NCBI GenBank assembly: GCA_021802645.1
Contig: JAJZRO010000016.1
Span: 1 to 54,702, forward strand
Source of the DNA: Deltaproteobacteria bacterium
GTDB taxonomy: Bacteria; Desulfobacterota; Desulfobulbia; Desulfobulbales; Desulfurivibrionaceae
Reading direction: 5' to 3'
DNA: 54,702 nucleotides
The translations under genes and the position numbers were made by a program. Positions 1 through 54,702 of this stretch are shown one piece after another. A model generated the notes under the pieces. That model did not search any database and was not told where the DNA came from. It saw nothing but the letters and a program-made list of their open reading frames with translations. Position 1 is the stretch's first letter. Each line of letters opens with the position of its first letter.

Positions 1-485
1 GAGGAGCAGGCAGCCACAACGGGCAACCGGACAAGAAAACCGCCTGGGTGGGAAGACATGGAAAGCACCTCTCCGGGATGGGGGAAGGGAAGCCATTGGT
101 GCCTTAAAACCAGGATATCTCCACTCCCCTCCAATTTTCAAAGAGAAAATGCAGGCTGCTCCCCGGACGCCACTCTTCCGGCCTGCCGCAATGGCTATCG
201 GCCGCTCTCCGGCACCATTACGACGACATCCGCCGGTGGAGGCCATTGTCCCCCATGTTGCCTGGTTGCCCCCCGTAAAGGCCCATCCCGGAAATGGCGC
301 CGCACGAAAAAGTATCGAAAAAAACGCGCCGCCATGGCGCAACCTCGCATTCATAGCTATAATGGAATTTGGTCCGCGATTTGGCCGCCGTAATATCGCC
401 TGCCAGCAGAGTGCCGGCCGCGCAACCACATCCAGGACGACAAACGACCCCGCCTGTTCCACCGCCTTCGGCACAAGGAGCCTCG
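1..485. other. Left-edge region without a supported gene
   Basis: No convincing gene was found. Several frames stay open here only because of the high GC content, and their translations are rich in Pro, Arg and Ser with no recognisable domain. One forward frame that is open from the window edge ends in a TAA at 108-110, so the C-terminus of an upstream gene could lie there, but the 36 visible residues match nothing I recognise. The stretch directly before 486 carries the ribosome binding site (AGGAG) of the thioredoxin gene. Confidence 0.4.
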
Positions 486-929
486 ATGGATTCACTCATT
501 GTCCAGTGCCCCGCCTGCGGCACCAAAAACAACATCCCCCTCGCCAAACAGCACCTGGCGCCCAAATGTGGACGCTGCAAAACGCGCCTCTCCCTTCAGG
601 GGCAAGCCCTGCCGGTGCCGTTGACCGACGGCAACTTCGCCGCGTTCGTCACCAGCGCCCCCCTGCCGGTGGTGGTGGATTGCTATTCCCCCACCTGCGG
701 ACCCTGCCGGATGCTGGCGCCGGTGATCGACCGCCTGGCCGGCCGCTATTGGGGGCGGGCCATCATGGCCAAACTCGACACCTCGCACAATCCGGCCACT
801 GCCGCCCATTATCAGATTCGCGGGGTGCCCACGCTGCTCTTTTTCAAGAATGGGCGCCTGGCCGACCAGCTGATCGGCGCCGCCGCGGAGGCGCATCTGG
901 CCCAACGGATCGAGGCCCTCTGCGACTGA
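486..929 (+). CDS. trxC: Thioredoxin 2-like protein with N-terminal zinc finger
   Basis: This is a 147-residue cytoplasmic thiol-disulfide reductant of the thioredoxin 2 type. An N-terminal zinc ribbon has Cys8, Cys11, Cys28 and Cys31 in two CxxC pairs. A thioredoxin fold follows with the redox site TCGPC (Cys71, Cys74), where the usual Trp before the first Cys is Thr. The cis-Pro motif GVPT is seen near residue 116. The ATG at 486 was chosen because AGGAG lies 6-10 bases upstream and the zinc finger starts right after it; an earlier in-frame start would add 39 residues without homology. The SNF2 gene begins 6 bases after the stop, so the two are probably co-transcribed. TrxC in other bacteria is linked to oxidative stress; that role here is inferred. 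Confidence 0.92.
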   Translation: MDSLIVQCPACGTKNNIPLAKQHLAPKCGRCKTRLSLQGQALPVPLTDGNFAAFVTSAPLPVVVDCYSPTCGPCRMLAPVIDRLAGRYWGRAIMAKLDTSHNPATAAHYQIRGVPTLLFFKNGRLADQLIGAAAEAHLAQRIEALCD

Positions 930-935
930 CGCCCC

Positions 936-3900
936 ATGTCTCCCCTCCGCCCCCAATCCGGCGCCGAACCGCGCCCGCCCGCGGTCTTGCCGGCATCTCC
1001 CCCGGCGCTCGACCACATCACCGACCAGTTGCGCCGGGCCATGGAAGCCAAAGACGTCGAGGCCTTCCACGCCGGTCTGCTGGCCTACTTCGAAGTGCCG
1101 ACTCCACCCCGCCCGCATCCGGTGGTAACCCTCTGCACCAGTCCCTTTGATCCGGCCTGGTTCGGGGAGCTGCCGCCGCAGATCCAGCTGTATGCCATGC
1201 GCGAGATCTGGAAGGAGCACCTGCTCGAGCTCAAGCCCCTCGACCCGCTCCGCGATTATCTTAAGCAACCCGGGCTGCTGGAACGGCTGCCGGCCGAGGC
1301 GCACCCCTCGCTGCTCTATTTCCGCCTCGCCATCCTGCTCGTCGAGGGCAACTTCAGGGCGGCACAAAAGGAAATCGCCTCCGGCGGAAAGACCCTCGAT
1401 GCCTTGGGCATCCGCGGCTGGCATGCCCTGGTGCAGGGCGAGCTGGCCACCGCCTTGACCGCCTTTGCCGCCGACCTCGCCCAGCTTCGCCAGAGCAACA
1501 AGGACCCGCGCGCTTACTTCACCGGCCTCGAAGGGGTGTTGTATCTGCTGGCCCTGCTGCAGGAAGACAACTTCGCCCATCTGCAACAGATTGCCGCCAT
1601 CATCGGCGACATCGAAGCGATCCAGCCGCACAGCCGTCTCCTGCCCCTCTACCGGGCGCTGGCCGCGGTGGTGGCACTGCTGGAAAACCGGGTGCATGAC
1701 GCCCGCACCATGCTGCAGGGCATCGATCCGACCCGGCTCGATGCCGTCGCCGCCCTCTTCTATGGTCTTGCCCGCTTCTGGCTCCACGGTTCGTTGCCGC
1801 AGACGCTCCAGCGATCGCTGCATGGTCTGGCCGAACGCGCCGTTACCGCCGGCCTGCACTGGCTTGCCCCGCAGTATGCGGCACTGTTGGCGACCGCCGA
1901 CAACAAGCCGCTCCCCCGCACCAAGAGCGCGCCCTGGCTGTTGATCGGGGTCGTCCAACCGCAGGAGCCGTGGCAACGCGCCCTCAAGGCGCTAGAAAAG
2001 AGCGGCCCCATCCTGGCCGCCACCGAACCGCGCATCCGCATGGCCTGGTGGTTCCGCCATGACGACGAAACCGGTGGGTTCGAGCTTTCGCCGAGGGTGC
2101 AGCAGCAGAACAGCCGGGGCGGCTGGAGCAAAGGCCGTCCCTTTTCGCTGGCCAAACTCCGGGACCCTGGCCGCTTCGCCTTTCTGGCCGAACAGGACAT
2201 GGCCATCTGCGCCGCCATCGTGAGCGAGGGCGAGGGTGGCGGCAAACGTTTTTGCATCGACAGCGAATTGGTCCTGCCGGCGCTCGTCGGCCATCCCCAT
2301 CTCTTCCTGGCCGAAGATCCCCGCCTCCAGGTCACCATCGAGGCCGGGGAACCGGAACTGGCCGTGGAGGAACACGACACGACCATCACCGTCCGCTTTG
2401 TCCCCTTTCCGGGCGAAGCCGAGGCCATCCTGCTGCGGCAAACCCTCACCCGCTACAAGGTGGTGCAACTCACCGAGGAGCACCGCCGGGTGGCAACGAT
2501 CATCGGCCCCCAGGGGCTACGGATTCCGCACGATGCCCGGGAAGAGTTGCTGGCCACCCTGGGCGGCATGGCCTCCTTCATGGCGGTCCATTCCTCCCTG
2601 GCCGGGGCCCCGGCCGGGGTCCAGACCCTGGCGCCGGACCAGCGCATCCGCGTCCACCTGCTGCCCTCGGGCAACGGACTCCGGGCCGGCCTCTATGTGC
2701 GGCCGCTGGGCAACGCTGGCCCCTATTTCAAGCCGGGCGAAGGTCCGACCACCGTGGCCGGCAGCCTTGGCGAGCAACGGGTGCAGAGCCGGCGCGACCT
2801 GGTGATGGAGGCGGAAAACGCCGACCAGGTCGAGACGGCCTGCCCCACCCTGGCTCGCCGCGAGAGCAGCGACCGCGAATGGTTCATCGAGCAGCCGGAG
2901 ACCTGCCTGGAACTCCTTGAAGAACTGCGCACCATAGGCGCCGCCGTGGTGGTGGAATGGCCGGAGGGCGAACGTTTTTCCGTCAGCCCGCCAGCGGGGC
3001 TCGATCAGCTCTATATCAATCTCCACAAGAAGCAGGACTGGTTCGAACTCGGCGGCCATCTCACCCTCGACGACAGCCTGGTGGTCGACATGCGCACCCT
3101 GCTGGAGCTGACCCAGGTGGCGGCCAGCCGTTTCATCCCCTTGGGCCAGGGCCATTTCCTCACCCTGAGCAATGAGCTGCGCAAACGGCTCGACGAGATC
3201 CGGACCTATGCCGAAGTGCGCCGCGGCGCGGTCCGCCTTCACCCGCTCGCCACCCTGGCTCTCAAAGACCTTGCCGCCTCGCCGGACCACTTCAAGGCCG
3301 ACCAGGCCTGGCAGCAACTGGTGCGCCGGGTGCGGGAAAGCGAGACCATGGAGCCGGAAGTGCCCTCCACCCTCCAGGCCGAACTGCGGGACTACCAGCT
3401 CGAAGGGTACCGCTGGCTGGCCCGACTGGCCCACCTCGGGGTCGGTGGCTGCCTGGCCGACGATATGGGGCTCGGCAAGACCATCCAGGCCCTGACCCTC
3501 ATCGTTGCCCGCGCCAAGGGCGGCCCCACCCTGGTGGTGGCCCCCACCTCGGTCTGCCTCAACTGGCAGCAGGAGGCCAACCGCTTCGCCCCCACCCTCA
3601 ACGTTGTCCAGTTCAGCGGCCGGCGGCGCCAGGAACTGCTCACCGACCTCCAGCCCTTCACGATGGTGGTCGCCAGCTACGGCCTGTTGCAGCAGGACGC
3701 CGAGGCCTTTGCCGCCGTCGATTGGCAGACTATCGTGCTTGACGAGGCGCAGGCGATCAAGAACTTCCTCACCAAGCGCTCCCGGGCCGCCATGGCGCTC
3801 AACGGGCGCTTCAAACTCCTCACCACCGGCACCCCTATCGAAAACCACCTCAGCGAACTGTGGAACCTCTTCCAGTTCATCAACCCCGGCCTGCTGGGGC

Positions 3901-4766
3901 CGCTCGACCAATTCAGCAAGCGCTTCATCGTGCCCATCGAGCGGGAGGAAAACCCCGAGGCCCGGCGCCGGCTCAAGAAGCTGGTGCAACCCTTCATCCT
4001 GCGCCGCCTCAAACCCCAGGTGCTGGAGGAGTTGCCGCCCCGCACCGAGATCACCCTGCAGGTCACCATGCATCGCCAGGAGGCCGCCCTCTACGAGGCA
4101 TTGCGGCAAAAGGCGGTGGCCCGGCTGCGCACCGGGCAGTCGGGGGGGCGCAACCGCCACCTGCAAATCCTCACCGAGATCATGAAGCTGCGCCGCGCCT
4201 GTTGCCACCCCCGCCTGGTGCTGCCCGCCACCGACATCGCCGGCTCCAAGCTCGAACTCTTCGGCAAGGTGGTGGCGGAGTTGCTGGAAAACCGCCACAA
4301 GGCCCTGGTCTTCAGCCAGTTCGTCGACCACCTGACCATCCTCCGCGAGTACCTCGACCAGCAGGGCATCCATTACCAGTACCTCGACGGCAAGACCCCG
4401 GCCTTGGCCCGGCAGAAGCGAGTGGCCTCCTTCCAGGCCGGCGAGGGCGATCTCTTTCTCATCAGCCTCAAGGCCGGCGGCATGGGGCTCAATCTCACCG
4501 CCGCCGACTACGTTATCCACATGGACCCGTGGTGGAACCCGGCGGTGGAGGACCAGGCCTCGGATCGAGCGCACCGCATCGGCCAGCAGCATCCGGTCAC
4601 CATCTACCGGTTCATCACCGCCGGCTCCATCGAAGAAAAGATCTGCGCCCTCCATGCCCGCAAACGGGAGCTGGCCGAGAGCCTGCTGGCCGGCACCGAG
4701 ATCAGCCGGACGATCTCGGCCGAAGAACTCTTCGCCCTGCTCACCGAAGAGCCGGAGGCCGCATGA
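936..4766 (+). CDS. SNF2-family DEAD/DEAH-box ATPase (helicase-like)
   Basis: This 1276-residue protein is a bacterial SNF2/RapA-type double-stranded DNA translocase. The motor occupies the last third: Walker A with DMGLGKT near residue 843, the DEAQ box (VLDEAQAIKN) near 935, TTGTPIEN (motif III), and a second RecA lobe ending in the QASDRAHRIGQ motif (motif VI) near residue 1210. The first roughly 800 residues are helical and alpha/beta segments that I cannot assign to a named domain; they may be a DNA- or protein-binding arm. No SWIM zinc finger is visible. The ATG at 936 lies 6 bases after the thioredoxin stop. mutY follows after 53 bases, which suggests a link to DNA repair or chromatin clearing, but this is inference from position only. 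Confidence 0.9.
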   Translation: MSPLRPQSGAEPRPPAVLPASPPALDHITDQLRRAMEAKDVEAFHAGLLAYFEVPTPPRPHPVVTLCTSPFDPAWFGELPPQIQLYAMREIWKEHLLELKPLDPLRDYLKQPGLLERLPAEAHPSLLYFRLAILLVEGNFRAAQKEIASGGKTLDALGIRGWHALVQGELATALTAFAADLAQLRQSNKDPRAYFTGLEGVLYLLALLQEDNFAHLQQIAAIIGDIEAIQPHSRLLPLYRALAAVVALLENRVHDARTMLQGIDPTRLDAVAALFYGLARFWLHGSLPQTLQRSLHGLAERAVTAGLHWLAPQYAALLATADNKPLPRTKSAPWLLIGVVQPQEPWQRALKALEKSGPILAATEPRIRMAWWFRHDDETGGFELSPRVQQQNSRGGWSKGRPFSLAKLRDPGRFAFLAEQDMAICAAIVSEGEGGGKRFCIDSELVLPALVGHPHLFLAEDPRLQVTIEAGEPELAVEEHDTTITVRFVPFPGEAEAILLRQTLTRYKVVQLTEEHRRVATIIGPQGLRIPHDAREELLATLGGMASFMAVHSSLAGAPAGVQTLAPDQRIRVHLLPSGNGLRAGLYVRPLGNAGPYFKPGEGPTTVAGSLGEQRVQSRRDLVMEAENADQVETACPTLARRESSDREWFIEQPETCLELLEELRTIGAAVVVEWPEGERFSVSPPAGLDQLYINLHKKQDWFELGGHLTLDDSLVVDMRTLLELTQVAASRFIPLGQGHFLTLSNELRKRLDEIRTYAEVRRGAVRLHPLATLALKDLAASPDHFKADQAWQQLVRRVRESETMEPEVPSTLQAELRDYQLEGYRWLARLAHLGVGGCLADDMGLGKTIQALTLIVARAKGGPTLVVAPTSVCLNWQQEANRFAPTLNVVQFSGRRRQELLTDLQPFTMVVASYGLLQQDAEAFAAVDWQTIVLDEAQAIKNFLTKRSRAAMALNGRFKLLTTGTPIENHLSELWNLFQFINPGLLGPLDQFSKRFIVPIEREENPEARRRLKKLVQPFILRRLKPQVLEELPPRTEITLQVTMHRQEAALYEALRQKAVARLRTGQSGGRNRHLQILTEIMKLRRACCHPRLVLPATDIAGSKLELFGKVVAELLENRHKALVFSQFVDHLTILREYLDQQGIHYQYLDGKTPALARQKRVASFQAGEGDLFLISLKAGGMGLNLTAADYVIHMDPWWNPAVEDQASDRAHRIGQQHPVTIYRFITAGSIEEKICALHARKRELAESLLAGTEISRTISAEELFALLTEEPEAA

Positions 4767-4819
4767 CCCCCTGGCTCGATGGCATCCCCTGCATCACCCT
4801 GTTGGGCTGACCTGCTGCC

Positions 4820-5920
4820 ATGACCGACGCCGAACTTCAAGACGCGCTCCTCGCCTGGTTTGCCGCCCACAGCCGCGAGCTGCCCTGGCGCCGGAGCTAT
4901 CTGCCCTACCATGTCTGGCTCTCGGAGATCATGCTCCAGCAGACCCAGATGGACCGAGTAATCGATTATTTCACCCGCTGGCTCGAACGCTTCCCCGACA
5001 TCGCCGCCCTGGCCGCGGCCAACGAGGAGGAGGTCCTGCGATACTGGGAAGGACTCGGCTACTATACCCGGGCCAGGAATCTGCACCGGGCCGCCCAGCA
5101 CGTGGTGGCTGCATACCACGGCACGCTGCCGACCGACCATGCGGCCCTGCTCCAACTGCCCGGCATCGGCCGCTACACCGCCGGCGCCATCATGAGCCTT
5201 GCCTTCAACGAGCCCTACCCGGTGGTGGATGCCAATGTCGAACGCCTCTTTGCCCGGCTCGACGACATCGACTCGCCGATCAAGGAGGCAGCCAACCAGC
5301 GCTTCCTGTGGCAGCGGGTGCGCGAGCTCATTCCCGTCGGGCAGGCGCGCTCATTCAACCAGGCGCTCATGGAACTGGGGGCGCTGGTCTGCACGCCGCG
5401 GAACCCTGATTGCCCGACCTGTCCGCTGCGGATGCGCTGCCGGGCTCTGCGCAGCCGTAGCGTGGAGCGCCGGCCGGTTACCAGGGACAAACGCCCCGTC
5501 GTCCGGATCGAGATGGTCACCGGCATCCTGATCCACCAGGGCAAAATCTTCATCCAGAAACGGCCGCCGACCGGGGTGTGGGCCAATCTGTGGGAATTTC
5601 CCGGCGGCCAGCTCGAACCAGACGAGAGCCCGGCAGAGGCGCTGATCCGCGAATACCGGGAAGAAACCGAGTGGGAGATCGAGGGGCTGGAAAAGCTGCG
5701 GGTGGTCCGCCACAGCTACACCCGCTACCGGGTGACGCTCCACGGCTACTGCTGCCGGTTGGCGCCCGGCAGCGGCCCGCCGGTGCTGCACGCGGCCCAG
5801 GAATACCGCTGGGTCGAACCTACGGCACTCGACCGCTTCGCCTTTCCCACCGGCCACCGGCAGCTCATCGAGACGGAAAAGGAACGACTCCGGCACCGAA
5901 CCGCAGCGCACCGACCATGA
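4820..5920 (+). CDS. mutY: A/G-specific adenine DNA glycosylase MutY
   Basis: MutY removes adenine mispaired with 8-oxoguanine in base excision repair. The 366-residue protein has the usual length and domain order. The catalytic Glu lies in SEIMLQQTQ (about residue 37). A helix-hairpin-helix LPGIGRYTAGAI is followed by the catalytic Asp in VVDANVERL. The 4Fe-4S site is C-x6-C-x2-C-x5-C near residues 194-210. The C-terminal NUDIX-like domain keeps the Nudix box (GGQLEPDESPAEALIREYRE), which recognises 8-oxoG in the family. It sits downstream of the thioredoxin and SNF2 genes on the same strand, probably in one transcript. The ATG at 4820 gives the canonical N-terminus. Confidence 0.97.
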   Translation: MTDAELQDALLAWFAAHSRELPWRRSYLPYHVWLSEIMLQQTQMDRVIDYFTRWLERFPDIAALAAANEEEVLRYWEGLGYYTRARNLHRAAQHVVAAYHGTLPTDHAALLQLPGIGRYTAGAIMSLAFNEPYPVVDANVERLFARLDDIDSPIKEAANQRFLWQRVRELIPVGQARSFNQALMELGALVCTPRNPDCPTCPLRMRCRALRSRSVERRPVTRDKRPVVRIEMVTGILIHQGKIFIQKRPPTGVWANLWEFPGGQLEPDESPAEALIREYREETEWEIEGLEKLRVVRHSYTRYRVTLHGYCCRLAPGSGPPVLHAAQEYRWVEPTALDRFAFPTGHRQLIETEKERLRHRTAAHRP

Positions 5921-6015
5921 GTTCCTGCCGCGAAAAGCCGATTGTCCACCCGCCCGCTTTACGGTAAATTGAAACAGGAAAAAGTGCCCCGCTGCACCCG
6001 GAACTGGCGACAACG

Positions 6016-6789
6016 GTGAGGCCCATGCGCAATCCCGGCATCCATATCGCTATCTATGCCCTGGCCGTGCTGTTCATGGCCAATCTCAATGCCGTGAGCG
6101 ACACCTTCCTCCACCCGCAACTCGCCTATTTCGACAAGGAGCATCTGCTGGTCGGCTTCATCTCCGGCCTCTTCACCGCCGTGCTGGGCGGTGCGCTCCT
6201 CCTCTATATCCGCAGGACCGATGCGGCGCTGAACAAGTTGAACCGCCTCAATGCCCGCCTGCGGGACCAGACCATCCGCGACGGCCTGACCGGCCTTTAC
6301 AACCACCGCCATTTTCAGGAAATGCTGCGCCATGAATTCCTGTTGGCCCGGCGTTATGACAGCGACCTCGCCTGCCTGATGCTTGACCTCGACCGTTTCA
6401 AGGAGGTCAACGACACCCACGGCCATCCCTTTGGCGACCACGTACTGGCCGGCACCGCCACCCTGATCCTGAACGAAACCCGCATCACCGATACGGTGGC
6501 GCGCTACGGCGGCGAGGAGTTTGCCATCCTGCTGCCGAGCACCGACCAGCAGGGGGCGTTGGCCATTGCCGAACGCATCCGCGCCAGGGCAGAGAATTAT
6601 CTGCACCGCCAGCAGGAAATCGCCCGCATCGTCACCATCAGCATCGGCCTCGCCACCTTGGCGGCCAACCGGCCGCGGCAACCCGAGGAGCTGCTCGCCC
6701 GTGCCGATCAGGCCCTCTATGAGGCCAAAACCGCCGGCCGCAACCGGGTGATGGTCGCCAGCCCCGATGCCACCCCGCCGGCAGCCTGA
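6016..6789 (+). CDS. Membrane-anchored diguanylate cyclase (GGDEF)
   Basis: This 257-residue enzyme should make cyclic di-GMP from GTP. Two hydrophobic helices near residues 9-27 and 49-68 anchor it in the inner membrane with a very short periplasmic loop. The GGDEF domain occupies about residues 85-250. Its active site reads GGEEF (RYGGEEFAIL), which is catalytically competent, and the inhibitory site RxxD is present as RITD five residues before it, so product feedback inhibition is expected. The GTG at 6016 and the ATG at 6025 are both possible starts; neither has a strong Shine-Dalgarno sequence. The sensory part is too short to suggest a ligand. Confidence 0.92.
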   Translation: MRPMRNPGIHIAIYALAVLFMANLNAVSDTFLHPQLAYFDKEHLLVGFISGLFTAVLGGALLLYIRRTDAALNKLNRLNARLRDQTIRDGLTGLYNHRHFQEMLRHEFLLARRYDSDLACLMLDLDRFKEVNDTHGHPFGDHVLAGTATLILNETRITDTVARYGGEEFAILLPSTDQQGALAIAERIRARAENYLHRQQEIARIVTISIGLATLAANRPRQPEELLARADQALYEAKTAGRNRVMVASPDATPPAA

Positions 6790-6852
6790 GCGCCCCGGCT
6801 TCGCCCCTTGCCCCCATTCGTTCTGGGAAGCAACCGCACCGCCGATTCATTT

Positions 6853-6881
6853 TTGCACTACCACGACTTTTTCGTTATAAG
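6853..6881 (+). promoter_or_regulatory. Candidate promoter with -10 TATAAG
   Basis: TATAAG at 6876-6881 matches the sigma-70 -10 box at five of six positions, with a weak TTGCAC at 6853-6858 and a 17-base spacer. Its predicted start point near 6888 would leave a leader of only about 6 bases before the ATG at 6895 and would exclude the GGGAGGG at 6881-6887. The box may therefore be fortuitous or give a near-leaderless transcript. Confidence 0.25.
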
Positions 6882-6894
6882 GGAGGGTAACGCC

Positions 6895-8649
6895 ATGGAA
6901 CTGCCGCGCCCTCCCCAATCCCATCCGCCGGTCCCGCCGCTTCCTTTGCTGATCCTGCTGGTGGTCGCCGGCGTCATCTTTGTCACCGAAGCGGCGGTGA
7001 TGCTCCTCATCCACCGGCTGTCCCTGGCGCCACCGGGTGAAATCCTGCTTGACGCGGCGCTCCTCACCCTCCTTCTCTTCCCGCCCCTCTACCTTTTCCT
7101 CTACAAACGCCTGGCGGAGCACCTGCGCACGTCCGAACGACGCTGTTACCAGGAGCTCTTTAAAAACGCCAACGATGCCATCTTCATCGTCGCCAATGAC
7201 CTTCGCTATGTGGATGCGAACAGGAAGGCGGTGGAACTCTTCGGCTTCAGCAAGGAGGAGTTGCAGCAGATGCGGGTCACCGACGTCATCCCGCCGGAGC
7301 AACAGCCGCGCACCGAGGCGCACCTCAAGAACCTGCACGCCAACGGACACGCCCACCACTTCATCGGCAGACAACGTACCAAGGATGGCCGCTGGCTTGA
7401 CGTCGAGGTCAGCTCCTCGGCAATCGTCGAGGATGGACAAGTCGTGGGCTCGCGGGAGATCGTCCGCGACATCACCGAACGCAAACGCATTGAAGAGCAA
7501 CTGCGCCAGGCCCAGAAAATGGAGGCGATCGGCACCCTGGCCGGCGGCATCGCCCACGACTTCAACAACATCCTCTATGCCATCCGCGGCTACACCGAAC
7601 TCTCCCTGGCCGAAACGCCTCAAGAGAGCCAGCTCGCCGAAAACCTGCGCGAGATCCGCCGTTCGACCAAGCGCGCCGCCGATCTGGTCAAGCAGATCCT
7701 CACCTTCAGCCGGAAAGGGGCCGAGGAGAAGCAACCGCTCGGCCTGGAACCGGTAGTCAAGGAGGCGCTCAATCTTATCCGGAAAACGCTGCCGACCACC
7801 ATCGACATCCGCCAGGACATCGCCGCCGGCTGTCGGCCGATCATGGCCGATCTCACCCAGATCCACCAGGTGATCATCAATCTTTGCGCCAATGCGGCGG
7901 ACGCCATGGAAAGCGGTGGCGTGCTCACCGTGCACCTCAGAGAGGTGGTGGTGGCTCCCGAACTCGCCCGGCAGATCGAGGGCCTCCAGGCCGGCGACTA
8001 CCTCCGCCTTTCGGTGGCCGATACCGGCCACGGCATGGACCAGGCCACCTTGGCGCGCATCTTCGAGCCTTATTTCACCACCAAAGGGCCGGGCAAGGGC
8101 ACCGGCCTGGGGCTGGCCACGGTGCATGGCATCGTTTGCAGTCACCAGGGCGCCATTGCCCTCAACAGCGCACCCGGCCAGGGAACCACCTTCGATCTGT
8201 ACTTCCCGGCCCTGACACGCGACCAGGCCGTGAACGCCGGCCAGGATCAGGAACCCACCCTGCCTCGGATTTCCGGCCATATCCTGCTGGTGGACGACGA
8301 GGAGACCATCGTCCGCATCGCCCAACGGGGCCTGGAACGGCTCGGCTGTCGGGTGACCGCCTTCACCAGCAGCACCGCGGCCCTGAAGGCCTTCCTGCAG
8401 GCGCCCTTCTCCTTCGACGCGGTGCTCACCGACCAGACCATGCCCACCCTCACCGGTCTCGAATTGGCCCGCCAGATGAGAGAATGCCGGCCCGACCTCC
8501 CGATCATCCTCACCACCGGCTACAGCACAGCACCTTACGAAGAACAGGCCAAGGCCGCCGGCATCCGCGCCTTCCTGATGAAACCGATTTCGCTGGAGGA
8601 ATTAGGGAAGACGTTCCGGGCGGCGTTGCCCCCTGCCGGACAGGAATAA
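6895..8649 (+). CDS. Hybrid sensor histidine kinase (2 TM, PAS, HisKA, HATPase, REC)
   Basis: This 584-residue protein begins with two membrane helices (about 17-40 and 52-74) that leave almost no periplasmic loop, so sensing probably happens in the membrane or in the cytoplasmic PAS domain (about 82-203). The phospho-accepting His is H221 in [11 protein letters not shown]. The ATP-binding domain shows [10 protein letters not shown] (N box), DTGHGMD (G1) and [11 protein letters not shown] (G2). A C-terminal receiver holds phospho-acceptor D513 in LTDQTMP. The ATG at 6895 has GGGAGGG 7 bases upstream; a TTG 87 bases earlier would add residues without a fold. No separate cognate regulator is adjacent on this strand; the convergent kinase follows at 9937. 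Confidence 0.93.
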
Positions 8650-8689
8650 TCCGCGCCGCCATTGCCGCGCCGGTTCGGGACGGCACCTC

Positions 8690-8790
8690 ATTCCGATTTT
8701 CAAATCAAAAGGGGAACGCGAAGGCCTTTTGTGCGGCAACGAGACAACAGTACCGCCAGTACGGCAAGAAGCCACGCAGCGCGTTGAACC
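8690..8790 (+). repeat. Dispersed intergenic element, copy 1
   Basis: This stretch resembles the complement of 17186-17280. Both start with ATTCCG, continue with CAAATCAAAA, a variable base and GGGAACGCGAAGGC, and later share CGAGACA, GTACGGC and a CGCAG-containing tail. The sense orientation is the same as the kinase gene that ends 40 bases upstream, so the element would be in the 3' part of that transcript. Copy 1 is the more diverged or differently indelled of the two in its middle part. It does not look like an insertion sequence or a Rho-independent terminator, because no long hairpin or T-run is present. Its function is unknown. Confidence 0.7.
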
Positions 8791-8836
8791 GGCAGCAGCG
8801 AAACGGCGAAGTTATCCGGATGATGTGGAATTGGAC

Positions 8837-9937
8837 TCAGGAAGAAAAGGGGGAATCGTCGCAGGAGGAGAGCCCGATGGTCACCACCGTGCCCTCGCCC
8901 TCCCGGCTTTCGAGGGAAAAGGTGCCGCCGGGATGCTCGTTGATGATGCGTTTCGAGATGCAGAGACCGAGTCCGGTACCATGCTCCTTGGTGGTGAAAA
9001 AGGGGGAAAAGACACGCTTCTGGATCTCGGCCGGGATGCCCTCGCCGCCATCGGCCACCAGCACCTCGACCCGCCCCGCCTCGTGCCGGGTGCTGATGGT
9101 GATGGTGCCGCCGTCGGGCAGCGCCTCCAGGCTGTTCTTGATCAGGTTCAGAAAGACCTGCTTCAATTTCTCCCGATCGGCCCAGGCCCGGGTCGCTTCC
9201 GGCCTCACCGCAGACTTGATGTTCACCCTCCGGCTGCCGGCCTCCTCCTCCACCAGGGCCACGACCTCGGCGACCAGCGAGGCCAGGTCGACATCCTCGA
9301 CAAAGAGTTGCTGCGGCCGATAGAGATCTCTGAGCCCTGCCAGCATCCGCTCCAGCCTTGCCACCTCTTCGGCGATGATCTGGAGTTTGGCGCGATCCCG
9401 TTCATTTTTCAGCTTGCCGAAGAGCTGCCGCGCAAAACCGCCGATCATGATGAGGGGGTTCTTGATCTCGTGGGTGATTTCCGCCAGGGCCTGACCAAGC
9501 ATGGCCAGCCGTTCCGACTGGAGCACCTGGCGCTCCAGGGCCTTATGCGCGGTAAGATCGCGGACGATGCCGGTGAAAAAGAGTTGCCCACCGACTTCGG
9601 CGACCGAGAAGGAGATGGAGGCGGGAAAGGTCTCGCCACTCTTGCGGGCAACGGCCAGTTCCGTCTCATGACCGATCAGGGTGGGACGCCGTGTGTCGAG
9701 GTAACGCTCCAGCGCCTCCCGATGGCTGTCCGCGCACATGGGAGAGAGCAGGAGGTCGAGTTCTTGCCCCAGCACCTCTTCCCGCCGGTACCCGAAGATC
9801 CGTTCCGCCGCCTTGTTGAACAACACGACCCGCGAATGCTGGTCGATGGTCACAAAGGCCTCGTTGGTGTTCTCCACCGCACCGCGGAGCACCTCGAAAT
9901 GGTTCCCCGGGCTGTCGAATACCGCCCCGTTTTCCAT
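8837..9937 (-). CDS. PAS-domain sensor histidine kinase (soluble)
   Basis: This 366-residue protein has no membrane segment. A PAS domain (about residues 17-130, NTNEAFVTIDQHSRVVLFNK) is followed by a dimerisation/phosphoacceptor helix with H156 in ITHEIKNPL. The HATPase domain shows NLIKNSLEAL, DGGEGIP and GTGLGLCISKRI. The sequence is of the NtrB/AtoS-like HEIKNP class, which often pairs with NtrC-type regulators, but none is next to it. The ATG at 9937 (MENGAV) is preceded by a GGGGGC-rich patch; an alternative ATG lies 30 bases upstream. The gene is convergent with the hybrid kinase at 6895-8649; dispersed repeat copy 1 lies between their ends. Confidence 0.9.
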   Translation of the reverse strand: MENGAVFDSPGNHFEVLRGAVENTNEAFVTIDQHSRVVLFNKAAERIFGYRREEVLGQELDLLLSPMCADSHREALERYLDTRRPTLIGHETELAVARKSGETFPASISFSVAEVGGQLFFTGIVRDLTAHKALERQVLQSERLAMLGQALAEITHEIKNPLIMIGGFARQLFGKLKNERDRAKLQIIAEEVARLERMLAGLRDLYRPQQLFVEDVDLASLVAEVVALVEEEAGSRRVNIKSAVRPEATRAWADREKLKQVFLNLIKNSLEALPDGGTITISTRHEAGRVEVLVADGGEGIPAEIQKRVFSPFFTTKEHGTGLGLCISKRIINEHPGGTFSLESREGEGTVVTIGLSSCDDSPFSS

Positions 9938-10306
9938 GGCGCCCCCTTGCCGCGAATACGGAGTCACGCGCTATTGAAGTCCTCGAAACGGGCGGGAGAA
10001 GCCCCTGCCCCAAGCGAAAAAAACGGCGTTTCCCCTCCTGAAGAAGTCCTACCCTGTTCTAACGAGGCGAGCGGAGCGCTGTCAATCGTTTCTTTCCCGA
10101 GGAAGGGCGCGGAATAACAGGGCCACCGCCCGGCACTTCTCACTGCACGGGGCACGGGGAGCAGTCGCCTGCCAGTGCCTGCTGCGGCCGGCCTTCCAGC
10201 CAGGAAAACGGCACAGGTGCTGCGGACGTTCTCTCCGCCCGCCCGCGCGAGACGCCCAACCGGGAAAGAGGAAAGGGATTATGAACCCCCTCTGCCGGCG
10301 GCAAGA
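9938..10306. other. Intergenic region without a recognised feature
   Basis: These 369 bases separate two minus-strand genes. I see no gene, terminator, tRNA or repeat. Short palindromes such as AAACG-G-CGTTT near 10020 are too small to interpret. The promoter of the kinase at 9937 should be in the left part, but no clear -35/-10 pair stands out. Confidence 0.4.
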
Positions 10307-10525
10307 TCACGCCTGTCGTACCGGGATGCCGCGCTCCTTGAGCTGCTGCACGATCTTGTGCATCTGCTGGGCGTTGCAGTCGTCGATGGCATAGACATTC
10401 TTCATGCCGTCGTTGAAATGAAGCGTCAGATGCCCATGGCCATCCAGTTCGGCGTCGTGGATGTGGTCGCGGTCCAACCAGGGTTGCAGTTCGGCGAGGA
10501 AGTCTTGCAGCGTGCAGCTTTTCAT
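10307..10525 (-). CDS. Small hypothetical protein, 72 residues
   Basis: I do not recognise this protein. It is soluble, acidic in the first half and has no membrane segment. The visible pattern is an amphipathic N-terminal helix (LQDFLAELQPWLD), a strand-turn-strand centre (HLTLHFNDGMKNVYAI) and a C-terminal helix ending in QQLKERGI. The ATG at 10525 has GGGGG 8 bases upstream, and the codon use looks like that of neighbouring genes, which supports real coding. The gene is transcribed in the same direction as the cobalamin operon that ends to its right, 101 bases away, and may be read separately. A role cannot be inferred from context. Confidence 0.65.
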   Translation of the reverse strand: MKSCTLQDFLAELQPWLDRDHIHDAELDGHGHLTLHFNDGMKNVYAIDDCNAQQMHKIVQQLKERGIPVRQA

Positions 10526-10626
10526 GGCGTCCCCCTTTGGGCAGATGGATTAACTCCTGATATATCCATCATACAGAGGGGATTCGCCTTTTGGCAAGAA
10601 GCGCGCAATGCCGCCGCCGGCAAGGG

Positions 10627-11643
10627 TCAGGGGTGGGCGCCGGCCACCGCCCAGGCGTGGAAGGTGGCCCCGGCCTTATAGCCCACGCCGATCGCCCCTT
10701 TGTGCAGATAGAGCGCCCAGGCCCAATCGCGCTCGAAAAAGCTGGTGGTGGCGGACCAATAGACCTCCTGCACCTCGGCAAAGGGGTGGCCGACCGACAG
10801 CGCCGGGGAATGGCAGGCGCAATCGACCAGTGCCTCCAATTCGTTGATATTGGGCAGCCGCCAGTTGGTGATGCCGGCCACCGCCCGCCGGTTGAGCGCC
10901 GCCAACGCCGCCAACGCCCCCAGCCAACTGACTGGTGCGCCGGTGAGGTTGGCGACCTTCAGCCAGCGCAGGCCGGTGAGCAGATCGGTCACCACCTCGC
11001 CCTGGTCGGCAAAGCGCGGTTCCGGCAGCACCCGGCCCATGCGATACTCCCCATCCTGGCCGCTGCCAGCGCAGTCGATTTCCCGTCCCGCCGCATCGTA
11101 GCACCGACGCTGGCCGGTGGCCGGCAAACGTGCCGTTTCCCCGCCCCGCACCGGCCACAGGAGGTAATACTGATCCTTGCGGCCGTAAAACATGCGAGCC
11201 CCTTCGAGATGGACATACCAGGCATAGGCCGGATCGATGGCCGCCGAGGTCGACGACCAGTACCAGCCGAGGAAGACATTTACAAAGGGATGGCCGGCGG
11301 GCAACGCCGGCTTCTTGGTCGCCATGCTCATCAGGCTGCGCAGTTCGCGCCGGTTGGGTAGGCGCCAGTCGGCGAAACCGCCGTAGCCGGAGTCGTTGAG
11401 CTCGCGCACCGCGTGCAGGGCCTCCGGCCAGGTCAGGGGATAGCCCAGCGGATTGGCATCGCGGCTCCAGATAAGGCCGGTCAAGCGATCGACCACCGTT
11501 GCCCCCTCCGCCACCAAACGCGGTGTCGGCCAGGGCAGGCCATAGCGGAATTCGCCGTCCTGGCCGCTGCCGGCACACGGGATGGCCTGGCCTGCCTCGT
11601 CGTAGCAAAGGGTCTGGCCGGTGGCCAGGATGCCTCCCCTCAT
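10627..11643 (-). CDS. DUF1566 (Lcl C-terminal) two-repeat protein
   Basis: This 338-residue protein consists of two copies of a roughly 165-residue unit. Each starts with TGQ..CYD..G..I.CAGSGQDGE followed by a Tyr/Phe-Arg pair, continues with D.LTGL.W, the motif DWRLPN (first) or NWRLPN (second), and ends with a YWSSTS/YWSATT strand and a Trp-Pro-Val or Trp-Ala-Val. This matches the DUF1566/Lcl_C family, which has a C-type-lectin-like fold in related formylglycine-enzyme-like proteins; its biochemical role is unknown. No signal peptide is seen. GGAGGAG precedes the ATG at 11643. It starts 19 bases after cbiH ends, so it is likely the last gene of the cobalamin operon, an unexpected partner. 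Confidence 0.85.
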   Translation of the reverse strand: MRGGILATGQTLCYDEAGQAIPCAGSGQDGEFRYGLPWPTPRLVAEGATVVDRLTGLIWSRDANPLGYPLTWPEALHAVRELNDSGYGGFADWRLPNRRELRSLMSMATKKPALPAGHPFVNVFLGWYWSSTSAAIDPAYAWYVHLEGARMFYGRKDQYYLLWPVRGGETARLPATGQRRCYDAAGREIDCAGSGQDGEYRMGRVLPEPRFADQGEVVTDLLTGLRWLKVANLTGAPVSWLGALAALAALNRRAVAGITNWRLPNINELEALVDCACHSPALSVGHPFAEVQEVYWSATTSFFERDWAWALYLHKGAIGVGYKAGATFHAWAVAGAHP

Positions 11644-11662
11644 CGCCTCTCCTCCCGTGGCT

Positions 11663-12433
11663 CTAGAAGGTGTATTTACCTGCGTAGCCTCGTGGGGTGA
11701 CCATGTAGTGCTCCCAGGCAAAGGTCATGGAGTTGCCGATGATGACGCAGGACTGCATGCCAATCTCCGCCTCAAGCATCTTGTCGAGGGTGGTGAGGGT
11801 GATGGTCTCGCTCTCCCTGGTCGCGGCGGTGACGATGCCCACCGGGGTCTCTGGCGCCCGGTGGGCGAGGATGATCTCCCGCGCCCGCTCGATGTGCGCG
11901 GTGCGCTTCTTGGACTTGGGGTTGTAGAGGACAATGACGAAATCCGCCGAGGCCGCTGCTTCCAACCGCTTTTCGATGAGGGGCCAGGGGGTGAGCAGGT
12001 CGGAGAGGCTGATGGCGGCAAAGTCGTGCATGAGCGGTGCGCCGAGCCGGGCGGCGCAGGCGTTCAGGGCGGCAATGCCGGGGATCACCTCGATCTGCAC
12101 CGTGTCCTTGCGCTCGCGGGCCAGTTCGAAGACCAGGCCCGCCATGGCATAGATGCCGGGGTCACCGCCGGAGACCAGGGCCACCTTTTTGCCGGTTGCG
12201 GCCAGTTCCAGGCACTGGCGGGCGCGCTCCACCTCCTTCATCATCTGGGAGGAGAGCACCTCCTTACCCACCAGCAGTTCGGGGATGAGATCGAGATAGG
12301 TCTGGTAACCGACCACGATCTCGCTCTGCGCAATGGCGGCCAGAGCCGCCGGAGTAAGGTGGCTCAGGCCGCCGGGGCCGGTGCCGACAACGTACAGGGT
12401 GCCGCGGCAACCGCCATGGTGACATCCTTCCAT
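11663..12433 (-). CDS. cbiH: Cobalt-precorrin-3B C17-methyltransferase
   Basis: CbiH/CobJ methylates C17 and drives ring contraction in corrin synthesis, using S-adenosylmethionine in the cytoplasm. The 256-residue protein has the tetrapyrrole methylase fold: the glycine-rich start YVVGTGPGGLSHLTP, VSGGDPGIYAM (SAM contact region), VIPGIAALNACAARLGAP and the C-terminal half with FVIVLYNPKSKKR, typical of CbiH. The ATG at 12433 has AGGAAG 6 bases before it and lies inside the end of cbiG, giving an unusual 70-base overlap. No later start would keep the first beta strand. It follows cbiG in the operon. Confidence 0.95.
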   Translation of the reverse strand: MEGCHHGGCRGTLYVVGTGPGGLSHLTPAALAAIAQSEIVVGYQTYLDLIPELLVGKEVLSSQMMKEVERARQCLELAATGKKVALVSGGDPGIYAMAGLVFELARERKDTVQIEVIPGIAALNACAARLGAPLMHDFAAISLSDLLTPWPLIEKRLEAAASADFVIVLYNPKSKKRTAHIERAREIILAHRAPETPVGIVTAATRESETITLTTLDKMLEAEIGMQSCVIIGNSMTFAWEHYMVTPRGYAGKYTF

Positions 12434-13383
12434 TTCATCTTCCTGACTAAGAGGTTATCGGCGGTGCTGCTCAACAGCGCCGCCGGTTCGGCCACCGCTT
12501 GGGCGCCGGTGGCGCGCAGCACAACATCGGAGGGGCGGATGCCGGCCACGGTGTTCAGTTGGTCCTTGCTGAAAAAATCGATGGCCAGCCCGCGCGCCTC
12601 GGCAAAGGCAAGCAAGCCTGCCTCGTCCGCCTTCACGTCGATGGAGGCGAGGTTACGGATGGCAAGCTGCGAGAGGTTGTTCTTTACGAACGCCTCGTCG
12701 AGAGCCACTCCGATATCCTCCTTGCTGGTGCCGCGGTTGCAACCAATCCCCACCACCAGATGGCGGGGCCGGAACACGAGTATCCCCTCCGGCCAAGGTC
12801 CGAGCCGGTGGCTCACGATGCAGTCGGCTGCCGTTGGTTCCGCCACCGCCACCAAATCCGCCGGCAGCGACGCCACCGGCACCTCGGAAAAGATCCGCAG
12901 CTCGCCGCGGTTGACCAAAGTGGCGCTGGCCCGGGTGAGGGCCTGGCGCTCCTCTGCCACGAGATTCTGTTCCCGCGCCCAGAGATCGAGGGCGGTATGG
13001 CCGAGGACGTCGGACGCGGTGGTGATCACCGCCTGGCCGCCCGTCACTTTTGCCACCCGCCGGGCCAGGTCGTTGGCGCCGCCAAGATGGCCGGAGAGCA
13101 GACTCACCGCAAAACTCCCTGCCTCGTCCACCACCACCACCGCCGGGTCATGGTGCTTGTCGGTGACGAGTGGCGCGAGGAGCCGCACCACGATGCCGGC
13201 GGCCATGACACAGACCAGGCCGTCGTACTCCTGCCAGAGCGCGGGCATCAGGGCGCCAAGGCCGCTTCGCTGCGGGATCAGGGTCCCACCGAGCGCGGCC
13301 GCGATCTGGCCCGCCAAACGCTGGCCGCCCTCGCTCACTGCCAGGCAGGCGATACAGGGTTTTTCAGGCCTGGCGGCAGCCAT
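12364..13383 (-). CDS. cbiG: Cobalt-precorrin-5A hydrolase CbiG
   Basis: CbiG opens the delta-lactone of cobalt-precorrin-5A and releases acetaldehyde in the anaerobic pathway, so its presence argues for the oxygen-independent route. The 339-residue protein has the CbiG N-terminal part (residues 1-120, with VCVMAAGIVVRLLAP), a middle segment with LSGHLGGANDLARRVA, and the C-terminal domain beginning near residue 205 with VGIGCNRGTSKEDI. The ATG at 13383 (MAAARPEKP) lies 20 bases inside the end of cbiF, typical of translational coupling. An upstream ATG at 13437 would extend further into cbiF and adds no homology. Confidence 0.94.
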   Translation of the reverse strand: MAAARPEKPCIACLAVSEGGQRLAGQIAAALGGTLIPQRSGLGALMPALWQEYDGLVCVMAAGIVVRLLAPLVTDKHHDPAVVVVDEAGSFAVSLLSGHLGGANDLARRVAKVTGGQAVITTASDVLGHTALDLWAREQNLVAEERQALTRASATLVNRGELRIFSEVPVASLPADLVAVAEPTAADCIVSHRLGPWPEGILVFRPRHLVVGIGCNRGTSKEDIGVALDEAFVKNNLSQLAIRNLASIDVKADEAGLLAFAEARGLAIDFFSKDQLNTVAGIRPSDVVLRATGAQAVAEPAALLSSTADNLLVRKMKWKDVTMAVAAAPCTLSAPAPAA

Positions 13384-14134
13384 GGCTGAATTCCTTGTCG
13401 TAGAGCCTGGAGAGGGCGGCGGGCGGCAGTTCGGCAAAGACCCGGCCCACGGCGATGATCGCCGTCTTGTTGATCCCCGCCTCCTCCACCTGGGCGGCGA
13501 TGGAGGAAAGGGTCCCCCGAAGAATCCGCTGCTCGGGCCAGCTCACCTTCTCCACCACCGCCACCGGCGTTTCCGCCGGATAGCCGCCCGATTGGAGATC
13601 GGCCACCACTTCACCGATCATGCCGACGCTCAAGAGGATGAGCATGGTGGCCTGATGGCCGGCAAGGCTTACCAGATCCTGGCCTTCCGGCACCGGGGTA
13701 CGGCCCGCCCGCCGGGTGATGATGACGGTTTGCGACACCTCGGGCAGGGTAAGCTCTGCCTGAAGCGCCGCGGCGGTGGCGGTGGCGGAACTCACCCCCG
13801 GCACCACCTGATAGGGAATCTTGCGACTGTCGAGCGCCGCCATCTGCTCCTTGATCGCGCCGTAAATGGAGGGGTCGCCGGTGTGGAGCCGCACCACCCG
13901 CTGGCCCTGTTGCCAGGCCGCGGCCATGAGCTCGATGATCTCGCCAAGATGCAGGCCCGCCGAATCGTGGACCGCGGCTGCAAGCCCGTCCACCAGCGCC
14001 CGCGGCACCAGGCTGCCGGCATAGACCACCAGATCGGCCTCGGCAAGCAAGCGCTGGCCGCGCACCGTGATCAGCTCCGGGTCGCCAGGGCCGGCGCCGA
14101 CAAAATGGATGGGATGGGTGGGCGTCGCCATCAT
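13364..14134 (-). CDS. cbiF: Cobalt-precorrin-4 C11-methyltransferase
   Basis: CbiF/CobM adds a methyl group at C11 of the contracted macrocycle. The 256-residue sequence shows the signature FVGAGPGDPELITVRGQRLL at the N-terminus, VVYAGSLVPRALVD typical of CobM/CbiF, and the second conserved block RLHTGDPSIYGAIKEQ. The stop of cbiL at 14131 overlaps this start by four bases (ATGA arrangement). Two adjacent ATG codons (14134 and 14131) are possible starts. The gene lies between cbiL and cbiG, the common order in anaerobic operons. Confidence 0.96.
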   Translation of the reverse strand: MMATPTHPIHFVGAGPGDPELITVRGQRLLAEADLVVYAGSLVPRALVDGLAAAVHDSAGLHLGEIIELMAAAWQQGQRVVRLHTGDPSIYGAIKEQMAALDSRKIPYQVVPGVSSATATAAALQAELTLPEVSQTVIITRRAGRTPVPEGQDLVSLAGHQATMLILLSVGMIGEVVADLQSGGYPAETPVAVVEKVSWPEQRILRGTLSSIAAQVEEAGINKTAIIAVGRVFAELPPAALSRLYDKEFSHGCRQA

Positions 14135-14853
14135 TTGCGCACGATCACGGTGGAGAAGTAATGGAGTTCCTCGCGGGCCGCCACGGCCAGATCGCGGCGC
14201 ACCCGCTCCTGGGCGTGGCTCGAACGCTCGACCAAGACTGCCTTGTCAAGCAGATCGAGTTCACTCAGAAGCGACACCACCTTGTCCATCACCCGGTGCA
14301 CCTTCATGAGCACCACGGTATCGAACTGCGCCAGGGTCTCGCGCAACCGGCCGTTCTCGAAGGTGGCCGGAATCACCACCAGCCGGTCATCGCCCAGACA
14401 GAGGGGCTGCCCGACCGCCGCCGCCGAGGCGCCGATGGAGGAGACGCCGGGCACTACGGAAATCAGCGCCTGGGGCGCATACTTGAGCAGGGTATCGCAA
14501 ACGTAGAAGCCGGTGCTGTAGATGGCCGGGTCGCCCAGGGTGGGAAAGGCCACGTCCAGCCCCTGATCGAGTTTGGCCCGGATCGCCTCGGCCGCCAACC
14601 GCCATGCCGCCTCCACCTCGGGGTCGGGCGGCAGCCCCATGCGCACCTTCTTCATGGGGAAGTGGAGTTCCAAAATCTCCTTGCCCGCCGTGGCCACGGC
14701 GCCGGCGAGGATGGCAAGCGCGGTGCTCTCTCCCTCCTGATGCGCCTTGGGCGCGAACCACACCGGGCACTGGTCCAGCAGCCGCGCCGCCTTGAGGGTC
14801 ATGAGTTCCGGATCGCCCGGCCCCACCCCGATCACATAGAACTGTCCCCTCAT
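14131..14853 (-). CDS. cbiL: Cobalt-precorrin-2 C20-methyltransferase
   Basis: CbiL methylates C20 of cobalt-sirohydrochlorin, the first methylation after chelation in this route. The 240-residue protein has GVGPGDPELMTLKAARLL, the conserved FPTLGDPAIYSTGFYV block and VVPGVSSIGASAAAVG, all characteristic of CbiL/CobI. Its ATG at 14853 overlaps the cbiET stop by four bases and its stop overlaps cbiF by four bases, so it is translationally coupled on both sides. It has the standard length of the family. Confidence 0.96.
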   Translation of the reverse strand: MRGQFYVIGVGPGDPELMTLKAARLLDQCPVWFAPKAHQEGESTALAILAGAVATAGKEILELHFPMKKVRMGLPPDPEVEAAWRLAAEAIRAKLDQGLDVAFPTLGDPAIYSTGFYVCDTLLKYAPQALISVVPGVSSIGASAAAVGQPLCLGDDRLVVIPATFENGRLRETLAQFDTVVLMKVHRVMDKVVSLLSELDLLDKAVLVERSSHAQERVRRDLAVAAREELHYFSTVIVRK

Positions 14854-16064
14854 TTCACTCCCACCATGATGGCTATCGGATGCATCCTCTTCTCCTCGCC
14901 CACCGGGAAACTCCGGCGGCTGACGCTGATCTCGTTAATGGTTACCTGAAGCCCGGCCTGGTGCAGCAAGGCGGGGGCCTGTTCCTTGGTGGCATCGGTG
15001 ACGCCGTTCACTACCAGGCGGCCGCCAGGCGTGAGCCGTGGGGCAACGTGATCGACGATCGCCGCCAGATTGCCGCCGCTGCCGCCGACAAAGACCCGGT
15101 CCGGGTCGGGCAAGCCGGCCAGAACCGCGGGCGCCGTCCCGGCGACCACGCTGATGTTGTAGGCGCCAAAGGTGCGGCAATTGGCGCGGATGTTGGCACG
15201 CTCCGACTCGTTGCGCTCCACCGCATAGACCCGCAGGTCGGACGAGAGGCGCGCCGCCTCGATACCGACCGAGCCGCTGCCGGCGCCGATATCCCACAGC
15301 ACCCCGGCTGGCGGCAGCCGCAAACTATGAAGGGTGGCGGCCCGCACCTCGTCCTTGGTGATGAGCCCCCGGCTGTGGGTGATCTCCGGCTCATGCAGGC
15401 CGAAGAGCGGCAAGTTTGTCGCCCTCTCCGGCCGGGTAAGAAGCATGACGTTGAGGTCGCCAAATTCCTGGGCCGCGATCGCGCTAAGCGAGCCGGTATG
15501 CAGCCGCTCATCGGGCAGCCCCAGATTCTCCGCCACCCGCACCGTGTAGCTCGCCGCCAGTTCCGGATCGTCGAGGTTGGCGCAGGCCGCGAGCAGGGCC
15601 TGGACCACGGCGGCCGGGGAGTTGACCCGGTCGGTGAAGCAGAAGACCTTGGCGCGCGGCAACAGCCGGCCGCCGAGTTCCCCCAGCGGGCGGCCATGGA
15701 GGCTGACCACGTCCAGGCCGTCCCATGGCTCGCCAAACCGGCTGCAGGCCAGTTGCAGCGAAGAAAGGGCCGGATGGACCACGACCCGCTCCGCGCCCAG
15801 GCGGCTGATCAGCGTCCGACCGATACCGAAGAAGAGCGGGTCGCCGCTGGCCAGCACCGCCACCTCCATCCGGTCAAGACGCTCCACCACCGCGGCCAGG
15901 GCCTGTTCCACCGGGGCAATGGGCAGTACCTCGATGCCCACGTCTTCCACCAGTGGCCGATGGCGGCTGGAGGCGACGACGCAGCCGCAACGGGCGACCA
16001 AGGCGCGCTGCTCCTCGCCAAGTCCGCTGCCCGGCGCGATGCCGATGAGCTGCACCCTAGACAT
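14850..16064 (-). CDS. cbiET: Fused precorrin-6Y C5,15-methyltransferase / decarboxylase (CbiE-CbiT)
   Basis: This 404-residue protein is a natural CbiE-CbiT fusion, as in CobL. The CbiE half (about 1-205) is a tetrapyrrole methylase with VQLIGIAPG at the start and VLASGDPLFFGIGRTL. The CbiT half (about 235-404) is a class I methyltransferase with GLITKDEVRAATLHSLRL and the SAM-binding DIGAGSGSVGIEAARL, followed by DRVFVGGSGGN. It methylates C5 and C15 and decarboxylates the C12 acetate. The ATG at 16064 (MSRVQL) was chosen because the 23 residues before it read as the shadow of cbiD; it overlaps the cbiD end by 8 bases. Confidence 0.95.
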   Translation of the reverse strand: MSRVQLIGIAPGSGLGEEQRALVARCGCVVASSRHRPLVEDVGIEVLPIAPVEQALAAVVERLDRMEVAVLASGDPLFFGIGRTLISRLGAERVVVHPALSSLQLACSRFGEPWDGLDVVSLHGRPLGELGGRLLPRAKVFCFTDRVNSPAAVVQALLAACANLDDPELAASYTVRVAENLGLPDERLHTGSLSAIAAQEFGDLNVMLLTRPERATNLPLFGLHEPEITHSRGLITKDEVRAATLHSLRLPPAGVLWDIGAGSGSVGIEAARLSSDLRVYAVERNESERANIRANCRTFGAYNISVVAGTAPAVLAGLPDPDRVFVGGSGGNLAAIVDHVAPRLTPGGRLVVNGVTDATKEQAPALLHQAGLQVTINEISVSRRSFPVGEEKRMHPIAIMVGVK

Positions 16065-17169
16065 GCTCCACCACCCTGCCCTGGCTGTCCACCAGATAGA
16101 ACTCCACCGGCAGACCGGCGGTCCGTTCGGCAAAGGCCTTGGCCTCCGTACAGACCAGCCGGACCACCTCGCGCCGGCCCAGGGTCACCAGCCGCTCATA
16201 GAGTTCGCGGGCGGTATTGACCCCTGCCATTTCTTTGAGCAGCGCATCCTCCACCCCCAGCCGCGCCAACAGCTGCACCGCCTCCTCCGCCTCCAGGGCG
16301 CCGTGGCGCACATGAGTCTGGGGAATCCCCATGGCCGCCTTCACCGCCTTGGCCCACATGGCGGCAAGATGGATGCTCTTGAATCCGTGCGCCGCCGCAG
16401 CCTTGAGCGAGAAGTCGAGATAATCACCCATCATGGCCAGCCCCTCCTCGGGCAGGCTCAGCAGCTCCTGCACCGCCCGCTCCGAGGTGCGGCCGGTGGA
16501 AAGCACGATGCTATCGAGCCCGGCGGCGCGGGCCACATCCATGGAGGCAGTGATGGTAGCGGTCCACGCCTCGGCGGACACCGGCCGCACAATGCCAGTG
16601 GTGCCGAGAATGGAGAGGCCGCCTTTGATGCCGAGCCTGGCATTCAAGGTTTTTGTGGCCAGTGCCTCGCCTCCCGGCACGCTGATGGTGACCACCACTC
16701 GGCCTCGGCCGCCGGCTTCGACCAAGGCCTCAGCGACCGCGGCGGCAATCATCCGGCGCGGCACCGGGTTGATGGCGGGCTCGCCCATTGCCACCGGCAG
16801 GCCGGGCTTGGTGACCATGCCCACCCCTTGGCCTGCGCAGAGGAGAAGTTGCTCACCCAGTTCCACACAGCGCGGCGGCCTCTCCTTGCCGGCAAGCCAT
16901 ACGGCCGTGGCCACGATCTCGGCACCGTTGGTCACGTCCGGGTCGTCGCCGGCATCCTTGACCACCGAGGCGAGGAAAACGCCATCCGCCTCGGCCTGGA
17001 AACGGCAGAGGGCAAAGGTCACCCGGCTGCCATCCGGAAAGGGAATGGTGACCGACTCCCCGCCCACCTCGCCGCAGAGGCCCAGCACCGCGGCCTTGGC
17101 CGCGGCTGCCGCGCAGGCGCCGGTGGTATATCCGGAACGCAGCCGTTTCGCCACTATTCCATTCCCCAA
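16057..17169 (-). CDS. cbiD: Cobalt-precorrin-5B C1-methyltransferase
   Basis: CbiD methylates C1 in the anaerobic pathway; the aerobic pathway uses an unrelated enzyme, so this gene supports an oxygen-independent route. The 370-residue protein has the N-terminal signature RSGYTTGACAAAAAKAA, the block KDAGDDPDVTNGAEI and TTGIVRPVSAEAWTATI, all typical of CbiD. The start at 17169 (MGNGIVAK) is the first ATG before the signature. A 110-base gap separates it from cbiC upstream, the largest gap inside the biosynthetic part of the operon; that gap holds dispersed repeat copy 2. Confidence 0.96.
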   Translation of the reverse strand: MGNGIVAKRLRSGYTTGACAAAAAKAAVLGLCGEVGGESVTIPFPDGSRVTFALCRFQAEADGVFLASVVKDAGDDPDVTNGAEIVATAVWLAGKERPPRCVELGEQLLLCAGQGVGMVTKPGLPVAMGEPAINPVPRRMIAAAVAEALVEAGGRGRVVVTISVPGGEALATKTLNARLGIKGGLSILGTTGIVRPVSAEAWTATITASMDVARAAGLDSIVLSTGRTSERAVQELLSLPEEGLAMMGDYLDFSLKAAAAHGFKSIHLAAMWAKAVKAAMGIPQTHVRHGALEAEEAVQLLARLGVEDALLKEMAGVNTARELYERLVTLGRREVVRLVCTEAKAFAERTAGLPVEFYLVDSQGRVVEHV

Positions 17170-17185
17170 TCAAACGTTAACTTTG

Positions 17186-17280
17186 TCAGCTTCACTGCGC
17201 CGCTCCTCGCCGTACTCAACTGTACTGTCTCGTCGCTGCTCGTTTGCCTTCGCGTTCCCATTTTGATTTGGAAACGGAAT
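17186..17280 (-). repeat. Dispersed intergenic element, copy 2 (between cbiC and cbiD)
   Basis: Read on the minus strand, this begins within the stop codon of cbiC and runs almost to the start of cbiD. It matches copy 1 at 8690-8790: the shared blocks are ATTCCG, CAAATCAAAA, GGGAACGCGAAGGC, CGACGAGACA (CAACGAGACA in copy 1) and AGTACGGC. As with copy 1, it lies directly downstream of a gene in sense orientation. Read in the frame of GGG-AAC-GCG it is open for about 40 codons but has no start codon, so I do not call a gene. Within the operon it would be part of the cbiC-cbiD intercistronic mRNA. Confidence 0.72.
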
Positions 17281-17912
17281 TACTGCCCCTCAATAAGACG
17301 CAGCAGGGCATTCACCGTGGCCGCAGCCACCGGACTGCCGCCCTTGCGGCCCAAGGCGGTGATGAAGGGATACCTCTTCCCGGCCAGCATCGCCTTGGAC
17401 TCCGCCGCGTTGACAAAGCCCACCGGCACGCCGATCACGAGATCGGGGCTGAAAAGCCCTTGGTCGATCAGCCGCATCACTTCAAGCAACGCGGTGGGGG
17501 CATTGCCGATGGCAACAATACCGATCTTCTCATTGGCCAGCTGCCGGATCGCCACCTCGGAGCGGGTAAGCCCCAGACGCTTCGCCTCGGCGGCTACCGC
17601 TGGGTCACTCACCCCGCAGAGCACCCGGCCGCCCCACTTGGCGAGCAGCCCCTGGCTGATGCCGTTGGCGGCCATGGTCACGTCGGTGAGCACGTTCTTA
17701 CCGGCCCGGATCGCCTGCAGGGCCGCACCAATTGCCTGGGGATGGAAGCGCAGGTTCTCACTAAAGGAAAAATCGCCGGTGGCGTGGATCACCCGGCGCA
17801 CCACGGCGAACTCGGTCGGGGTATGGCCGGTGGGGCCAAGCTCGGCCTCGATGATGCGGAAGCTCTCCTTCTCTATTTCCTCTGGCTTCACCTGCTGCAA
17901 TTGGATATCCAT
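17280..17912 (-). CDS. cbiC: Cobalt-precorrin-8 methylmutase
   Basis: CbiC moves a methyl group from C11 to C12 and yields cobyrinate. The 210-residue protein contains the catalytic His in RRVIHATGDFSF and the ligand-binding region GVPVGFVNAAESK, followed by GRKGGSPVAAATVNALL near the C-terminus. All are hallmarks of CobH/CbiC. The ATG at 17912 (MDIQLQQ) is one base beyond the cbiA stop and gives the usual length; an upstream start at 17939 would overlap cbiA and adds nine unconserved residues. It is the last gene before dispersed repeat copy 2. Confidence 0.96.
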   Translation of the reverse strand: MDIQLQQVKPEEIEKESFRIIEAELGPTGHTPTEFAVVRRVIHATGDFSFSENLRFHPQAIGAALQAIRAGKNVLTDVTMAANGISQGLLAKWGGRVLCGVSDPAVAAEAKRLGLTRSEVAIRQLANEKIGIVAIGNAPTALLEVMRLIDQGLFSPDLVIGVPVGFVNAAESKAMLAGKRYPFITALGRKGGSPVAAATVNALLRLIEGQ

Positions 17913-17913
17913 G

Positions 17914-19269
17914 CTAATACTCCTGACAGGTGCGGACAAAGTGGGCCGCGACCTCCGGCTGCGAGCCGAAGTGCAGATGGAGATAGCCGCCCAGGGTCCG
18001 GCCGTTGACCAGATACCCTTCCTGCCGGTCGTCGGCCAGGCGGTAATGCCGCGCCACCGCGGACGGCATGGGGTCGATGGTCGAATAATGGAACTCGTGG
18101 CCGCGCAGGGTCGTGCCGGCCGGGCCGACCACGGTATCCGCGGTCACCCTCACCTCGCGGTAGCCAAGGCTCGCCCGGCCCTGCTGCATCCGCGCCTCCA
18201 CCGGATAGACGCCGGCCATGGCATAGAACCGCTCCTCGCGGTCGCGGATGCCCTCGGTGAGGTACATGAAGCCGCCGCACTCGGCATAGAGCGGCCGACC
18301 GGCTGCGGACCACTCCCGGATCGCCTGGAGCATGGGCACATTGGCTGCCAACTGTTCGGCATGGAGCTCCGGGTAGCCGCCGCCCAGGTAGAGGCCTTGA
18401 ATCCCCTCGGGCAAGGCCGGGTCCGTCAGGGGGCTGAATTCCACCAGCTCGGCGCCGGCGGCTGCCAGCCGGGCCAGGTTCTCTTCATAATAAAAGCAGA
18501 AGGCGCGGTCGCGGGCAATACCGATCCGGATCCGCGCCCCGCTTGGCTCCTCTCTGACTGCCGGGGCAGGGTGCGGCTCCGCCGTGGCCGCCAGGGCCAG
18601 CAGCCGGTCGAGGTCGATATGCCCTGCCACGGTTTCCGCAAGCCTCACCAGCGACTCGCTGCTGATCGGCGCCTCGCTGCCCAGGTGCAGGCCGAGATGG
18701 CGCTCGGGGATAACGAATTCCGCCTCCCGCGGCAGGGCGCCCAGCACTTCGGCCCGGCAATGGGCCTTGATGGCGCTGCGCAACAGCTCCAGATGGCGCA
18801 CGCTGCCCACCCGGTTCAAAATCACCCCGACCACCCGCACCGCCGGGTCGAGGGACTCGAAGCCCTTGACCACGGCCGCCGCGCTCTCGGCCATGGAACG
18901 GGCGTCAACCACCAGCACCACCGGCAGCCCGAGCAGTTTGGCAAGCGCGGCACTGCTGCCCGCCCCGCCGTCGAAGAGGCCCATCACCCCTTCCACCACC
19001 GCCACCTCGGCCGTGGCCGCATGGCGGGCAAAGCACTCCCGGACAAAGGCGTCACCGCACATCCAGGGATCGAGGTTGTGGGAGACACGGCCGGTGACCA
19101 GTTGGTGCAGGGTGGGGTCGATGAAATCCGGGCCGCACTTGAAAGGCTGCACCAAGAGCCCCCGCTGCCGCAAGGCGGCCAGCAGCCCCAGGGTCACGGT
19201 GGTCTTACCGGCGCCGCTGTGGGGGGCGGCCAGAAGGACTCCTGGTATGCGACCGCTTCTGGCCTTCAC
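17914..19269 (-). CDS. cbiA: Cobyrinate a,c-diamide synthase
   Basis: CbiA amidates the a and c acetate side chains using glutamine and ATP. The 451-residue protein has an N-terminal dethiobiotin-synthetase-like ATPase domain with P-loop PHSGAGKTTVTLGL (residues 16-29) and the block VVEGVMGLFDG. The C-terminal class I glutamine amidotransferase-like domain has the nucleophile Cys in YAECGGFMYL and the His in GHEFHYST. The ATG at 19269 overlaps the stop of the binding-protein gene by four bases. It marks the furthest point of ring modification encoded here; cbiP, cbiB and the nucleotide-loop genes are not in the window. Confidence 0.96.
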   Translation of the reverse strand: MKARSGRIPGVLLAAPHSGAGKTTVTLGLLAALRQRGLLVQPFKCGPDFIDPTLHQLVTGRVSHNLDPWMCGDAFVRECFARHAATAEVAVVEGVMGLFDGGAGSSAALAKLLGLPVVLVVDARSMAESAAAVVKGFESLDPAVRVVGVILNRVGSVRHLELLRSAIKAHCRAEVLGALPREAEFVIPERHLGLHLGSEAPISSESLVRLAETVAGHIDLDRLLALAATAEPHPAPAVREEPSGARIRIGIARDRAFCFYYEENLARLAAAGAELVEFSPLTDPALPEGIQGLYLGGGYPELHAEQLAANVPMLQAIREWSAAGRPLYAECGGFMYLTEGIRDREERFYAMAGVYPVEARMQQGRASLGYREVRVTADTVVGPAGTTLRGHEFHYSTIDPMPSAVARHYRLADDRQEGYLVNGRTLGGYLHLHFGSQPEVAAHFVRTCQEY

Positions 19270-20198
19270 TTCCTTTCGCCTGCCTTGAAGTAGCGCGGGT
19301 AAAGGAGGCGGCCGAGTTGGCGGATGCCCTCCGTGAGGCGCAGGGTGGGCCGGGCGATCAGCTCCTCGTCCACCAGAAAGACCTTGCCCTCGCGCACCGC
19401 CTTGATGGCGCCGAAGCCCGGCTCGCCGACGATGGTTCCCACCTCCACCCGGTTCATCGGCCCGCTCTCGGCGAGGAAAACGTCGATCATGGCCGCCTTG
19501 GCCAGGATGCGCTCCTTGCCGTAGGCCGCGATATTGGTCTGCCGCACCCGTTCGGCATCGCTGGCCACGTTGATGCCACCCGCCTTCTCCAGGGCGAAGA
19601 TCGCCATGCTGGTGGGGGCGAAGGTCTTCATTTTGGCGTGGATCGCCTCGAAGTAGACGCGCTGGCGCTCCCGCTCCGGGATGGTGGCGACAATGCGGTC
19701 GCTGGCGGCCAGTTCCTCCTGGCAGCGCTTGACCATCGCCTCCGCGGCGGCCGCCTTGCCGGTGAGCAGGCCGAGCTGGCGCCAGTAGGCGTAGGTCTCG
19801 TCGATGCTCACCGGTTGCAGCGAGACCACGGTAATGCCGGCCTCCCTAAGCTTGGCCACCAGCTGCGGGTGGCTGCGCTCGATCATCGGCCGGATCAGCA
19901 CCAGATCGGGCCGGGCCGCGAGGATCCGTTCCGGATCGGCGCGGTAGTCGAAGGTGGGCTTGGTCAATGCCGCCGGCGGATAATCCTCGTGCATGGAGAC
20001 CCCGACGATCTCGCGGTCGAGGCCGAGGCTGAAGAGGTTCTCGGTGTGGGCCGGATAGAGGGAGATGATCCGGCTGAAGGGTTTGGTCACCGTGATGGTG
20101 CGGCCGGCCTCGTCCACGAAGCTGTTGGCACCCCAGGCCGGGAGTGCCGCGCCGACGGCGAGCAGCAGCAACAGCATGGTTCGGAAAATCCGCATCAC
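19266..20198 (-). CDS. Periplasmic binding protein of a BtuF/FecB-type ABC importer
   Basis: The 310-residue protein starts with a signal peptide (MMRIFRTMLLLLLAVGAALP, cleavage probably after AWG near residue 24; no lipobox Cys). The mature part is a Peripla_BP_2 fold with the opening RTITVTKPFSRIISLYPAHTENL and the hinge-region block ARPDLVLIRPMIE. This family binds vitamin B12, haem or ferric siderophores. The cobalamin operon and riboswitch context favours a corrinoid or tetrapyrrole-related ligand, but sequence alone cannot fix it. It directly follows the ATPase gene (stop and start are adjacent) and overlaps cbiA by four bases. Confidence 0.9.
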   Translation of the reverse strand: MMRIFRTMLLLLLAVGAALPAWGANSFVDEAGRTITVTKPFSRIISLYPAHTENLFSLGLDREIVGVSMHEDYPPAALTKPTFDYRADPERILAARPDLVLIRPMIERSHPQLVAKLREAGITVVSLQPVSIDETYAYWRQLGLLTGKAAAAEAMVKRCQEELAASDRIVATIPERERQRVYFEAIHAKMKTFAPTSMAIFALEKAGGINVASDAERVRQTNIAAYGKERILAKAAMIDVFLAESGPMNRVEVGTIVGEPGFGAIKAVREGKVFLVDEELIARPTLRLTEGIRQLGRLLYPRYFKAGERK

Positions 20199-20987
20199 TC
20201 AGCCTCCATAGCGGAAGGATACTTGCAGGGTGCCGCCGAAGTCGTCGCGGGCCACCCGGCTCTCGACGCCAAAGACCTCGGCGATGATGGCGCTGGTGAG
20301 CGTCGCGGCCGTGGGGCCGGCGGCCGCCACCCGGCCCTGGTGCAGAAAAATAATCTCGTCGCAAAAGGCCGCGGCCAGGTTGAGGTTGTGAACCACCGCG
20401 ATCACGGTGTCGCCCTGCCGCACCCGTTCGCGCGCCACCTGAAAGATGGTGAGAGCGTGGCGGATGTCGAGGTTGGAGGTCGCCTCGTCCAGCAGCAGGA
20501 TCGGGGTCTGCTGGGTAAGCGCCCGCGCCACCACCACCCGCTGCTTCTCGCCGCCGGAAAGCTCGGTGACCGGGCGCTCCCGCAGCGCGGCAATATCGAG
20601 GGCGGCCATGGCCGCCTCGGCGATCATAAGGTCTGCCGTAGTCGGGGCGCCGAAGCGCGGCAGGTAGGGGTGACGGCCCATGAGCACCACCTCCAGCGCG
20701 GTAAAGGCAAAGGGGATGGCAAAGTCCTGGGGCACCAAGGCGACCTGGCGGGCAAGTTGCTTGCGGCCCTGGGCTCCGACCCGTTCGCCGTCGAGCCGTA
20801 CTCGCCCCTGCTGCGGCTGCCGGTTGGCCATCAGCAGGTCGAGCAACGTGGTCTTGCCGCAGCCGTTGGGGCCAACCAGGCCATAGAAGCGGCCAGGCGC
20901 CAAGGCCAGATCGATGCCATGCAGAGCCGCCTTGTCGCCGTAGGCAAAGTGGACGTTCTCCAGCAGGAAACCGGCACGCTCAGCCAT
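20199..20987 (-). CDS. ABC importer ATPase (BtuD/FecE type)
   Basis: This 262-residue ATPase energises the importer made with its two neighbours. Walker A is GPNGCGKTTL (about residues 37-46), the ABC signature is LSGGEKQR, and Walker B is ILLLDEATSNLD, followed by the switch His in VVHNLNLA. The sequence is of the FecE/BtuD/HmuV class. The ATG at 20987 (MAERAGF) overlaps the permease stop by 8 bases; a start 48 bases upstream would lie deeper in the permease gene. Position in the cobalamin riboswitch operon suggests corrinoid or cobalt-tetrapyrrole uptake. Confidence 0.93.
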   Translation of the reverse strand: MAERAGFLLENVHFAYGDKAALHGIDLALAPGRFYGLVGPNGCGKTTLLDLLMANRQPQQGRVRLDGERVGAQGRKQLARQVALVPQDFAIPFAFTALEVVLMGRHPYLPRFGAPTTADLMIAEAAMAALDIAALRERPVTELSGGEKQRVVVARALTQQTPILLLDEATSNLDIRHALTIFQVARERVRQGDTVIAVVHNLNLAAAFCDEIIFLHQGRVAAAGPTAATLTSAIIAEVFGVESRVARDDFGGTLQVSFRYGG

Positions 20988-22011
20988 GGAACGCCCCCCG
21001 TTGCCGGAAGAGGTAGCAGAAAAAAGGGCCGCCAATGAGCGCGGTGAGCACGCCGATGGGCACCTCGGCGGGCAGCACCGCCCGGGTCACGGTGTCGGCC
21101 AGCAGCAGCAAAAGCCCGCCGGCCAGGGCCGCCACCACCGCGAGCCGCCGGTTGTCCGGCCCGGCCATCAGCCGCATGAGATGCGGGACGATGAGACCGA
21201 TGAAGCCGATGATGCCGGAAACCGAAACGCAGACCGCCACCACCAGCGAGGCCGCCACCAGCAGAATCCGGCGCACGCGGCCGGTCTCCACGCCGAGGGA
21301 GTCGGAGGCGCGGCTGCCCAGGGCGATGATATTGAGATCGCGGCCGTAGTAGACCGCCACCGCGAGGACGGCCAGCAAGGCGGCGAAGACCACGCCGACC
21401 TGACCCCAGGTGCGGCCGGCGAAACTGCCCATGAGCCAGAAGACGATGATTCCCACCTGTTCGTCGGCCAGATACTTCATGAAACTGATGCCGGCCGCGA
21501 GAATGGCGCCGACGATGACGCCGGCCAGGATCAGGGTGGTCGGCGAGAGCTGACCGTCGCGGGAGGCAAGGAGCAGCACCACCATCAGGGCGGCCACCGC
21601 GCCGGCAAAGGCAAAGAGCGGCACCGGCAGGTGGCCGAGCAGGGTATGGTTACAAAGGAGCGCCACCGAGGCGCCGAAGGCGGCACCGGAGGAGATGCCC
21701 AGGGTGTAGGGGTCGGCCAGCGGATTCAGCAGGATGCCTTGGTAAAGCACACCACAGACCGCGAGCCCCGCGCCGACCCCCACCGCCGCCAAAATGCGCG
21801 GCAGGCGCACGTCGAGCACCACATAGGGAAAGACCGGGTCGAGTCCGGAAGCCAGACTGGCATCGCCGGTGAGCCGGGCCGCAATCACCCGCACCACCTC
21901 GGCCGGGGTGATGCGGATGAAGCCGAGGCCGGTGGAGACGATGATGGCTCCCCCGACTGCCAGCAGCAGCCCCACGGCCAACCACGGATATGTCCGCTGG
22001 GTGGAGGACAT
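20980..22011 (-). CDS. ABC importer permease (BtuC/FecCD type)
   Basis: This 343-residue inner membrane protein has about nine or ten hydrophobic helices and the FecCD family blocks RLPRILAAVGVGAGLAVCG near residue 70, NPLADPYTLGISSGAAFGA and GFIGLIVPHLMRL near residue 260. Such permeases form homodimers with BtuD-type ATPases. The ATG at 22011 (MSSTQRTYPW) begins 5 bases after cbiK ends; the open frame continues much further upstream but only as a shadow of cbiK. The gene sits between the exported cobaltochelatase and its ATPase, so chelation and uptake genes are interleaved. Confidence 0.93.
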   Translation of the reverse strand: MSSTQRTYPWLAVGLLLAVGGAIIVSTGLGFIRITPAEVVRVIAARLTGDASLASGLDPVFPYVVLDVRLPRILAAVGVGAGLAVCGVLYQGILLNPLADPYTLGISSGAAFGASVALLCNHTLLGHLPVPLFAFAGAVAALMVVLLLASRDGQLSPTTLILAGVIVGAILAAGISFMKYLADEQVGIIVFWLMGSFAGRTWGQVGVVFAALLAVLAVAVYYGRDLNIIALGSRASDSLGVETGRVRRILLVAASLVVAVCVSVSGIIGFIGLIVPHLMRLMAGPDNRRLAVVAALAGGLLLLLADTVTRAVLPAEVPIGVLTALIGGPFFCYLFRQRGAFHG

Positions 22012-22016
22012 GGCGC

Positions 22017-22991
22017 CTATCTGAGCTCCAGGCCGTGATCCTTGGCCGCGTCCCGGATGTGCTGCACGAAGATCTCGGCAAAGGCCGGATTTTCGCCCAC
22101 CCCATGCAGATCGACCTGGACGTTCATCCCCCTGGCCTCCAGCCTCTTCTGCCAGGAATCCGATTCCGGCCCGGCCATATCGTTTTGGGCGTGATCGCCA
22201 GCCACGGTCATCAACGCCTTGAGATATACCTTGCGCACGCCATCGCGCTCCAAGGCCGCCACCACCCGCGGCAAGTCGGGAAAGCCCTCCACCACCCCGA
22301 TATAGACCGGGATCTGCGGGTACATCTCCCGCATCACTGCCTCCAATTCCAGGTAGTAGCCGGTGGAGTAATGCTCGTTGCCATGGGCCATATAGACCAG
22401 GGCACGCTGCTCTTTGGCCGCCGCGGCAAAATCCGTCGCCAGGGCCTTGGCGGCAAGCTCGATGTCGTGGCGGTATGGGTGCTCGATGCCCGGAGTGCCC
22501 AAAGCGGGTCGGCCGATGCACATCTGCTTGAAGGGCAGGTTGCGCGCCTTCACGGTGCGGATCGAATTGAAGCCATCCACATAGGCGGAAAGATCGGCAA
22601 ATTCCTCGCCGCTGGCGATGTGAGTCGGCTGGATGATGATGGAGCCGTAACCCTCGTCCTGCAGATCGGCCATGGCCGCGAGCGGCCCCTTGACGTCAAG
22701 GATATCCTTCGGCACCTCGGGGTGCTCGCCACGGTAGCGCGGGTCGTGACGGCGCTGCTGCCAGATCCGGCGGACGATGTTGGAGGTGAAGGCCAGTTCC
22801 ACCCTGGTGTGCGGGAAGGCCCGCTGCACCCGGTCGCGGATGTCGAGGATGCCGGGCAGCCCCTCGATGTGGCTGGTGCCGAAGACCGCCAGCACGATGG
22901 CTTGTTTCTGGCCGGGCTTGGCCGAAGCCGCGAACGGAACGGTCAGAATGAGCAGGGCAATCAGCATTCCATGGATCAGTTTGTTACGCAT
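22017..22991 (-). CDS. cbiK: Exported sirohydrochlorin cobaltochelatase (CbiK, periplasmic type)
   Basis: The 324-residue protein is a class II chelatase of the CbiK family, which inserts Co2+ into sirohydrochlorin. A clear signal peptide (MRNKLIHGMLIALLILTVPF, then AASA before KPGQ) marks it as exported. Conserved parts are AIVLAVFGTSHIEGL, the FTSNIVRRIW region, IQPTHIASGEEF with a candidate metal His, and YMAHGNEHYS with two further His. A periplasmic CbiK form is known from Desulfovibrio. It is the first gene after the cobalamin riboswitch; AGGAAAGG precedes the ATG at 22991. How a periplasmic chelatase would serve a cytoplasmic pathway is unclear, and haem-related roles have been discussed for the family. 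Confidence 0.92.
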   Translation of the reverse strand: MRNKLIHGMLIALLILTVPFAASAKPGQKQAIVLAVFGTSHIEGLPGILDIRDRVQRAFPHTRVELAFTSNIVRRIWQQRRHDPRYRGEHPEVPKDILDVKGPLAAMADLQDEGYGSIIIQPTHIASGEEFADLSAYVDGFNSIRTVKARNLPFKQMCIGRPALGTPGIEHPYRHDIELAAKALATDFAAAAKEQRALVYMAHGNEHYSTGYYLELEAVMREMYPQIPVYIGVVEGFPDLPRVVAALERDGVRKVYLKALMTVAGDHAQNDMAGPESDSWQKRLEARGMNVQVDLHGVGENPAFAEIFVQHIRDAAKDHGLELR

Positions 22992-23033
22992 ACCTTTCCT
23001 CTTCTCCTTTTCTAGGGTTTGGATGGTGACCCC

Positions 23034-23059
23034 GCCGCGTGGAGAAGACGACGCGGCGC
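23034..23059 (-). other. Hairpin in the cbiK leader
   Basis: Minus-strand CGCCGCG and CGCGGCG form a 7-bp stem with a 12-base loop between the riboswitch and the cbiK ribosome binding site. No T-run follows, so it is not an intrinsic terminator. It may be part of the expression platform or simply GC-rich folding. Confidence 0.3.
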
Positions 23060-23139
23060 CGGCGGCAGAAGAAACTCCGCCCCCATCAAGCCCGTTGCCG
23101 TCCCCTTTCCGCGAAGGAGCCTCGAAATACCGAAGTGGC

Positions 23140-23330
23140 ACAGAGCAAACAGGCAGGTCTCCTGGCTCTTCCCCAAGGCCGGCGCGCCTTCCCGTTTCTC
23201 GTTACAGAAACAGTGGCGTCTGCGCCGGCTGCGTTCGCTCCGACAACCTCCGGAGCGAACAGGAATGACAGTGGCGGGACCGCTCCCGATTTACACGGGA
23301 TTCCCTCGAAGGAGACGGCAAAACAATATG
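23140..23330 (-). promoter_or_regulatory. Cobalamin riboswitch upstream of cbiK operon
   Basis: Read on the minus strand the leader shows the canonical core: GAGGGAA, then CCCGTGTAAATCGGGAGCGG, then CCCGCCACTGT, a peripheral hairpin (GTTCGCTCCGG...CGGAGCGAAC), GGGAAGGC, and the B12 box AGCCAGGAGACCTGCCTG at about 23150-23167. These are the conserved blocks of the adenosylcobalamin aptamer. It lies about 150 bases before the cbiK start and should repress the whole cobalamin/importer operon when cobalamin is bound. No T-tailed hairpin is seen between aptamer and gene, so translational control or Rho-dependent termination is more likely than intrinsic termination. Confidence 0.93.
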
Positions 23331-23337
23331 GACACAA

Positions 23338-23356
23338 TTGCATTGAAGCGATGCAA
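23338..23356. other. Small inverted repeat before the cbiK riboswitch
   Basis: TTGCAT and ATGCAA are separated by seven bases just upstream of the aptamer. It could belong to the operon promoter region or extend the aptamer base, but the spacing of -35/-10 boxes around it is not convincing. Further left, towards 23470, a hairpin CAGGATCG/CGACCCTG (23424-23444) flanks a T8 run on the plus strand; neither is well placed as a terminator for the gene ending at 23471. Confidence 0.25.
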
Positions 23357-23470
23357 AATGTTCAGGTTGTGCGTGCTCGGCTCCCTCGGCCCTTACGGGC
23401 ACCGTGTTTGCAATTTTTTTTCAGGATCGTTCCCCGACCCTGATTTTGTTCAGGCTCTCTTCTTTCCTCC

Positions 23471-24442
23471 TCAAAAGGTAACCCAGTAGTAGGCGATGCC
23501 CACCACGATGATGCTGCCGATCCGGAAGGCCTGGCTGCAGAAGACCAGTTCCGCGGCGAGGCGCGGGCTGAAGATGCCGGCATAGTACGGATACTGATGA
23601 CGGAAGGTGCGCACCGGCGAGGCAAGCACGTTGCCGACCAAAAGCGCCAGCACCACCTGACGGGCGCCGAGGGTGCCGGTCGCGAGCAAGGCGCCGGCCG
23701 TGGCCAACCCGGCCGCGAACTCGGCCGCCACCTGGGCGACCACGATGCCGAAGCTGCGCGGGTCGAGCCAGGCGAGCAGGGAGAGATGCTCGGTCATCAC
23801 ATGTTCCAACCGATGGAAGAGCCCCAGCCGATGCATAAAAAAGATGAGGGTATAGATCGGCACCGTGAAGAGGATGATCTTGCGAATCCGCCGCCGGAAA
23901 CGCTGCCAGGCCTTGTCGAGGGCCTGGCGCATGGTCACCGGCCGGTGGGCGGCAAGCACCGCGTCAACATCACCCGCACCCCGCCGGACCAGCAGCAACC
24001 TCCCTGCCGCCAGCACCAGGACGGTGCGCAGCAGGGCCGCCAGCAGGGTGAGCCCCACGTAGAGAAAGGCGGCCATCTTGATGAGCGGTGCGGTGAGGAA
24101 GAAGACGGTGGGCAGGTGGATGAAGTAATTGGGCAGACTGTTGAAGAGGTTGGCCAGCACCAGTTCCTGTTTGGTCAGCCGCCCCTGGTCGTAGGCCTCG
24201 GCCAGGATGGTGTTGGAGCCCACCCCGGAGAAGAAGGCCATGGAAAAACTGGCGCCTGCGGTCTCGGAAAGATGGCCGATACGGATGAGCGGCTTGGCCA
24301 GCAGGGCAAGCCCCCTGGTCCAGTTCAAGGCCTCGATGAAGTTGGCAAAGAGCAGGCCCATGGAGACGCTCACCACCAGGCGGATGAGCGGCCAGCCAAG
24401 TCCGTGCCACAGCGCAACGAGGGTCAGTGCGTGCGTTTTCAT
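23471..24442 (-). CDS. Gate-domain membrane protein under cobalamin riboswitch control
   Basis: This 323-residue protein has about eight hydrophobic helices and resembles nucleoside-recognition/Gate domain proteins: two Gate-like halves with FFSGVGSNTILAEAYDQG and NLFNSLPNYFIHLPTVFFL in the first, and VAAEFAAGLATAGALLATG plus LLVGNVLASPVRTFRHQYPYY in the second. No ATPase partner is coded next to it. Being controlled by its own cobalamin riboswitch, it is a candidate transporter of cobalt, a corrinoid or a precursor; that function is inference. The ATG at 24442 lies just after the riboswitch terminator, and the upstream in-frame part of the frame runs through that terminator, so the earlier start is unlikely. 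Confidence 0.85.
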   Translation of the reverse strand: MKTHALTLVALWHGLGWPLIRLVVSVSMGLLFANFIEALNWTRGLALLAKPLIRIGHLSETAGASFSMAFFSGVGSNTILAEAYDQGRLTKQELVLANLFNSLPNYFIHLPTVFFLTAPLIKMAAFLYVGLTLLAALLRTVLVLAAGRLLLVRRGAGDVDAVLAAHRPVTMRQALDKAWQRFRRRIRKIILFTVPIYTLIFFMHRLGLFHRLEHVMTEHLSLLAWLDPRSFGIVVAQVAAEFAAGLATAGALLATGTLGARQVVLALLVGNVLASPVRTFRHQYPYYAGIFSPRLAAELVFCSQAFRIGSIIVVGIAYYWVTF

Positions 24443-24453
24443 AGGTATACCAA

Positions 24454-24493
24454 TAAAAAAATCCCCGGACCGATATTGCATCGATCCGGGGAT
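24454..24493 (-). terminator. Intrinsic terminator of the second cobalamin riboswitch
   Basis: On the minus strand ATCCCCGGA (24493-24485) pairs with TCCGGGGAT (24469-24461), the loop holds a further CGAT/ATCG pairing, and a run of seven T follows (24460-24454). It sits between the aptamer and the ATG at 24442, the position expected for a premature terminator that is formed when cobalamin binds. Confidence 0.85.
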
Positions 24494-24549
24494 TCCCTGA
24501 TTTCTCCACGTGATCCGGTAGCAGGCCCCCCGTCCACGGCGGCATGCTT

Positions 24550-24735
24550 CCCCTCCCAGGCAGGTCTTCTGACTTCCGGCTCGTCCTCCTGCCGCGCCTT
24601 CCCATCAAAATGACAGTGGCCTTGTGCGGCATTCGTCCCCGGTTACAGCGGCGGGCCCGTCCCGGATTCGCACCGGGTTCCCTCTTTCTGCTCGGCTAAG
24701 AGCACCTGGGTGGTTATCGGCTCTTACTAATAGAA
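24550..24735 (-). promoter_or_regulatory. Cobalamin riboswitch upstream of the Gate-domain gene
   Basis: The minus strand shows GAGGGAA, CCCGGTGCGAATCCGGGACG, CCCGCCGCTGTAACCGGGGA, GGCCACTGTCA, GGGAAGGCGC and the B12 box AAGTCAGAAGACCTGCCTGG (about 24556-24575). An upstream AGGTGC-containing hairpin (AGAGCC...GGTGCTCTTAGCC) closes the 5' side. It is followed by an intrinsic terminator, so it acts as a transcriptional OFF switch. The kinase gene ending at 24752 lies only a few bases upstream, so a promoter would have to overlap its end, or transcription could continue from it. Confidence 0.95.
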
Positions 24736-24751
24736 AAAGTTGCGCCCCTTG

Positions 24752-27073
24752 TCAAGTTCGACCGTTGGAAGGAGCGTCAACTCGGCGAGTTACCTTGGCC
24801 ACCAGGGGAACCCTCAGGGTGAAGGTGCTCCCTTTGCCCTCTTCGCTCTGCACCTCGATGGTGCCTTTGTGCTTTTTCACCACGATGTCGTAGGCGATGG
24901 AAAGGCCGAGACCAGTGCCCTTGCCCACCTCCTTGGTCGTGAAGAATGGTTCAAAAATCCGGGAGATTTTATCCTTGGGGATACCGCTCCCTGTATCGCT
25001 CACCGAGACATAGACCCACGTGGGGTCGGCCCAGGTCTTCACGGTGATGGTGCCATGTTTTTCAATCGCCTGGGCAGCATTGACCAACAAGTTCATGAAA
25101 ACCTGATTGAGTTGCTGCGGATTGCACACCGTTTTCGGCAACTCGCCGTATTCCTTTTTGACCTCGGCCTTGTACTTCAACTCGTTCCAGACAATGTTGA
25201 TGGTGGACTCCAGGCATTCGTTGATATCCGCGGCCTGCACCTCGGCCTGGTCCAGACGGGAGAAACTTTTCAATCCCTGCACGATCTTGCGCACCCGCTC
25301 GGCGCCATCCAGCGACTCCTTGATCAGGTTCCCCACATCGTTGAGGATATAGTCGATCTTGAGCCTTTTACGCTGATCGGCAAGCTCGGTGGCCGCCGCC
25401 GAGGTATTACCGCAGCACAATTCCACCGCTTGCCCCTGGACGGCGATGAACTCGGACAAGCGGTCCGTGTACTTGGCCATGGTGCCGAGGTTGCTGGAAA
25501 TAAACCCCATGGGATTATTGATCTCATGGGCGACGCCGGCGGCGAGCTGGCCGATGGAGGCCATCTTCTCGCGTTGCAACAACTGCGCCTGACTCTCCTG
25601 CAACTGATGATAGGCCTCTTCCAATTCGGCCTTCTGTCGTTGCACCACATCCCGGCTCGCCGCCACCTCCTCGGCGAGCTTGTGCGCCTCGGCAAAGGCC
25701 TGTTCCAGCGCCTGCTCCGAGGCCACCCGCTCGGTGATGTCACGCACGCTTTCCAGGATGCCCACCACTCGGCCCTCCGCGTCGCGGAACGGCATCGCCG
25801 TAAGCAGGCAGGCGATCTCCTGCCCGGCCGGGTTCTTCTTCACCACATCCTGCCGGACTCGCGCCTCCCCGTGGTCCATGACCCGTGTTTTCGGGCAATC
25901 CGAGGTCCCGCAATACTGACCGGGAAACACCTCGTAACATTTCTTCCCCTTAACCGCGCTCAAAGGCAGACCCACCAGTTCGGCAAAGGTGCGATTGGCC
26001 TCGACCACGGTAAAGTTTTGGTCGATGATCCGGATGCTGTCGCCGGTAATATTGAAGATCTCCTCCAGCACCATCCTGGCCTGGCCGACCTTTTTTTCCG
26101 CCGCCGCCCGGCGCCGCAACTCCTGGTTCGCCAGATGGTACAAGACGCCCGCGCCCACCACCACCAGGAGCAAGAGGGCGATGAGGGCAAAACCAACCGG
26201 GGTCAGCAAGCCGTACAGCACCTCCCGGGCAATGGCGTCGGTCGCCCGCAAATAAACAAGCCGCCACCCCGCCAGCCCGTGAATCCCCGCAATGGGGAAG
26301 GCCACCACCCCATACCGGCTACCGTCCGGCATGACCATCTGCCACTCGTCGCCCTGCCCGGAGTCCGCAGCCGCGCCCTTACCTTGCCGGTGATCGGCAA
26401 CCGCGTGCGGCAACGACTTCGACACCCACTCCGGACGGTTGGCGGCAAATATCTGCCCCTCGGGATTGACCACGGCCATGATGCCCGGCACTTCCGCCCA
26501 ACTGGCTTCAAGGATGGTGAACGGATAGCGGATCACCACCACCCCGAAAATGCCCCCGCTGCCGGTCACCGGGTGGCTGATATAGATGCCGGGCCGGTCA
26601 GTGGACGTCCCGCTGCTCAAAAAAACCGTCGGCGCCCCCTTGATCGATTTCTGGAAATACGGCGCATCGCCATAGCGTTTGCCGATAACGCTATCCGGCG
26701 CAAAGCGGCTGGAGGAGGCCACGGCCACCCCGTCGGCATCCAGCAGATACCCCACCGGCCCGGAGTCGCTCTCGGCGTACTCGTCGAGAAAACCATCGAT
26801 CTGATAGAGGGTGGATTCCTGCGGAGTTTGAAAGTACTTGGCCAGGAGTGGCACCTCGGCCAGAAACCGTACCACCCGCAGGCGTTCATTAAGGGCGGCA
26901 ACCACACCGTCGCGCATCAGTTCGTCGGTTGCCAGCGCATGAAGGCGGGTTTGCTGGCGCACCAGCGCGTAAACCGAAAAAAAATAGGCGACACTGCCCG
27001 CCATGCTGGAAAGGACGCACAGGGCGACCAGAACGATCAGCAGACGTCGGGGTTGTGTTCGCGTTGATACCAT
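24752..27073 (-). CDS. Sensor histidine kinase with periplasmic dCache-like domain and PAS
   Basis: The 773-residue protein has a membrane helix at 11-33, a long periplasmic double-Cache-like region (about 40-295; blocks [11 protein letters not shown] and [17 protein letters not shown]), a second helix near 296-318, a cytoplasmic PAS domain (about 340-460), a coiled coil, and a kinase core with H516 in [11 protein letters not shown]. The HATPase domain shows [17 protein letters not shown] and [13 protein letters not shown]. The Cache region suggests direct sensing of a small molecule such as an organic acid. The kinase core is very similar to that of the kinase at 30605-32191. The cobalamin riboswitch begins about 17 bases after its stop. 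Confidence 0.92.
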
Positions 27074-27371
27074 GCCGTTAGCCGAAATCGTTCCCCTTCT
27101 CTTCTCTTTCCGATGGCACTCCTGGTTCCAACGTAGGCAAAAAAAATCCGCTGGTCAATGAAATGCCTACCACCCGAACCGCAATTTCCCGCGGCTGCCG
27201 CAAGGGCCGCGAGGACCAAAGGGAATATTCGACATCCCCTTCGTCGCGCCGCCCAGGTCTTGGTCCTCGGCGCGCCCTGCCAGCATGACAAGACGGTGCC
27301 CCGCCGCCGGAGGTCGCCCTGGTCATCGCAAAAAGGTGTCATCGCCATATTTTTTCGATATACTGGGCTAT
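27074..27371. other. Divergent intergenic region between kinase and HDOD gene
   Basis: These 298 bases hold the promoters of two divergent genes. On the minus strand TTGACC (27158-27153), a 17-base spacer and TACGTT (27135-27130) form a weak candidate for the kinase. On the plus strand GTGTCA (27336-27341), a 17-base spacer and TATACT (27359-27364) lie directly before the HDOD start. I see no gene here. Confidence 0.4.
27336..27364 (+). promoter_or_regulatory. Candidate promoter directly upstream of HDOD gene
   Basis: TATACT (five of six -10 positions) ends 7 bases before the ATG at 27372, with GTGTCA (four of six) 17 bases further upstream. The predicted transcription start falls at about the first base of the ATG, so the mRNA could be leaderless. 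No Shine-Dalgarno sequence is visible before this ATG, which fits. Confidence 0.4.
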
Positions 27372-28241
27372 ATGGACATCAAATTTTTTCAGAAAAAAGC
27401 CGACCTGCCGACCATCTCCGCCGTGGCGAGCCAGGTCAACCGCGCCGTCAAAAACGAATCCCTCACAACCACGGCGCTCAGTGAAATCATCTCCCGCGAC
27501 CCCGCCCTGACCACCAAAGTGCTCAAACTCGCCAACTCCGCCTATTACGGATTGGCCCGCGAGGTGGACACCCTGCCGCGGGCGATCACCGTCCTCGGCT
27601 TCGAAACCATCAAGAATCTGGCGCTGAGCGTCTCGGTTTTCCACGCCTTCTGCACCAAAGAGGGGCGGCTGATCGATTTCCGGGGGTTGTGGTATCATTC
27701 GCTGGGAACCGCGGTGGCAGCCAAGGCTCTTTGCAACAGGGCCCAGCCCCGGCCCCAAGATGACACCCTGGGGGAACAGGCCTTTCTCTGCGGCATCATC
27801 CACGATATCGGTAAAATCGCCATGATGCAGTGCCTGCCGGACGAGATGGTCCGCGTCTTCGAACGGATGCGGCAGGAGGGGATTCCCGAATACGAAGCGG
27901 AAAAGGAGATCGTCGGCTTCAGCCACCAGCGGGCCGGACAGGCGCTGGCGGACGTGTGGAACTTTCCGGAGAAGTACCTCAAGGTCATCAGGCAACATCA
28001 TATGCCCAACCTGACCCCCTCGGTCAAGCCGACCACCGCCCGACTCATCCTGGCGGTGTACGTCGGCAACAAGATTGCCAAGGCCATGCATCTCGGCGAA
28101 AGCACCGACCCGATCGCCGCGAAGATCACCCCGGAGGATCTGAACAGGATCGGGGTCCTCAGCACGGACCTGCCCCCCCTCGTTGCCGAGATCAAGAATG
28201 ACTACAACACCCTGCTGGAACAGTGGAGTTACGAAGCGTAA
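27372..28241 (+). CDS. HDOD domain protein
   Basis: This 289-residue cytoplasmic protein consists of an HDOD domain (about residues 10-205) plus a C-terminal helical region. HDOD is a metal-dependent phosphohydrolase-like fold (related to HD-GYP) that lacks part of the catalytic set and is used as a signalling or protein-binding module. Typical blocks are SRDPALTTKVLKLANSAYYG, LPRAITVLGFETIKNLAL, CGIIHDIGKIAMMQ (retaining an HD pair) and GFSHQRAGQALADVWNFPE. The ATG at 27372 (MDIKFFQ) is where homology-like sequence begins. It faces the REC-HD-GYP gene convergently, with stops 8 bases apart, inside a two-component cluster. Confidence 0.92.
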   Translation: MDIKFFQKKADLPTISAVASQVNRAVKNESLTTTALSEIISRDPALTTKVLKLANSAYYGLAREVDTLPRAITVLGFETIKNLALSVSVFHAFCTKEGRLIDFRGLWYHSLGTAVAAKALCNRAQPRPQDDTLGEQAFLCGIIHDIGKIAMMQCLPDEMVRVFERMRQEGIPEYEAEKEIVGFSHQRAGQALADVWNFPEKYLKVIRQHHMPNLTPSVKPTTARLILAVYVGNKIAKAMHLGESTDPIAAKITPEDLNRIGVLSTDLPPLVAEIKNDYNTLLEQWSYEA

Positions 28242-28248
28242 GCCGAAG

Positions 28249-29586
28249 TCATTGCAGCCGGACAAAAACCCCCTGGTGAGGGGGGTCGAGCTTGTAGTAA
28301 CGCCGTAGCAGATCGATGCTCGTCTTGCCCAGCACCTTGCCTTTGCCCAGTAAGAGAATGCCGGTGCCGCTCAATACATCCCGGTTGAGTTCCATGCCGA
28401 CGGCCAACTCGTCGGGAGAGAGTTCCACCTCCCTCGCCGCCTCCTCGGTGGTCCGCCGCTTCTTGCGGTAAAATTTGTCCGCCACCGCCAGGACGATCGG
28501 CACCAGCTTCGGCTCGAAACGGCTGCCCGCCTGCGCCTCCACCTCCTTGCGGATCAACTCCTGACTGAGGGTGCTCCCGAAACGACGATTCTTGACATCG
28601 ATATAATCGGCCAGAGCCAAAACCGATGCCGCCAGGGGAATCTCCTTTTTCTTGAGCCCGTCGGGAAAGCCCGCCCCATCATAGCTTTCGTGGTGGCTGC
28701 GGATGATGAGACCGGCCGGCCGCAGGTCTTCGATAACATCCACCGCCGCCTGCCCCCGCAACGGATGCTTGACATACTCCTCCCGCGCCTCGTAGTTCAT
28801 CTGTTCCGTGTCCTGCCGGAGGATGAAATCGGGGATGCCGATCTTGCCGATGTCATGTAGCAGAGCGGCAACGACGAGGGTTTCCCGCTCCTCCGGGGTC
28901 ATTTCCAGTTCCTTGGCAACCAGGCTGCATACCTCCGCCACATTGAACGAATGCGCCCGCATACGCGGATCGCGCAGCTCCACCAATCCGGAAAACGCTC
29001 TGATGGTATTCTTGAAGTTGATGCGGAGTTTGGCGTTGATCGCCTGCAGCGAGTCATAGCTTTTCCGCAGCTCCGTGGTCTGTTCCTGAACGATCACCTC
29101 CAGCTCTTGACTCCACCGCTTCAACTCCTCATTCTGGCGCTGAACCACGGCATTGAGCCGTTTGTTTTCCTTGACGAGCTGGTAGGTCTGTACCGCGCCC
29201 ATGACGGTCTGGACCAGTTCTTCATCCTTCCATGGCTTGGTCAGGTAACGAAGGATGCCGCCGCGGTTGATGGCATCGATGGCGGCATTGACATCGGCAT
29301 AGCCGGTCAGGAGCAGGCGTATCGTCTGCGGAGCGATTTTGCGGCTCTGCTCCAGGAAATCGGCTCCGACCATCTCGGGCATGCGCTGATCGGAGACGAT
29401 CACCGCCATGTCCGGGTGTTTCGCGAGTATCTCCAGGCCGACCCGGCCGGAGCCCGCGGTGAACACCTCGACGTTTTCGTCCATGAAGAGCCGTTCCAGG
29501 GAATGCAGGATGTTCTCTTCGTCATCGACGAAGAGAACCTTGCCGATTTCCTGGGGGATGGGAGAAGCAGGCGTTGTCGTTGCCAT
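28249..29586 (-). CDS. Response regulator with HD-GYP-like output (RpfG type)
   Basis: The 445-residue protein starts with a receiver domain (VLFVDDEENILHSLERLF; phospho-acceptor Asp in VIVSDQRMPEM; conserved Lys in LTKPWKDEE), a coiled-coil linker, and an HD domain (VAALLHDIGKIGIPD) with the HD-GYP signature region HHESYDGAGFPDGL, where the usual Tyr of GYP is Phe. HD-GYP proteins hydrolyse cyclic di-GMP; activity is likely but the GFP variant makes it uncertain. A roughly 90-residue C-terminal extension has no assigned domain. The ATG at 29586 was chosen over one 33 bases upstream because the latter adds nothing conserved. It follows the REC-PAS gene by 20 bases. Confidence 0.9.
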   Translation of the reverse strand: MATTTPASPIPQEIGKVLFVDDEENILHSLERLFMDENVEVFTAGSGRVGLEILAKHPDMAVIVSDQRMPEMVGADFLEQSRKIAPQTIRLLLTGYADVNAAIDAINRGGILRYLTKPWKDEELVQTVMGAVQTYQLVKENKRLNAVVQRQNEELKRWSQELEVIVQEQTTELRKSYDSLQAINAKLRINFKNTIRAFSGLVELRDPRMRAHSFNVAEVCSLVAKELEMTPEERETLVVAALLHDIGKIGIPDFILRQDTEQMNYEAREEYVKHPLRGQAAVDVIEDLRPAGLIIRSHHESYDGAGFPDGLKKKEIPLAASVLALADYIDVKNRRFGSTLSQELIRKEVEAQAGSRFEPKLVPIVLAVADKFYRKKRRTTEEAAREVELSPDELAVGMELNRDVLSGTGILLLGKGKVLGKTSIDLLRRYYKLDPPHQGVFVRLQ

Positions 29587-29606
29587 GGGGGATCGCACCG
29601 TATCCG

Positions 29607-30434
29607 TTATGAGTCGCAAAAGGTTCTATCCAGCACGAGAACGATACCGCGTTGGCCGTCCTCGGATTCAATCCGCGTTCCTTTGGCACAAATTTCTTTA
29701 CCAGCCAGCATCACCTTCGTCGCCGCCACCTGGTCCGCAGGGATTTCCCGTAGAAAATCAACCAACGCCGGCGGCAACACCTCGCTGGCCGGATGGCCGA
29801 GGGAAAGCCCGATGCCTGTCTCGACAAAAGCGTGTGCCCGCCGGTTATGCTGCACCAGTTCGAGTTGCTCATCAAAACCGAACACCGCCACCGGCAGCGA
29901 ATCCAGGATATGCTGGCTCCGCTTGAGCACCCGGTTCTGGAAGATCACCTCACCGGTACGCTCCCTGACCCGCTGTTCCAGTTCCTCATTTAATTCAACC
30001 AGCCGTTCGTTCGTCTGGCGCAGTTCATCGGTAAGATGGGTATTTTCCCGTCGCAGGAAATAGACCTCCACCGCCTTGGCGATGGTGACCCGCAGCTGGT
30101 CATCGTTCCAGGGCTTGGGAATGAATTTGTAGATATGCCCCTCGTTGATCGCCTCGACGATCGCCGCGGTGTCGGCATACCCCGAGAGCACAATGCGCAC
30201 CGTTTCGGGCCAACGCTCATAGACCGTCTTGAGGAACTCGACGCCACTCATCCCCGGCATGCGGTAATCGGAGATCACCAGCGGCACCGGCTCGTTCTCC
30301 TCCAGCAACTGCAACCCTTCGTCGCCGGAACCGGCCTTGAGGAGGGTATATTGCTCGTCCATGAGAAGTCGCTCCAATGCCCGCAGCACATTGGGCTCAT
30401 CGTCCACGAACAGAATCTTTACTTCCTTCTCCAT
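29607..30434 (-). CDS. Response regulator with PAS-like C-terminal domain
   Basis: This 275-residue protein has a receiver domain (VKILFVDDEPNVLRALERLL; Asp in LVISDYRMPGMSG; Lys in FIPKPWNDDQ) followed by a coiled coil (about 125-165) and a PAS-like domain (about 170-260; ILDSLPVAVFGFDEQLELVQ). There is no DNA-binding or enzymatic output, so it probably passes signals by protein contact. The receiver resembles that of the neighbouring HD-GYP regulator, which suggests duplication. It lies between the kinase gene (30605-32191) and the HD-GYP regulator on the same strand. Confidence 0.9.
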   Translation of the reverse strand: MEKEVKILFVDDEPNVLRALERLLMDEQYTLLKAGSGDEGLQLLEENEPVPLVISDYRMPGMSGVEFLKTVYERWPETVRIVLSGYADTAAIVEAINEGHIYKFIPKPWNDDQLRVTIAKAVEVYFLRRENTHLTDELRQTNERLVELNEELEQRVRERTGEVIFQNRVLKRSQHILDSLPVAVFGFDEQLELVQHNRRAHAFVETGIGLSLGHPASEVLPPALVDFLREIPADQVAATKVMLAGKEICAKGTRIESEDGQRGIVLVLDRTFCDS

Positions 30435-30604
30435 CCGCCTTTCTCCTGATGGGCAACCGCCCCGCGATAGCGGGCAAGCTGCGCCACGACCGTACCCAAC
30501 CGGGCCTCCGCGAACCGCCCTCGCAGGAGAACCCTTAACCGTGCCCCAACGCCGGCAAAGTCACCGCCATAAGCAGCGGCATGCCTCTCGCCGGGACTCC
30601 CTGC

Positions 30605-32191
30605 TCACGCCCGAACCGGCAGAGACACCGTAAAGGTGGTTCCCTTCCCCAGCTCGCTTGCCACCTCGATCCGGCCCTCATGCTTCTTGACAATGTCGTA
30701 GGTGATGGACAGCCCGAGCCCGGTCCCCTTGCCCACTTCCTTGGTCGTAAAAAACGGCTCGAACAGACGATTCATATGCTCCGGCGCGATCCCGCAACCG
30801 GTATCGCTGATCGCCACCCGGATTTCCCCCTTCTCCTGCCACGTCTTGATGGTGATCGTTCCCTTCGTCGCGATCGCCTGGGCGGCATTCATCAGGAGGT
30901 TCATGAACACCTGGTTCAGCTGTTGGGGATAACAGCGGGTGGGGGGCAGTTCACCGTACTCTTTCTTGACCTCACATTTGTATTTCAGCTCGTTCCAGAC
31001 GATGTTGATCGTGTCTTCCAGGCATTGATTGATATCCGCCCGGCTCTCTTGCGCCTGATCCACCCGCGAGAAGCTCTTCAGATTCTGGACAATGGTCCGC
31101 ACGCGGTCGGCGCCGTCCAGGGATTCCCGGATGAGGGAGGAGGCGTCGTTCAGAGTGAAGTCCATCTTCAATTCCTTGCGCAACTGCGCAAGCTCCGCGG
31201 CCTGCGCCGGCGAGGCGCACTGATCGATGAAGGCGGACTGTTTGCCAAGGAATCCCTTCACCCGGTCAACATACTTGGCCAGGGTGCCGAGATTACTGGT
31301 CACAAAGCCCATGGGATTGTTGATCTCATGCGCCACCCCGGCGGCCAGCTGGCCGATGGAGGCCATCTTCTCCTGCTGGAGCAGCTTGGCCTGGGACCCT
31401 TTCAGCTCCTCATACGCCTTGCTCAACTCCTTTTTTTGCTCATCCAGGATAAACATCATGTGATTGAATTCCTCGCCGATCCGGTAAATCGGATCGCTGG
31501 TCGCGGCCTGGTAGAACTTACACCGTTCGCAGGCCCCGATCTTCTGGGCAAAGCCTCCCTGCACCTGCCCCTCACATTTGGTTCCCGCCACCTGCCAGCA
31601 ACGGAGTGGCTCCTTGCCATAGCAGGGGCAGTCCGTCTGCTCACAATGCGTTATCCGCCAGCATTGCGCCAGATTCGGCGGCAGATCGAAATAGCCCCCC
31701 AGCTCCCCCTGTTCGCTCGCCCGACGAATCATGAGCGATACTTCATCCAAGGCCCGCTGAAGATCCTGCCGATGGCGCTCGATCGCGCGGTTTTTCTCCT
31801 CCAACTCCGTGGTCATCCGCTTGCGCCACGTAATGTCGTGCATGGTCAAGACCGCGCCGGCGAGGCCGTCTTTGCCAGGGTCAAACGGATAGTTCATGAG
31901 ACGAAAGCTCCGGCCGGAGGGGGCATGGAAGAACGCAACGCCCTCTCCGTCATGCCCGGTCTTCTGGAGTCCCAGGGCATTGAACAACTCGCGCCAATCC
32001 ATGCCCAGCAGTTCCTGATATCCCTTGTCGGCAAGCAGGGTCAGTGCTCGATTGCAACGCCTGATCTGGTGCGCAACATCCACGAAGATGACCACGTCGT
32101 CGACGCAGTCCATAGTCTTTTCCCATTCCTGTTTGGCGACTTCAATCTGCCGGAACAAGGCAGGCGAGAAGGACTGTTGGGAATCAGACAT
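30605..32191 (-). CDS. Soluble PAS histidine kinase with two-CW-like cysteine domain
   Basis: The 528-residue protein has no membrane segment. A PAS domain (about 25-145) is followed by a cysteine cluster at residues 177-224 with the order C-W-x4-C, C-x-C, R-C-W, G-T-x-C and C-x2-C, which resembles the two-CW type domain and could bind metal or an iron-sulfur cluster. The kinase core follows with H288 in [28 protein letters not shown] and [13 protein letters not shown]. It probably phosphorylates the two regulators encoded downstream. The same cysteine pattern recurs in the HTH protein at 42120-42497. A redox or metal sensing role is inferred. Confidence 0.9.
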   Translation of the reverse strand: MSDSQQSFSPALFRQIEVAKQEWEKTMDCVDDVVIFVDVAHQIRRCNRALTLLADKGYQELLGMDWRELFNALGLQKTGHDGEGVAFFHAPSGRSFRLMNYPFDPGKDGLAGAVLTMHDITWRKRMTTELEEKNRAIERHRQDLQRALDEVSLMIRRASEQGELGGYFDLPPNLAQCWRITHCEQTDCPCYGKEPLRCWQVAGTKCEGQVQGGFAQKIGACERCKFYQAATSDPIYRIGEEFNHMMFILDEQKKELSKAYEELKGSQAKLLQQEKMASIGQLAAGVAHEINNPMGFVTSNLGTLAKYVDRVKGFLGKQSAFIDQCASPAQAAELAQLRKELKMDFTLNDASSLIRESLDGADRVRTIVQNLKSFSRVDQAQESRADINQCLEDTINIVWNELKYKCEVKKEYGELPPTRCYPQQLNQVFMNLLMNAAQAIATKGTITIKTWQEKGEIRVAISDTGCGIAPEHMNRLFEPFFTTKEVGKGTGLGLSITYDIVKKHEGRIEVASELGKGTTFTVSLPVRA

Positions 32192-32319
32192 TTTCTACCT
32201 TGGAGATCGCAATCTTGTTTTTTTGCCGAATGGCGAGGTGGATCACCCATCCCCCGGCTTTTTCACGATAAGAACCGCCATCGACGCCGCAACACGCAAT
32301 GGGCAGCACCAGTTTTAAC

Positions 32320-32349
32320 AGGATAGCATCGGCCCTTTTGATTTGACAA
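32320..32349 (-). promoter_or_regulatory. Candidate promoter of the two-CW kinase operon
   Basis: On the minus strand TTGTCA (32349-32344), an 18-base spacer and TATCCT (32325-32320) form a sigma-70-like promoter pointing at the kinase gene, with a leader of about 120 bases. It also falls shortly after the stop of the radical SAM gene at 32374, so it would separate the two transcription units. Confidence 0.4.
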
Positions 32350-32373
32350 ATGAAATGCGAGGAGCGTACTTCC

Positions 32374-33330
32374 TCAAAAAAACAACTGCATCTTCCGAAG
32401 CAGGCGGGCGACATCCCCCTCGTCGAACCGGGTGAGCCCCGCCGCCTTCGCGAGCCGCACGGCCTCGAGGTATTCCGCATGGTCGAGCGGCCGATCGATG
32501 GGCGGGTATTTGAATGCCTGGCCGCAGGGGCGATACTGCTCCATGACGTTGACATAGGTGGTCGGCGAAATTTCGTTGGCAAGGAAGGTGAAAATCTCCC
32601 GGCTCTCGGCAAGCCCCTCGGGCATGACCAGATGGCGCACCAAGAGACCGCGTTGGGCGAGCCCCTGTGCATCGATCACCAGGTCGCCCACCTGACGGTG
32701 CATCTCACGAATGGCCTGCCGCGCCACCTCGGGGTAATCGGCCGCCCCACAGAAGCGCCTGGCGCTCTCCGTCGCCCAGAACTTGAAGTCCGGCATGTAG
32801 ATATCGACCACGCCGTCGAGCAATTGCAGGGTTTCCAGGGCATCGTAGCCACTGGTGTTATAGACGAGCGGCACCTGGAGCCCCCTGTCGATGGCAATGC
32901 CCAGGGCTTCGAGCAGTTGCGGCACCACGTGGCTCGGGGTGACCCAATTGATGTTGTGGCACCCCTGTTTCTGCAGGCTCACCATCATCGCCGCCAGCTG
33001 ACCAGGCGGCGTGGCCACCCCTTCACCCAGATGGCTGATCTCGTAGTTCTGGCAGAAGACACACCCCAGGTTACAGTGGGTGAGGAAGATGGTGCCCGAG
33101 CCGCCCATGCCCACCAGCACCGATTCCTCCCCGAAATGAGGGTGGTAACTGGCCACGTTGGCCATGCGCCCGGTTCGACAGAAGCCGTGTTCGCCGGCCA
33201 GCCGGTTTACCTGGCAGCGGCGCGGGCAGAGGGTGCAGCAGGTGAGACGCTCACGGGCCGCCGCGATCCGCGCCGTCAGCTCCCCGGAGGCATGGAGGTG
33301 CAGATAGGCTGGAACGACAGGCGTTGTCAC
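32374..33330 (-). CDS. Radical SAM protein, PflX-like
   Basis: The 318-residue protein carries the radical SAM 4Fe-4S motif as C-x3-C-x2-C (HCNLGCVFCQNYEIS) and an additional N-terminal cysteine set (CCTLCPRRCQVNRLAG and a Cys 11 residues after CQ), together typical of PflX-like proteins annotated as pyruvate-formate-lyase-activating-enzyme related. The true substrate of this family is unknown. The TIM-barrel continues with GCHNINWVTPSHVVPQ and YNTSGYD. The start at 33330 (MTTPVVP) lies 6 bases after the stop of the small membrane protein gene, so both are likely co-transcribed. No pyruvate formate-lyase gene is adjacent. Confidence 0.88.
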   Translation of the reverse strand: MTTPVVPAYLHLHASGELTARIAAARERLTCCTLCPRRCQVNRLAGEHGFCRTGRMANVASYHPHFGEESVLVGMGGSGTIFLTHCNLGCVFCQNYEISHLGEGVATPPGQLAAMMVSLQKQGCHNINWVTPSHVVPQLLEALGIAIDRGLQVPLVYNTSGYDALETLQLLDGVVDIYMPDFKFWATESARRFCGAADYPEVARQAIREMHRQVGDLVIDAQGLAQRGLLVRHLVMPEGLAESREIFTFLANEISPTTYVNVMEQYRPCGQAFKYPPIDRPLDHAEYLEAVRLAKAAGLTRFDEGDVARLLRKMQLFF

Positions 33331-33336
33331 GGCTGC

Positions 33337-33609
33337 TCAATCTGTCCTGGCCTGGTGTTCCAGGCGGCGATTCCGGTAATAGAGCCCGATGTCGGTGGCG
33401 ACCATCAGGCCATTCAGGCCGTAGAGAAAGATCACCAGATCGTAGCTATAGAAAATCTTGTGCAGGATGCCGGCCACGTAGCCCACCAGCACGATGTAGA
33501 GAAAGGGCAGGCTTTTGCCGCCGGTCGCCCGCGACCGATAGGAACGCGCGATGGAAAAGGGCCACGCCGCGCCGAAACAGACCAGCATCAGGATTTCAAA
33601 GATGCTCAT
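33337..33609 (-). CDS. Small PQ-loop-like membrane protein (SemiSWEET-like)
   Basis: The 90-residue protein has three predicted membrane helices (about 2-18, 37-52, 57-76). The segment WPFSIARSYRSRATGGKSLP resembles the PQ-loop repeat, in which a Pro is followed by a basic stretch and Gly-Lys-Ser. This is the size and topology of SemiSWEET-type half transporters, which work as dimers; I cannot assign a substrate. It is encoded just before the PflX-like radical SAM gene, 6 bases apart. The ATG at 33609 is the only plausible start. Confidence 0.7.
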   Translation of the reverse strand: MSIFEILMLVCFGAAWPFSIARSYRSRATGGKSLPFLYIVLVGYVAGILHKIFYSYDLVIFLYGLNGLMVATDIGLYYRNRRLEHQARTD

Positions 33610-33828
33610 GAATCAATGCCCGCCATGGTTGAGATGAACAACAAAACCCCATTTTAGGCGGTTTGGCGGGAAAGAAAAGAGAAATCCGCCGCCGCGGGAG
33701 AGAGTGCCTCGCGCCGGAGGGGATCGTGCAGCGTCCCCGCCAAGGAAGTTTTGTTGCACAAAGGCGCGAAGTTGGCTAGGGTGGGGCGGCATGACACGAA
33801 CCTTCAGTCGCTCCGGACCGACACTCCC

Positions 33829-34881
33829 ATGAAGCAACCCACCTCCCGCTGGCAACGCCTTCTTCACGAAAGCATCACCTCGCCGGTCGAACTGGCCGCC
33901 GCCCTCGATCTCGACCTGGCGTCGCTCAGTGCGGTCTGCGCCCGTTTTCCCATGCGGATCAACCCCTATTACCTGGGGCTCATCAGGGAACACGGCACCC
34001 CGCTTCTCCGCCAGGCGGTGCCGGACCCGCGCGAACTCACCGACACCACCTGCGTCGACGACCCGCTCAACGAGGAGAATTTGAGCCCGGTGCCCAACCT
34101 GGTGCACAAGTACCCGGACCGCGCCCTCTTCCTGGTCACCTCCCGTTGCGCCATGTACTGCCGCTTCTGCACCCGCAAACGCAAGGTGGGCACCGAACGG
34201 ATGCAGGTCACCCGGGAGACGATCCGCCAGGGCCTGGACTACCTGCGGCGCACTCCGACCATCCGCGACGTGCTGGTCTCCGGCGGCGATCCACTGCTGC
34301 TGGAGGACGACACCCTGGCCGGGATTCTCGCCGAGCTCCGGCGGATCAGGAGCATCGAGATCATCCGCATCGGCAGCCGCGTACCCTGCACGCTGCCCAT
34401 GCGGGTCACGGCTCAACTGGCCAAGACCCTCAAAAGATTCCACCCCCTCTACATCAACACCCATTTCAACCATCCGGCCGAACTGACCCCGGCGGCGGCC
34501 CGGGCCTGCGCCCGCCTTGCCGACGCCGGCATCCCGCTGGGCAACCAGACCGTGCTCCTGCGTGGCATCAACGACGACACCGCCACCATCCGCGACCTGA
34601 TGTTCGGCCTGCTCACGATGCGGGTCAAGCCCTACTATCTGTTCCAGGCCGACATGACCCGCGGCACCGACCATTTCCGCACCCCGGTAGAAAAGGGACT
34701 TGCCATCATGCGGGACCTCATCGGCCATTCCTCCGGCATGGCGGTGCCCACCTTCGCCGTGGATGCGCCGGGCGGCGGCGGCAAGATCCCGCTCTCGCCC
34801 GACTACGTCCAGAGCCTGGGCCGCACCCTCACTTTCACCAACTACCAGGGACTCACCTGCACGTACCACAACGCCGCCTGA
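33829..34881 (+). CDS. kamA: KamA-family radical SAM aminomutase (lysine 2,3-aminomutase-like)
   Basis: The 350-residue protein has the PLP- and SAM-dependent aminomutase layout. FPMRINPYYLGLI is the N-terminal block; VPNLVHKYPDRALFLVT precedes the radical SAM motif CAMYCRFCTRKR (C-x3-C-x2-C). VLVSGGDPLLLEDD and RIGSRVP follow. PGGGGKIPL near the C-terminus contains the Lys that holds PLP in lysine 2,3-aminomutase. The protein is shorter than the well-studied clostridial enzyme and close to EpmB in length, so EpmB-like modification of EF-P is an alternative, though efp and epmA are not nearby. The ATG at 33829 (MKQPTSR) gives the most plausible N-terminus but has no strong ribosome binding site. 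Confidence 0.88.
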   Translation: MKQPTSRWQRLLHESITSPVELAAALDLDLASLSAVCARFPMRINPYYLGLIREHGTPLLRQAVPDPRELTDTTCVDDPLNEENLSPVPNLVHKYPDRALFLVTSRCAMYCRFCTRKRKVGTERMQVTRETIRQGLDYLRRTPTIRDVLVSGGDPLLLEDDTLAGILAELRRIRSIEIIRIGSRVPCTLPMRVTAQLAKTLKRFHPLYINTHFNHPAELTPAAARACARLADAGIPLGNQTVLLRGINDDTATIRDLMFGLLTMRVKPYYLFQADMTRGTDHFRTPVEKGLAIMRDLIGHSSGMAVPTFAVDAPGGGGKIPLSPDYVQSLGRTLTFTNYQGLTCTYHNAA

Positions 34882-34955
34882 GCAAACCTTTTTTCTTGCC
34901 GGAGGTTGTCTCTTGTTGCCCACGATGATACCCTGGAAGGAAACGCGGAGTCCCC

Positions 34956-35888
34956 ATGGAGCGCTCGATCCTCGTCGCCATCGACGGTTCGCTATACAGC
35001 AAGCACGCCCTGCACTACCTCGCCACCCTCTTTGCCGGGCAACCCGAAGTCCATTTCCACCTGCTGTCTCTGGTCCCGGCCGGATCGCAGCCGCCGGGCG
35101 GCGAGTGGATGGACCAAGAGGAATTGCTGAACACCCTGCAGCCCGCCATCCGCAGGCAGCTTGCGAGCCAGCAACACTGTGTGGCCAACGGCACCGAATT
35201 CTTTCTCCGCCACGGTTTTACGGCCGAACAGCTCACGGAGAGGGTGCGGCTTGCCCGGGACGGCATCGCCCAGGAAATTCTGCATGAAGCCCGCCATGGG
35301 CGCCATGATGCGCTGGTCATCGGCCGCCGCGGCATCGGCAAACTGGAAGAGATGATCCTCGGCAGCGTCTCCGCCACCCTGCTCGAGAAATGTCACGACG
35401 TGCCCCTGTGGATCATCGACGGCGAGGTGGATTCCCGGAAGTTCCTGGTGCCGCTGGATGGCACCTTCCACTCCCTGATGGCCGTCGATCACCTCGCCTT
35501 CGTCCTCAAGGACAACCCCCTTGCCGAGATCACCCTTTTTCACTCCGCGGCGATGCTGGCCAACCGCCCGGCGATCCGGCCCGAGAATTTTTACGACCAA
35601 TGGGGCAAGGAGTGGTGCGACACCCATCTGACCCAGCCCGACAGCCTCTTCCATGCCCCGCGGCAACTGCTCATCGAGGCCGGATTCCCCGCCGAACGCA
35701 TCTTCTGGCACCAGGCCACGAAGGGGATTGATCCCAGCCGCCAAATCCTGCGCCGGGCTCTGATGGACGATTTCGGCACCATCGTCATGGGCCGCCGCGG
35801 CGGCGAGGTCAACAAGGGTCTTTTTCGGGGGGTTTCCGACCGGGTGCTGCTCATGGCCGAGAAGGTCGCGCTCTGGATCGTCGGCTGA
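34956..35888 (+). CDS. Tandem universal stress protein (UspA)
   Basis: The 310-residue protein contains two Usp domains (about 1-150 and 155-310). The first opens with SILVAIDGSLYSKHAL and ends with the ATP-binding motif G-x2-G-x9-G-S (GRRGIGKLEEMILGSVS). The second has FLVPLDGTFHSLMAV and the matching G-x2-G-x9-G (GRRGGEVNKGLFRGVSD), but the residue after the last Gly is Val instead of Ser or Thr, so nucleotide binding there may be altered. Usp proteins aid survival under stress by unclear means. The ATG at 34956 is preceded by purine-rich GGAAGGAAACGCGGAG. It lies downstream of kamA on the same strand. Confidence 0.93.
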   Translation: MERSILVAIDGSLYSKHALHYLATLFAGQPEVHFHLLSLVPAGSQPPGGEWMDQEELLNTLQPAIRRQLASQQHCVANGTEFFLRHGFTAEQLTERVRLARDGIAQEILHEARHGRHDALVIGRRGIGKLEEMILGSVSATLLEKCHDVPLWIIDGEVDSRKFLVPLDGTFHSLMAVDHLAFVLKDNPLAEITLFHSAAMLANRPAIRPENFYDQWGKEWCDTHLTQPDSLFHAPRQLLIEAGFPAERIFWHQATKGIDPSRQILRRALMDDFGTIVMGRRGGEVNKGLFRGVSDRVLLMAEKVALWIVG

Positions 35889-35914
35889 CCCCTGCCTGTC
35901 ACATCGATTCCGGT

Positions 35915-35944
35915 TTGACAAATCCTTCCCCCTTCGCCCATAAT
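35915..35944 (+). promoter_or_regulatory. Sigma-70-like promoter of the REC-PAS-GAF-GGDEF gene
   Basis: TTGACA (35915-35920, perfect -35) is followed after 18 bases by CATAAT (35939-35944, five of six). The predicted transcription start near 35951 lies downstream of the ATG at 35943, so that ATG cannot be in this transcript and the GTG at 35994 is the better start. Confidence 0.55.
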
Positions 35945-35993
35945 GGAAAGCACGATACCATCCATAACCGCGGCGCAAGGGGGGCTTGCCGGC

Positions 35994-38216
35994 GTGACAT
36001 ATAAAAAAATCCTGGTGGTGGACAACAATCCCGTCATCCTGCGCCTGATGACCGGTTTTCTCGAACAGGAAGGCCATGAAGTGCGTACCGCCTCGGACGG
36101 TCTTTCCGCCCTCTACCTCCTGGAAAACTTCATCCCCGACGTGATCTTCACCGATCTCGTCATGCCCAACATCGACGGCGAAAAGCTCTGCCGCATCGTT
36201 CGCGACATGCCGTCCCTGGCCGGGGTCTATCTGGTTGTCCTTTCCGGCATTGCCGCCGAGGAAGAGATCAACTTCAGGGAATTCGGCGCCGACGCCTGCA
36301 TCGCCAAAGGCACGGAGGAAAATACCAGAAGGCATGTCCTCGAACTGCTCCGCCAGACAGACCAGCGGACCACCGCCCTGGTGGAGGACCCCCAACCCAC
36401 CTTGGGGGTCAACGAAATCCACACCCGGGAGGTCACCAGGGAACTGCTCAACTCGAAACGCCACCTCGAGGCCATTGTGCAACATCTGGCCGACGGCATC
36501 TTCGAGTTGAACCACGACGGCCGCATCATCTATGCCAACGAGGCCGCCGTAAAACTGACCGGCATCAAGGAGGAAAAGCTGCTGACCTCCGAGTTCCAGG
36601 CGCTCTTCCTGCCGGCGGCACGACGCCGTCTGGGCCGTGCCCTCGCCGAGGCACACGAGATGCCGCAGGCCATCGACGATGACCCGCCGCTCCTCATCAA
36701 CCAGAACTATGTGGCGCTCACCATCCTGCCGATGGCAAACGACAGGGATGTTTCCCTCATCGTCATCATGCAGGACATCACCCGGCGGGTGCTGGACGCC
36801 AAGGCCCTCAACGCCAGCGAAACGCGCTTCCGCGAACTCTTTGACCACATGCTCACCGGGGTGGCAGTCTATGAAAGCGCCAACGGCAAGGATTTCCTCT
36901 TTGTCGATTTCAACCGGGCCGCGGAACAACTTGACCAGACCAGCCGGGCGGCGGTGCTCGGCCACAATGTCACCGAGGTTTTCCCCGGCGCCGAAAAATC
37001 CGGTCTGCTTGAGGTGCTGCGTCGCGTCTGGCAGAGCGGCCACCCCGAGGAACACCCCCTCTCCTTTTACGAAAATGACCGCATTGTGGGCTGGCGGGAA
37101 AATTACGTCTACCGGTTGCCATCCGGCGAGGTCGTGACCATCTACCAGGATATCACCGAGGAGAAGCGGACGGCAACGAATCCGGCCTTTGAGACCGGAA
37201 TCAACGAAGCCGTGGCCCGACTTTCCCAGATGCTCATTGCCGGCGACTCCCTCACCGACATCTCCTCCGTGCTGCTGGAAGACGCCATGCAACTCACTGA
37301 CAGCGCCAGCAGCTTCGCGGGTTATCTTGACGACGAGGGCAACTTCCAAAGCCTGGTCATGACCGCCTTCCTGTCGGCCGACAACGAAAAACGGCCCTGC
37401 TTGGCGGCTGTCCCCAAACCGAACGGCCTGCTCAGGTGGGTGCTGGATAAGCGGGAATGCGTGCTGACCAACACGCCTGCCATCGATCCACGCTACCAGA
37501 CGCCGCCCCCCGGCCACCCCCCCATTACCCGCTTTCTCGCGGCGCCGGTCATGCTCGGCCAAGAGTTGATCGGCCAGGTGGCGCTTGCCAACGCCAACCG
37601 CGACTACACCGAACGCGACCTGGCGGTGGCTAAACAACTGGCCTCCCTTTACGCCCTGGCCATCGACCGGCAGCGTCATGATGACCAGATGACCCGCCCG
37701 GCGCCGCCCGATCCCCTGACCGGACCGATGGACCGCCATTGGCTGGCGGGCTGCCTAAAGCAGGCGATCCGCCTTGCCCACCGCCAGTCGAAGATGGTGG
37801 CCGTCTTCCGCATGGATCTCGACAATCTCCAAGAAATCAATGCCGTCCATGGCCACATCGCAGGCGACGAGGTGCTGCGCGAAGTGACCGCCCGCCTTGC
37901 CTCGACGATCCGCGCCTCCGACACCGTGGGCCGCGTAGCTGGCGACCAATTCGTCATCATCCTCCAGGGTATCAACGAGCCCGGCAATGCGGCCACCGTA
38001 GCCGGAAAGCTCCTCGCCGTCCTTAACGACACCGGCACGATGCCGGCCAGCATCGGCATCAGCCTTTATCCTGCCGACGGCAAAGACGGCGAGGTGCTGC
38101 TGCAACGGGCCGACGAGGCGATGTATCAAGCCGAACAACAAGGCGGCGGTTTCGCCTTTTACGCCGCCCCCGCAATTGGGCGCGATGACGCCAACACGAG
38201 AACCACCCCGGCATGA
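35994..38216 (+). CDS. REC-PAS-PAS-GAF protein with degenerate GGDEF domain
   Basis: From the GTG at 35994 the protein has 740 residues: receiver (about 1-125; Asp in DVIFTDLVMPNIDG), PAS (about 155-270), PAS (about 280-395), GAF (about 405-560) and GGDEF-like domain (about 565-735). The GGDEF signature reads AGDQF (RVAGDQFVIIL), missing the first Gly and with Gln in place of the metal-binding Glu, so cyclase activity is unlikely; it may bind GTP or cyclic di-GMP or act by contacts. The GTG is supported by AAGGGGGG 9 bases upstream and by the promoter, whose -10 overlaps the more upstream ATG (35943). It is not closely linked to a kinase gene. Confidence 0.88.
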   Translation: MTYKKILVVDNNPVILRLMTGFLEQEGHEVRTASDGLSALYLLENFIPDVIFTDLVMPNIDGEKLCRIVRDMPSLAGVYLVVLSGIAAEEEINFREFGADACIAKGTEENTRRHVLELLRQTDQRTTALVEDPQPTLGVNEIHTREVTRELLNSKRHLEAIVQHLADGIFELNHDGRIIYANEAAVKLTGIKEEKLLTSEFQALFLPAARRRLGRALAEAHEMPQAIDDDPPLLINQNYVALTILPMANDRDVSLIVIMQDITRRVLDAKALNASETRFRELFDHMLTGVAVYESANGKDFLFVDFNRAAEQLDQTSRAAVLGHNVTEVFPGAEKSGLLEVLRRVWQSGHPEEHPLSFYENDRIVGWRENYVYRLPSGEVVTIYQDITEEKRTATNPAFETGINEAVARLSQMLIAGDSLTDISSVLLEDAMQLTDSASSFAGYLDDEGNFQSLVMTAFLSADNEKRPCLAAVPKPNGLLRWVLDKRECVLTNTPAIDPRYQTPPPGHPPITRFLAAPVMLGQELIGQVALANANRDYTERDLAVAKQLASLYALAIDRQRHDDQMTRPAPPDPLTGPMDRHWLAGCLKQAIRLAHRQSKMVAVFRMDLDNLQEINAVHGHIAGDEVLREVTARLASTIRASDTVGRVAGDQFVIILQGINEPGNAATVAGKLLAVLNDTGTMPASIGISLYPADGKDGEVLLQRADEAMYQAEQQGGGFAFYAAPAIGRDDANTRTTPA

Positions 38217-38276
38217 CCATGGTCCAGAGGCAATGAAACGACCATCTTCCCAAGACCACCCCCACGGCGTGAAGGC

Positions 38277-39806
38277 ATGCTGGCAAAAATAACAAGTGGC
38301 GCGGTCATTGGCGTCGATGGCCTGCTCATCGAGGTGGAGGTCGATGTCGCCCTGGGGCTGCCCACCTTCACTACCGTGGGACTGCCGGAGGGGGCGGTCA
38401 AGGAAAGCAAGGAACGGGTCAAGGCAGCGATCAAGAACAACGGCTACGAGTTCCCCAATCGCCGGATCACGGTCAACCTGGCGCCAGCCGACGTGAAGAA
38501 GGGGGGGGCCGGCTACGATCTGCCCATTGCCCTCGGGCTGCTCGCCGCCACCGGGTTACTGCCACCAGAGTGCCTGGAACATCATTGCGTGGTCGGTGAA
38601 TTGTCGCTCGACGGCCAGGTGCGGCCGACGCCCGGCATCCTGCCGATGGTCATCGCCGCCAAACAGGCGGGGCGCCACACCGTGCTGCTGCCCAGGGCCA
38701 ACCTGGCCGAGGCCGCGGTGGTGGACGGGATCCGTCTCATCGGCGTCGAGGCGCTGGGTGAGGCAGTGGACATCCTGACCGGCAGCCGACCGGCGCCGGA
38801 GGGACCACCGACCGACAACCCCCACATGCTGTCCGACCGCTATGCCGTGGATTTCTGCGAGGTAAAAGGACAGGAGCACGCCAAACGCGCCCTCGAGATA
38901 GCGGCCGCCGGCCATCATAACATCCTGCTGCAGGGTCCCCCCGGCTCAGGCAAGACCATGCTGGCGCGGCGCCTGCCCACCATTCTGCCGGCCCTCACCT
39001 TCCCCGAGGCGCTGGAAACCACCAAAATCTACAGCGTCATGGGACTGCTGCCGCCGCAGTCCGGACTCATCAGCGAGCGTCCCTTCCGTGCCCCTCATCA
39101 CACGGTCTCCGACGCCGGTCTCATTGGTGGCGGCCAGATCCCGCGACCCGGCGAGGTATCGCTTGCCCACAACGGCGTACTCTTCCTTGACGAACTGCCC
39201 GAGTTCAAGAAAAACGTGCTTGAGGTACTCCGCCAGCCGCTGGAGGACCATACGGTCACCATTGCCCGCGCCAGCCACTCCCTGCGCTTCCCCTCCCGCT
39301 TCATGCTGGTGGCGGCGATGAATCCATGCCCCTGCGGCTACTACCCCGGCGATCCCCACCATGCCTGTTCCTGCAACCCCGTCCAGTTGCAACGGTATCG
39401 CCACCGCCTCTCGGGTCCGCTGCTCGACCGCATCGACCTCCACCTGGAGGTGCCGGCGGTGCGCTATAGCGATCTGGTCACCCCCGCCGCCGGCGAACGC
39501 TCCGAGGTGATCCGACAACGGGTAGCGGCGGCCCACCAAATCCAACGCCAGCGATACCAGCGTCGCCAGACTGCCTGCTACAACAGCCAGATGACTGCCG
39601 CTGACCTCAAGCGCCATTGCGCCATCGATCACCCGGCGGAACAACTCATGCAGCAGGCCGTCGACCACCTGGGCCTTTCGGGCCGCGCCTACCACCGCAT
39701 CCTGAAGATCGCCCGCACCATCGCCGACTTGGCCGGCAGCGAGACCCTGAAAAGTGAACATCTGGCCGAGGCGATCCAGTACCGTCGGCTTGCCCCCCGG
39801 CAATGA
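38277..39806 (+). CDS. comM: ComM/YifB-type AAA ATPase with Mg-chelatase-like domain
   Basis: The 509-residue protein is a ring helicase of the ComM family, which promotes branch migration in natural transformation and is widespread also in bacteria not known to be competent. The N-terminal ChlI-like domain (about 1-170) includes GLPTFTTVGLPEGAVKES and NLAPADVKKGGAGYDLPIAL. The AAA core has Walker A GPPGSGKTML (about residue 220) and Walker B GVLFLDELPEFKK; the C-terminal Mg_chelatase_C part starts near 410. A four-cysteine patch (NPCPCGYYPGDPHHACSC) is typical of the family. GAAGG precedes the ATG at 38277. Confidence 0.95.
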   Translation: MLAKITSGAVIGVDGLLIEVEVDVALGLPTFTTVGLPEGAVKESKERVKAAIKNNGYEFPNRRITVNLAPADVKKGGAGYDLPIALGLLAATGLLPPECLEHHCVVGELSLDGQVRPTPGILPMVIAAKQAGRHTVLLPRANLAEAAVVDGIRLIGVEALGEAVDILTGSRPAPEGPPTDNPHMLSDRYAVDFCEVKGQEHAKRALEIAAAGHHNILLQGPPGSGKTMLARRLPTILPALTFPEALETTKIYSVMGLLPPQSGLISERPFRAPHHTVSDAGLIGGGQIPRPGEVSLAHNGVLFLDELPEFKKNVLEVLRQPLEDHTVTIARASHSLRFPSRFMLVAAMNPCPCGYYPGDPHHACSCNPVQLQRYRHRLSGPLLDRIDLHLEVPAVRYSDLVTPAAGERSEVIRQRVAAAHQIQRQRYQRRQTACYNSQMTAADLKRHCAIDHPAEQLMQQAVDHLGLSGRAYHRILKIARTIADLAGSETLKSEHLAEAIQYRRLAPRQ

Positions 39807-39890
39807 ATGAAGGAACACCAGGTTGGGCAGGAGGAACACGTTGACCGGAACATCGAGCACCGATAACGCTGGGCAGCCCGCAGGGGAAAT

Positions 39891-40844
39891 ATGACCGAAT
39901 TCTCCAACCAGTCCCATCGCCTGTTGATGCAGCTTTTCGGCCTCAGTTCCCTGCAGGACCTGCCGGCCATGAGCGACCCTGTCCGGGAACTTATCGAACT
40001 AATCGGCAATCCACGGACCACCGCCGCCGACCTGACCGCCACCATCCTCAAGGATTATGCCCTCACCACCAAGGTGTTGCAGGTGGTGAATTCGGCCTAT
40101 TACATGCGCAACGAACCGGTTACCAGCATCAGCCGGGCGGTAACGATCATCGGGCTTACCGCCCTCAAGAATCTGGCGCTGGGTATCGCCCTCTTCGATG
40201 AGTTTCGCAGACAAGGCCGGGAGGCCGACAAGGTCCTGCGGCTGATGGCGATGAACTTCCTCAGCGCCACCCAAGCCAACCTGCTTACCCAGGACAAAAA
40301 ATATCCGGTGCTGCCGGAAGAGGCCTTCATCTGCACCCTGTTGCATCACCTGGGCAGCATGGTCATCCTCGTCTACCAGCCCGAGCTCTACGCGACTTTT
40401 GAGCAAGCCGTCAACAACGGCTATTCCGAGGAACGGGCCGCGCAGATGGCGTGCCGTGGCCTGGCCTTCACCGATATCGGCCGCGAACTCGCCCGCTATT
40501 GGAATTTCTCCGAACACATCGTCCGCTGCATGGAGGCCAACCCGCCCCCTCCCCGCGATTCGGCCGACAGCAGCACCCTGCTCCAGAACATCGCCGCCTT
40601 CAACAACCAGCTCACCGCATCCTTACTGGTCGGCAGCGATCTCGACCTTGAAGAGCTGATCTACCGTTACGGCAATGTCCTTGCGGTCACCAAGGACGAG
40701 GCCCGAGAACTGGTCCGCCGGAGCGTTGACACGGCGGCCACCTTCTCCGATTCGATTCGGTTGGAACTCAACAAATTGGCCCTGCGCGAACGGCTGATCC
40801 CCCGCCTTCGGGACGAAAATGCCCAGTGGCATCGGGACTCCTGA
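39891..40844 (+). CDS. HDOD domain protein (tandem copy 1)
   Basis: The 317-residue protein has an HDOD domain (about 10-215): LKDYALTTKVLQVVNSAYYM, SISRAVTIIGLTALKNLALG and EEAFICTLLHHLGSMVI, where the HD pair is replaced by His-His-Leu, so it is not expected to be a metal hydrolase. The C-terminal 100 residues are helical. GGGGAAAT lies before the ATG at 39891. The closest relative in the window is the next gene, with a very similar arrangement, suggesting tandem duplication; 201 bases with a separate promoter candidate divide them. It follows comM by 84 bases on the same strand. Confidence 0.9.
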   Translation: MTEFSNQSHRLLMQLFGLSSLQDLPAMSDPVRELIELIGNPRTTAADLTATILKDYALTTKVLQVVNSAYYMRNEPVTSISRAVTIIGLTALKNLALGIALFDEFRRQGREADKVLRLMAMNFLSATQANLLTQDKKYPVLPEEAFICTLLHHLGSMVILVYQPELYATFEQAVNNGYSEERAAQMACRGLAFTDIGRELARYWNFSEHIVRCMEANPPPPRDSADSSTLLQNIAAFNNQLTASLLVGSDLDLEELIYRYGNVLAVTKDEARELVRRSVDTAATFSDSIRLELNKLALRERLIPRLRDENAQWHRDS

Positions 40845-40942
40845 TCCCGTTTTTGCGACACCGACTGCGAGCCGTTCCTCACACGCTCCCTTGTCATCAC
40901 CTGACAAAATCTATCCTTTCCCAATTATCCAAAAGAGAGCCC

Positions 40943-40966
40943 TTTTGTCCCCAAATGGGGCGAAAA
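40943..40966. promoter_or_regulatory. Imperfect inverted repeat before the second HDOD promoter
   Basis: TTTT-GT-CCCC, a four-base AAAT centre and GGGG-CG-AAAA form a 24-base near-palindrome that ends 4 bases before the -35 box at 40971. It could be an operator. I see no second copy elsewhere in the window. Confidence 0.35.
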
Positions 40967-40970
40967 TGCC

Positions 40971-40999
40971 TTGACCTTTACCGTATTTCCGGAAATTAT
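40971..40999 (+). promoter_or_regulatory. Candidate promoter of the second HDOD gene
   Basis: TTGACC (40971-40976, five of six) and AATTAT (40994-40999, four of six) are separated by 17 bases. The predicted leader to the ATG at 41046 is about 40 bases. The region differs from the GC-rich surroundings, as expected for a promoter. Confidence 0.4.
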
Positions 41000-41045
41000 A
41001 GCGTCACGGGGGTTCCTTTTTCGGGCTTTGTATCGGGCTTTGTAA

Positions 41046-41987
41046 ATGAACGACACCATACGCTCGCCTCACAAAAAGTTGACCGAGATCTTCGGTCGCA
41101 TGAATCTCAGCGAGCTGCCCGCCATATCAAACCATGTGAGCGAACTCCTGGTATTGACCAGAAAAGAGGGGACCAGCGCGGGAGAGTTGGCCCAGGTCAT
41201 CCTCAAGGATTTATCGCTCACCAACAAGGTGCTTCAGGTGGTGAACTCCGCCTACTACAGTCGCGGCGTGCCCATAACCACCATCGAACGGGCGGTAACG
41301 GCCTTGGGGCTCAAGACCATCGGCGAACTCGCCGTCACCGTCTCCCTGCTTGAAGATTTTCTCAAGTCAGGCGTGGAAAAGGAAGGGATCAGCAAACTCC
41401 TCACCCTTTCCCTGCTGAGCGCCCATCTGTGCAAAACCATTGCCCAGCGGAAACGGCTGCTGATCACGCCGGAAGAGGCATACATCTGCGCACTGCTCCA
41501 TGAACTGGGACGCATCATCATCTTCATCTACCTGCCCCATGTTCACCGTCGCATCGAAATGGCCGCGGAAGGCGGCTGTTCCGAAGAAAACATGGCCCGC
41601 CTCATGCTCAAGGGCCTCTCCTACGCCGAGGTCGGCATGGAGATCGCCCGATTCTGGAATTTCTCCGAGACCATTATCAGCGCCATGACCACCAATCCCG
41701 AACCATTGGACAAATCAGCCTCCTCCGACCTCTATCTGCAGCACCTGGCGTTATTCGGCAACCGTTTCACCCGACTGGTCGTGGCCAAACAGGACTTCTC
41801 CGCATTGCTGTCCGAATACAGCGACCTTCTCCAGTTGGACCGCCAGGAACCTTTGGAAATCCTGCTCAAGACGAGCGAGACGGCCGGTGGAATCTCGGGA
41901 ATCGTCCACTATGGCCTGACCCGGCTCAAGGTACGCAGCCGCCTGTTCTGGGCTCTGGATGCCTGCAACAGGCAGGCGGTGGCCTGA
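41046..41987 (+). CDS. HDOD domain protein (tandem copy 2)
   Basis: This 313-residue protein parallels the previous gene along its whole length: LKDLSLTNKVLQVVNSAYYS, TIERAVTALGLKTIGELAVT, EEAYICALLHELGRIII (HD replaced by His-Glu) and GMEIARFWNFSETIISAM. As in its neighbour the catalytic HD pair is lost, which points to a regulatory adaptor rather than an enzyme. The conserved EEAxICxLLHxLG and WNFSExI blocks are shared by both copies, while the HDOD protein at 27372 keeps HDIGK. The ATG at 41046 is not preceded by a clear Shine-Dalgarno sequence. Confidence 0.9.
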   Translation: MNDTIRSPHKKLTEIFGRMNLSELPAISNHVSELLVLTRKEGTSAGELAQVILKDLSLTNKVLQVVNSAYYSRGVPITTIERAVTALGLKTIGELAVTVSLLEDFLKSGVEKEGISKLLTLSLLSAHLCKTIAQRKRLLITPEEAYICALLHELGRIIIFIYLPHVHRRIEMAAEGGCSEENMARLMLKGLSYAEVGMEIARFWNFSETIISAMTTNPEPLDKSASSDLYLQHLALFGNRFTRLVVAKQDFSALLSEYSDLLQLDRQEPLEILLKTSETAGGISGIVHYGLTRLKVRSRLFWALDACNRQAVA

Positions 41988-42048
41988 CTTCAGCATGTTT
42001 TCCTGCCCTGCCTCATTACCGCCTACCAGACAGGCGGACCTTTTCCCC

Positions 42049-42079
42049 TTGACAGTCACATGCCACGACGTGGTATTGG
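42049..42079 (+). promoter_or_regulatory. Promoter with palindromic operator candidate before the HTH gene
   Basis: A perfect -35 TTGACA (42049-42054) and TATTGG (42074-42079) are 19 bases apart. The spacer contains the perfect palindrome CCACG-A-CGTGG (42063-42073). A repressor bound there would block RNA polymerase, so autoregulation by the HTH protein is an attractive but untested idea. Confidence 0.4.
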
Positions 42080-42119
42080 TAGAGTAAAATTCTCCGCTTG
42101 CGCAACCGGGAGCACCGAC

Positions 42120-42497
42120 ATGAACAGCAAAGTTTTTCTCGCCGCCCGCAAAAAATTGAACAAAACCCAGAAGGAGATGGCCGAGTTGCTGGGCTCATCC
42201 ATCAAGGCGGTCCACAGTTACGAACAAGGCTGGCGCTCCATCCCGGCCCATGTGGAGCGTCAGATCTACTTCCTCCTCTCCCGTCACCGCCTGCTGCACG
42301 CCAAACCGCCCAAGGCCTGCTGGACCATCAAGAAATGTCCGCCCGCCCGCAAGAAAAAATGTCCTGCCTGGGAATTCCGCGCCGGCGAACTCTGCTGGTT
42401 CATCAACGGCACCATCTGCGAATGCAAGGCCCAGTCCAACTGGAAGGAAAAGATGCAAATCTGCCAGGAATGCGAGGTGCTCGCTCCGCTGCTCTAG
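42120..42497 (+). CDS. HTH (XRE-like) regulator with two-CW-like cysteine domain
   Basis: The 125-residue protein has an N-terminal helix-turn-helix (about 5-60; LNKTQKEMAELLGSSIKAVH) of XRE/Cro type, followed by a cysteine-rich domain at residues 67-118. The cysteine order is C-W-x4-C, K-C-P, L-C-W, G-T-x-C-x-C, C-x2-C, matching the domain inserted in the histidine kinase at 30605-32191. It may bind a metal or iron-sulfur cluster and change DNA binding with redox state. The ATG at 42120 was chosen because the promoter candidate at 42049-42079 excludes the upstream ATG at 42060, and the HTH begins right after it. The cysK gene follows after 150 bases. Confidence 0.85.
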   Translation: MNSKVFLAARKKLNKTQKEMAELLGSSIKAVHSYEQGWRSIPAHVERQIYFLLSRHRLLHAKPPKACWTIKKCPPARKKKCPAWEFRAGELCWFINGTICECKAQSNWKEKMQICQECEVLAPLL

Positions 42498-42590
42498 CCC
42501 CATCTGCCCCAGCCCCTTCTCCCGCCGGCCGCCCGCGACACGACCACGCCCAGTCCCAGAAATTTCCCGGCGTGCCCATCATGCTCCATC

Positions 42591-42606
42591 TGTGATATCT
42601 TTCACA
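42591..42606. promoter_or_regulatory. CRP/FNR-superfamily operator upstream of cysK
   Basis: TGTGA-TATCTT-TCACA is a perfect match to the 16-base CRP consensus TGTGA-N6-TCACA and also resembles the HcpR-type sites known from sulfate reducers. It lies 42 bases before the cysK ATG and would overlap or sit close to the promoter, so it could activate or repress. Which regulator binds is not shown by this window. Confidence 0.6.
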
Positions 42607-42648
42607 TAGGCCGTTGCCGTTTCTCAAACAAGCCGGGAGGAACCAGCC

Positions 42649-43578
42649 ATGACAGAAACAATCCTCGATGACATTGTCGGCGTGGTGGGTGCGACGCCGC
42701 TGGTTCGCCTCAACCGGATAACCGTCGGGACCGGCGCAGAGGTGCTGGTCAAACTCGAATTCCAAAATCCCCTCGGCAGCGTGAAGGACCGCATCGGCAA
42801 GGCGATGCTCGCCGCGGCGGTACAGAAGGGGAGAATCACCCCGGCCACGACCATCGTCGAACCAACCAGCGGCAACACCGGCATCGCTTTGGCTTTCATT
42901 TGCGCGGCCAAAGGCTATCGGCTCATCCTCACCATGCCGGAGACCATGAGCCTGGAACGCCGGGCCTTGCTCAAACACCTGGGCGCCGAAGTGATACTCA
43001 CCCCCGGCAGCGAAGGGATGCGGGGCGCCATTGCCAGGGCGGAGGAACTGACCGCCGCCAGTGCGGACAGTTTCATGCCCAACCAGTTTGCCAACCCCGC
43101 CAATCCGGAAATCCATCGCCGCACCACGGCCGAGGAGATCTGGCGCGATACCGGCGGCAAGGTCGACATCTTCGTAGCTGGGGTGGGCACGGGTGGCACC
43201 CTCACCGGAGTAGGCGAGGCGTTGAAGGCCCGCAGACTGGGCTTTAAGGCCATCGCGGTGGAGCCGGCCGATTCACCGGTACTTTCCGGCGGCAAGCCAG
43301 GGCCGCACAAAATCCAGGGCATCGGCGCCGGCTTTGTCCCGCCGGTCTTGAACACCGGCATCATCGATGAGGTTGTCACCGTCCGGAACGAGGAGGCCTT
43401 TGCCATGTCTCGGCGACTGGCCAAGGAGGAAGGCATTCTCTGCGGCATCTCCGCCGGGGCCAATGTCCACGCCGCCTTCCAGGTCGCAGCCCGGCCGGAA
43501 AATCGCGGCAAGAGGATCGTCACCGTCATCTGCGACACCGGCGAACGCTATCTCTCCACCGACCTTTTTCTCAAATAA
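42649..43578 (+). CDS. cysK: Cysteine synthase (O-acetylserine sulfhydrylase)
   Basis: CysK makes L-cysteine from O-acetylserine and sulfide, with pyridoxal phosphate, in the cytoplasm. The 309-residue protein has the PLP-binding Lys in [14 protein letters not shown] (about residue 46), the substrate loop [12 protein letters not shown], the phosphate-binding [15 protein letters not shown] and [11 protein letters not shown] near the C-terminus. Length and motifs are those of the CysK-A group. GGGAGGAA is 8 bases before the ATG at 42649. A CRP-type palindrome lies upstream, and the cysteine-cluster HTH regulator precedes it on the same strand. Confidence 0.96.
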
Positions 43579-43600
43579 TCCGCATTCCCCGGCGCCAGCC

Positions 43601-44317
43601 TCACAGATCGTAGAGAATTCCTTGGCGATGCAACTGGTTGCGCCGCGCCGGATAATCGGGCAGGAGTGCCGCGACCTGCGTCCAGAAGACAGCGGAATGG
43701 TCGCGCCGCTTGAGGTGGCAAAGTTCGTGCACCACCACGTATTCAATGAGTTCGAGGGGGGCCATGGCCAGTCGCCAGGCGAAATTGAGCCGGCCATTCG
43801 CGCCGCAACTCCCCCAGCGCCGCCGGGCACTGGTGATGGAGAATGGCGGCGGGACCACCCCCAGGATAGCGCTGTAATGCCTGACCAGCCCATTGATCAC
43901 GCCCCTCGCGGTGGTGCGGTACCAGTCGGCGAGAGCCGCCCTGATCGCGGCCTCACGGTTTTTTTCCGTGATCGGCGGCAGGGCAACATGGAGTTCCGCC
44001 CCCTGGGCAATCACGCCACGCCAGGGGCATCCGTGAGGTACCACCACCAGTTCCTTGACCTCGCCCAACACCAACACCTTCCTGCCCGAGTCAAGGACAG
44101 CGGGGACCGCTGCCGCCGGCAGGGCGGCAAGCTTTCTGGTCAACCAGGGCAGGCATTTGTTGACCCCCTCCTGGATCGCCGCCTCGCTCAGGGAACGCGG
44201 CACCCGGACAATCACCTCCTGGCGGCAGGTGAGTTCCACGCCGATGCTCTTTTTCCGGCTGGTTCGGCGGATAATGAGCGGCAGCGCCCGGTTATTCACC
44301 TCAATGATTCTGCTCAT
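43601..44317 (-). CDS. YgjP-like (WLM/DUF45) zinc metallopeptidase
   Basis: This 238-residue cytoplasmic protein has the HExxH zinc motif HELCHLKRRDHSAVFW near residue 190, the block KRRDHSAVFW being typical of YgjP/DUF45 proteins, and the preceding SARRRWGSCGANGRLNFAWRL element. Family members are linked to protein or nucleic-acid modification systems in some genomes, but the cellular role is unknown. The ATG at 44317 (MSRIIEV) was chosen because an upstream extension of 44 residues is unconserved. It is convergent with cysK, with 22 bases between stops. Confidence 0.85.
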   Translation of the reverse strand: MSRIIEVNNRALPLIIRRTSRKKSIGVELTCRQEVIVRVPRSLSEAAIQEGVNKCLPWLTRKLAALPAAAVPAVLDSGRKVLVLGEVKELVVVPHGCPWRGVIAQGAELHVALPPITEKNREAAIRAALADWYRTTARGVINGLVRHYSAILGVVPPPFSITSARRRWGSCGANGRLNFAWRLAMAPLELIEYVVVHELCHLKRRDHSAVFWTQVAALLPDYPARRNQLHRQGILYDL

Positions 44318-44363
44318 CCCCGCCTCCCGGCTCAACCTTCCGCGCCCGCGCCGCAACAACCAT

Positions 44364-44392
44364 TTGACAAAACCCCCGCTATCATTTAGAAA
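44364..44392 (+). promoter_or_regulatory. Candidate promoter of msbA
   Basis: A perfect -35 TTGACA (44364-44369), a 17-base spacer and TAGAAA (44387-44392, four of six) point to the msbA gene, leaving a leader of about 110 bases before the ATG at 44510. It lies in the divergent gap between the metallopeptidase and msbA. Confidence 0.45.
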
Positions 44393-44509
44393 ACCCTCCA
44401 GAAAAGTAATGCAACCTTCACGGTAACGCGACATTTTTCCTCCCGTCACCGTCGCACGATGTTCTTAACCCGGCCTTCCCTCGGCTTAGGCCGAACAGCC
44501 TGGATTGCG

Positions 44510-46240
44510 ATGCACACCAGAGAACTGATTACGAAACTTCTGCGACTCACCCGGCCCTACCGGCCGCAATTGACCATCGCCACCATCTGCATGGTCCTGG
44601 TGTCCGGCCTCGCCTCGGCCCAGGCCTACATGATCAAGCCCATGCTTGACGATATCTTCGTCAACAAGGACCGCTGGCTGCTCAATATCTTTCCTCTGGT
44701 CCTCATCGCGGTCTTTTTCTTCAAGGGGATCTTCAGCTACTTTGCCACCTCGCTGCTCGATACTGTCGGCCAGAAGATCATCCGCGATATCCGCAAAAAG
44801 ATCTTTGTCCATATCCACACCCTGCCGATTTCCTTTTTCCATAACACCCCCACCGGCGAACTCATCGCCCGGGTGATCAACGACGCAACCCTGATCCAAA
44901 TGGCGGTTTCCCGCGCCCTCATCGGCGTCTTCAAGGATCTCTTCCAGGTCTTCGGCCTGGTCGGTGTGGTCTTTTACCTCAACTGGAGGCTGGCCTTGGC
45001 CGCCTTTGTCTTTCTGCCGCTCTCCTTCGTGCCGGTGGCCTACTTCAGCCGCAAATTCCGCAAACTTTCCATCACCAACCAGCAGACCGTGGCCCAGGTA
45101 ACCAACCTCATGCACGAAACCATCACCGGCCACCGCATCGTCAAGGCCTTTGGCATGGAGCAGTATGAGGCCAAACGCTTTGCCGACACCATCGACCGTC
45201 TTTTCTCCGTCATCGCCAAGGACATCCGTATGAACAGCCTCCAGTCGCCGATGATGGAATTCCTGGGCGGCCTCGGCATCACCGCGGTGATCTGGTACGG
45301 CGGCCAGCAGGTCATTGCCGGTCAATCCACCCCCGGCATCTTCTTCTCGTTCGTCACCTCGCTGATCATGATCTACAACCCCATCAAAGGGGTGAGCAAT
45401 ATCAACAGTCCCGTGCAGCAAGGGCTGGCCGCGGCCGAACGCATCTTCACGCTGCTCGACACCACCCCCTCGATCCAGGACAAGCCGGGCGCCATGGCCC
45501 TGCCGCCCTTCCGCCAGGCCATTGCCTTCGATCACGTCACCTTCAGCTATGACGGCAAACATCCGGTGTTGCGCGACATCAATCTCCGCGTCCGGGCCGG
45601 CGAGGTGCTCGCCTTGGTGGGCACCAGTGGCGGCGGCAAGACCAGCCTGGTCAATCTCATCCCCCGTTTCTTCGAGGTGGATTCCGGCGCTCTCACCATC
45701 GACGGCCACGATATCCGGGACGTGACCCAAAAATCCCTGCGCGAACAGATTGCCATCGTCTCCCAACAGACAATCCTCTTCAACGACACCATCAGGAACA
45801 ACATCGCCTACGGCGATCCGGATCGCCCCATGGCGGAGATCAGCGCCGCAGCCAAGGCGGCCCATGCCCTGGATTTTATCAATGCATTTCCCGACGGATT
45901 TGATACCCTGATCGGTGAATCCGGTGCCCGGCTTTCCGGCGGTCAACAGCAACGCATCTCCATTGCCCGGGCGCTTTTGAAAAACGCGCCGATCCTCATC
46001 CTGGACGAGGCGACCTCGGCACTCGACACGGAATCGGAACGGGAGGTGCAGACCGCACTCGAAAACCTGATGCAGAACCGCACCACCTTTGTCATCGCCC
46101 ATCGCCTCTCCACCATCCGCAATGCGGACCGGATTATCGTGATTCAGGAGGGACGAATTGTCGAAGAAGGACGGCATGAAGAGTTGCTGGCTGCCAAAGG
46201 GGTCTACACCACCCTCCACTCCATGCAATTTGCCCAATAG
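44510..46240 (+). CDS. msbA: Lipid A / glycolipid flippase-type ABC exporter (MsbA)
   Basis: The 576-residue protein is an ABC half-transporter with the transmembrane domain first: six helices (about 1-315) and then the nucleotide-binding domain. Walker A is GTSGGGKTSL (about 375), the signature LSGGQQQRISIARALLK and Walker B ILILDEATSALD, followed by the His switch in VIAHRLSTIRN. MsbA moves lipid A-core across the inner membrane; related proteins export other lipid-linked glycans. The ATG at 44510 (MHTRELITK) is a better start than the frame opening at 44459. It leads the surface polysaccharide region, 30 bases before the UDP-glucuronate decarboxylase gene. Confidence 0.9.
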   Translation: MHTRELITKLLRLTRPYRPQLTIATICMVLVSGLASAQAYMIKPMLDDIFVNKDRWLLNIFPLVLIAVFFFKGIFSYFATSLLDTVGQKIIRDIRKKIFVHIHTLPISFFHNTPTGELIARVINDATLIQMAVSRALIGVFKDLFQVFGLVGVVFYLNWRLALAAFVFLPLSFVPVAYFSRKFRKLSITNQQTVAQVTNLMHETITGHRIVKAFGMEQYEAKRFADTIDRLFSVIAKDIRMNSLQSPMMEFLGGLGITAVIWYGGQQVIAGQSTPGIFFSFVTSLIMIYNPIKGVSNINSPVQQGLAAAERIFTLLDTTPSIQDKPGAMALPPFRQAIAFDHVTFSYDGKHPVLRDINLRVRAGEVLALVGTSGGGKTSLVNLIPRFFEVDSGALTIDGHDIRDVTQKSLREQIAIVSQQTILFNDTIRNNIAYGDPDRPMAEISAAAKAAHALDFINAFPDGFDTLIGESGARLSGGQQQRISIARALLKNAPILILDEATSALDTESEREVQTALENLMQNRTTFVIAHRLSTIRNADRIIVIQEGRIVEEGRHEELLAAKGVYTTLHSMQFAQ

Positions 46241-46270
46241 CGCATCATCACAGCACGCCATGAGGCCGGA

Positions 46271-47224
46271 ATGTACGAATTGCAACGCAGAAGAATATTG
46301 ATCACCGGCGGGGCCGGCTTTCTCGGCTCGCACCTGTGCGAGAGACTGCTCAACGACGGCCATGATGTCCTCTGTGTCGATAACTTCTTCACCGGCACCA
46401 AGGACAATATTCTTCACCTCCTCGATAACCCGCACTTCGAACTGCTGCGCCATGACGTGACCTTTCCCCTCTATGTGGAGGTCGACGAGATCTACAACCT
46501 GGCCTGTCCCGCCTCCCCCATCCACTATCAATTCGATCCGGTGCAGACGACCAAAACCAGCGTCCACGGGGCCATCAACATGCTGGGGCTCGCCAAACGG
46601 GTGAAGGCCAAAATCTTCCAGGCCTCCACCAGCGAGGTATACGGCGACCCCCAGATCCATCCCCAACCGGAGAGTTACTGGGGCCACGTCAACCCCATTG
46701 GCTATCGTTCCTGCTACGACGAGGGCAAACGCTGCGCCGAGACCCTCTTCTTCGACTATCACCGGCAACACAACCTGCGCATCAAGGTCGGCCGCATCTT
46801 CAACACCTACGGCCCGAAGATGCACCCCAACGACGGCCGGGTGGTCTCCAACTTCATCATGCAGGCCCTGCAAAACCAGCCCATCACCGTCTACGGCGAT
46901 GGGCTGCAAAGCCGCTCCTTCTGTTATGTCGACGACCTCATCGAAGGTTTTGTCCGGCTGATGCACTCGCCAGACGATTTCACCGGTCCGGTCAATCTGG
47001 GCAATCCAGGAGAATTCACCATCCGGGAACTGGCGGAAAAGGTGATTGCCTTGACCAATTCCAAGTCGGAGATTGTCTTGAAACCGCTCCCCTGCGACGA
47101 TCCGCAGCAACGGCAGCCGGATATTACCCTGGCCCGGGAGAAACTGGGCTGGGAACCCCGGATACGCCTTGAAGAAGGGTTGCGCAACACCATCCCTTAT
47201 TTCGAGCGGCTGTTAAGCAGGTAA
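46271..47224 (+). CDS. UDP-glucuronate decarboxylase (UDP-xylose synthase)
   Basis: The 317-residue extended short-chain dehydrogenase binds NAD through [15 protein letters not shown] and has the catalytic Ser/Thr-Tyr-Lys set in STSEVYG and [23 protein letters not shown] is the signature of UDP-xylose synthases, distinguishing them from dTDP-glucose dehydratases. The enzyme oxidises and decarboxylates UDP-glucuronate to UDP-xylose. This suggests that xylose or a derivative enters the surface glycan built by neighbouring genes. The ATG at 46271 is close after msbA, so both are probably co-transcribed. Confidence 0.94.
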
Positions 47225-47283
47225 GGCGATCCGCCCCTCCTTGTCCGATCAAATCAAACAAGTCCCGTTGTCTGCGGCAAACG

Positions 47284-48123
47284 ATGCAGCATCACGCGAT
47301 TGAAACCACAGCCCGGTGTCTCGTTTGCGGGGGAGACTCCTTCGCGCCACTGATTAGCATTGGCGCCTGGACAGTGCAGAAATGCGGCCAGTGCGGCCAC
47401 GGCGTTGTGTCGCCCTTCCCTGATTACGAGCAACTGGCAAAGCTCTACGATGATGCCTACTTTACAAAGCGTTATCATGAGCCGCTGCGCCGGGACAACC
47501 CCGCCTTTACCAAGCGTATTCGCCAAGAAGCGCACCGCGTCCGTTTTGTAAAACGATTTTGTCGGCACGGCCATTTGCTGGATGTCGGCTGCGGCAGCGG
47601 CTACTTCCTCTTCGCCGCCCGGCAGGCCGGATTCCGTCCGGTCGGCACCGACCTGACCGAGACCAATCGGCGTTATATCGAGTCCGAGCTGGGCGAGCAG
47701 CTCTTAGTCGGCGATCTCGAGACACTGCCGGTGGCAGCCGAGACATTCGATGTCATCACCCTCTGGCACACCCTGGAGCACCATCCGGATCCGGCAGGCA
47801 GCGTGAGGCAATGCCTCCGCTGGCTGAAAAAAGATGGAACCTTGATCGTCGAAGTTCCCAACCACGATTCCATCGATGCCCAGCGATATGGAGCCCAATG
47901 GCCCAACTGGGATCTCCCATTTCATCTGCACCATTTCACGGAAGAGAGTCTGCGGCGATTGCTTCAGGAGGTAGTAGGGCTACGCGTGGTGGCGGTAAAG
48001 AATTACCGTTCAGACTACGTCCGCGAGAAGGTAACGCGCACCGGCATTCTGGCGCCTTTTGCGAGATTGATCGCAAGATGGTATAAAGGGAGCGGTGTGC
48101 TGATGGCGTGCCGGAGGGGGTAA
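47284..48123 (+). CDS. Class I SAM-dependent methyltransferase with N-terminal zinc ribbon
   Basis: The 279-residue protein has an N-terminal zinc-binding motif (CLVCGG and CGQCGHG) followed by a class I methyltransferase domain with LLDVGCGSGYFLFAARQAG (SAM motif I, about residue 98) and LWHTLEHHPDPAG (motif post II). Such proteins are common in polysaccharide and nonribosomal-like clusters, often acting on sugars or lipid-linked intermediates; the substrate here is unknown. It is 59 bases after the UDP-glucuronate decarboxylase gene. The ATG at 47284 puts the zinc ribbon directly at the N-terminus. Confidence 0.87.
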   Translation: MQHHAIETTARCLVCGGDSFAPLISIGAWTVQKCGQCGHGVVSPFPDYEQLAKLYDDAYFTKRYHEPLRRDNPAFTKRIRQEAHRVRFVKRFCRHGHLLDVGCGSGYFLFAARQAGFRPVGTDLTETNRRYIESELGEQLLVGDLETLPVAAETFDVITLWHTLEHHPDPAGSVRQCLRWLKKDGTLIVEVPNHDSIDAQRYGAQWPNWDLPFHLHHFTEESLRRLLQEVVGLRVVAVKNYRSDYVREKVTRTGILAPFARLIARWYKGSGVLMACRRG

Positions 48124-48233
48124 CGCCTTCCATCCTGCTTTCGCCGGAAGCACTCGTCCTGCCTCCTCACTGCTGGGCCACTGGGCGAGACAGCAGATCA
48201 GGCGCGACCCAAGACAACGTATCCATAATCTCA

Positions 48234-49115
48234 ATGACCAACTCCGTTACCCCCTTCCCCATCGATCTTTCGATTATCATTGTCAACTACAATACTGCGG
48301 AGTTGCTGCAGGGATGTCTTGAGTCCGTGCTAACACAGACCGGCATTTCCTTTGAGATCTTCGTTGTCGACAACGCCTCCCACGACGACAGCGTCGCCCG
48401 GGTAAAAAAACATTTTCCCGCGGTCAACCTTCTTGCCAGCCCCACCAACCTCGGCTTTGCCAAGGCCAACAACCTCGCCTTGCGACAGGCAACAGGCCGC
48501 TTCATCTATTTCCTCAACCCGGATACCGAAGTCACACCCGGCTGCTTCAGCGCCATGCTCACCTATATGGACGCGCATCCGGCAGTCGGCATGGCGGGGA
48601 CACGGGTAATCTTTCCCGACGGACGGCCGCAATCCTCGGTGGAATATTCCTATCCCGGCGACCGCTATGCGCGTCAAGAAACAACGGGCCTGCCGGGAAC
48701 AATCGCGTGGCTGCTTGGCGCCAGCCTCATCGCCCGCCCGGAGGTCTTGGCCCGTACCGGCGGCTTCGACGAACGTTTTTTTCTTTATGGGGAGGATGTG
48801 GACCTGGGATTCATGGTGCGCAAGCTCGGTTGGGAGCTTGGCTTCATCGCTGAGGCCTGCATTGTTCACTGGGAAGGGCAGAGCGAGCGGCGGAGCCTGC
48901 CGATTCAGGTCCTGCGCAAAAAACTTGCCGCGGAGTTGTTGTTTTACCAGAAGCACTATACAGTGCGCAGCATTACACGAATCAAACGGATCAACCGCCT
49001 CAAGGCGAACTGGCGCCTGCTCACCCTCCGGCTCGCCCTGCCGTTTGTCCGGGACCGAGAGAAGCAGCGCCAGCAAATCGGCCGGTATCAAACAATCAGG
49101 GAAATGCTCTCGTAA
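48234..49115 (+). CDS. Glycosyltransferase family 2 (rhamnosyltransferase-like)
   Basis: The 293-residue protein has a GT-A fold with SIIIVNYNTAELLQGCLESV at the N-terminus, VVDNASHDDSV and the metal-binding NPDTEV (DxD variant). LGASLIARPEVLARTGGFDERFFLYGEDVDLGFM is the conserved late block of rhamnosyltransferase-like GT2 proteins. It transfers a sugar to a lipid-linked glycan on the cytoplasmic side. The ATG at 48234 (MTNSVTP) was taken because the open frame upstream overlaps the methyltransferase end without homology. Its stop is 10 bases from the stop of the convergent gene at 49125. Confidence 0.92.
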   Translation: MTNSVTPFPIDLSIIIVNYNTAELLQGCLESVLTQTGISFEIFVVDNASHDDSVARVKKHFPAVNLLASPTNLGFAKANNLALRQATGRFIYFLNPDTEVTPGCFSAMLTYMDAHPAVGMAGTRVIFPDGRPQSSVEYSYPGDRYARQETTGLPGTIAWLLGASLIARPEVLARTGGFDERFFLYGEDVDLGFMVRKLGWELGFIAEACIVHWEGQSERRSLPIQVLRKKLAAELLFYQKHYTVRSITRIKRINRLKANWRLLTLRLALPFVRDREKQRQQIGRYQTIREMLS

Positions 49116-49124
49116 GCGGTTCCG

Positions 49125-50294
49125 TTAGGCGGACACCTGCGCCAAGACCCCCAAGAGGGAAAAGACCCTTTCGAAGCGTTTTCCCCACGTATGCTCCGCC
49201 AGCGCCCGTTGGTAGCCACGCTGCCGGATCGCCGCGGCCTGTTCCGGATTGTTCAGCAGCCACCGTATTTGCACAATGAGGTCCGCAACGTCGCGATAGG
49301 TGACAATCTCCTCGCGGAGGCGGTAACACCGCTCCAATTCGGGGTGATATTCAGTCAGGTACAGACCTCCGCTCATCGGCACCTCGAAGTCCCTGCCCTT
49401 CAGGCAATAGGTGGCGTTGAGCCCATCGACGCCGCCGAAGCCCAGATTGATCCGGCTACGGGAATAGAGGCGCACCATCTCTTCACTGGTCAATGGCCCA
49501 TTCGGCCAACCAAAACCGTACGCCTCCACCGCGATGCCCGCCTGCCGCAGCTGCTCGATGATCACCGGGCGGTTGCCGTAACATTGGCCGACAAAGGAGA
49601 CGTCAATAGTGCGGGCGACGTCGTGCGGCCGATGGAAGGCCGGGTTGGCGCCCTCCGGCAAATAAAGCGGCAGCGCGCCTTCGACGCAGTACTTTTCCAA
49701 GGCGTCTTCTGTGCTTGTCCAGCAGAGATGGAAATGGCGGCAGATATCCCGGTTGCCCATGGCGAGGCCGTGGCGGATCCGACCGACAAAGGACTCCTTG
49801 TCGTTTAAGGCGAGGTTGACCATCGGTATATTGAGTTCCGCCAGTGACGCCATGGTTTCCGGCGAAACAAGCTCGCCGGAAAGGTACGCGAAGATGCAAT
49901 CGATGCCCTCGGTCGCCTGCCACTGGCGCACCCGTTCGAGGAGGGCGGCGTTCATTGCCTCCTTGCGGCCACCATGCCACCCCTTGCGCTGGTGGTCAAA
50001 TTCCTCGCCCCAGTCGAAATGCCGCACCGTGCCAAACAGCCGCAGGGACGGCAGCAACGCCTCGTTTTCCCAATTGTAATGATGGTAAATGGCGAGGATC
50101 TTCAGAGCCCCCTTGGGTTTCGGGAGCAGATGCGGCAGACGGTTCCGCACCGTCGCCTGGATGACATCGGGCGACGGAATAACCAATCCCCGGCGCCGGA
50201 ACTCCTGCCGGTAAAAGGCGAGTTCCCGCGCCAGCCGCCGGTTGTTGCGCCAGGCCCGAAACCGCCTCCGATACGGCCGCAAGGGATCATTCAT
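49125..50294 (-). CDS. Glycosyltransferase with CgeB-like/GT-B C-terminal domain
   Basis: The 389-residue protein has an N-terminal Rossmann-like part (ILAIYHHYNWENEALLPSL) and a C-terminal GT-B domain with DVSFVGQCYGNRPVIIEQL, RLYSRSRINLGFGG and EVPMSGGLYLTEYHPELERC, the pattern of Glyco_trans_1_2 and CgeB-like proteins. The acceptor and donor sugars are unknown. It is the last of the minus-strand glycan genes and starts 8 bases inside the end of the GT-D-like gene. Confidence 0.85.
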   Translation of the reverse strand: MNDPLRPYRRRFRAWRNNRRLARELAFYRQEFRRRGLVIPSPDVIQATVRNRLPHLLPKPKGALKILAIYHHYNWENEALLPSLRLFGTVRHFDWGEEFDHQRKGWHGGRKEAMNAALLERVRQWQATEGIDCIFAYLSGELVSPETMASLAELNIPMVNLALNDKESFVGRIRHGLAMGNRDICRHFHLCWTSTEDALEKYCVEGALPLYLPEGANPAFHRPHDVARTIDVSFVGQCYGNRPVIIEQLRQAGIAVEAYGFGWPNGPLTSEEMVRLYSRSRINLGFGGVDGLNATYCLKGRDFEVPMSGGLYLTEYHPELERCYRLREEIVTYRDVADLIVQIRWLLNNPEQAAAIRQRGYQRALAEHTWGKRFERVFSLLGVLAQVSA

Positions 50295-51237
50295 GACCTG
50301 GCGGCTCCTGGCCTCCCGACGTCGCTTGCCAGAGGGTATAGAGACGAACGCCGTTGGACTTGTCCTCCCGGGCGTTCATCATGTTGAGCACATGACCCCC
50401 ATCAATGGCGGGTACGCCAAAACGCTCAGCGACATCAACACAGACCAAAAGCGCCCCGATGCCAGCCCCCACCAGGAACAGATCAACATCCGCCGGAACA
50501 CGATCGAGTACTGCCTGCCGCATGTCATGCCAACGGGTCGCCACATAGGAATCCGGAATCGCGACAAAGGAAAGCCGCGGCGCACTGCCACGACGGCCGA
50601 ACCACTCCCGGAAGGTCTCGGTATTACAGGTCGAATTGAGAACACAGAGGTGCCGGCCGTCCATCAGGCGGGCAAAACGGTCGGAAGAAAAATACGCATA
50701 GACCGCGTAGAACGGCAGATAGTTTTCGCCGCGCAGGGCAATTTCGTTTTCCCGCAAGAAATCAAGGAAATCAGATGCCGATCCCGCTGGCCGTCGCCAG
50801 AATCTCCACACATTGCGCCGGGACGGCTTGCTGTTCCCGGGATGGATCAGGGGGGCCAGCCGACCAATGCGGCTCAAGGTCCGCAACTTTTCCGCATGGA
50901 TGGGCAGGGCGGAGCGAATCTCACTGATGGATTCGGCTTGGCGGTATAGGCCGTTACATTGAAGGCTCATGGCGTAAAAGGCATATTCGCCGTCGGCAAA
51001 ACGCACCACCGGCAATGGCTTGCGGTGCACGATCCCATCCTGAACGCTGCGGTGGAGCAGATCAAGGCAGGCATCGCCGGCAGGTGCCTCACGGTGCAGC
51101 AGCGAGGTTTCCTCAACGGCCATTTGCGGGCCGAATTGTTGCAACACCGGGCCGTTGTCAATGCCGGCAATGGCGAGACGCCGGAAAGAGAAATCCCCCC
51201 CAGCCAGAAGCTGCTCAAGATAATGCGGTCGCCCCAT
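50287..51237 (-). CDS. GT-D-fold (DUF1792-like) putative glycosyltransferase
   Basis: The 316-residue protein has VVRFADGEYAFY near residue 75, which resembles the R-x-GDGE motif of the GT-D/DUF1792 fold, and a C-terminal block VDLFLVGAGIGALLV and AERFGVPAIDGGHVL, matching the later part of that fold where Asp-x-Gly-His follows. GT-D enzymes transfer sugars in adhesin glycosylation in streptococci; here the role is inferred from motif and context. The Gly of GDGE is Ala (ADGE). The ATG at 51237 (MGRPHY) lies after the stop of the GT4 gene; an upstream extension overlaps that gene. Confidence 0.7.
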   Translation of the reverse strand: MGRPHYLEQLLAGGDFSFRRLAIAGIDNGPVLQQFGPQMAVEETSLLHREAPAGDACLDLLHRSVQDGIVHRKPLPVVRFADGEYAFYAMSLQCNGLYRQAESISEIRSALPIHAEKLRTLSRIGRLAPLIHPGNSKPSRRNVWRFWRRPAGSASDFLDFLRENEIALRGENYLPFYAVYAYFSSDRFARLMDGRHLCVLNSTCNTETFREWFGRRGSAPRLSFVAIPDSYVATRWHDMRQAVLDRVPADVDLFLVGAGIGALLVCVDVAERFGVPAIDGGHVLNMMNAREDKSNGVRLYTLWQATSGGQEPPGHE

Positions 51238-51248
51238 ACGCTGAACCC

Positions 51249-52385
51249 TCAATGCGTCAAAAGAGTGCGGTAAACCTCGGCCACCCGCTCGGCCACCCGC
51301 TCCCACGAATACTCTTCAGCGGTCTGCCTGGCGGCGTAGCCCATCCGTTCCCTGTTCCCAGGCTGGAGAACCGTGGCCAACCGCTCACTGATCTGGCCGA
51401 TGTCCTGGCGGTCGACGACAAAACCGTTTACCCCCTCGGCGACCAGATCCCGCGCGCCGACCTGCTGGCTGACAATGACGGGGCAGGAGGCGGCCATTGC
51501 CTCAAGTACTGCCATGCCAAAGGTATCGAAATCAGAAAGCATGACAAAGGCATCTCCCGCCAAATACAGTTTTTCAATATCCTGCTCCCACACGCCGGCA
51601 AAAACAACCAGTCCGGCAATATCGAGATCACGAGCGATCGCCTCAAACTTCCGCCGATTCCCCTTGCCCACGACAAGCAGGGTGGGCGGAACGGTCGCCC
51701 CGCCTTTCCTGTGCATGGCAATCGCCCGCATGATGCGCTCCAGCCCCTTCAGTTCGAAATTCATGCTCACAAAAAGCAGAAGGGGCGACTGTGGGGCAAT
51801 ACCATAACGGTCACGGATCTCCCGGCTGGCCGCGGCTCCGTCAAAACGCTCGAAGCGGGAAAGCGCAACGCCGGGATAGACGACCTCGGCGAGCCTGCCG
51901 GCGGCAGGATATTGCTCAAGAAACTTTCCCAGCGCCAACTGCGAAACCGCAAGAAATCTGCGACACCCCCCCTCTTCGACCATTTTTTTTTCCACCCATG
52001 CGGTGGCCAAGTCGAAAAGACTCATCCCCTTGCGGCGCACTTCACTGACCCAGAAGCGATGCGGCACTCCATGCATGGTAAAGAGATCCGCCTTAAAAAT
52101 ACGATCATGGGCGTGGACAAGATTGAAATTTTGTCCGGCTATCTGGCGGTTGGCAAGGGCGGCGAAACTCACGGTGGTCAAAAAACGCGGGAATCGCACG
52201 ACCGGGACCCGATGAAAGGTGACACGATCAGAGAACACCCGCCAGCGATTGGCAAACACATGGAATTCAAAATCGCTCTCCATGGCGAGTCGTTCGGTCA
52301 CTTCAGCGGCGAAACGCTCTCCCCCCCCTACCAAGCCGTACTTGGGAATGACGACCGCGATTTTGGCCTTTCGGGGCGAGGTCAT
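51249..52385 (-). CDS. Glycosyltransferase family 4 (GT-B fold)
   Basis: The 378-residue protein starts with VVIPKYGLVGGGERFAAEV, the glycine-rich donor-side loop seen in GT4 enzymes, and has LLFVSMNFELKGLERIMRAI, followed by the nucleotide-sugar binding EXXE-like DTFGMAVLEAMAASCPVI block. It transfers a nucleotide-activated hexose to a lipid-linked acceptor, probably in surface polysaccharide synthesis. It lies between FkbM-like and GT-D genes on the same strand; the stop is 11 bases from the next start. Confidence 0.92.
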   Translation of the reverse strand: MTSPRKAKIAVVIPKYGLVGGGERFAAEVTERLAMESDFEFHVFANRWRVFSDRVTFHRVPVVRFPRFLTTVSFAALANRQIAGQNFNLVHAHDRIFKADLFTMHGVPHRFWVSEVRRKGMSLFDLATAWVEKKMVEEGGCRRFLAVSQLALGKFLEQYPAAGRLAEVVYPGVALSRFERFDGAAASREIRDRYGIAPQSPLLLFVSMNFELKGLERIMRAIAMHRKGGATVPPTLLVVGKGNRRKFEAIARDLDIAGLVVFAGVWEQDIEKLYLAGDAFVMLSDFDTFGMAVLEAMAASCPVIVSQQVGARDLVAEGVNGFVVDRQDIGQISERLATVLQPGNRERMGYAARQTAEEYSWERVAERVAEVYRTLLTH

Positions 52386-52444
52386 GCCCTCACCGCCGAA
52401 CCAGGCTGGCCACCGAAATCCACATCCCGATCCCCTTGCCGGCT

Positions 52445-53218
52445 TTAGAAGTCGACGAATCTGACATAAATATCACCGAAGACAGAGAGATCCTTCGGCA
52501 GTTGGCGCAATACCATCTGCATCCGGTCGGGAGACATCCACTCGTCGGCGGCAAGCGCCATGGATTCGCCAAGAGAATAATTGAGACGGATATTGCCCAG
52601 AGAGGCCAGGTGCATGATCGCCCGCCACGTGGATTCCATATACTCAGGCGTGAATTCCAGCGACAACGCCTTCACCGGTTGCGTCAGGCCGGAGACCACC
52701 TCAAACTCGTACCCTTCCACATCGATCTTCACAAAAACGGGGCGGCCATAGCGCGCTATCAGATCGTCCAGCGTGGTAATCTGCACCACCTGCCGCTGGT
52801 CCCATGTATATTGCTGAAAACGGCCGCTCTCACGCACCGCCTGCATCCAATCCGCAGAGAGCGTGGAAAGCGTGTGCTCGCCGCTGATATGCATCTCTGC
52901 CTCGCCTTGCCTGGCACCCAAGGCCCGATGTTCGAGTTGAAACCGCGGCTGCTTACCGAAGGCAGCCTGGAGCAACTCGGCGCAACGGGGTTGGGGTTCC
53001 ACCGCAACGACCCTCGCGCCAATTTTCAGGAAAATCTTTGTCCGGTTCCCGAGGTTGGCTCCGACATCGAAGCAGATATCCCCCTCACCCACGAACTGCC
53101 GATAAAAGACAAGCCGTTTCTGGTCGTCGGGAGACCATCGTCTCGCCTGGGAGACAAATTGCCACTTCTTAAACGCCCGGTACCAACGGTTTGTTTTATA
53201 TTTTTTGCCGTGTTCCAT
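52445..53218 (-). CDS. FkbM-family SAM-dependent methyltransferase
   Basis: The 257-residue protein has the FkbM pattern: ICFDVGANLGNRTKIFL for SAM binding (about residues 45-62), VVAVEPQPRC, THE conserved TLDDLIARYG and VKIDVEGYEFEV, where Asp and Glu near the substrate are retained. FkbM enzymes O-methylate sugars or lipids in glycan clusters. The ATG at 53218 (MEHGKK) was chosen because the first 49 residues of the longer frame do not match; the preceding gene ends at 53196, so the genes overlap by 23 bases. Confidence 0.88.
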   Translation of the reverse strand: MEHGKKYKTNRWYRAFKKWQFVSQARRWSPDDQKRLVFYRQFVGEGDICFDVGANLGNRTKIFLKIGARVVAVEPQPRCAELLQAAFGKQPRFQLEHRALGARQGEAEMHISGEHTLSTLSADWMQAVRESGRFQQYTWDQRQVVQITTLDDLIARYGRPVFVKIDVEGYEFEVVSGLTQPVKALSLEFTPEYMESTWRAIMHLASLGNIRLNYSLGESMALAADEWMSPDRMQMVLRQLPKDLSVFGDIYVRFVDF

Positions 53219-54164
53219 TCCGCCAACCCTTGATCTTTTCCCGATCCACGGTGCGTAGATATCCTGCTCCAACCAGCAGGCTCCATCTGATACGCAAATA
53301 CAAATAGGTCCGTTCCCAAACCCGCTTAATCCATGGCATGGGATAGGAGAAATAGATTTTACCAATTAACCGCAGATAAAATCGATGCCAATTGCTGTCT
53401 TTTTTTTCCGGATGGTATTTTTCCCAAGGAGAGAGATAGGTCAGGCCATAAAAATTGGTTTCATAAGGCGACTGCGGCCAACAATCGCCCATACATATTT
53501 CTGTCTGGGGAATACCAGATGTGAAATCTAACGCTGGAAAGCATAACATGTTTAATATCTGATCGGCGCAGTGAATATAGAGAGAATTTGTATGATGGTT
53601 GTGGGTCAAAAATATTTTTTCTGTTCTCAGCTTGCCAAGAATGAAATCAACAATCTTAACATCTGTCTCATTTTCTTTGGATCGAAGAACCGCTATCGTT
53701 TCGTCAAATCGACGACCAAATTCAAAATCAATTTCTCCACGACAAAATTTATCAGCAATCTCTTTCAAAGAAAGATCATTCTCAACTAATGAAACTATAG
53801 CATCTTTCCCCTTAACATCATTAACATCTTCAAACAAAGGCCACATGGCATAATTATACACGTAAGGAAAAGAAATTTTTACACAATGTGCTGGTAAATA
53901 TTTCATTATATAATCAGTTGCATAAATTCCATGTTTTATATTGATTGGTTGATAAATAAATAATTCCGCATCATTAAATGATGCCAAATCAATATCTATT
54001 TTATTTTTTATTGCAATATAGTTGTTTATTATTTCTATAAAGTATTTTTCTTGAAAATATGCGCTTTTCTCCAAAAAAGAACCAACAGCGCTCCCTTGGC
54101 AATTGGCATAAATAAGGCATTTTTTCTTTACCACACCAGAACATAGCGGCTTTGTTGCATTCAT
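53196..54164 (-). CDS. WcbI-like polysaccharide biosynthesis protein
   Basis: The 322-residue protein has KKCLIYANCQGSAVGSFLEK near residue 14, resembling the start of the WcbI domain (a CoA-dependent acetyltransferase-like domain in capsule synthesis), and later LTHNHHTNSLYIHCADQI, which contains His and Asp possibly equivalent to the catalytic set. The assignment is by motif only. The gene is clearly richer in A and T than its neighbours, a sign of recent horizontal transfer, frequent in glycan loci. The ATG at 54164 (MNATKP) is the likely start; the longer reading frame has a GC-rich, unconserved N-terminus. Confidence 0.75.
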   Translation of the reverse strand: MNATKPLCSGVVKKKCLIYANCQGSAVGSFLEKSAYFQEKYFIEIINNYIAIKNKIDIDLASFNDAELFIYQPINIKHGIYATDYIMKYLPAHCVKISFPYVYNYAMWPLFEDVNDVKGKDAIVSLVENDLSLKEIADKFCRGEIDFEFGRRFDETIAVLRSKENETDVKIVDFILGKLRTEKIFLTHNHHTNSLYIHCADQILNMLCFPALDFTSGIPQTEICMGDCWPQSPYETNFYGLTYLSPWEKYHPEKKDSNWHRFYLRLIGKIYFSYPMPWIKRVWERTYLYLRIRWSLLVGAGYLRTVDREKIKGWRNGTRQKI

Positions 54165-54192
54165 TTCGTCTTTCCAGTCTGCCTCGTCGCAG

Positions 54193-54702
54193 TTATTCAA
54201 TAACAGCGTCGACCACAGCGGTTCGTTTCGTTTGAAACAGGGCCGTACTGAACCCCAAAAGGACAAAAAACACCCCGGCAAAAAGAGTATTTCCGGTTGG
54301 TTCAAAGGTCGCAATCAGCAAGACGGCAAAGAGTGATATCAGGAAACAATCACCCCATTCCTTATAGTATGCATCCTCACCGCTTCTCCTTATGATCTGT
54401 ATGGAATTCCAGACCACGCGGAAAACCAGAACCCCGAACAGAGCAAAGCCAACCACCCCGGTCCGCACGAGCAGATTCAAGGGCAGGCTGTGCGGGTCCC
54501 CAAGCACTGGGTACGACCTGAGCTCGGGAGGGATTTTTTCTCGGTAACGATCCAAGTCCAAAGAGGTATAGTTTCCCCCCCCAATTCCGATCCCCAACAC
54601 GGGATTCTCTTTCCATATTTCAAGAGCAACCAGTAACGTCGCGTGCCGATCACTTTGCGCGATGTTTGTATAATTCAGTCTCGTTACAACCGGGTTCACT
54701 GC
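54193..54702 (-). CDS. O-antigen ligase/polymerase-like membrane protein, C-terminal part
   Basis: Only the last 170 or so residues are inside the window; the gene runs off the right edge. VLGIGIGGGNYTSL and DPHSLPLNLLVRTG are typical of the Wzy_C region of O-antigen ligases and polymerases, with the conserved HS pair that is part of the catalytic periplasmic loop. Two or three C-terminal membrane helices follow. The internal GTG near the edge is probably not the real start. It would be the most upstream glycan gene of this minus-strand run and supports export of a polymer through the surface pathway. Confidence 0.8.
   Translation of the reverse strand, partial: AVNPVVTRLNYTNIAQSDRHATLLVALEIWKENPVLGIGIGGGNYTSLDLDRYREKIPPELRSYPVLGDPHSLPLNLLVRTGVVGFALFGVLVFRVVWNSIQIIRRSGEDAYYKEWGDCFLISLFAVLLIATFEPTGNTLFAGVFFVLLGFSTALFQTKRTAVVDAVIE

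Follow-up and report, generated by a model that had tools for sequence, protein, structure and literature searches.

Regulatory context, gene order, and co-occurrence across genomes suggest that the Gate-domain permease encoded in the window (the whole analyzed stretch of 54,702 nucleotides, contig JAJZRO010000016.1 of a Deltaproteobacteria bacterium) is probably an adenosylcobalamin-repressed, CbtX-type cobalt(II) importer for de novo cobalamin synthesis. This reading is supported by the riboswitch and terminator belonging to the permease gene itself, co-occurrence with CbiK and CbiD, and recurrent linkage of homologues to B12 clusters; it draws further support from linkage to CobN and ChlID, from the failure to find another dedicated importer among the families searched, and from the published prediction for CbtX.

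Organization and regulation of the B12 locus

The permease gene forms the head of a B12 locus (Table 1), in which it is followed by a second riboswitch, cbiK, btuC-btuD-btuF, cbiA-cbiC-cbiD-cbiET, and then the methylase genes. Because of this second riboswitch and the cbiK, btu, and cbi genes downstream, the permease and its leader are not the self-contained unit described in the original prediction. The complete cobalamin aptamer that it placed before the gene was, by contrast, recovered in full: both riboswitches cover positions 1–189 of the 189-position RF00174 model and score above its gathering threshold of 31.5 bits (cmscan).

Table 1. Features of the B12 locus in the window
Feature	Position	Strand	Basis
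Cobalamin riboswitch aptamer (RF00174), first of two, 5′ of the permease gene	24542..24724	−	cmscan 120.9 bits, E 7.5e-30
Intrinsic terminator hairpin and T-run, expression platform of riboswitch 1	24455..24498	−	folding; T-run by reading
CbtX-type Gate-domain permease, 323 aa, predicted cobalt importer	23471..24442	−	ORF; weak Gate match; CNT-like model
Second cobalamin riboswitch, between permease and cbiK	23135..23352	−	cmscan 67 bits, E 2e-14
CbiK-family cobaltochelatase with N-terminal signal peptide	22017..22991	−	PF06180 E 2.3e-71; N-terminus reading; PDB relatives 2xvx, 1qgo
btuC-like permease of corrinoid ABC importer	20980..22011	−	PF01032 E 4.4e-90; top NCBIfam match BtuC, under its cut-off
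btuD-like ATPase	20199..20987	−	
btuF-like periplasmic binding protein	19266..20198	−	PF01497 E 6e-17
cbiA (cobyrinic acid a,c-diamide synthase)	17914..19269	−	NF002204 534.9 bits, over cut-off
cbiC	17280..17912	−	PF02570 E 4.4e-74
cbiD	16057..17169	−	TIGR00312 over cut-off
cbiET fusion	14850..16064	−	TIGR02467 and TIGR02469 over cut-off
Two tetrapyrrole methylases, probable cbiF and cbiL (names inferred)	13364..14853	−	PF00590 in both

Between the first aptamer and the permease gene, the minus-strand region 24500–24440 folds into a 20-bp hairpin (−29.3 kcal/mol, z −5.2, with no shuffled sequence folding equally well), though a simple terminator scan did not list it. The T-run ends 12 bases 5′ of the ATG at 24442; the terminator itself had been correctly anticipated, with the spacing given as 11. 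Homologues start at the same place as this ATG, which is preferred over an upstream ATG at 24481 because the latter sits within the terminator stem. Elsewhere in the host genome, a third cobalamin riboswitch (L115, G000:C4:65680-65839) precedes a ThiC-family gene whose product is probably a BzaF-type lower-ligand enzyme.

Family, fold, and conserved residues of the permease

The match of the window permease to the Gate domain (PF07670) is weak (E 0.0013, 19.6 bits) and falls below the curated cut-off of 29.6, whereas 41 of 46 aligned homologues match the domain (E up to 0.01). An AlphaFold2 model built from the 46-row alignment (mean pLDDT 88.2, pTM 0.83) contains about 14 helical segments, in place of the eight helices originally counted. 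The top Foldseek matches of this model are the concentrative nucleoside transporters (CNTs) CNTnw and vcCNT (E from 0.017 upward, prob 0.98–1.00), with VIA Z scores of 11.7 to 12.3 and an rmsd of 4.7 over 285 residues, although Z scores of this kind may reflect a common arrangement of helical proteins. INDY, NaDC, and Pho90 follow close behind, and the comparison therefore points to an elevator fold type and not to a substrate; the modeled fold is consistent with an elevator-type carrier, and the substrate is not certain from it. The nearest folds transport nucleosides, dicarboxylates, phosphate, or sulfate. The cobalt reading is weakened to the extent that these are carriers of organic solutes and anions, not of metals. 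Searching PDB sequences with the family profile gave no match up to E 1, and an internal sequence repeat between the two halves of the permease was unsupported (hhalign probability 5%).

Among the 129 permease sequences compared, H109 is identical in all, and E37, N77, N101, P104, N271, P276, R278, and H282 are nearly invariant; this conservation marks them as candidate site residues. Position 105 was also considered as a specificity site, being R, N, or T in riboswitch-linked and T in unlinked copies within the order, and was rejected on the failure of this pattern in distant B12-linked members.

Relationship to CbtX

A comparative survey described cbiK-bearing delta-proteobacteria with no homologue of the cobalt transporters then known, and proposed cbtX (COG3366) as a new cobalt transporter candidate from its clustering with cbiK (Rodionov et al., 2004; PMC545781). 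CbtX was later included among predicted cobalt transporters and reported in seven archaea (Zhang et al., 2009; PMC2667541). No experimental work on CbtX was found in the papers searched, and its predicted role as a cobalt transporter comes from comparative genomics. The original prediction of a new transporter class is mostly wrong in light of these two publications; its proposal of a cobalt or corrinoid transporter was a fair reading, with cobalt the better of the two, but its premise that nothing alike was known is wrong at the level of prediction.

The window permease clusters with cbiK in a B12 locus, as CbtX does, and CbiK is present in every genome with a riboswitch-linked permease (19 of 19). 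A homologue of the window permease (profile E 1.3e-33) occurs in the order riboswitch-cbiK-cbiL-cbtX-cbiC-cbiD in genome G286, which we infer to be Desulfovibrio-like. Because the riboswitch-cbiK-cbiL-cbtX order fits the published description for Desulfovibrio, the window protein was treated as CbtX-type, and by sequence it appears to be a further member of this predicted kind. A plasmid search for permease homologues, aimed at archaeal relatives, returned no match.

Distribution and genomic context of homologues

The permease gene was identified in 39 of 58 related genomes and in 69 of a phylum-wide sample of 297, usually as one copy per genome. Context was surveyed for the best 80 homologues, with riboswitches called by covariance model and some loci cut by contig ends. 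A co-directional cobalamin riboswitch lies upstream of 20 of these, 16 directly and four in a riboswitch-cbiK-cbtX arrangement; two more sit upstream of a riboswitch-btuCDF operon, and the remaining 58 have no nearby riboswitch. Two clades of a 92-sequence tree contain most of the B12-linked copies, and all six members of the clade containing the window permease are riboswitch-linked. The outcome that the original prediction had named as counting against it, homologues mostly without riboswitches and clustering with unrelated functions, therefore describes the family as a whole (58 of 80) but not the window clade.

Other families of the phylum again show linkage to cbi and btu clusters (L171-L178, L181, L188, L194, L196, and L198), with homologues at approximately 26–60% identity. 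One cbtX homologue lies between CobN and ChlID genes (L199, 1671-6258), and ChlI/ChlD-like neighbors adjoin those at L197 and L200; in these contexts, the permease family is linked to other kinds of metal-inserting enzymes. In two species of one genus, a BtuF-like binding protein is fused in frame to the CbtX domain (L172:2633-4591, plus strand; L155, in G240).

Unlinked homologues adjoin sppA, universal stress protein, insulinase-like protease, rnhA, and other genes; the order sppA–permease–universal stress protein–insulinase is conserved at L066, L108, L182, L202, and other loci. Seven genomes with an unlinked copy contain neither CbiD nor CbiK, and a role in corrin synthesis is thereby excluded for these copies at least. 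Given such genomes, and the 58 of 80 homologues lacking a riboswitch, the family reaches beyond B12 loci, and its unlinked relatives show that it cannot be labeled as a whole a family of cobalt transporters.

Co-occurrence with corrin synthesis

Among the 58 relatives, genomes with riboswitch-linked cbtX contain CbiK in 19 of 19 cases and CbiD in 18 of 19, the exception being 60% complete; the corresponding counts are 13/20 and 11/20 for genomes with unlinked cbtX, and 5/19 and 6/19 for those without cbtX. The difference between the riboswitch-linked and cbtX-less groups gives Fisher values of 2e-6 for CbiK and 1e-4 for CbiD, which ignore kinship and include several incomplete genomes. Within one genus, cbiK is present in all nine cbtX-positive genomes; five genomes of this genus lack cbtX, cbiK, and cbiD but still have a riboswitch, behind which lie genes for a TonB-dependent receptor and a BtuF-CbiZ fusion, with cbiA, btuF, btuC, and btuD also behind the riboswitch in three of the five loci. 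Since these cbtX-less genomes carry B12 uptake genes but no cbiK or cbiD, the permease appears to follow corrin synthesis and not corrinoid uptake, and cobalt is therefore favored as its substrate. The BtuF-CbiZ fusion, after a riboswitch and TonB receptor in apparently corrinoid-salvaging genomes, can be seen at L117:3889-5886.

No NiCoT was found in the window genome, and its sole CbiM homologue adjoins NikR elsewhere in the genome. No other cobalt-dedicated importer was therefore found among the families searched, though some cobalt could also enter through the NikR-linked ECF importer, which would count against the cobalt reading.

A CbiK predicted to be exported and possible alternative substrates

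A signal peptide is present on every riboswitch-linked CbiK whose N-terminus could be read. Neither a second CbiK nor any CbiX or CobN was found in the window genome (99.4% complete), so that the one cobaltochelatase recognized there is predicted to be exported. Such an arrangement invites a different reading, in which the permease works with exported CbiK and BtuCDF to carry a tetrapyrrole across the inner membrane, be it sirohydrochlorin, cobalt-sirohydrochlorin, or a corrinoid, and part of metalation or salvage is periplasmic. The BtuF-CbtX fusion, which links the family to corrinoid ABC import and so also speaks against cobalt, points the same way, as do the organic-anion and nucleoside carriers among the nearest folds. 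However, the permease is absent from genomes that only salvage corrinoids, a Met8/SirC-like protein present in the window genome could metalate in the cytoplasm, and the CobN/ChlID-linked homologue fits a metal better; we regard a tetrapyrrole substrate as rather unlikely. A more elaborate and quite doubtful form would join exported CbiK and CbtX in one module under B12 control: capture of cobalt, or even its insertion into the tetrapyrrole, would take place outside the cytoplasm, the product would then pass through the permease, and the BtuF-CbtX fusion would be a variant.

The breadth of the family bears instead on whether the B12-linked copies belong to a general permease for another divalent metal (e.g., nickel or iron) or another small solute and were only recruited into B12 regulation. 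The usual single copy per genome, the many copies beside sppA, universal stress, insulinase, or rnhA genes, and the seven genomes with neither CbiD nor CbiK speak for such recruitment; the recurrence, across many families, of neighborhoods with cbiK, cbi genes, or CobN/ChlID, and loss of the permease along with cbiK and cbiD inside one genus, argue against it and make it improbable. The role of an ordinary nucleoside permease was rejected, with no purine or pyrimidine genes or riboswitches seen in the B12-linked loci. Against cobalt import itself stand the location of most homologues outside B12 loci and the case of G020 (L123, G020:C93:68881-69526), where two riboswitches 264 bases apart precede cbiK, cbtX is absent between them, and the cbi genes are kept.

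Proposed function and significance

Under the cobalt-importer reading, plentiful adenosylcobalamin would bind the leader RNA, allowing the terminator to form and turning the permease gene off, and cbiK with the cbi and btu genes would be shut off alongside through their own riboswitch; under B12 scarcity, importer, chelatase, and corrin pathway would be made together. The permease would act as a secondary transporter, probably elevator-type and with a predicted inward direction, its polar site arranged around invariant H109 and near-invariant N101, N77, and E37. The adjoining exported CbiK may present cobalt on the periplasmic side, in a putative hand-over between the two proteins.

How many sulfur-cycling anaerobes without cobalt-dedicated CbiMNQO or NiCoT obtain cobalt for B12 has been the subject of a prediction standing since 2004. 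The window offers a clean test case: a single-copy permease with its own riboswitch, a single exported cobaltochelatase, and no other cobalt-dedicated importer found. Should the permease prove to transport cobalt, a metal-ion carrier would join the CNT-like elevator fold, and a function could be assigned to a family widely annotated as "nucleoside recognition"; the unlinked relatives are at the same time a warning against spreading a cobalt annotation over the entire family.

Comparison with known systems

CbiMNQO and NiCoT importers share the presumed job of the window permease and, in other bacteria, its B12 control; these ECF-type ATP-driven (CbiMNQO) and NicO (NiCoT) families are, however, unrelated to it. 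The CNTs are the top structural matches of its model, at approximately 10% identity and with no match under a Foldseek E of 0.001. The periplasmic Desulfovibrio CbiK (2xvx/2xvy/2xvz) is a sequence relative of the window CbiK (E 4.3e-35), which also has a signal peptide. D. vulgaris is said to have a cytoplasmic CbiK as well, whereas none was found in the window genome. The closest parallel is CbtX (COG3366), likewise a delta-proteobacterial transmembrane protein encoded beside cbiK, with which the permease is equated on the published description; a homologue with 26% identity to the window permease (L171) occupies a riboswitch-cbiK-cbiL locus that matches the Desulfovibrio account. The window permease differs from the described CbtX loci in having its own riboswitch, ahead of cbiK.
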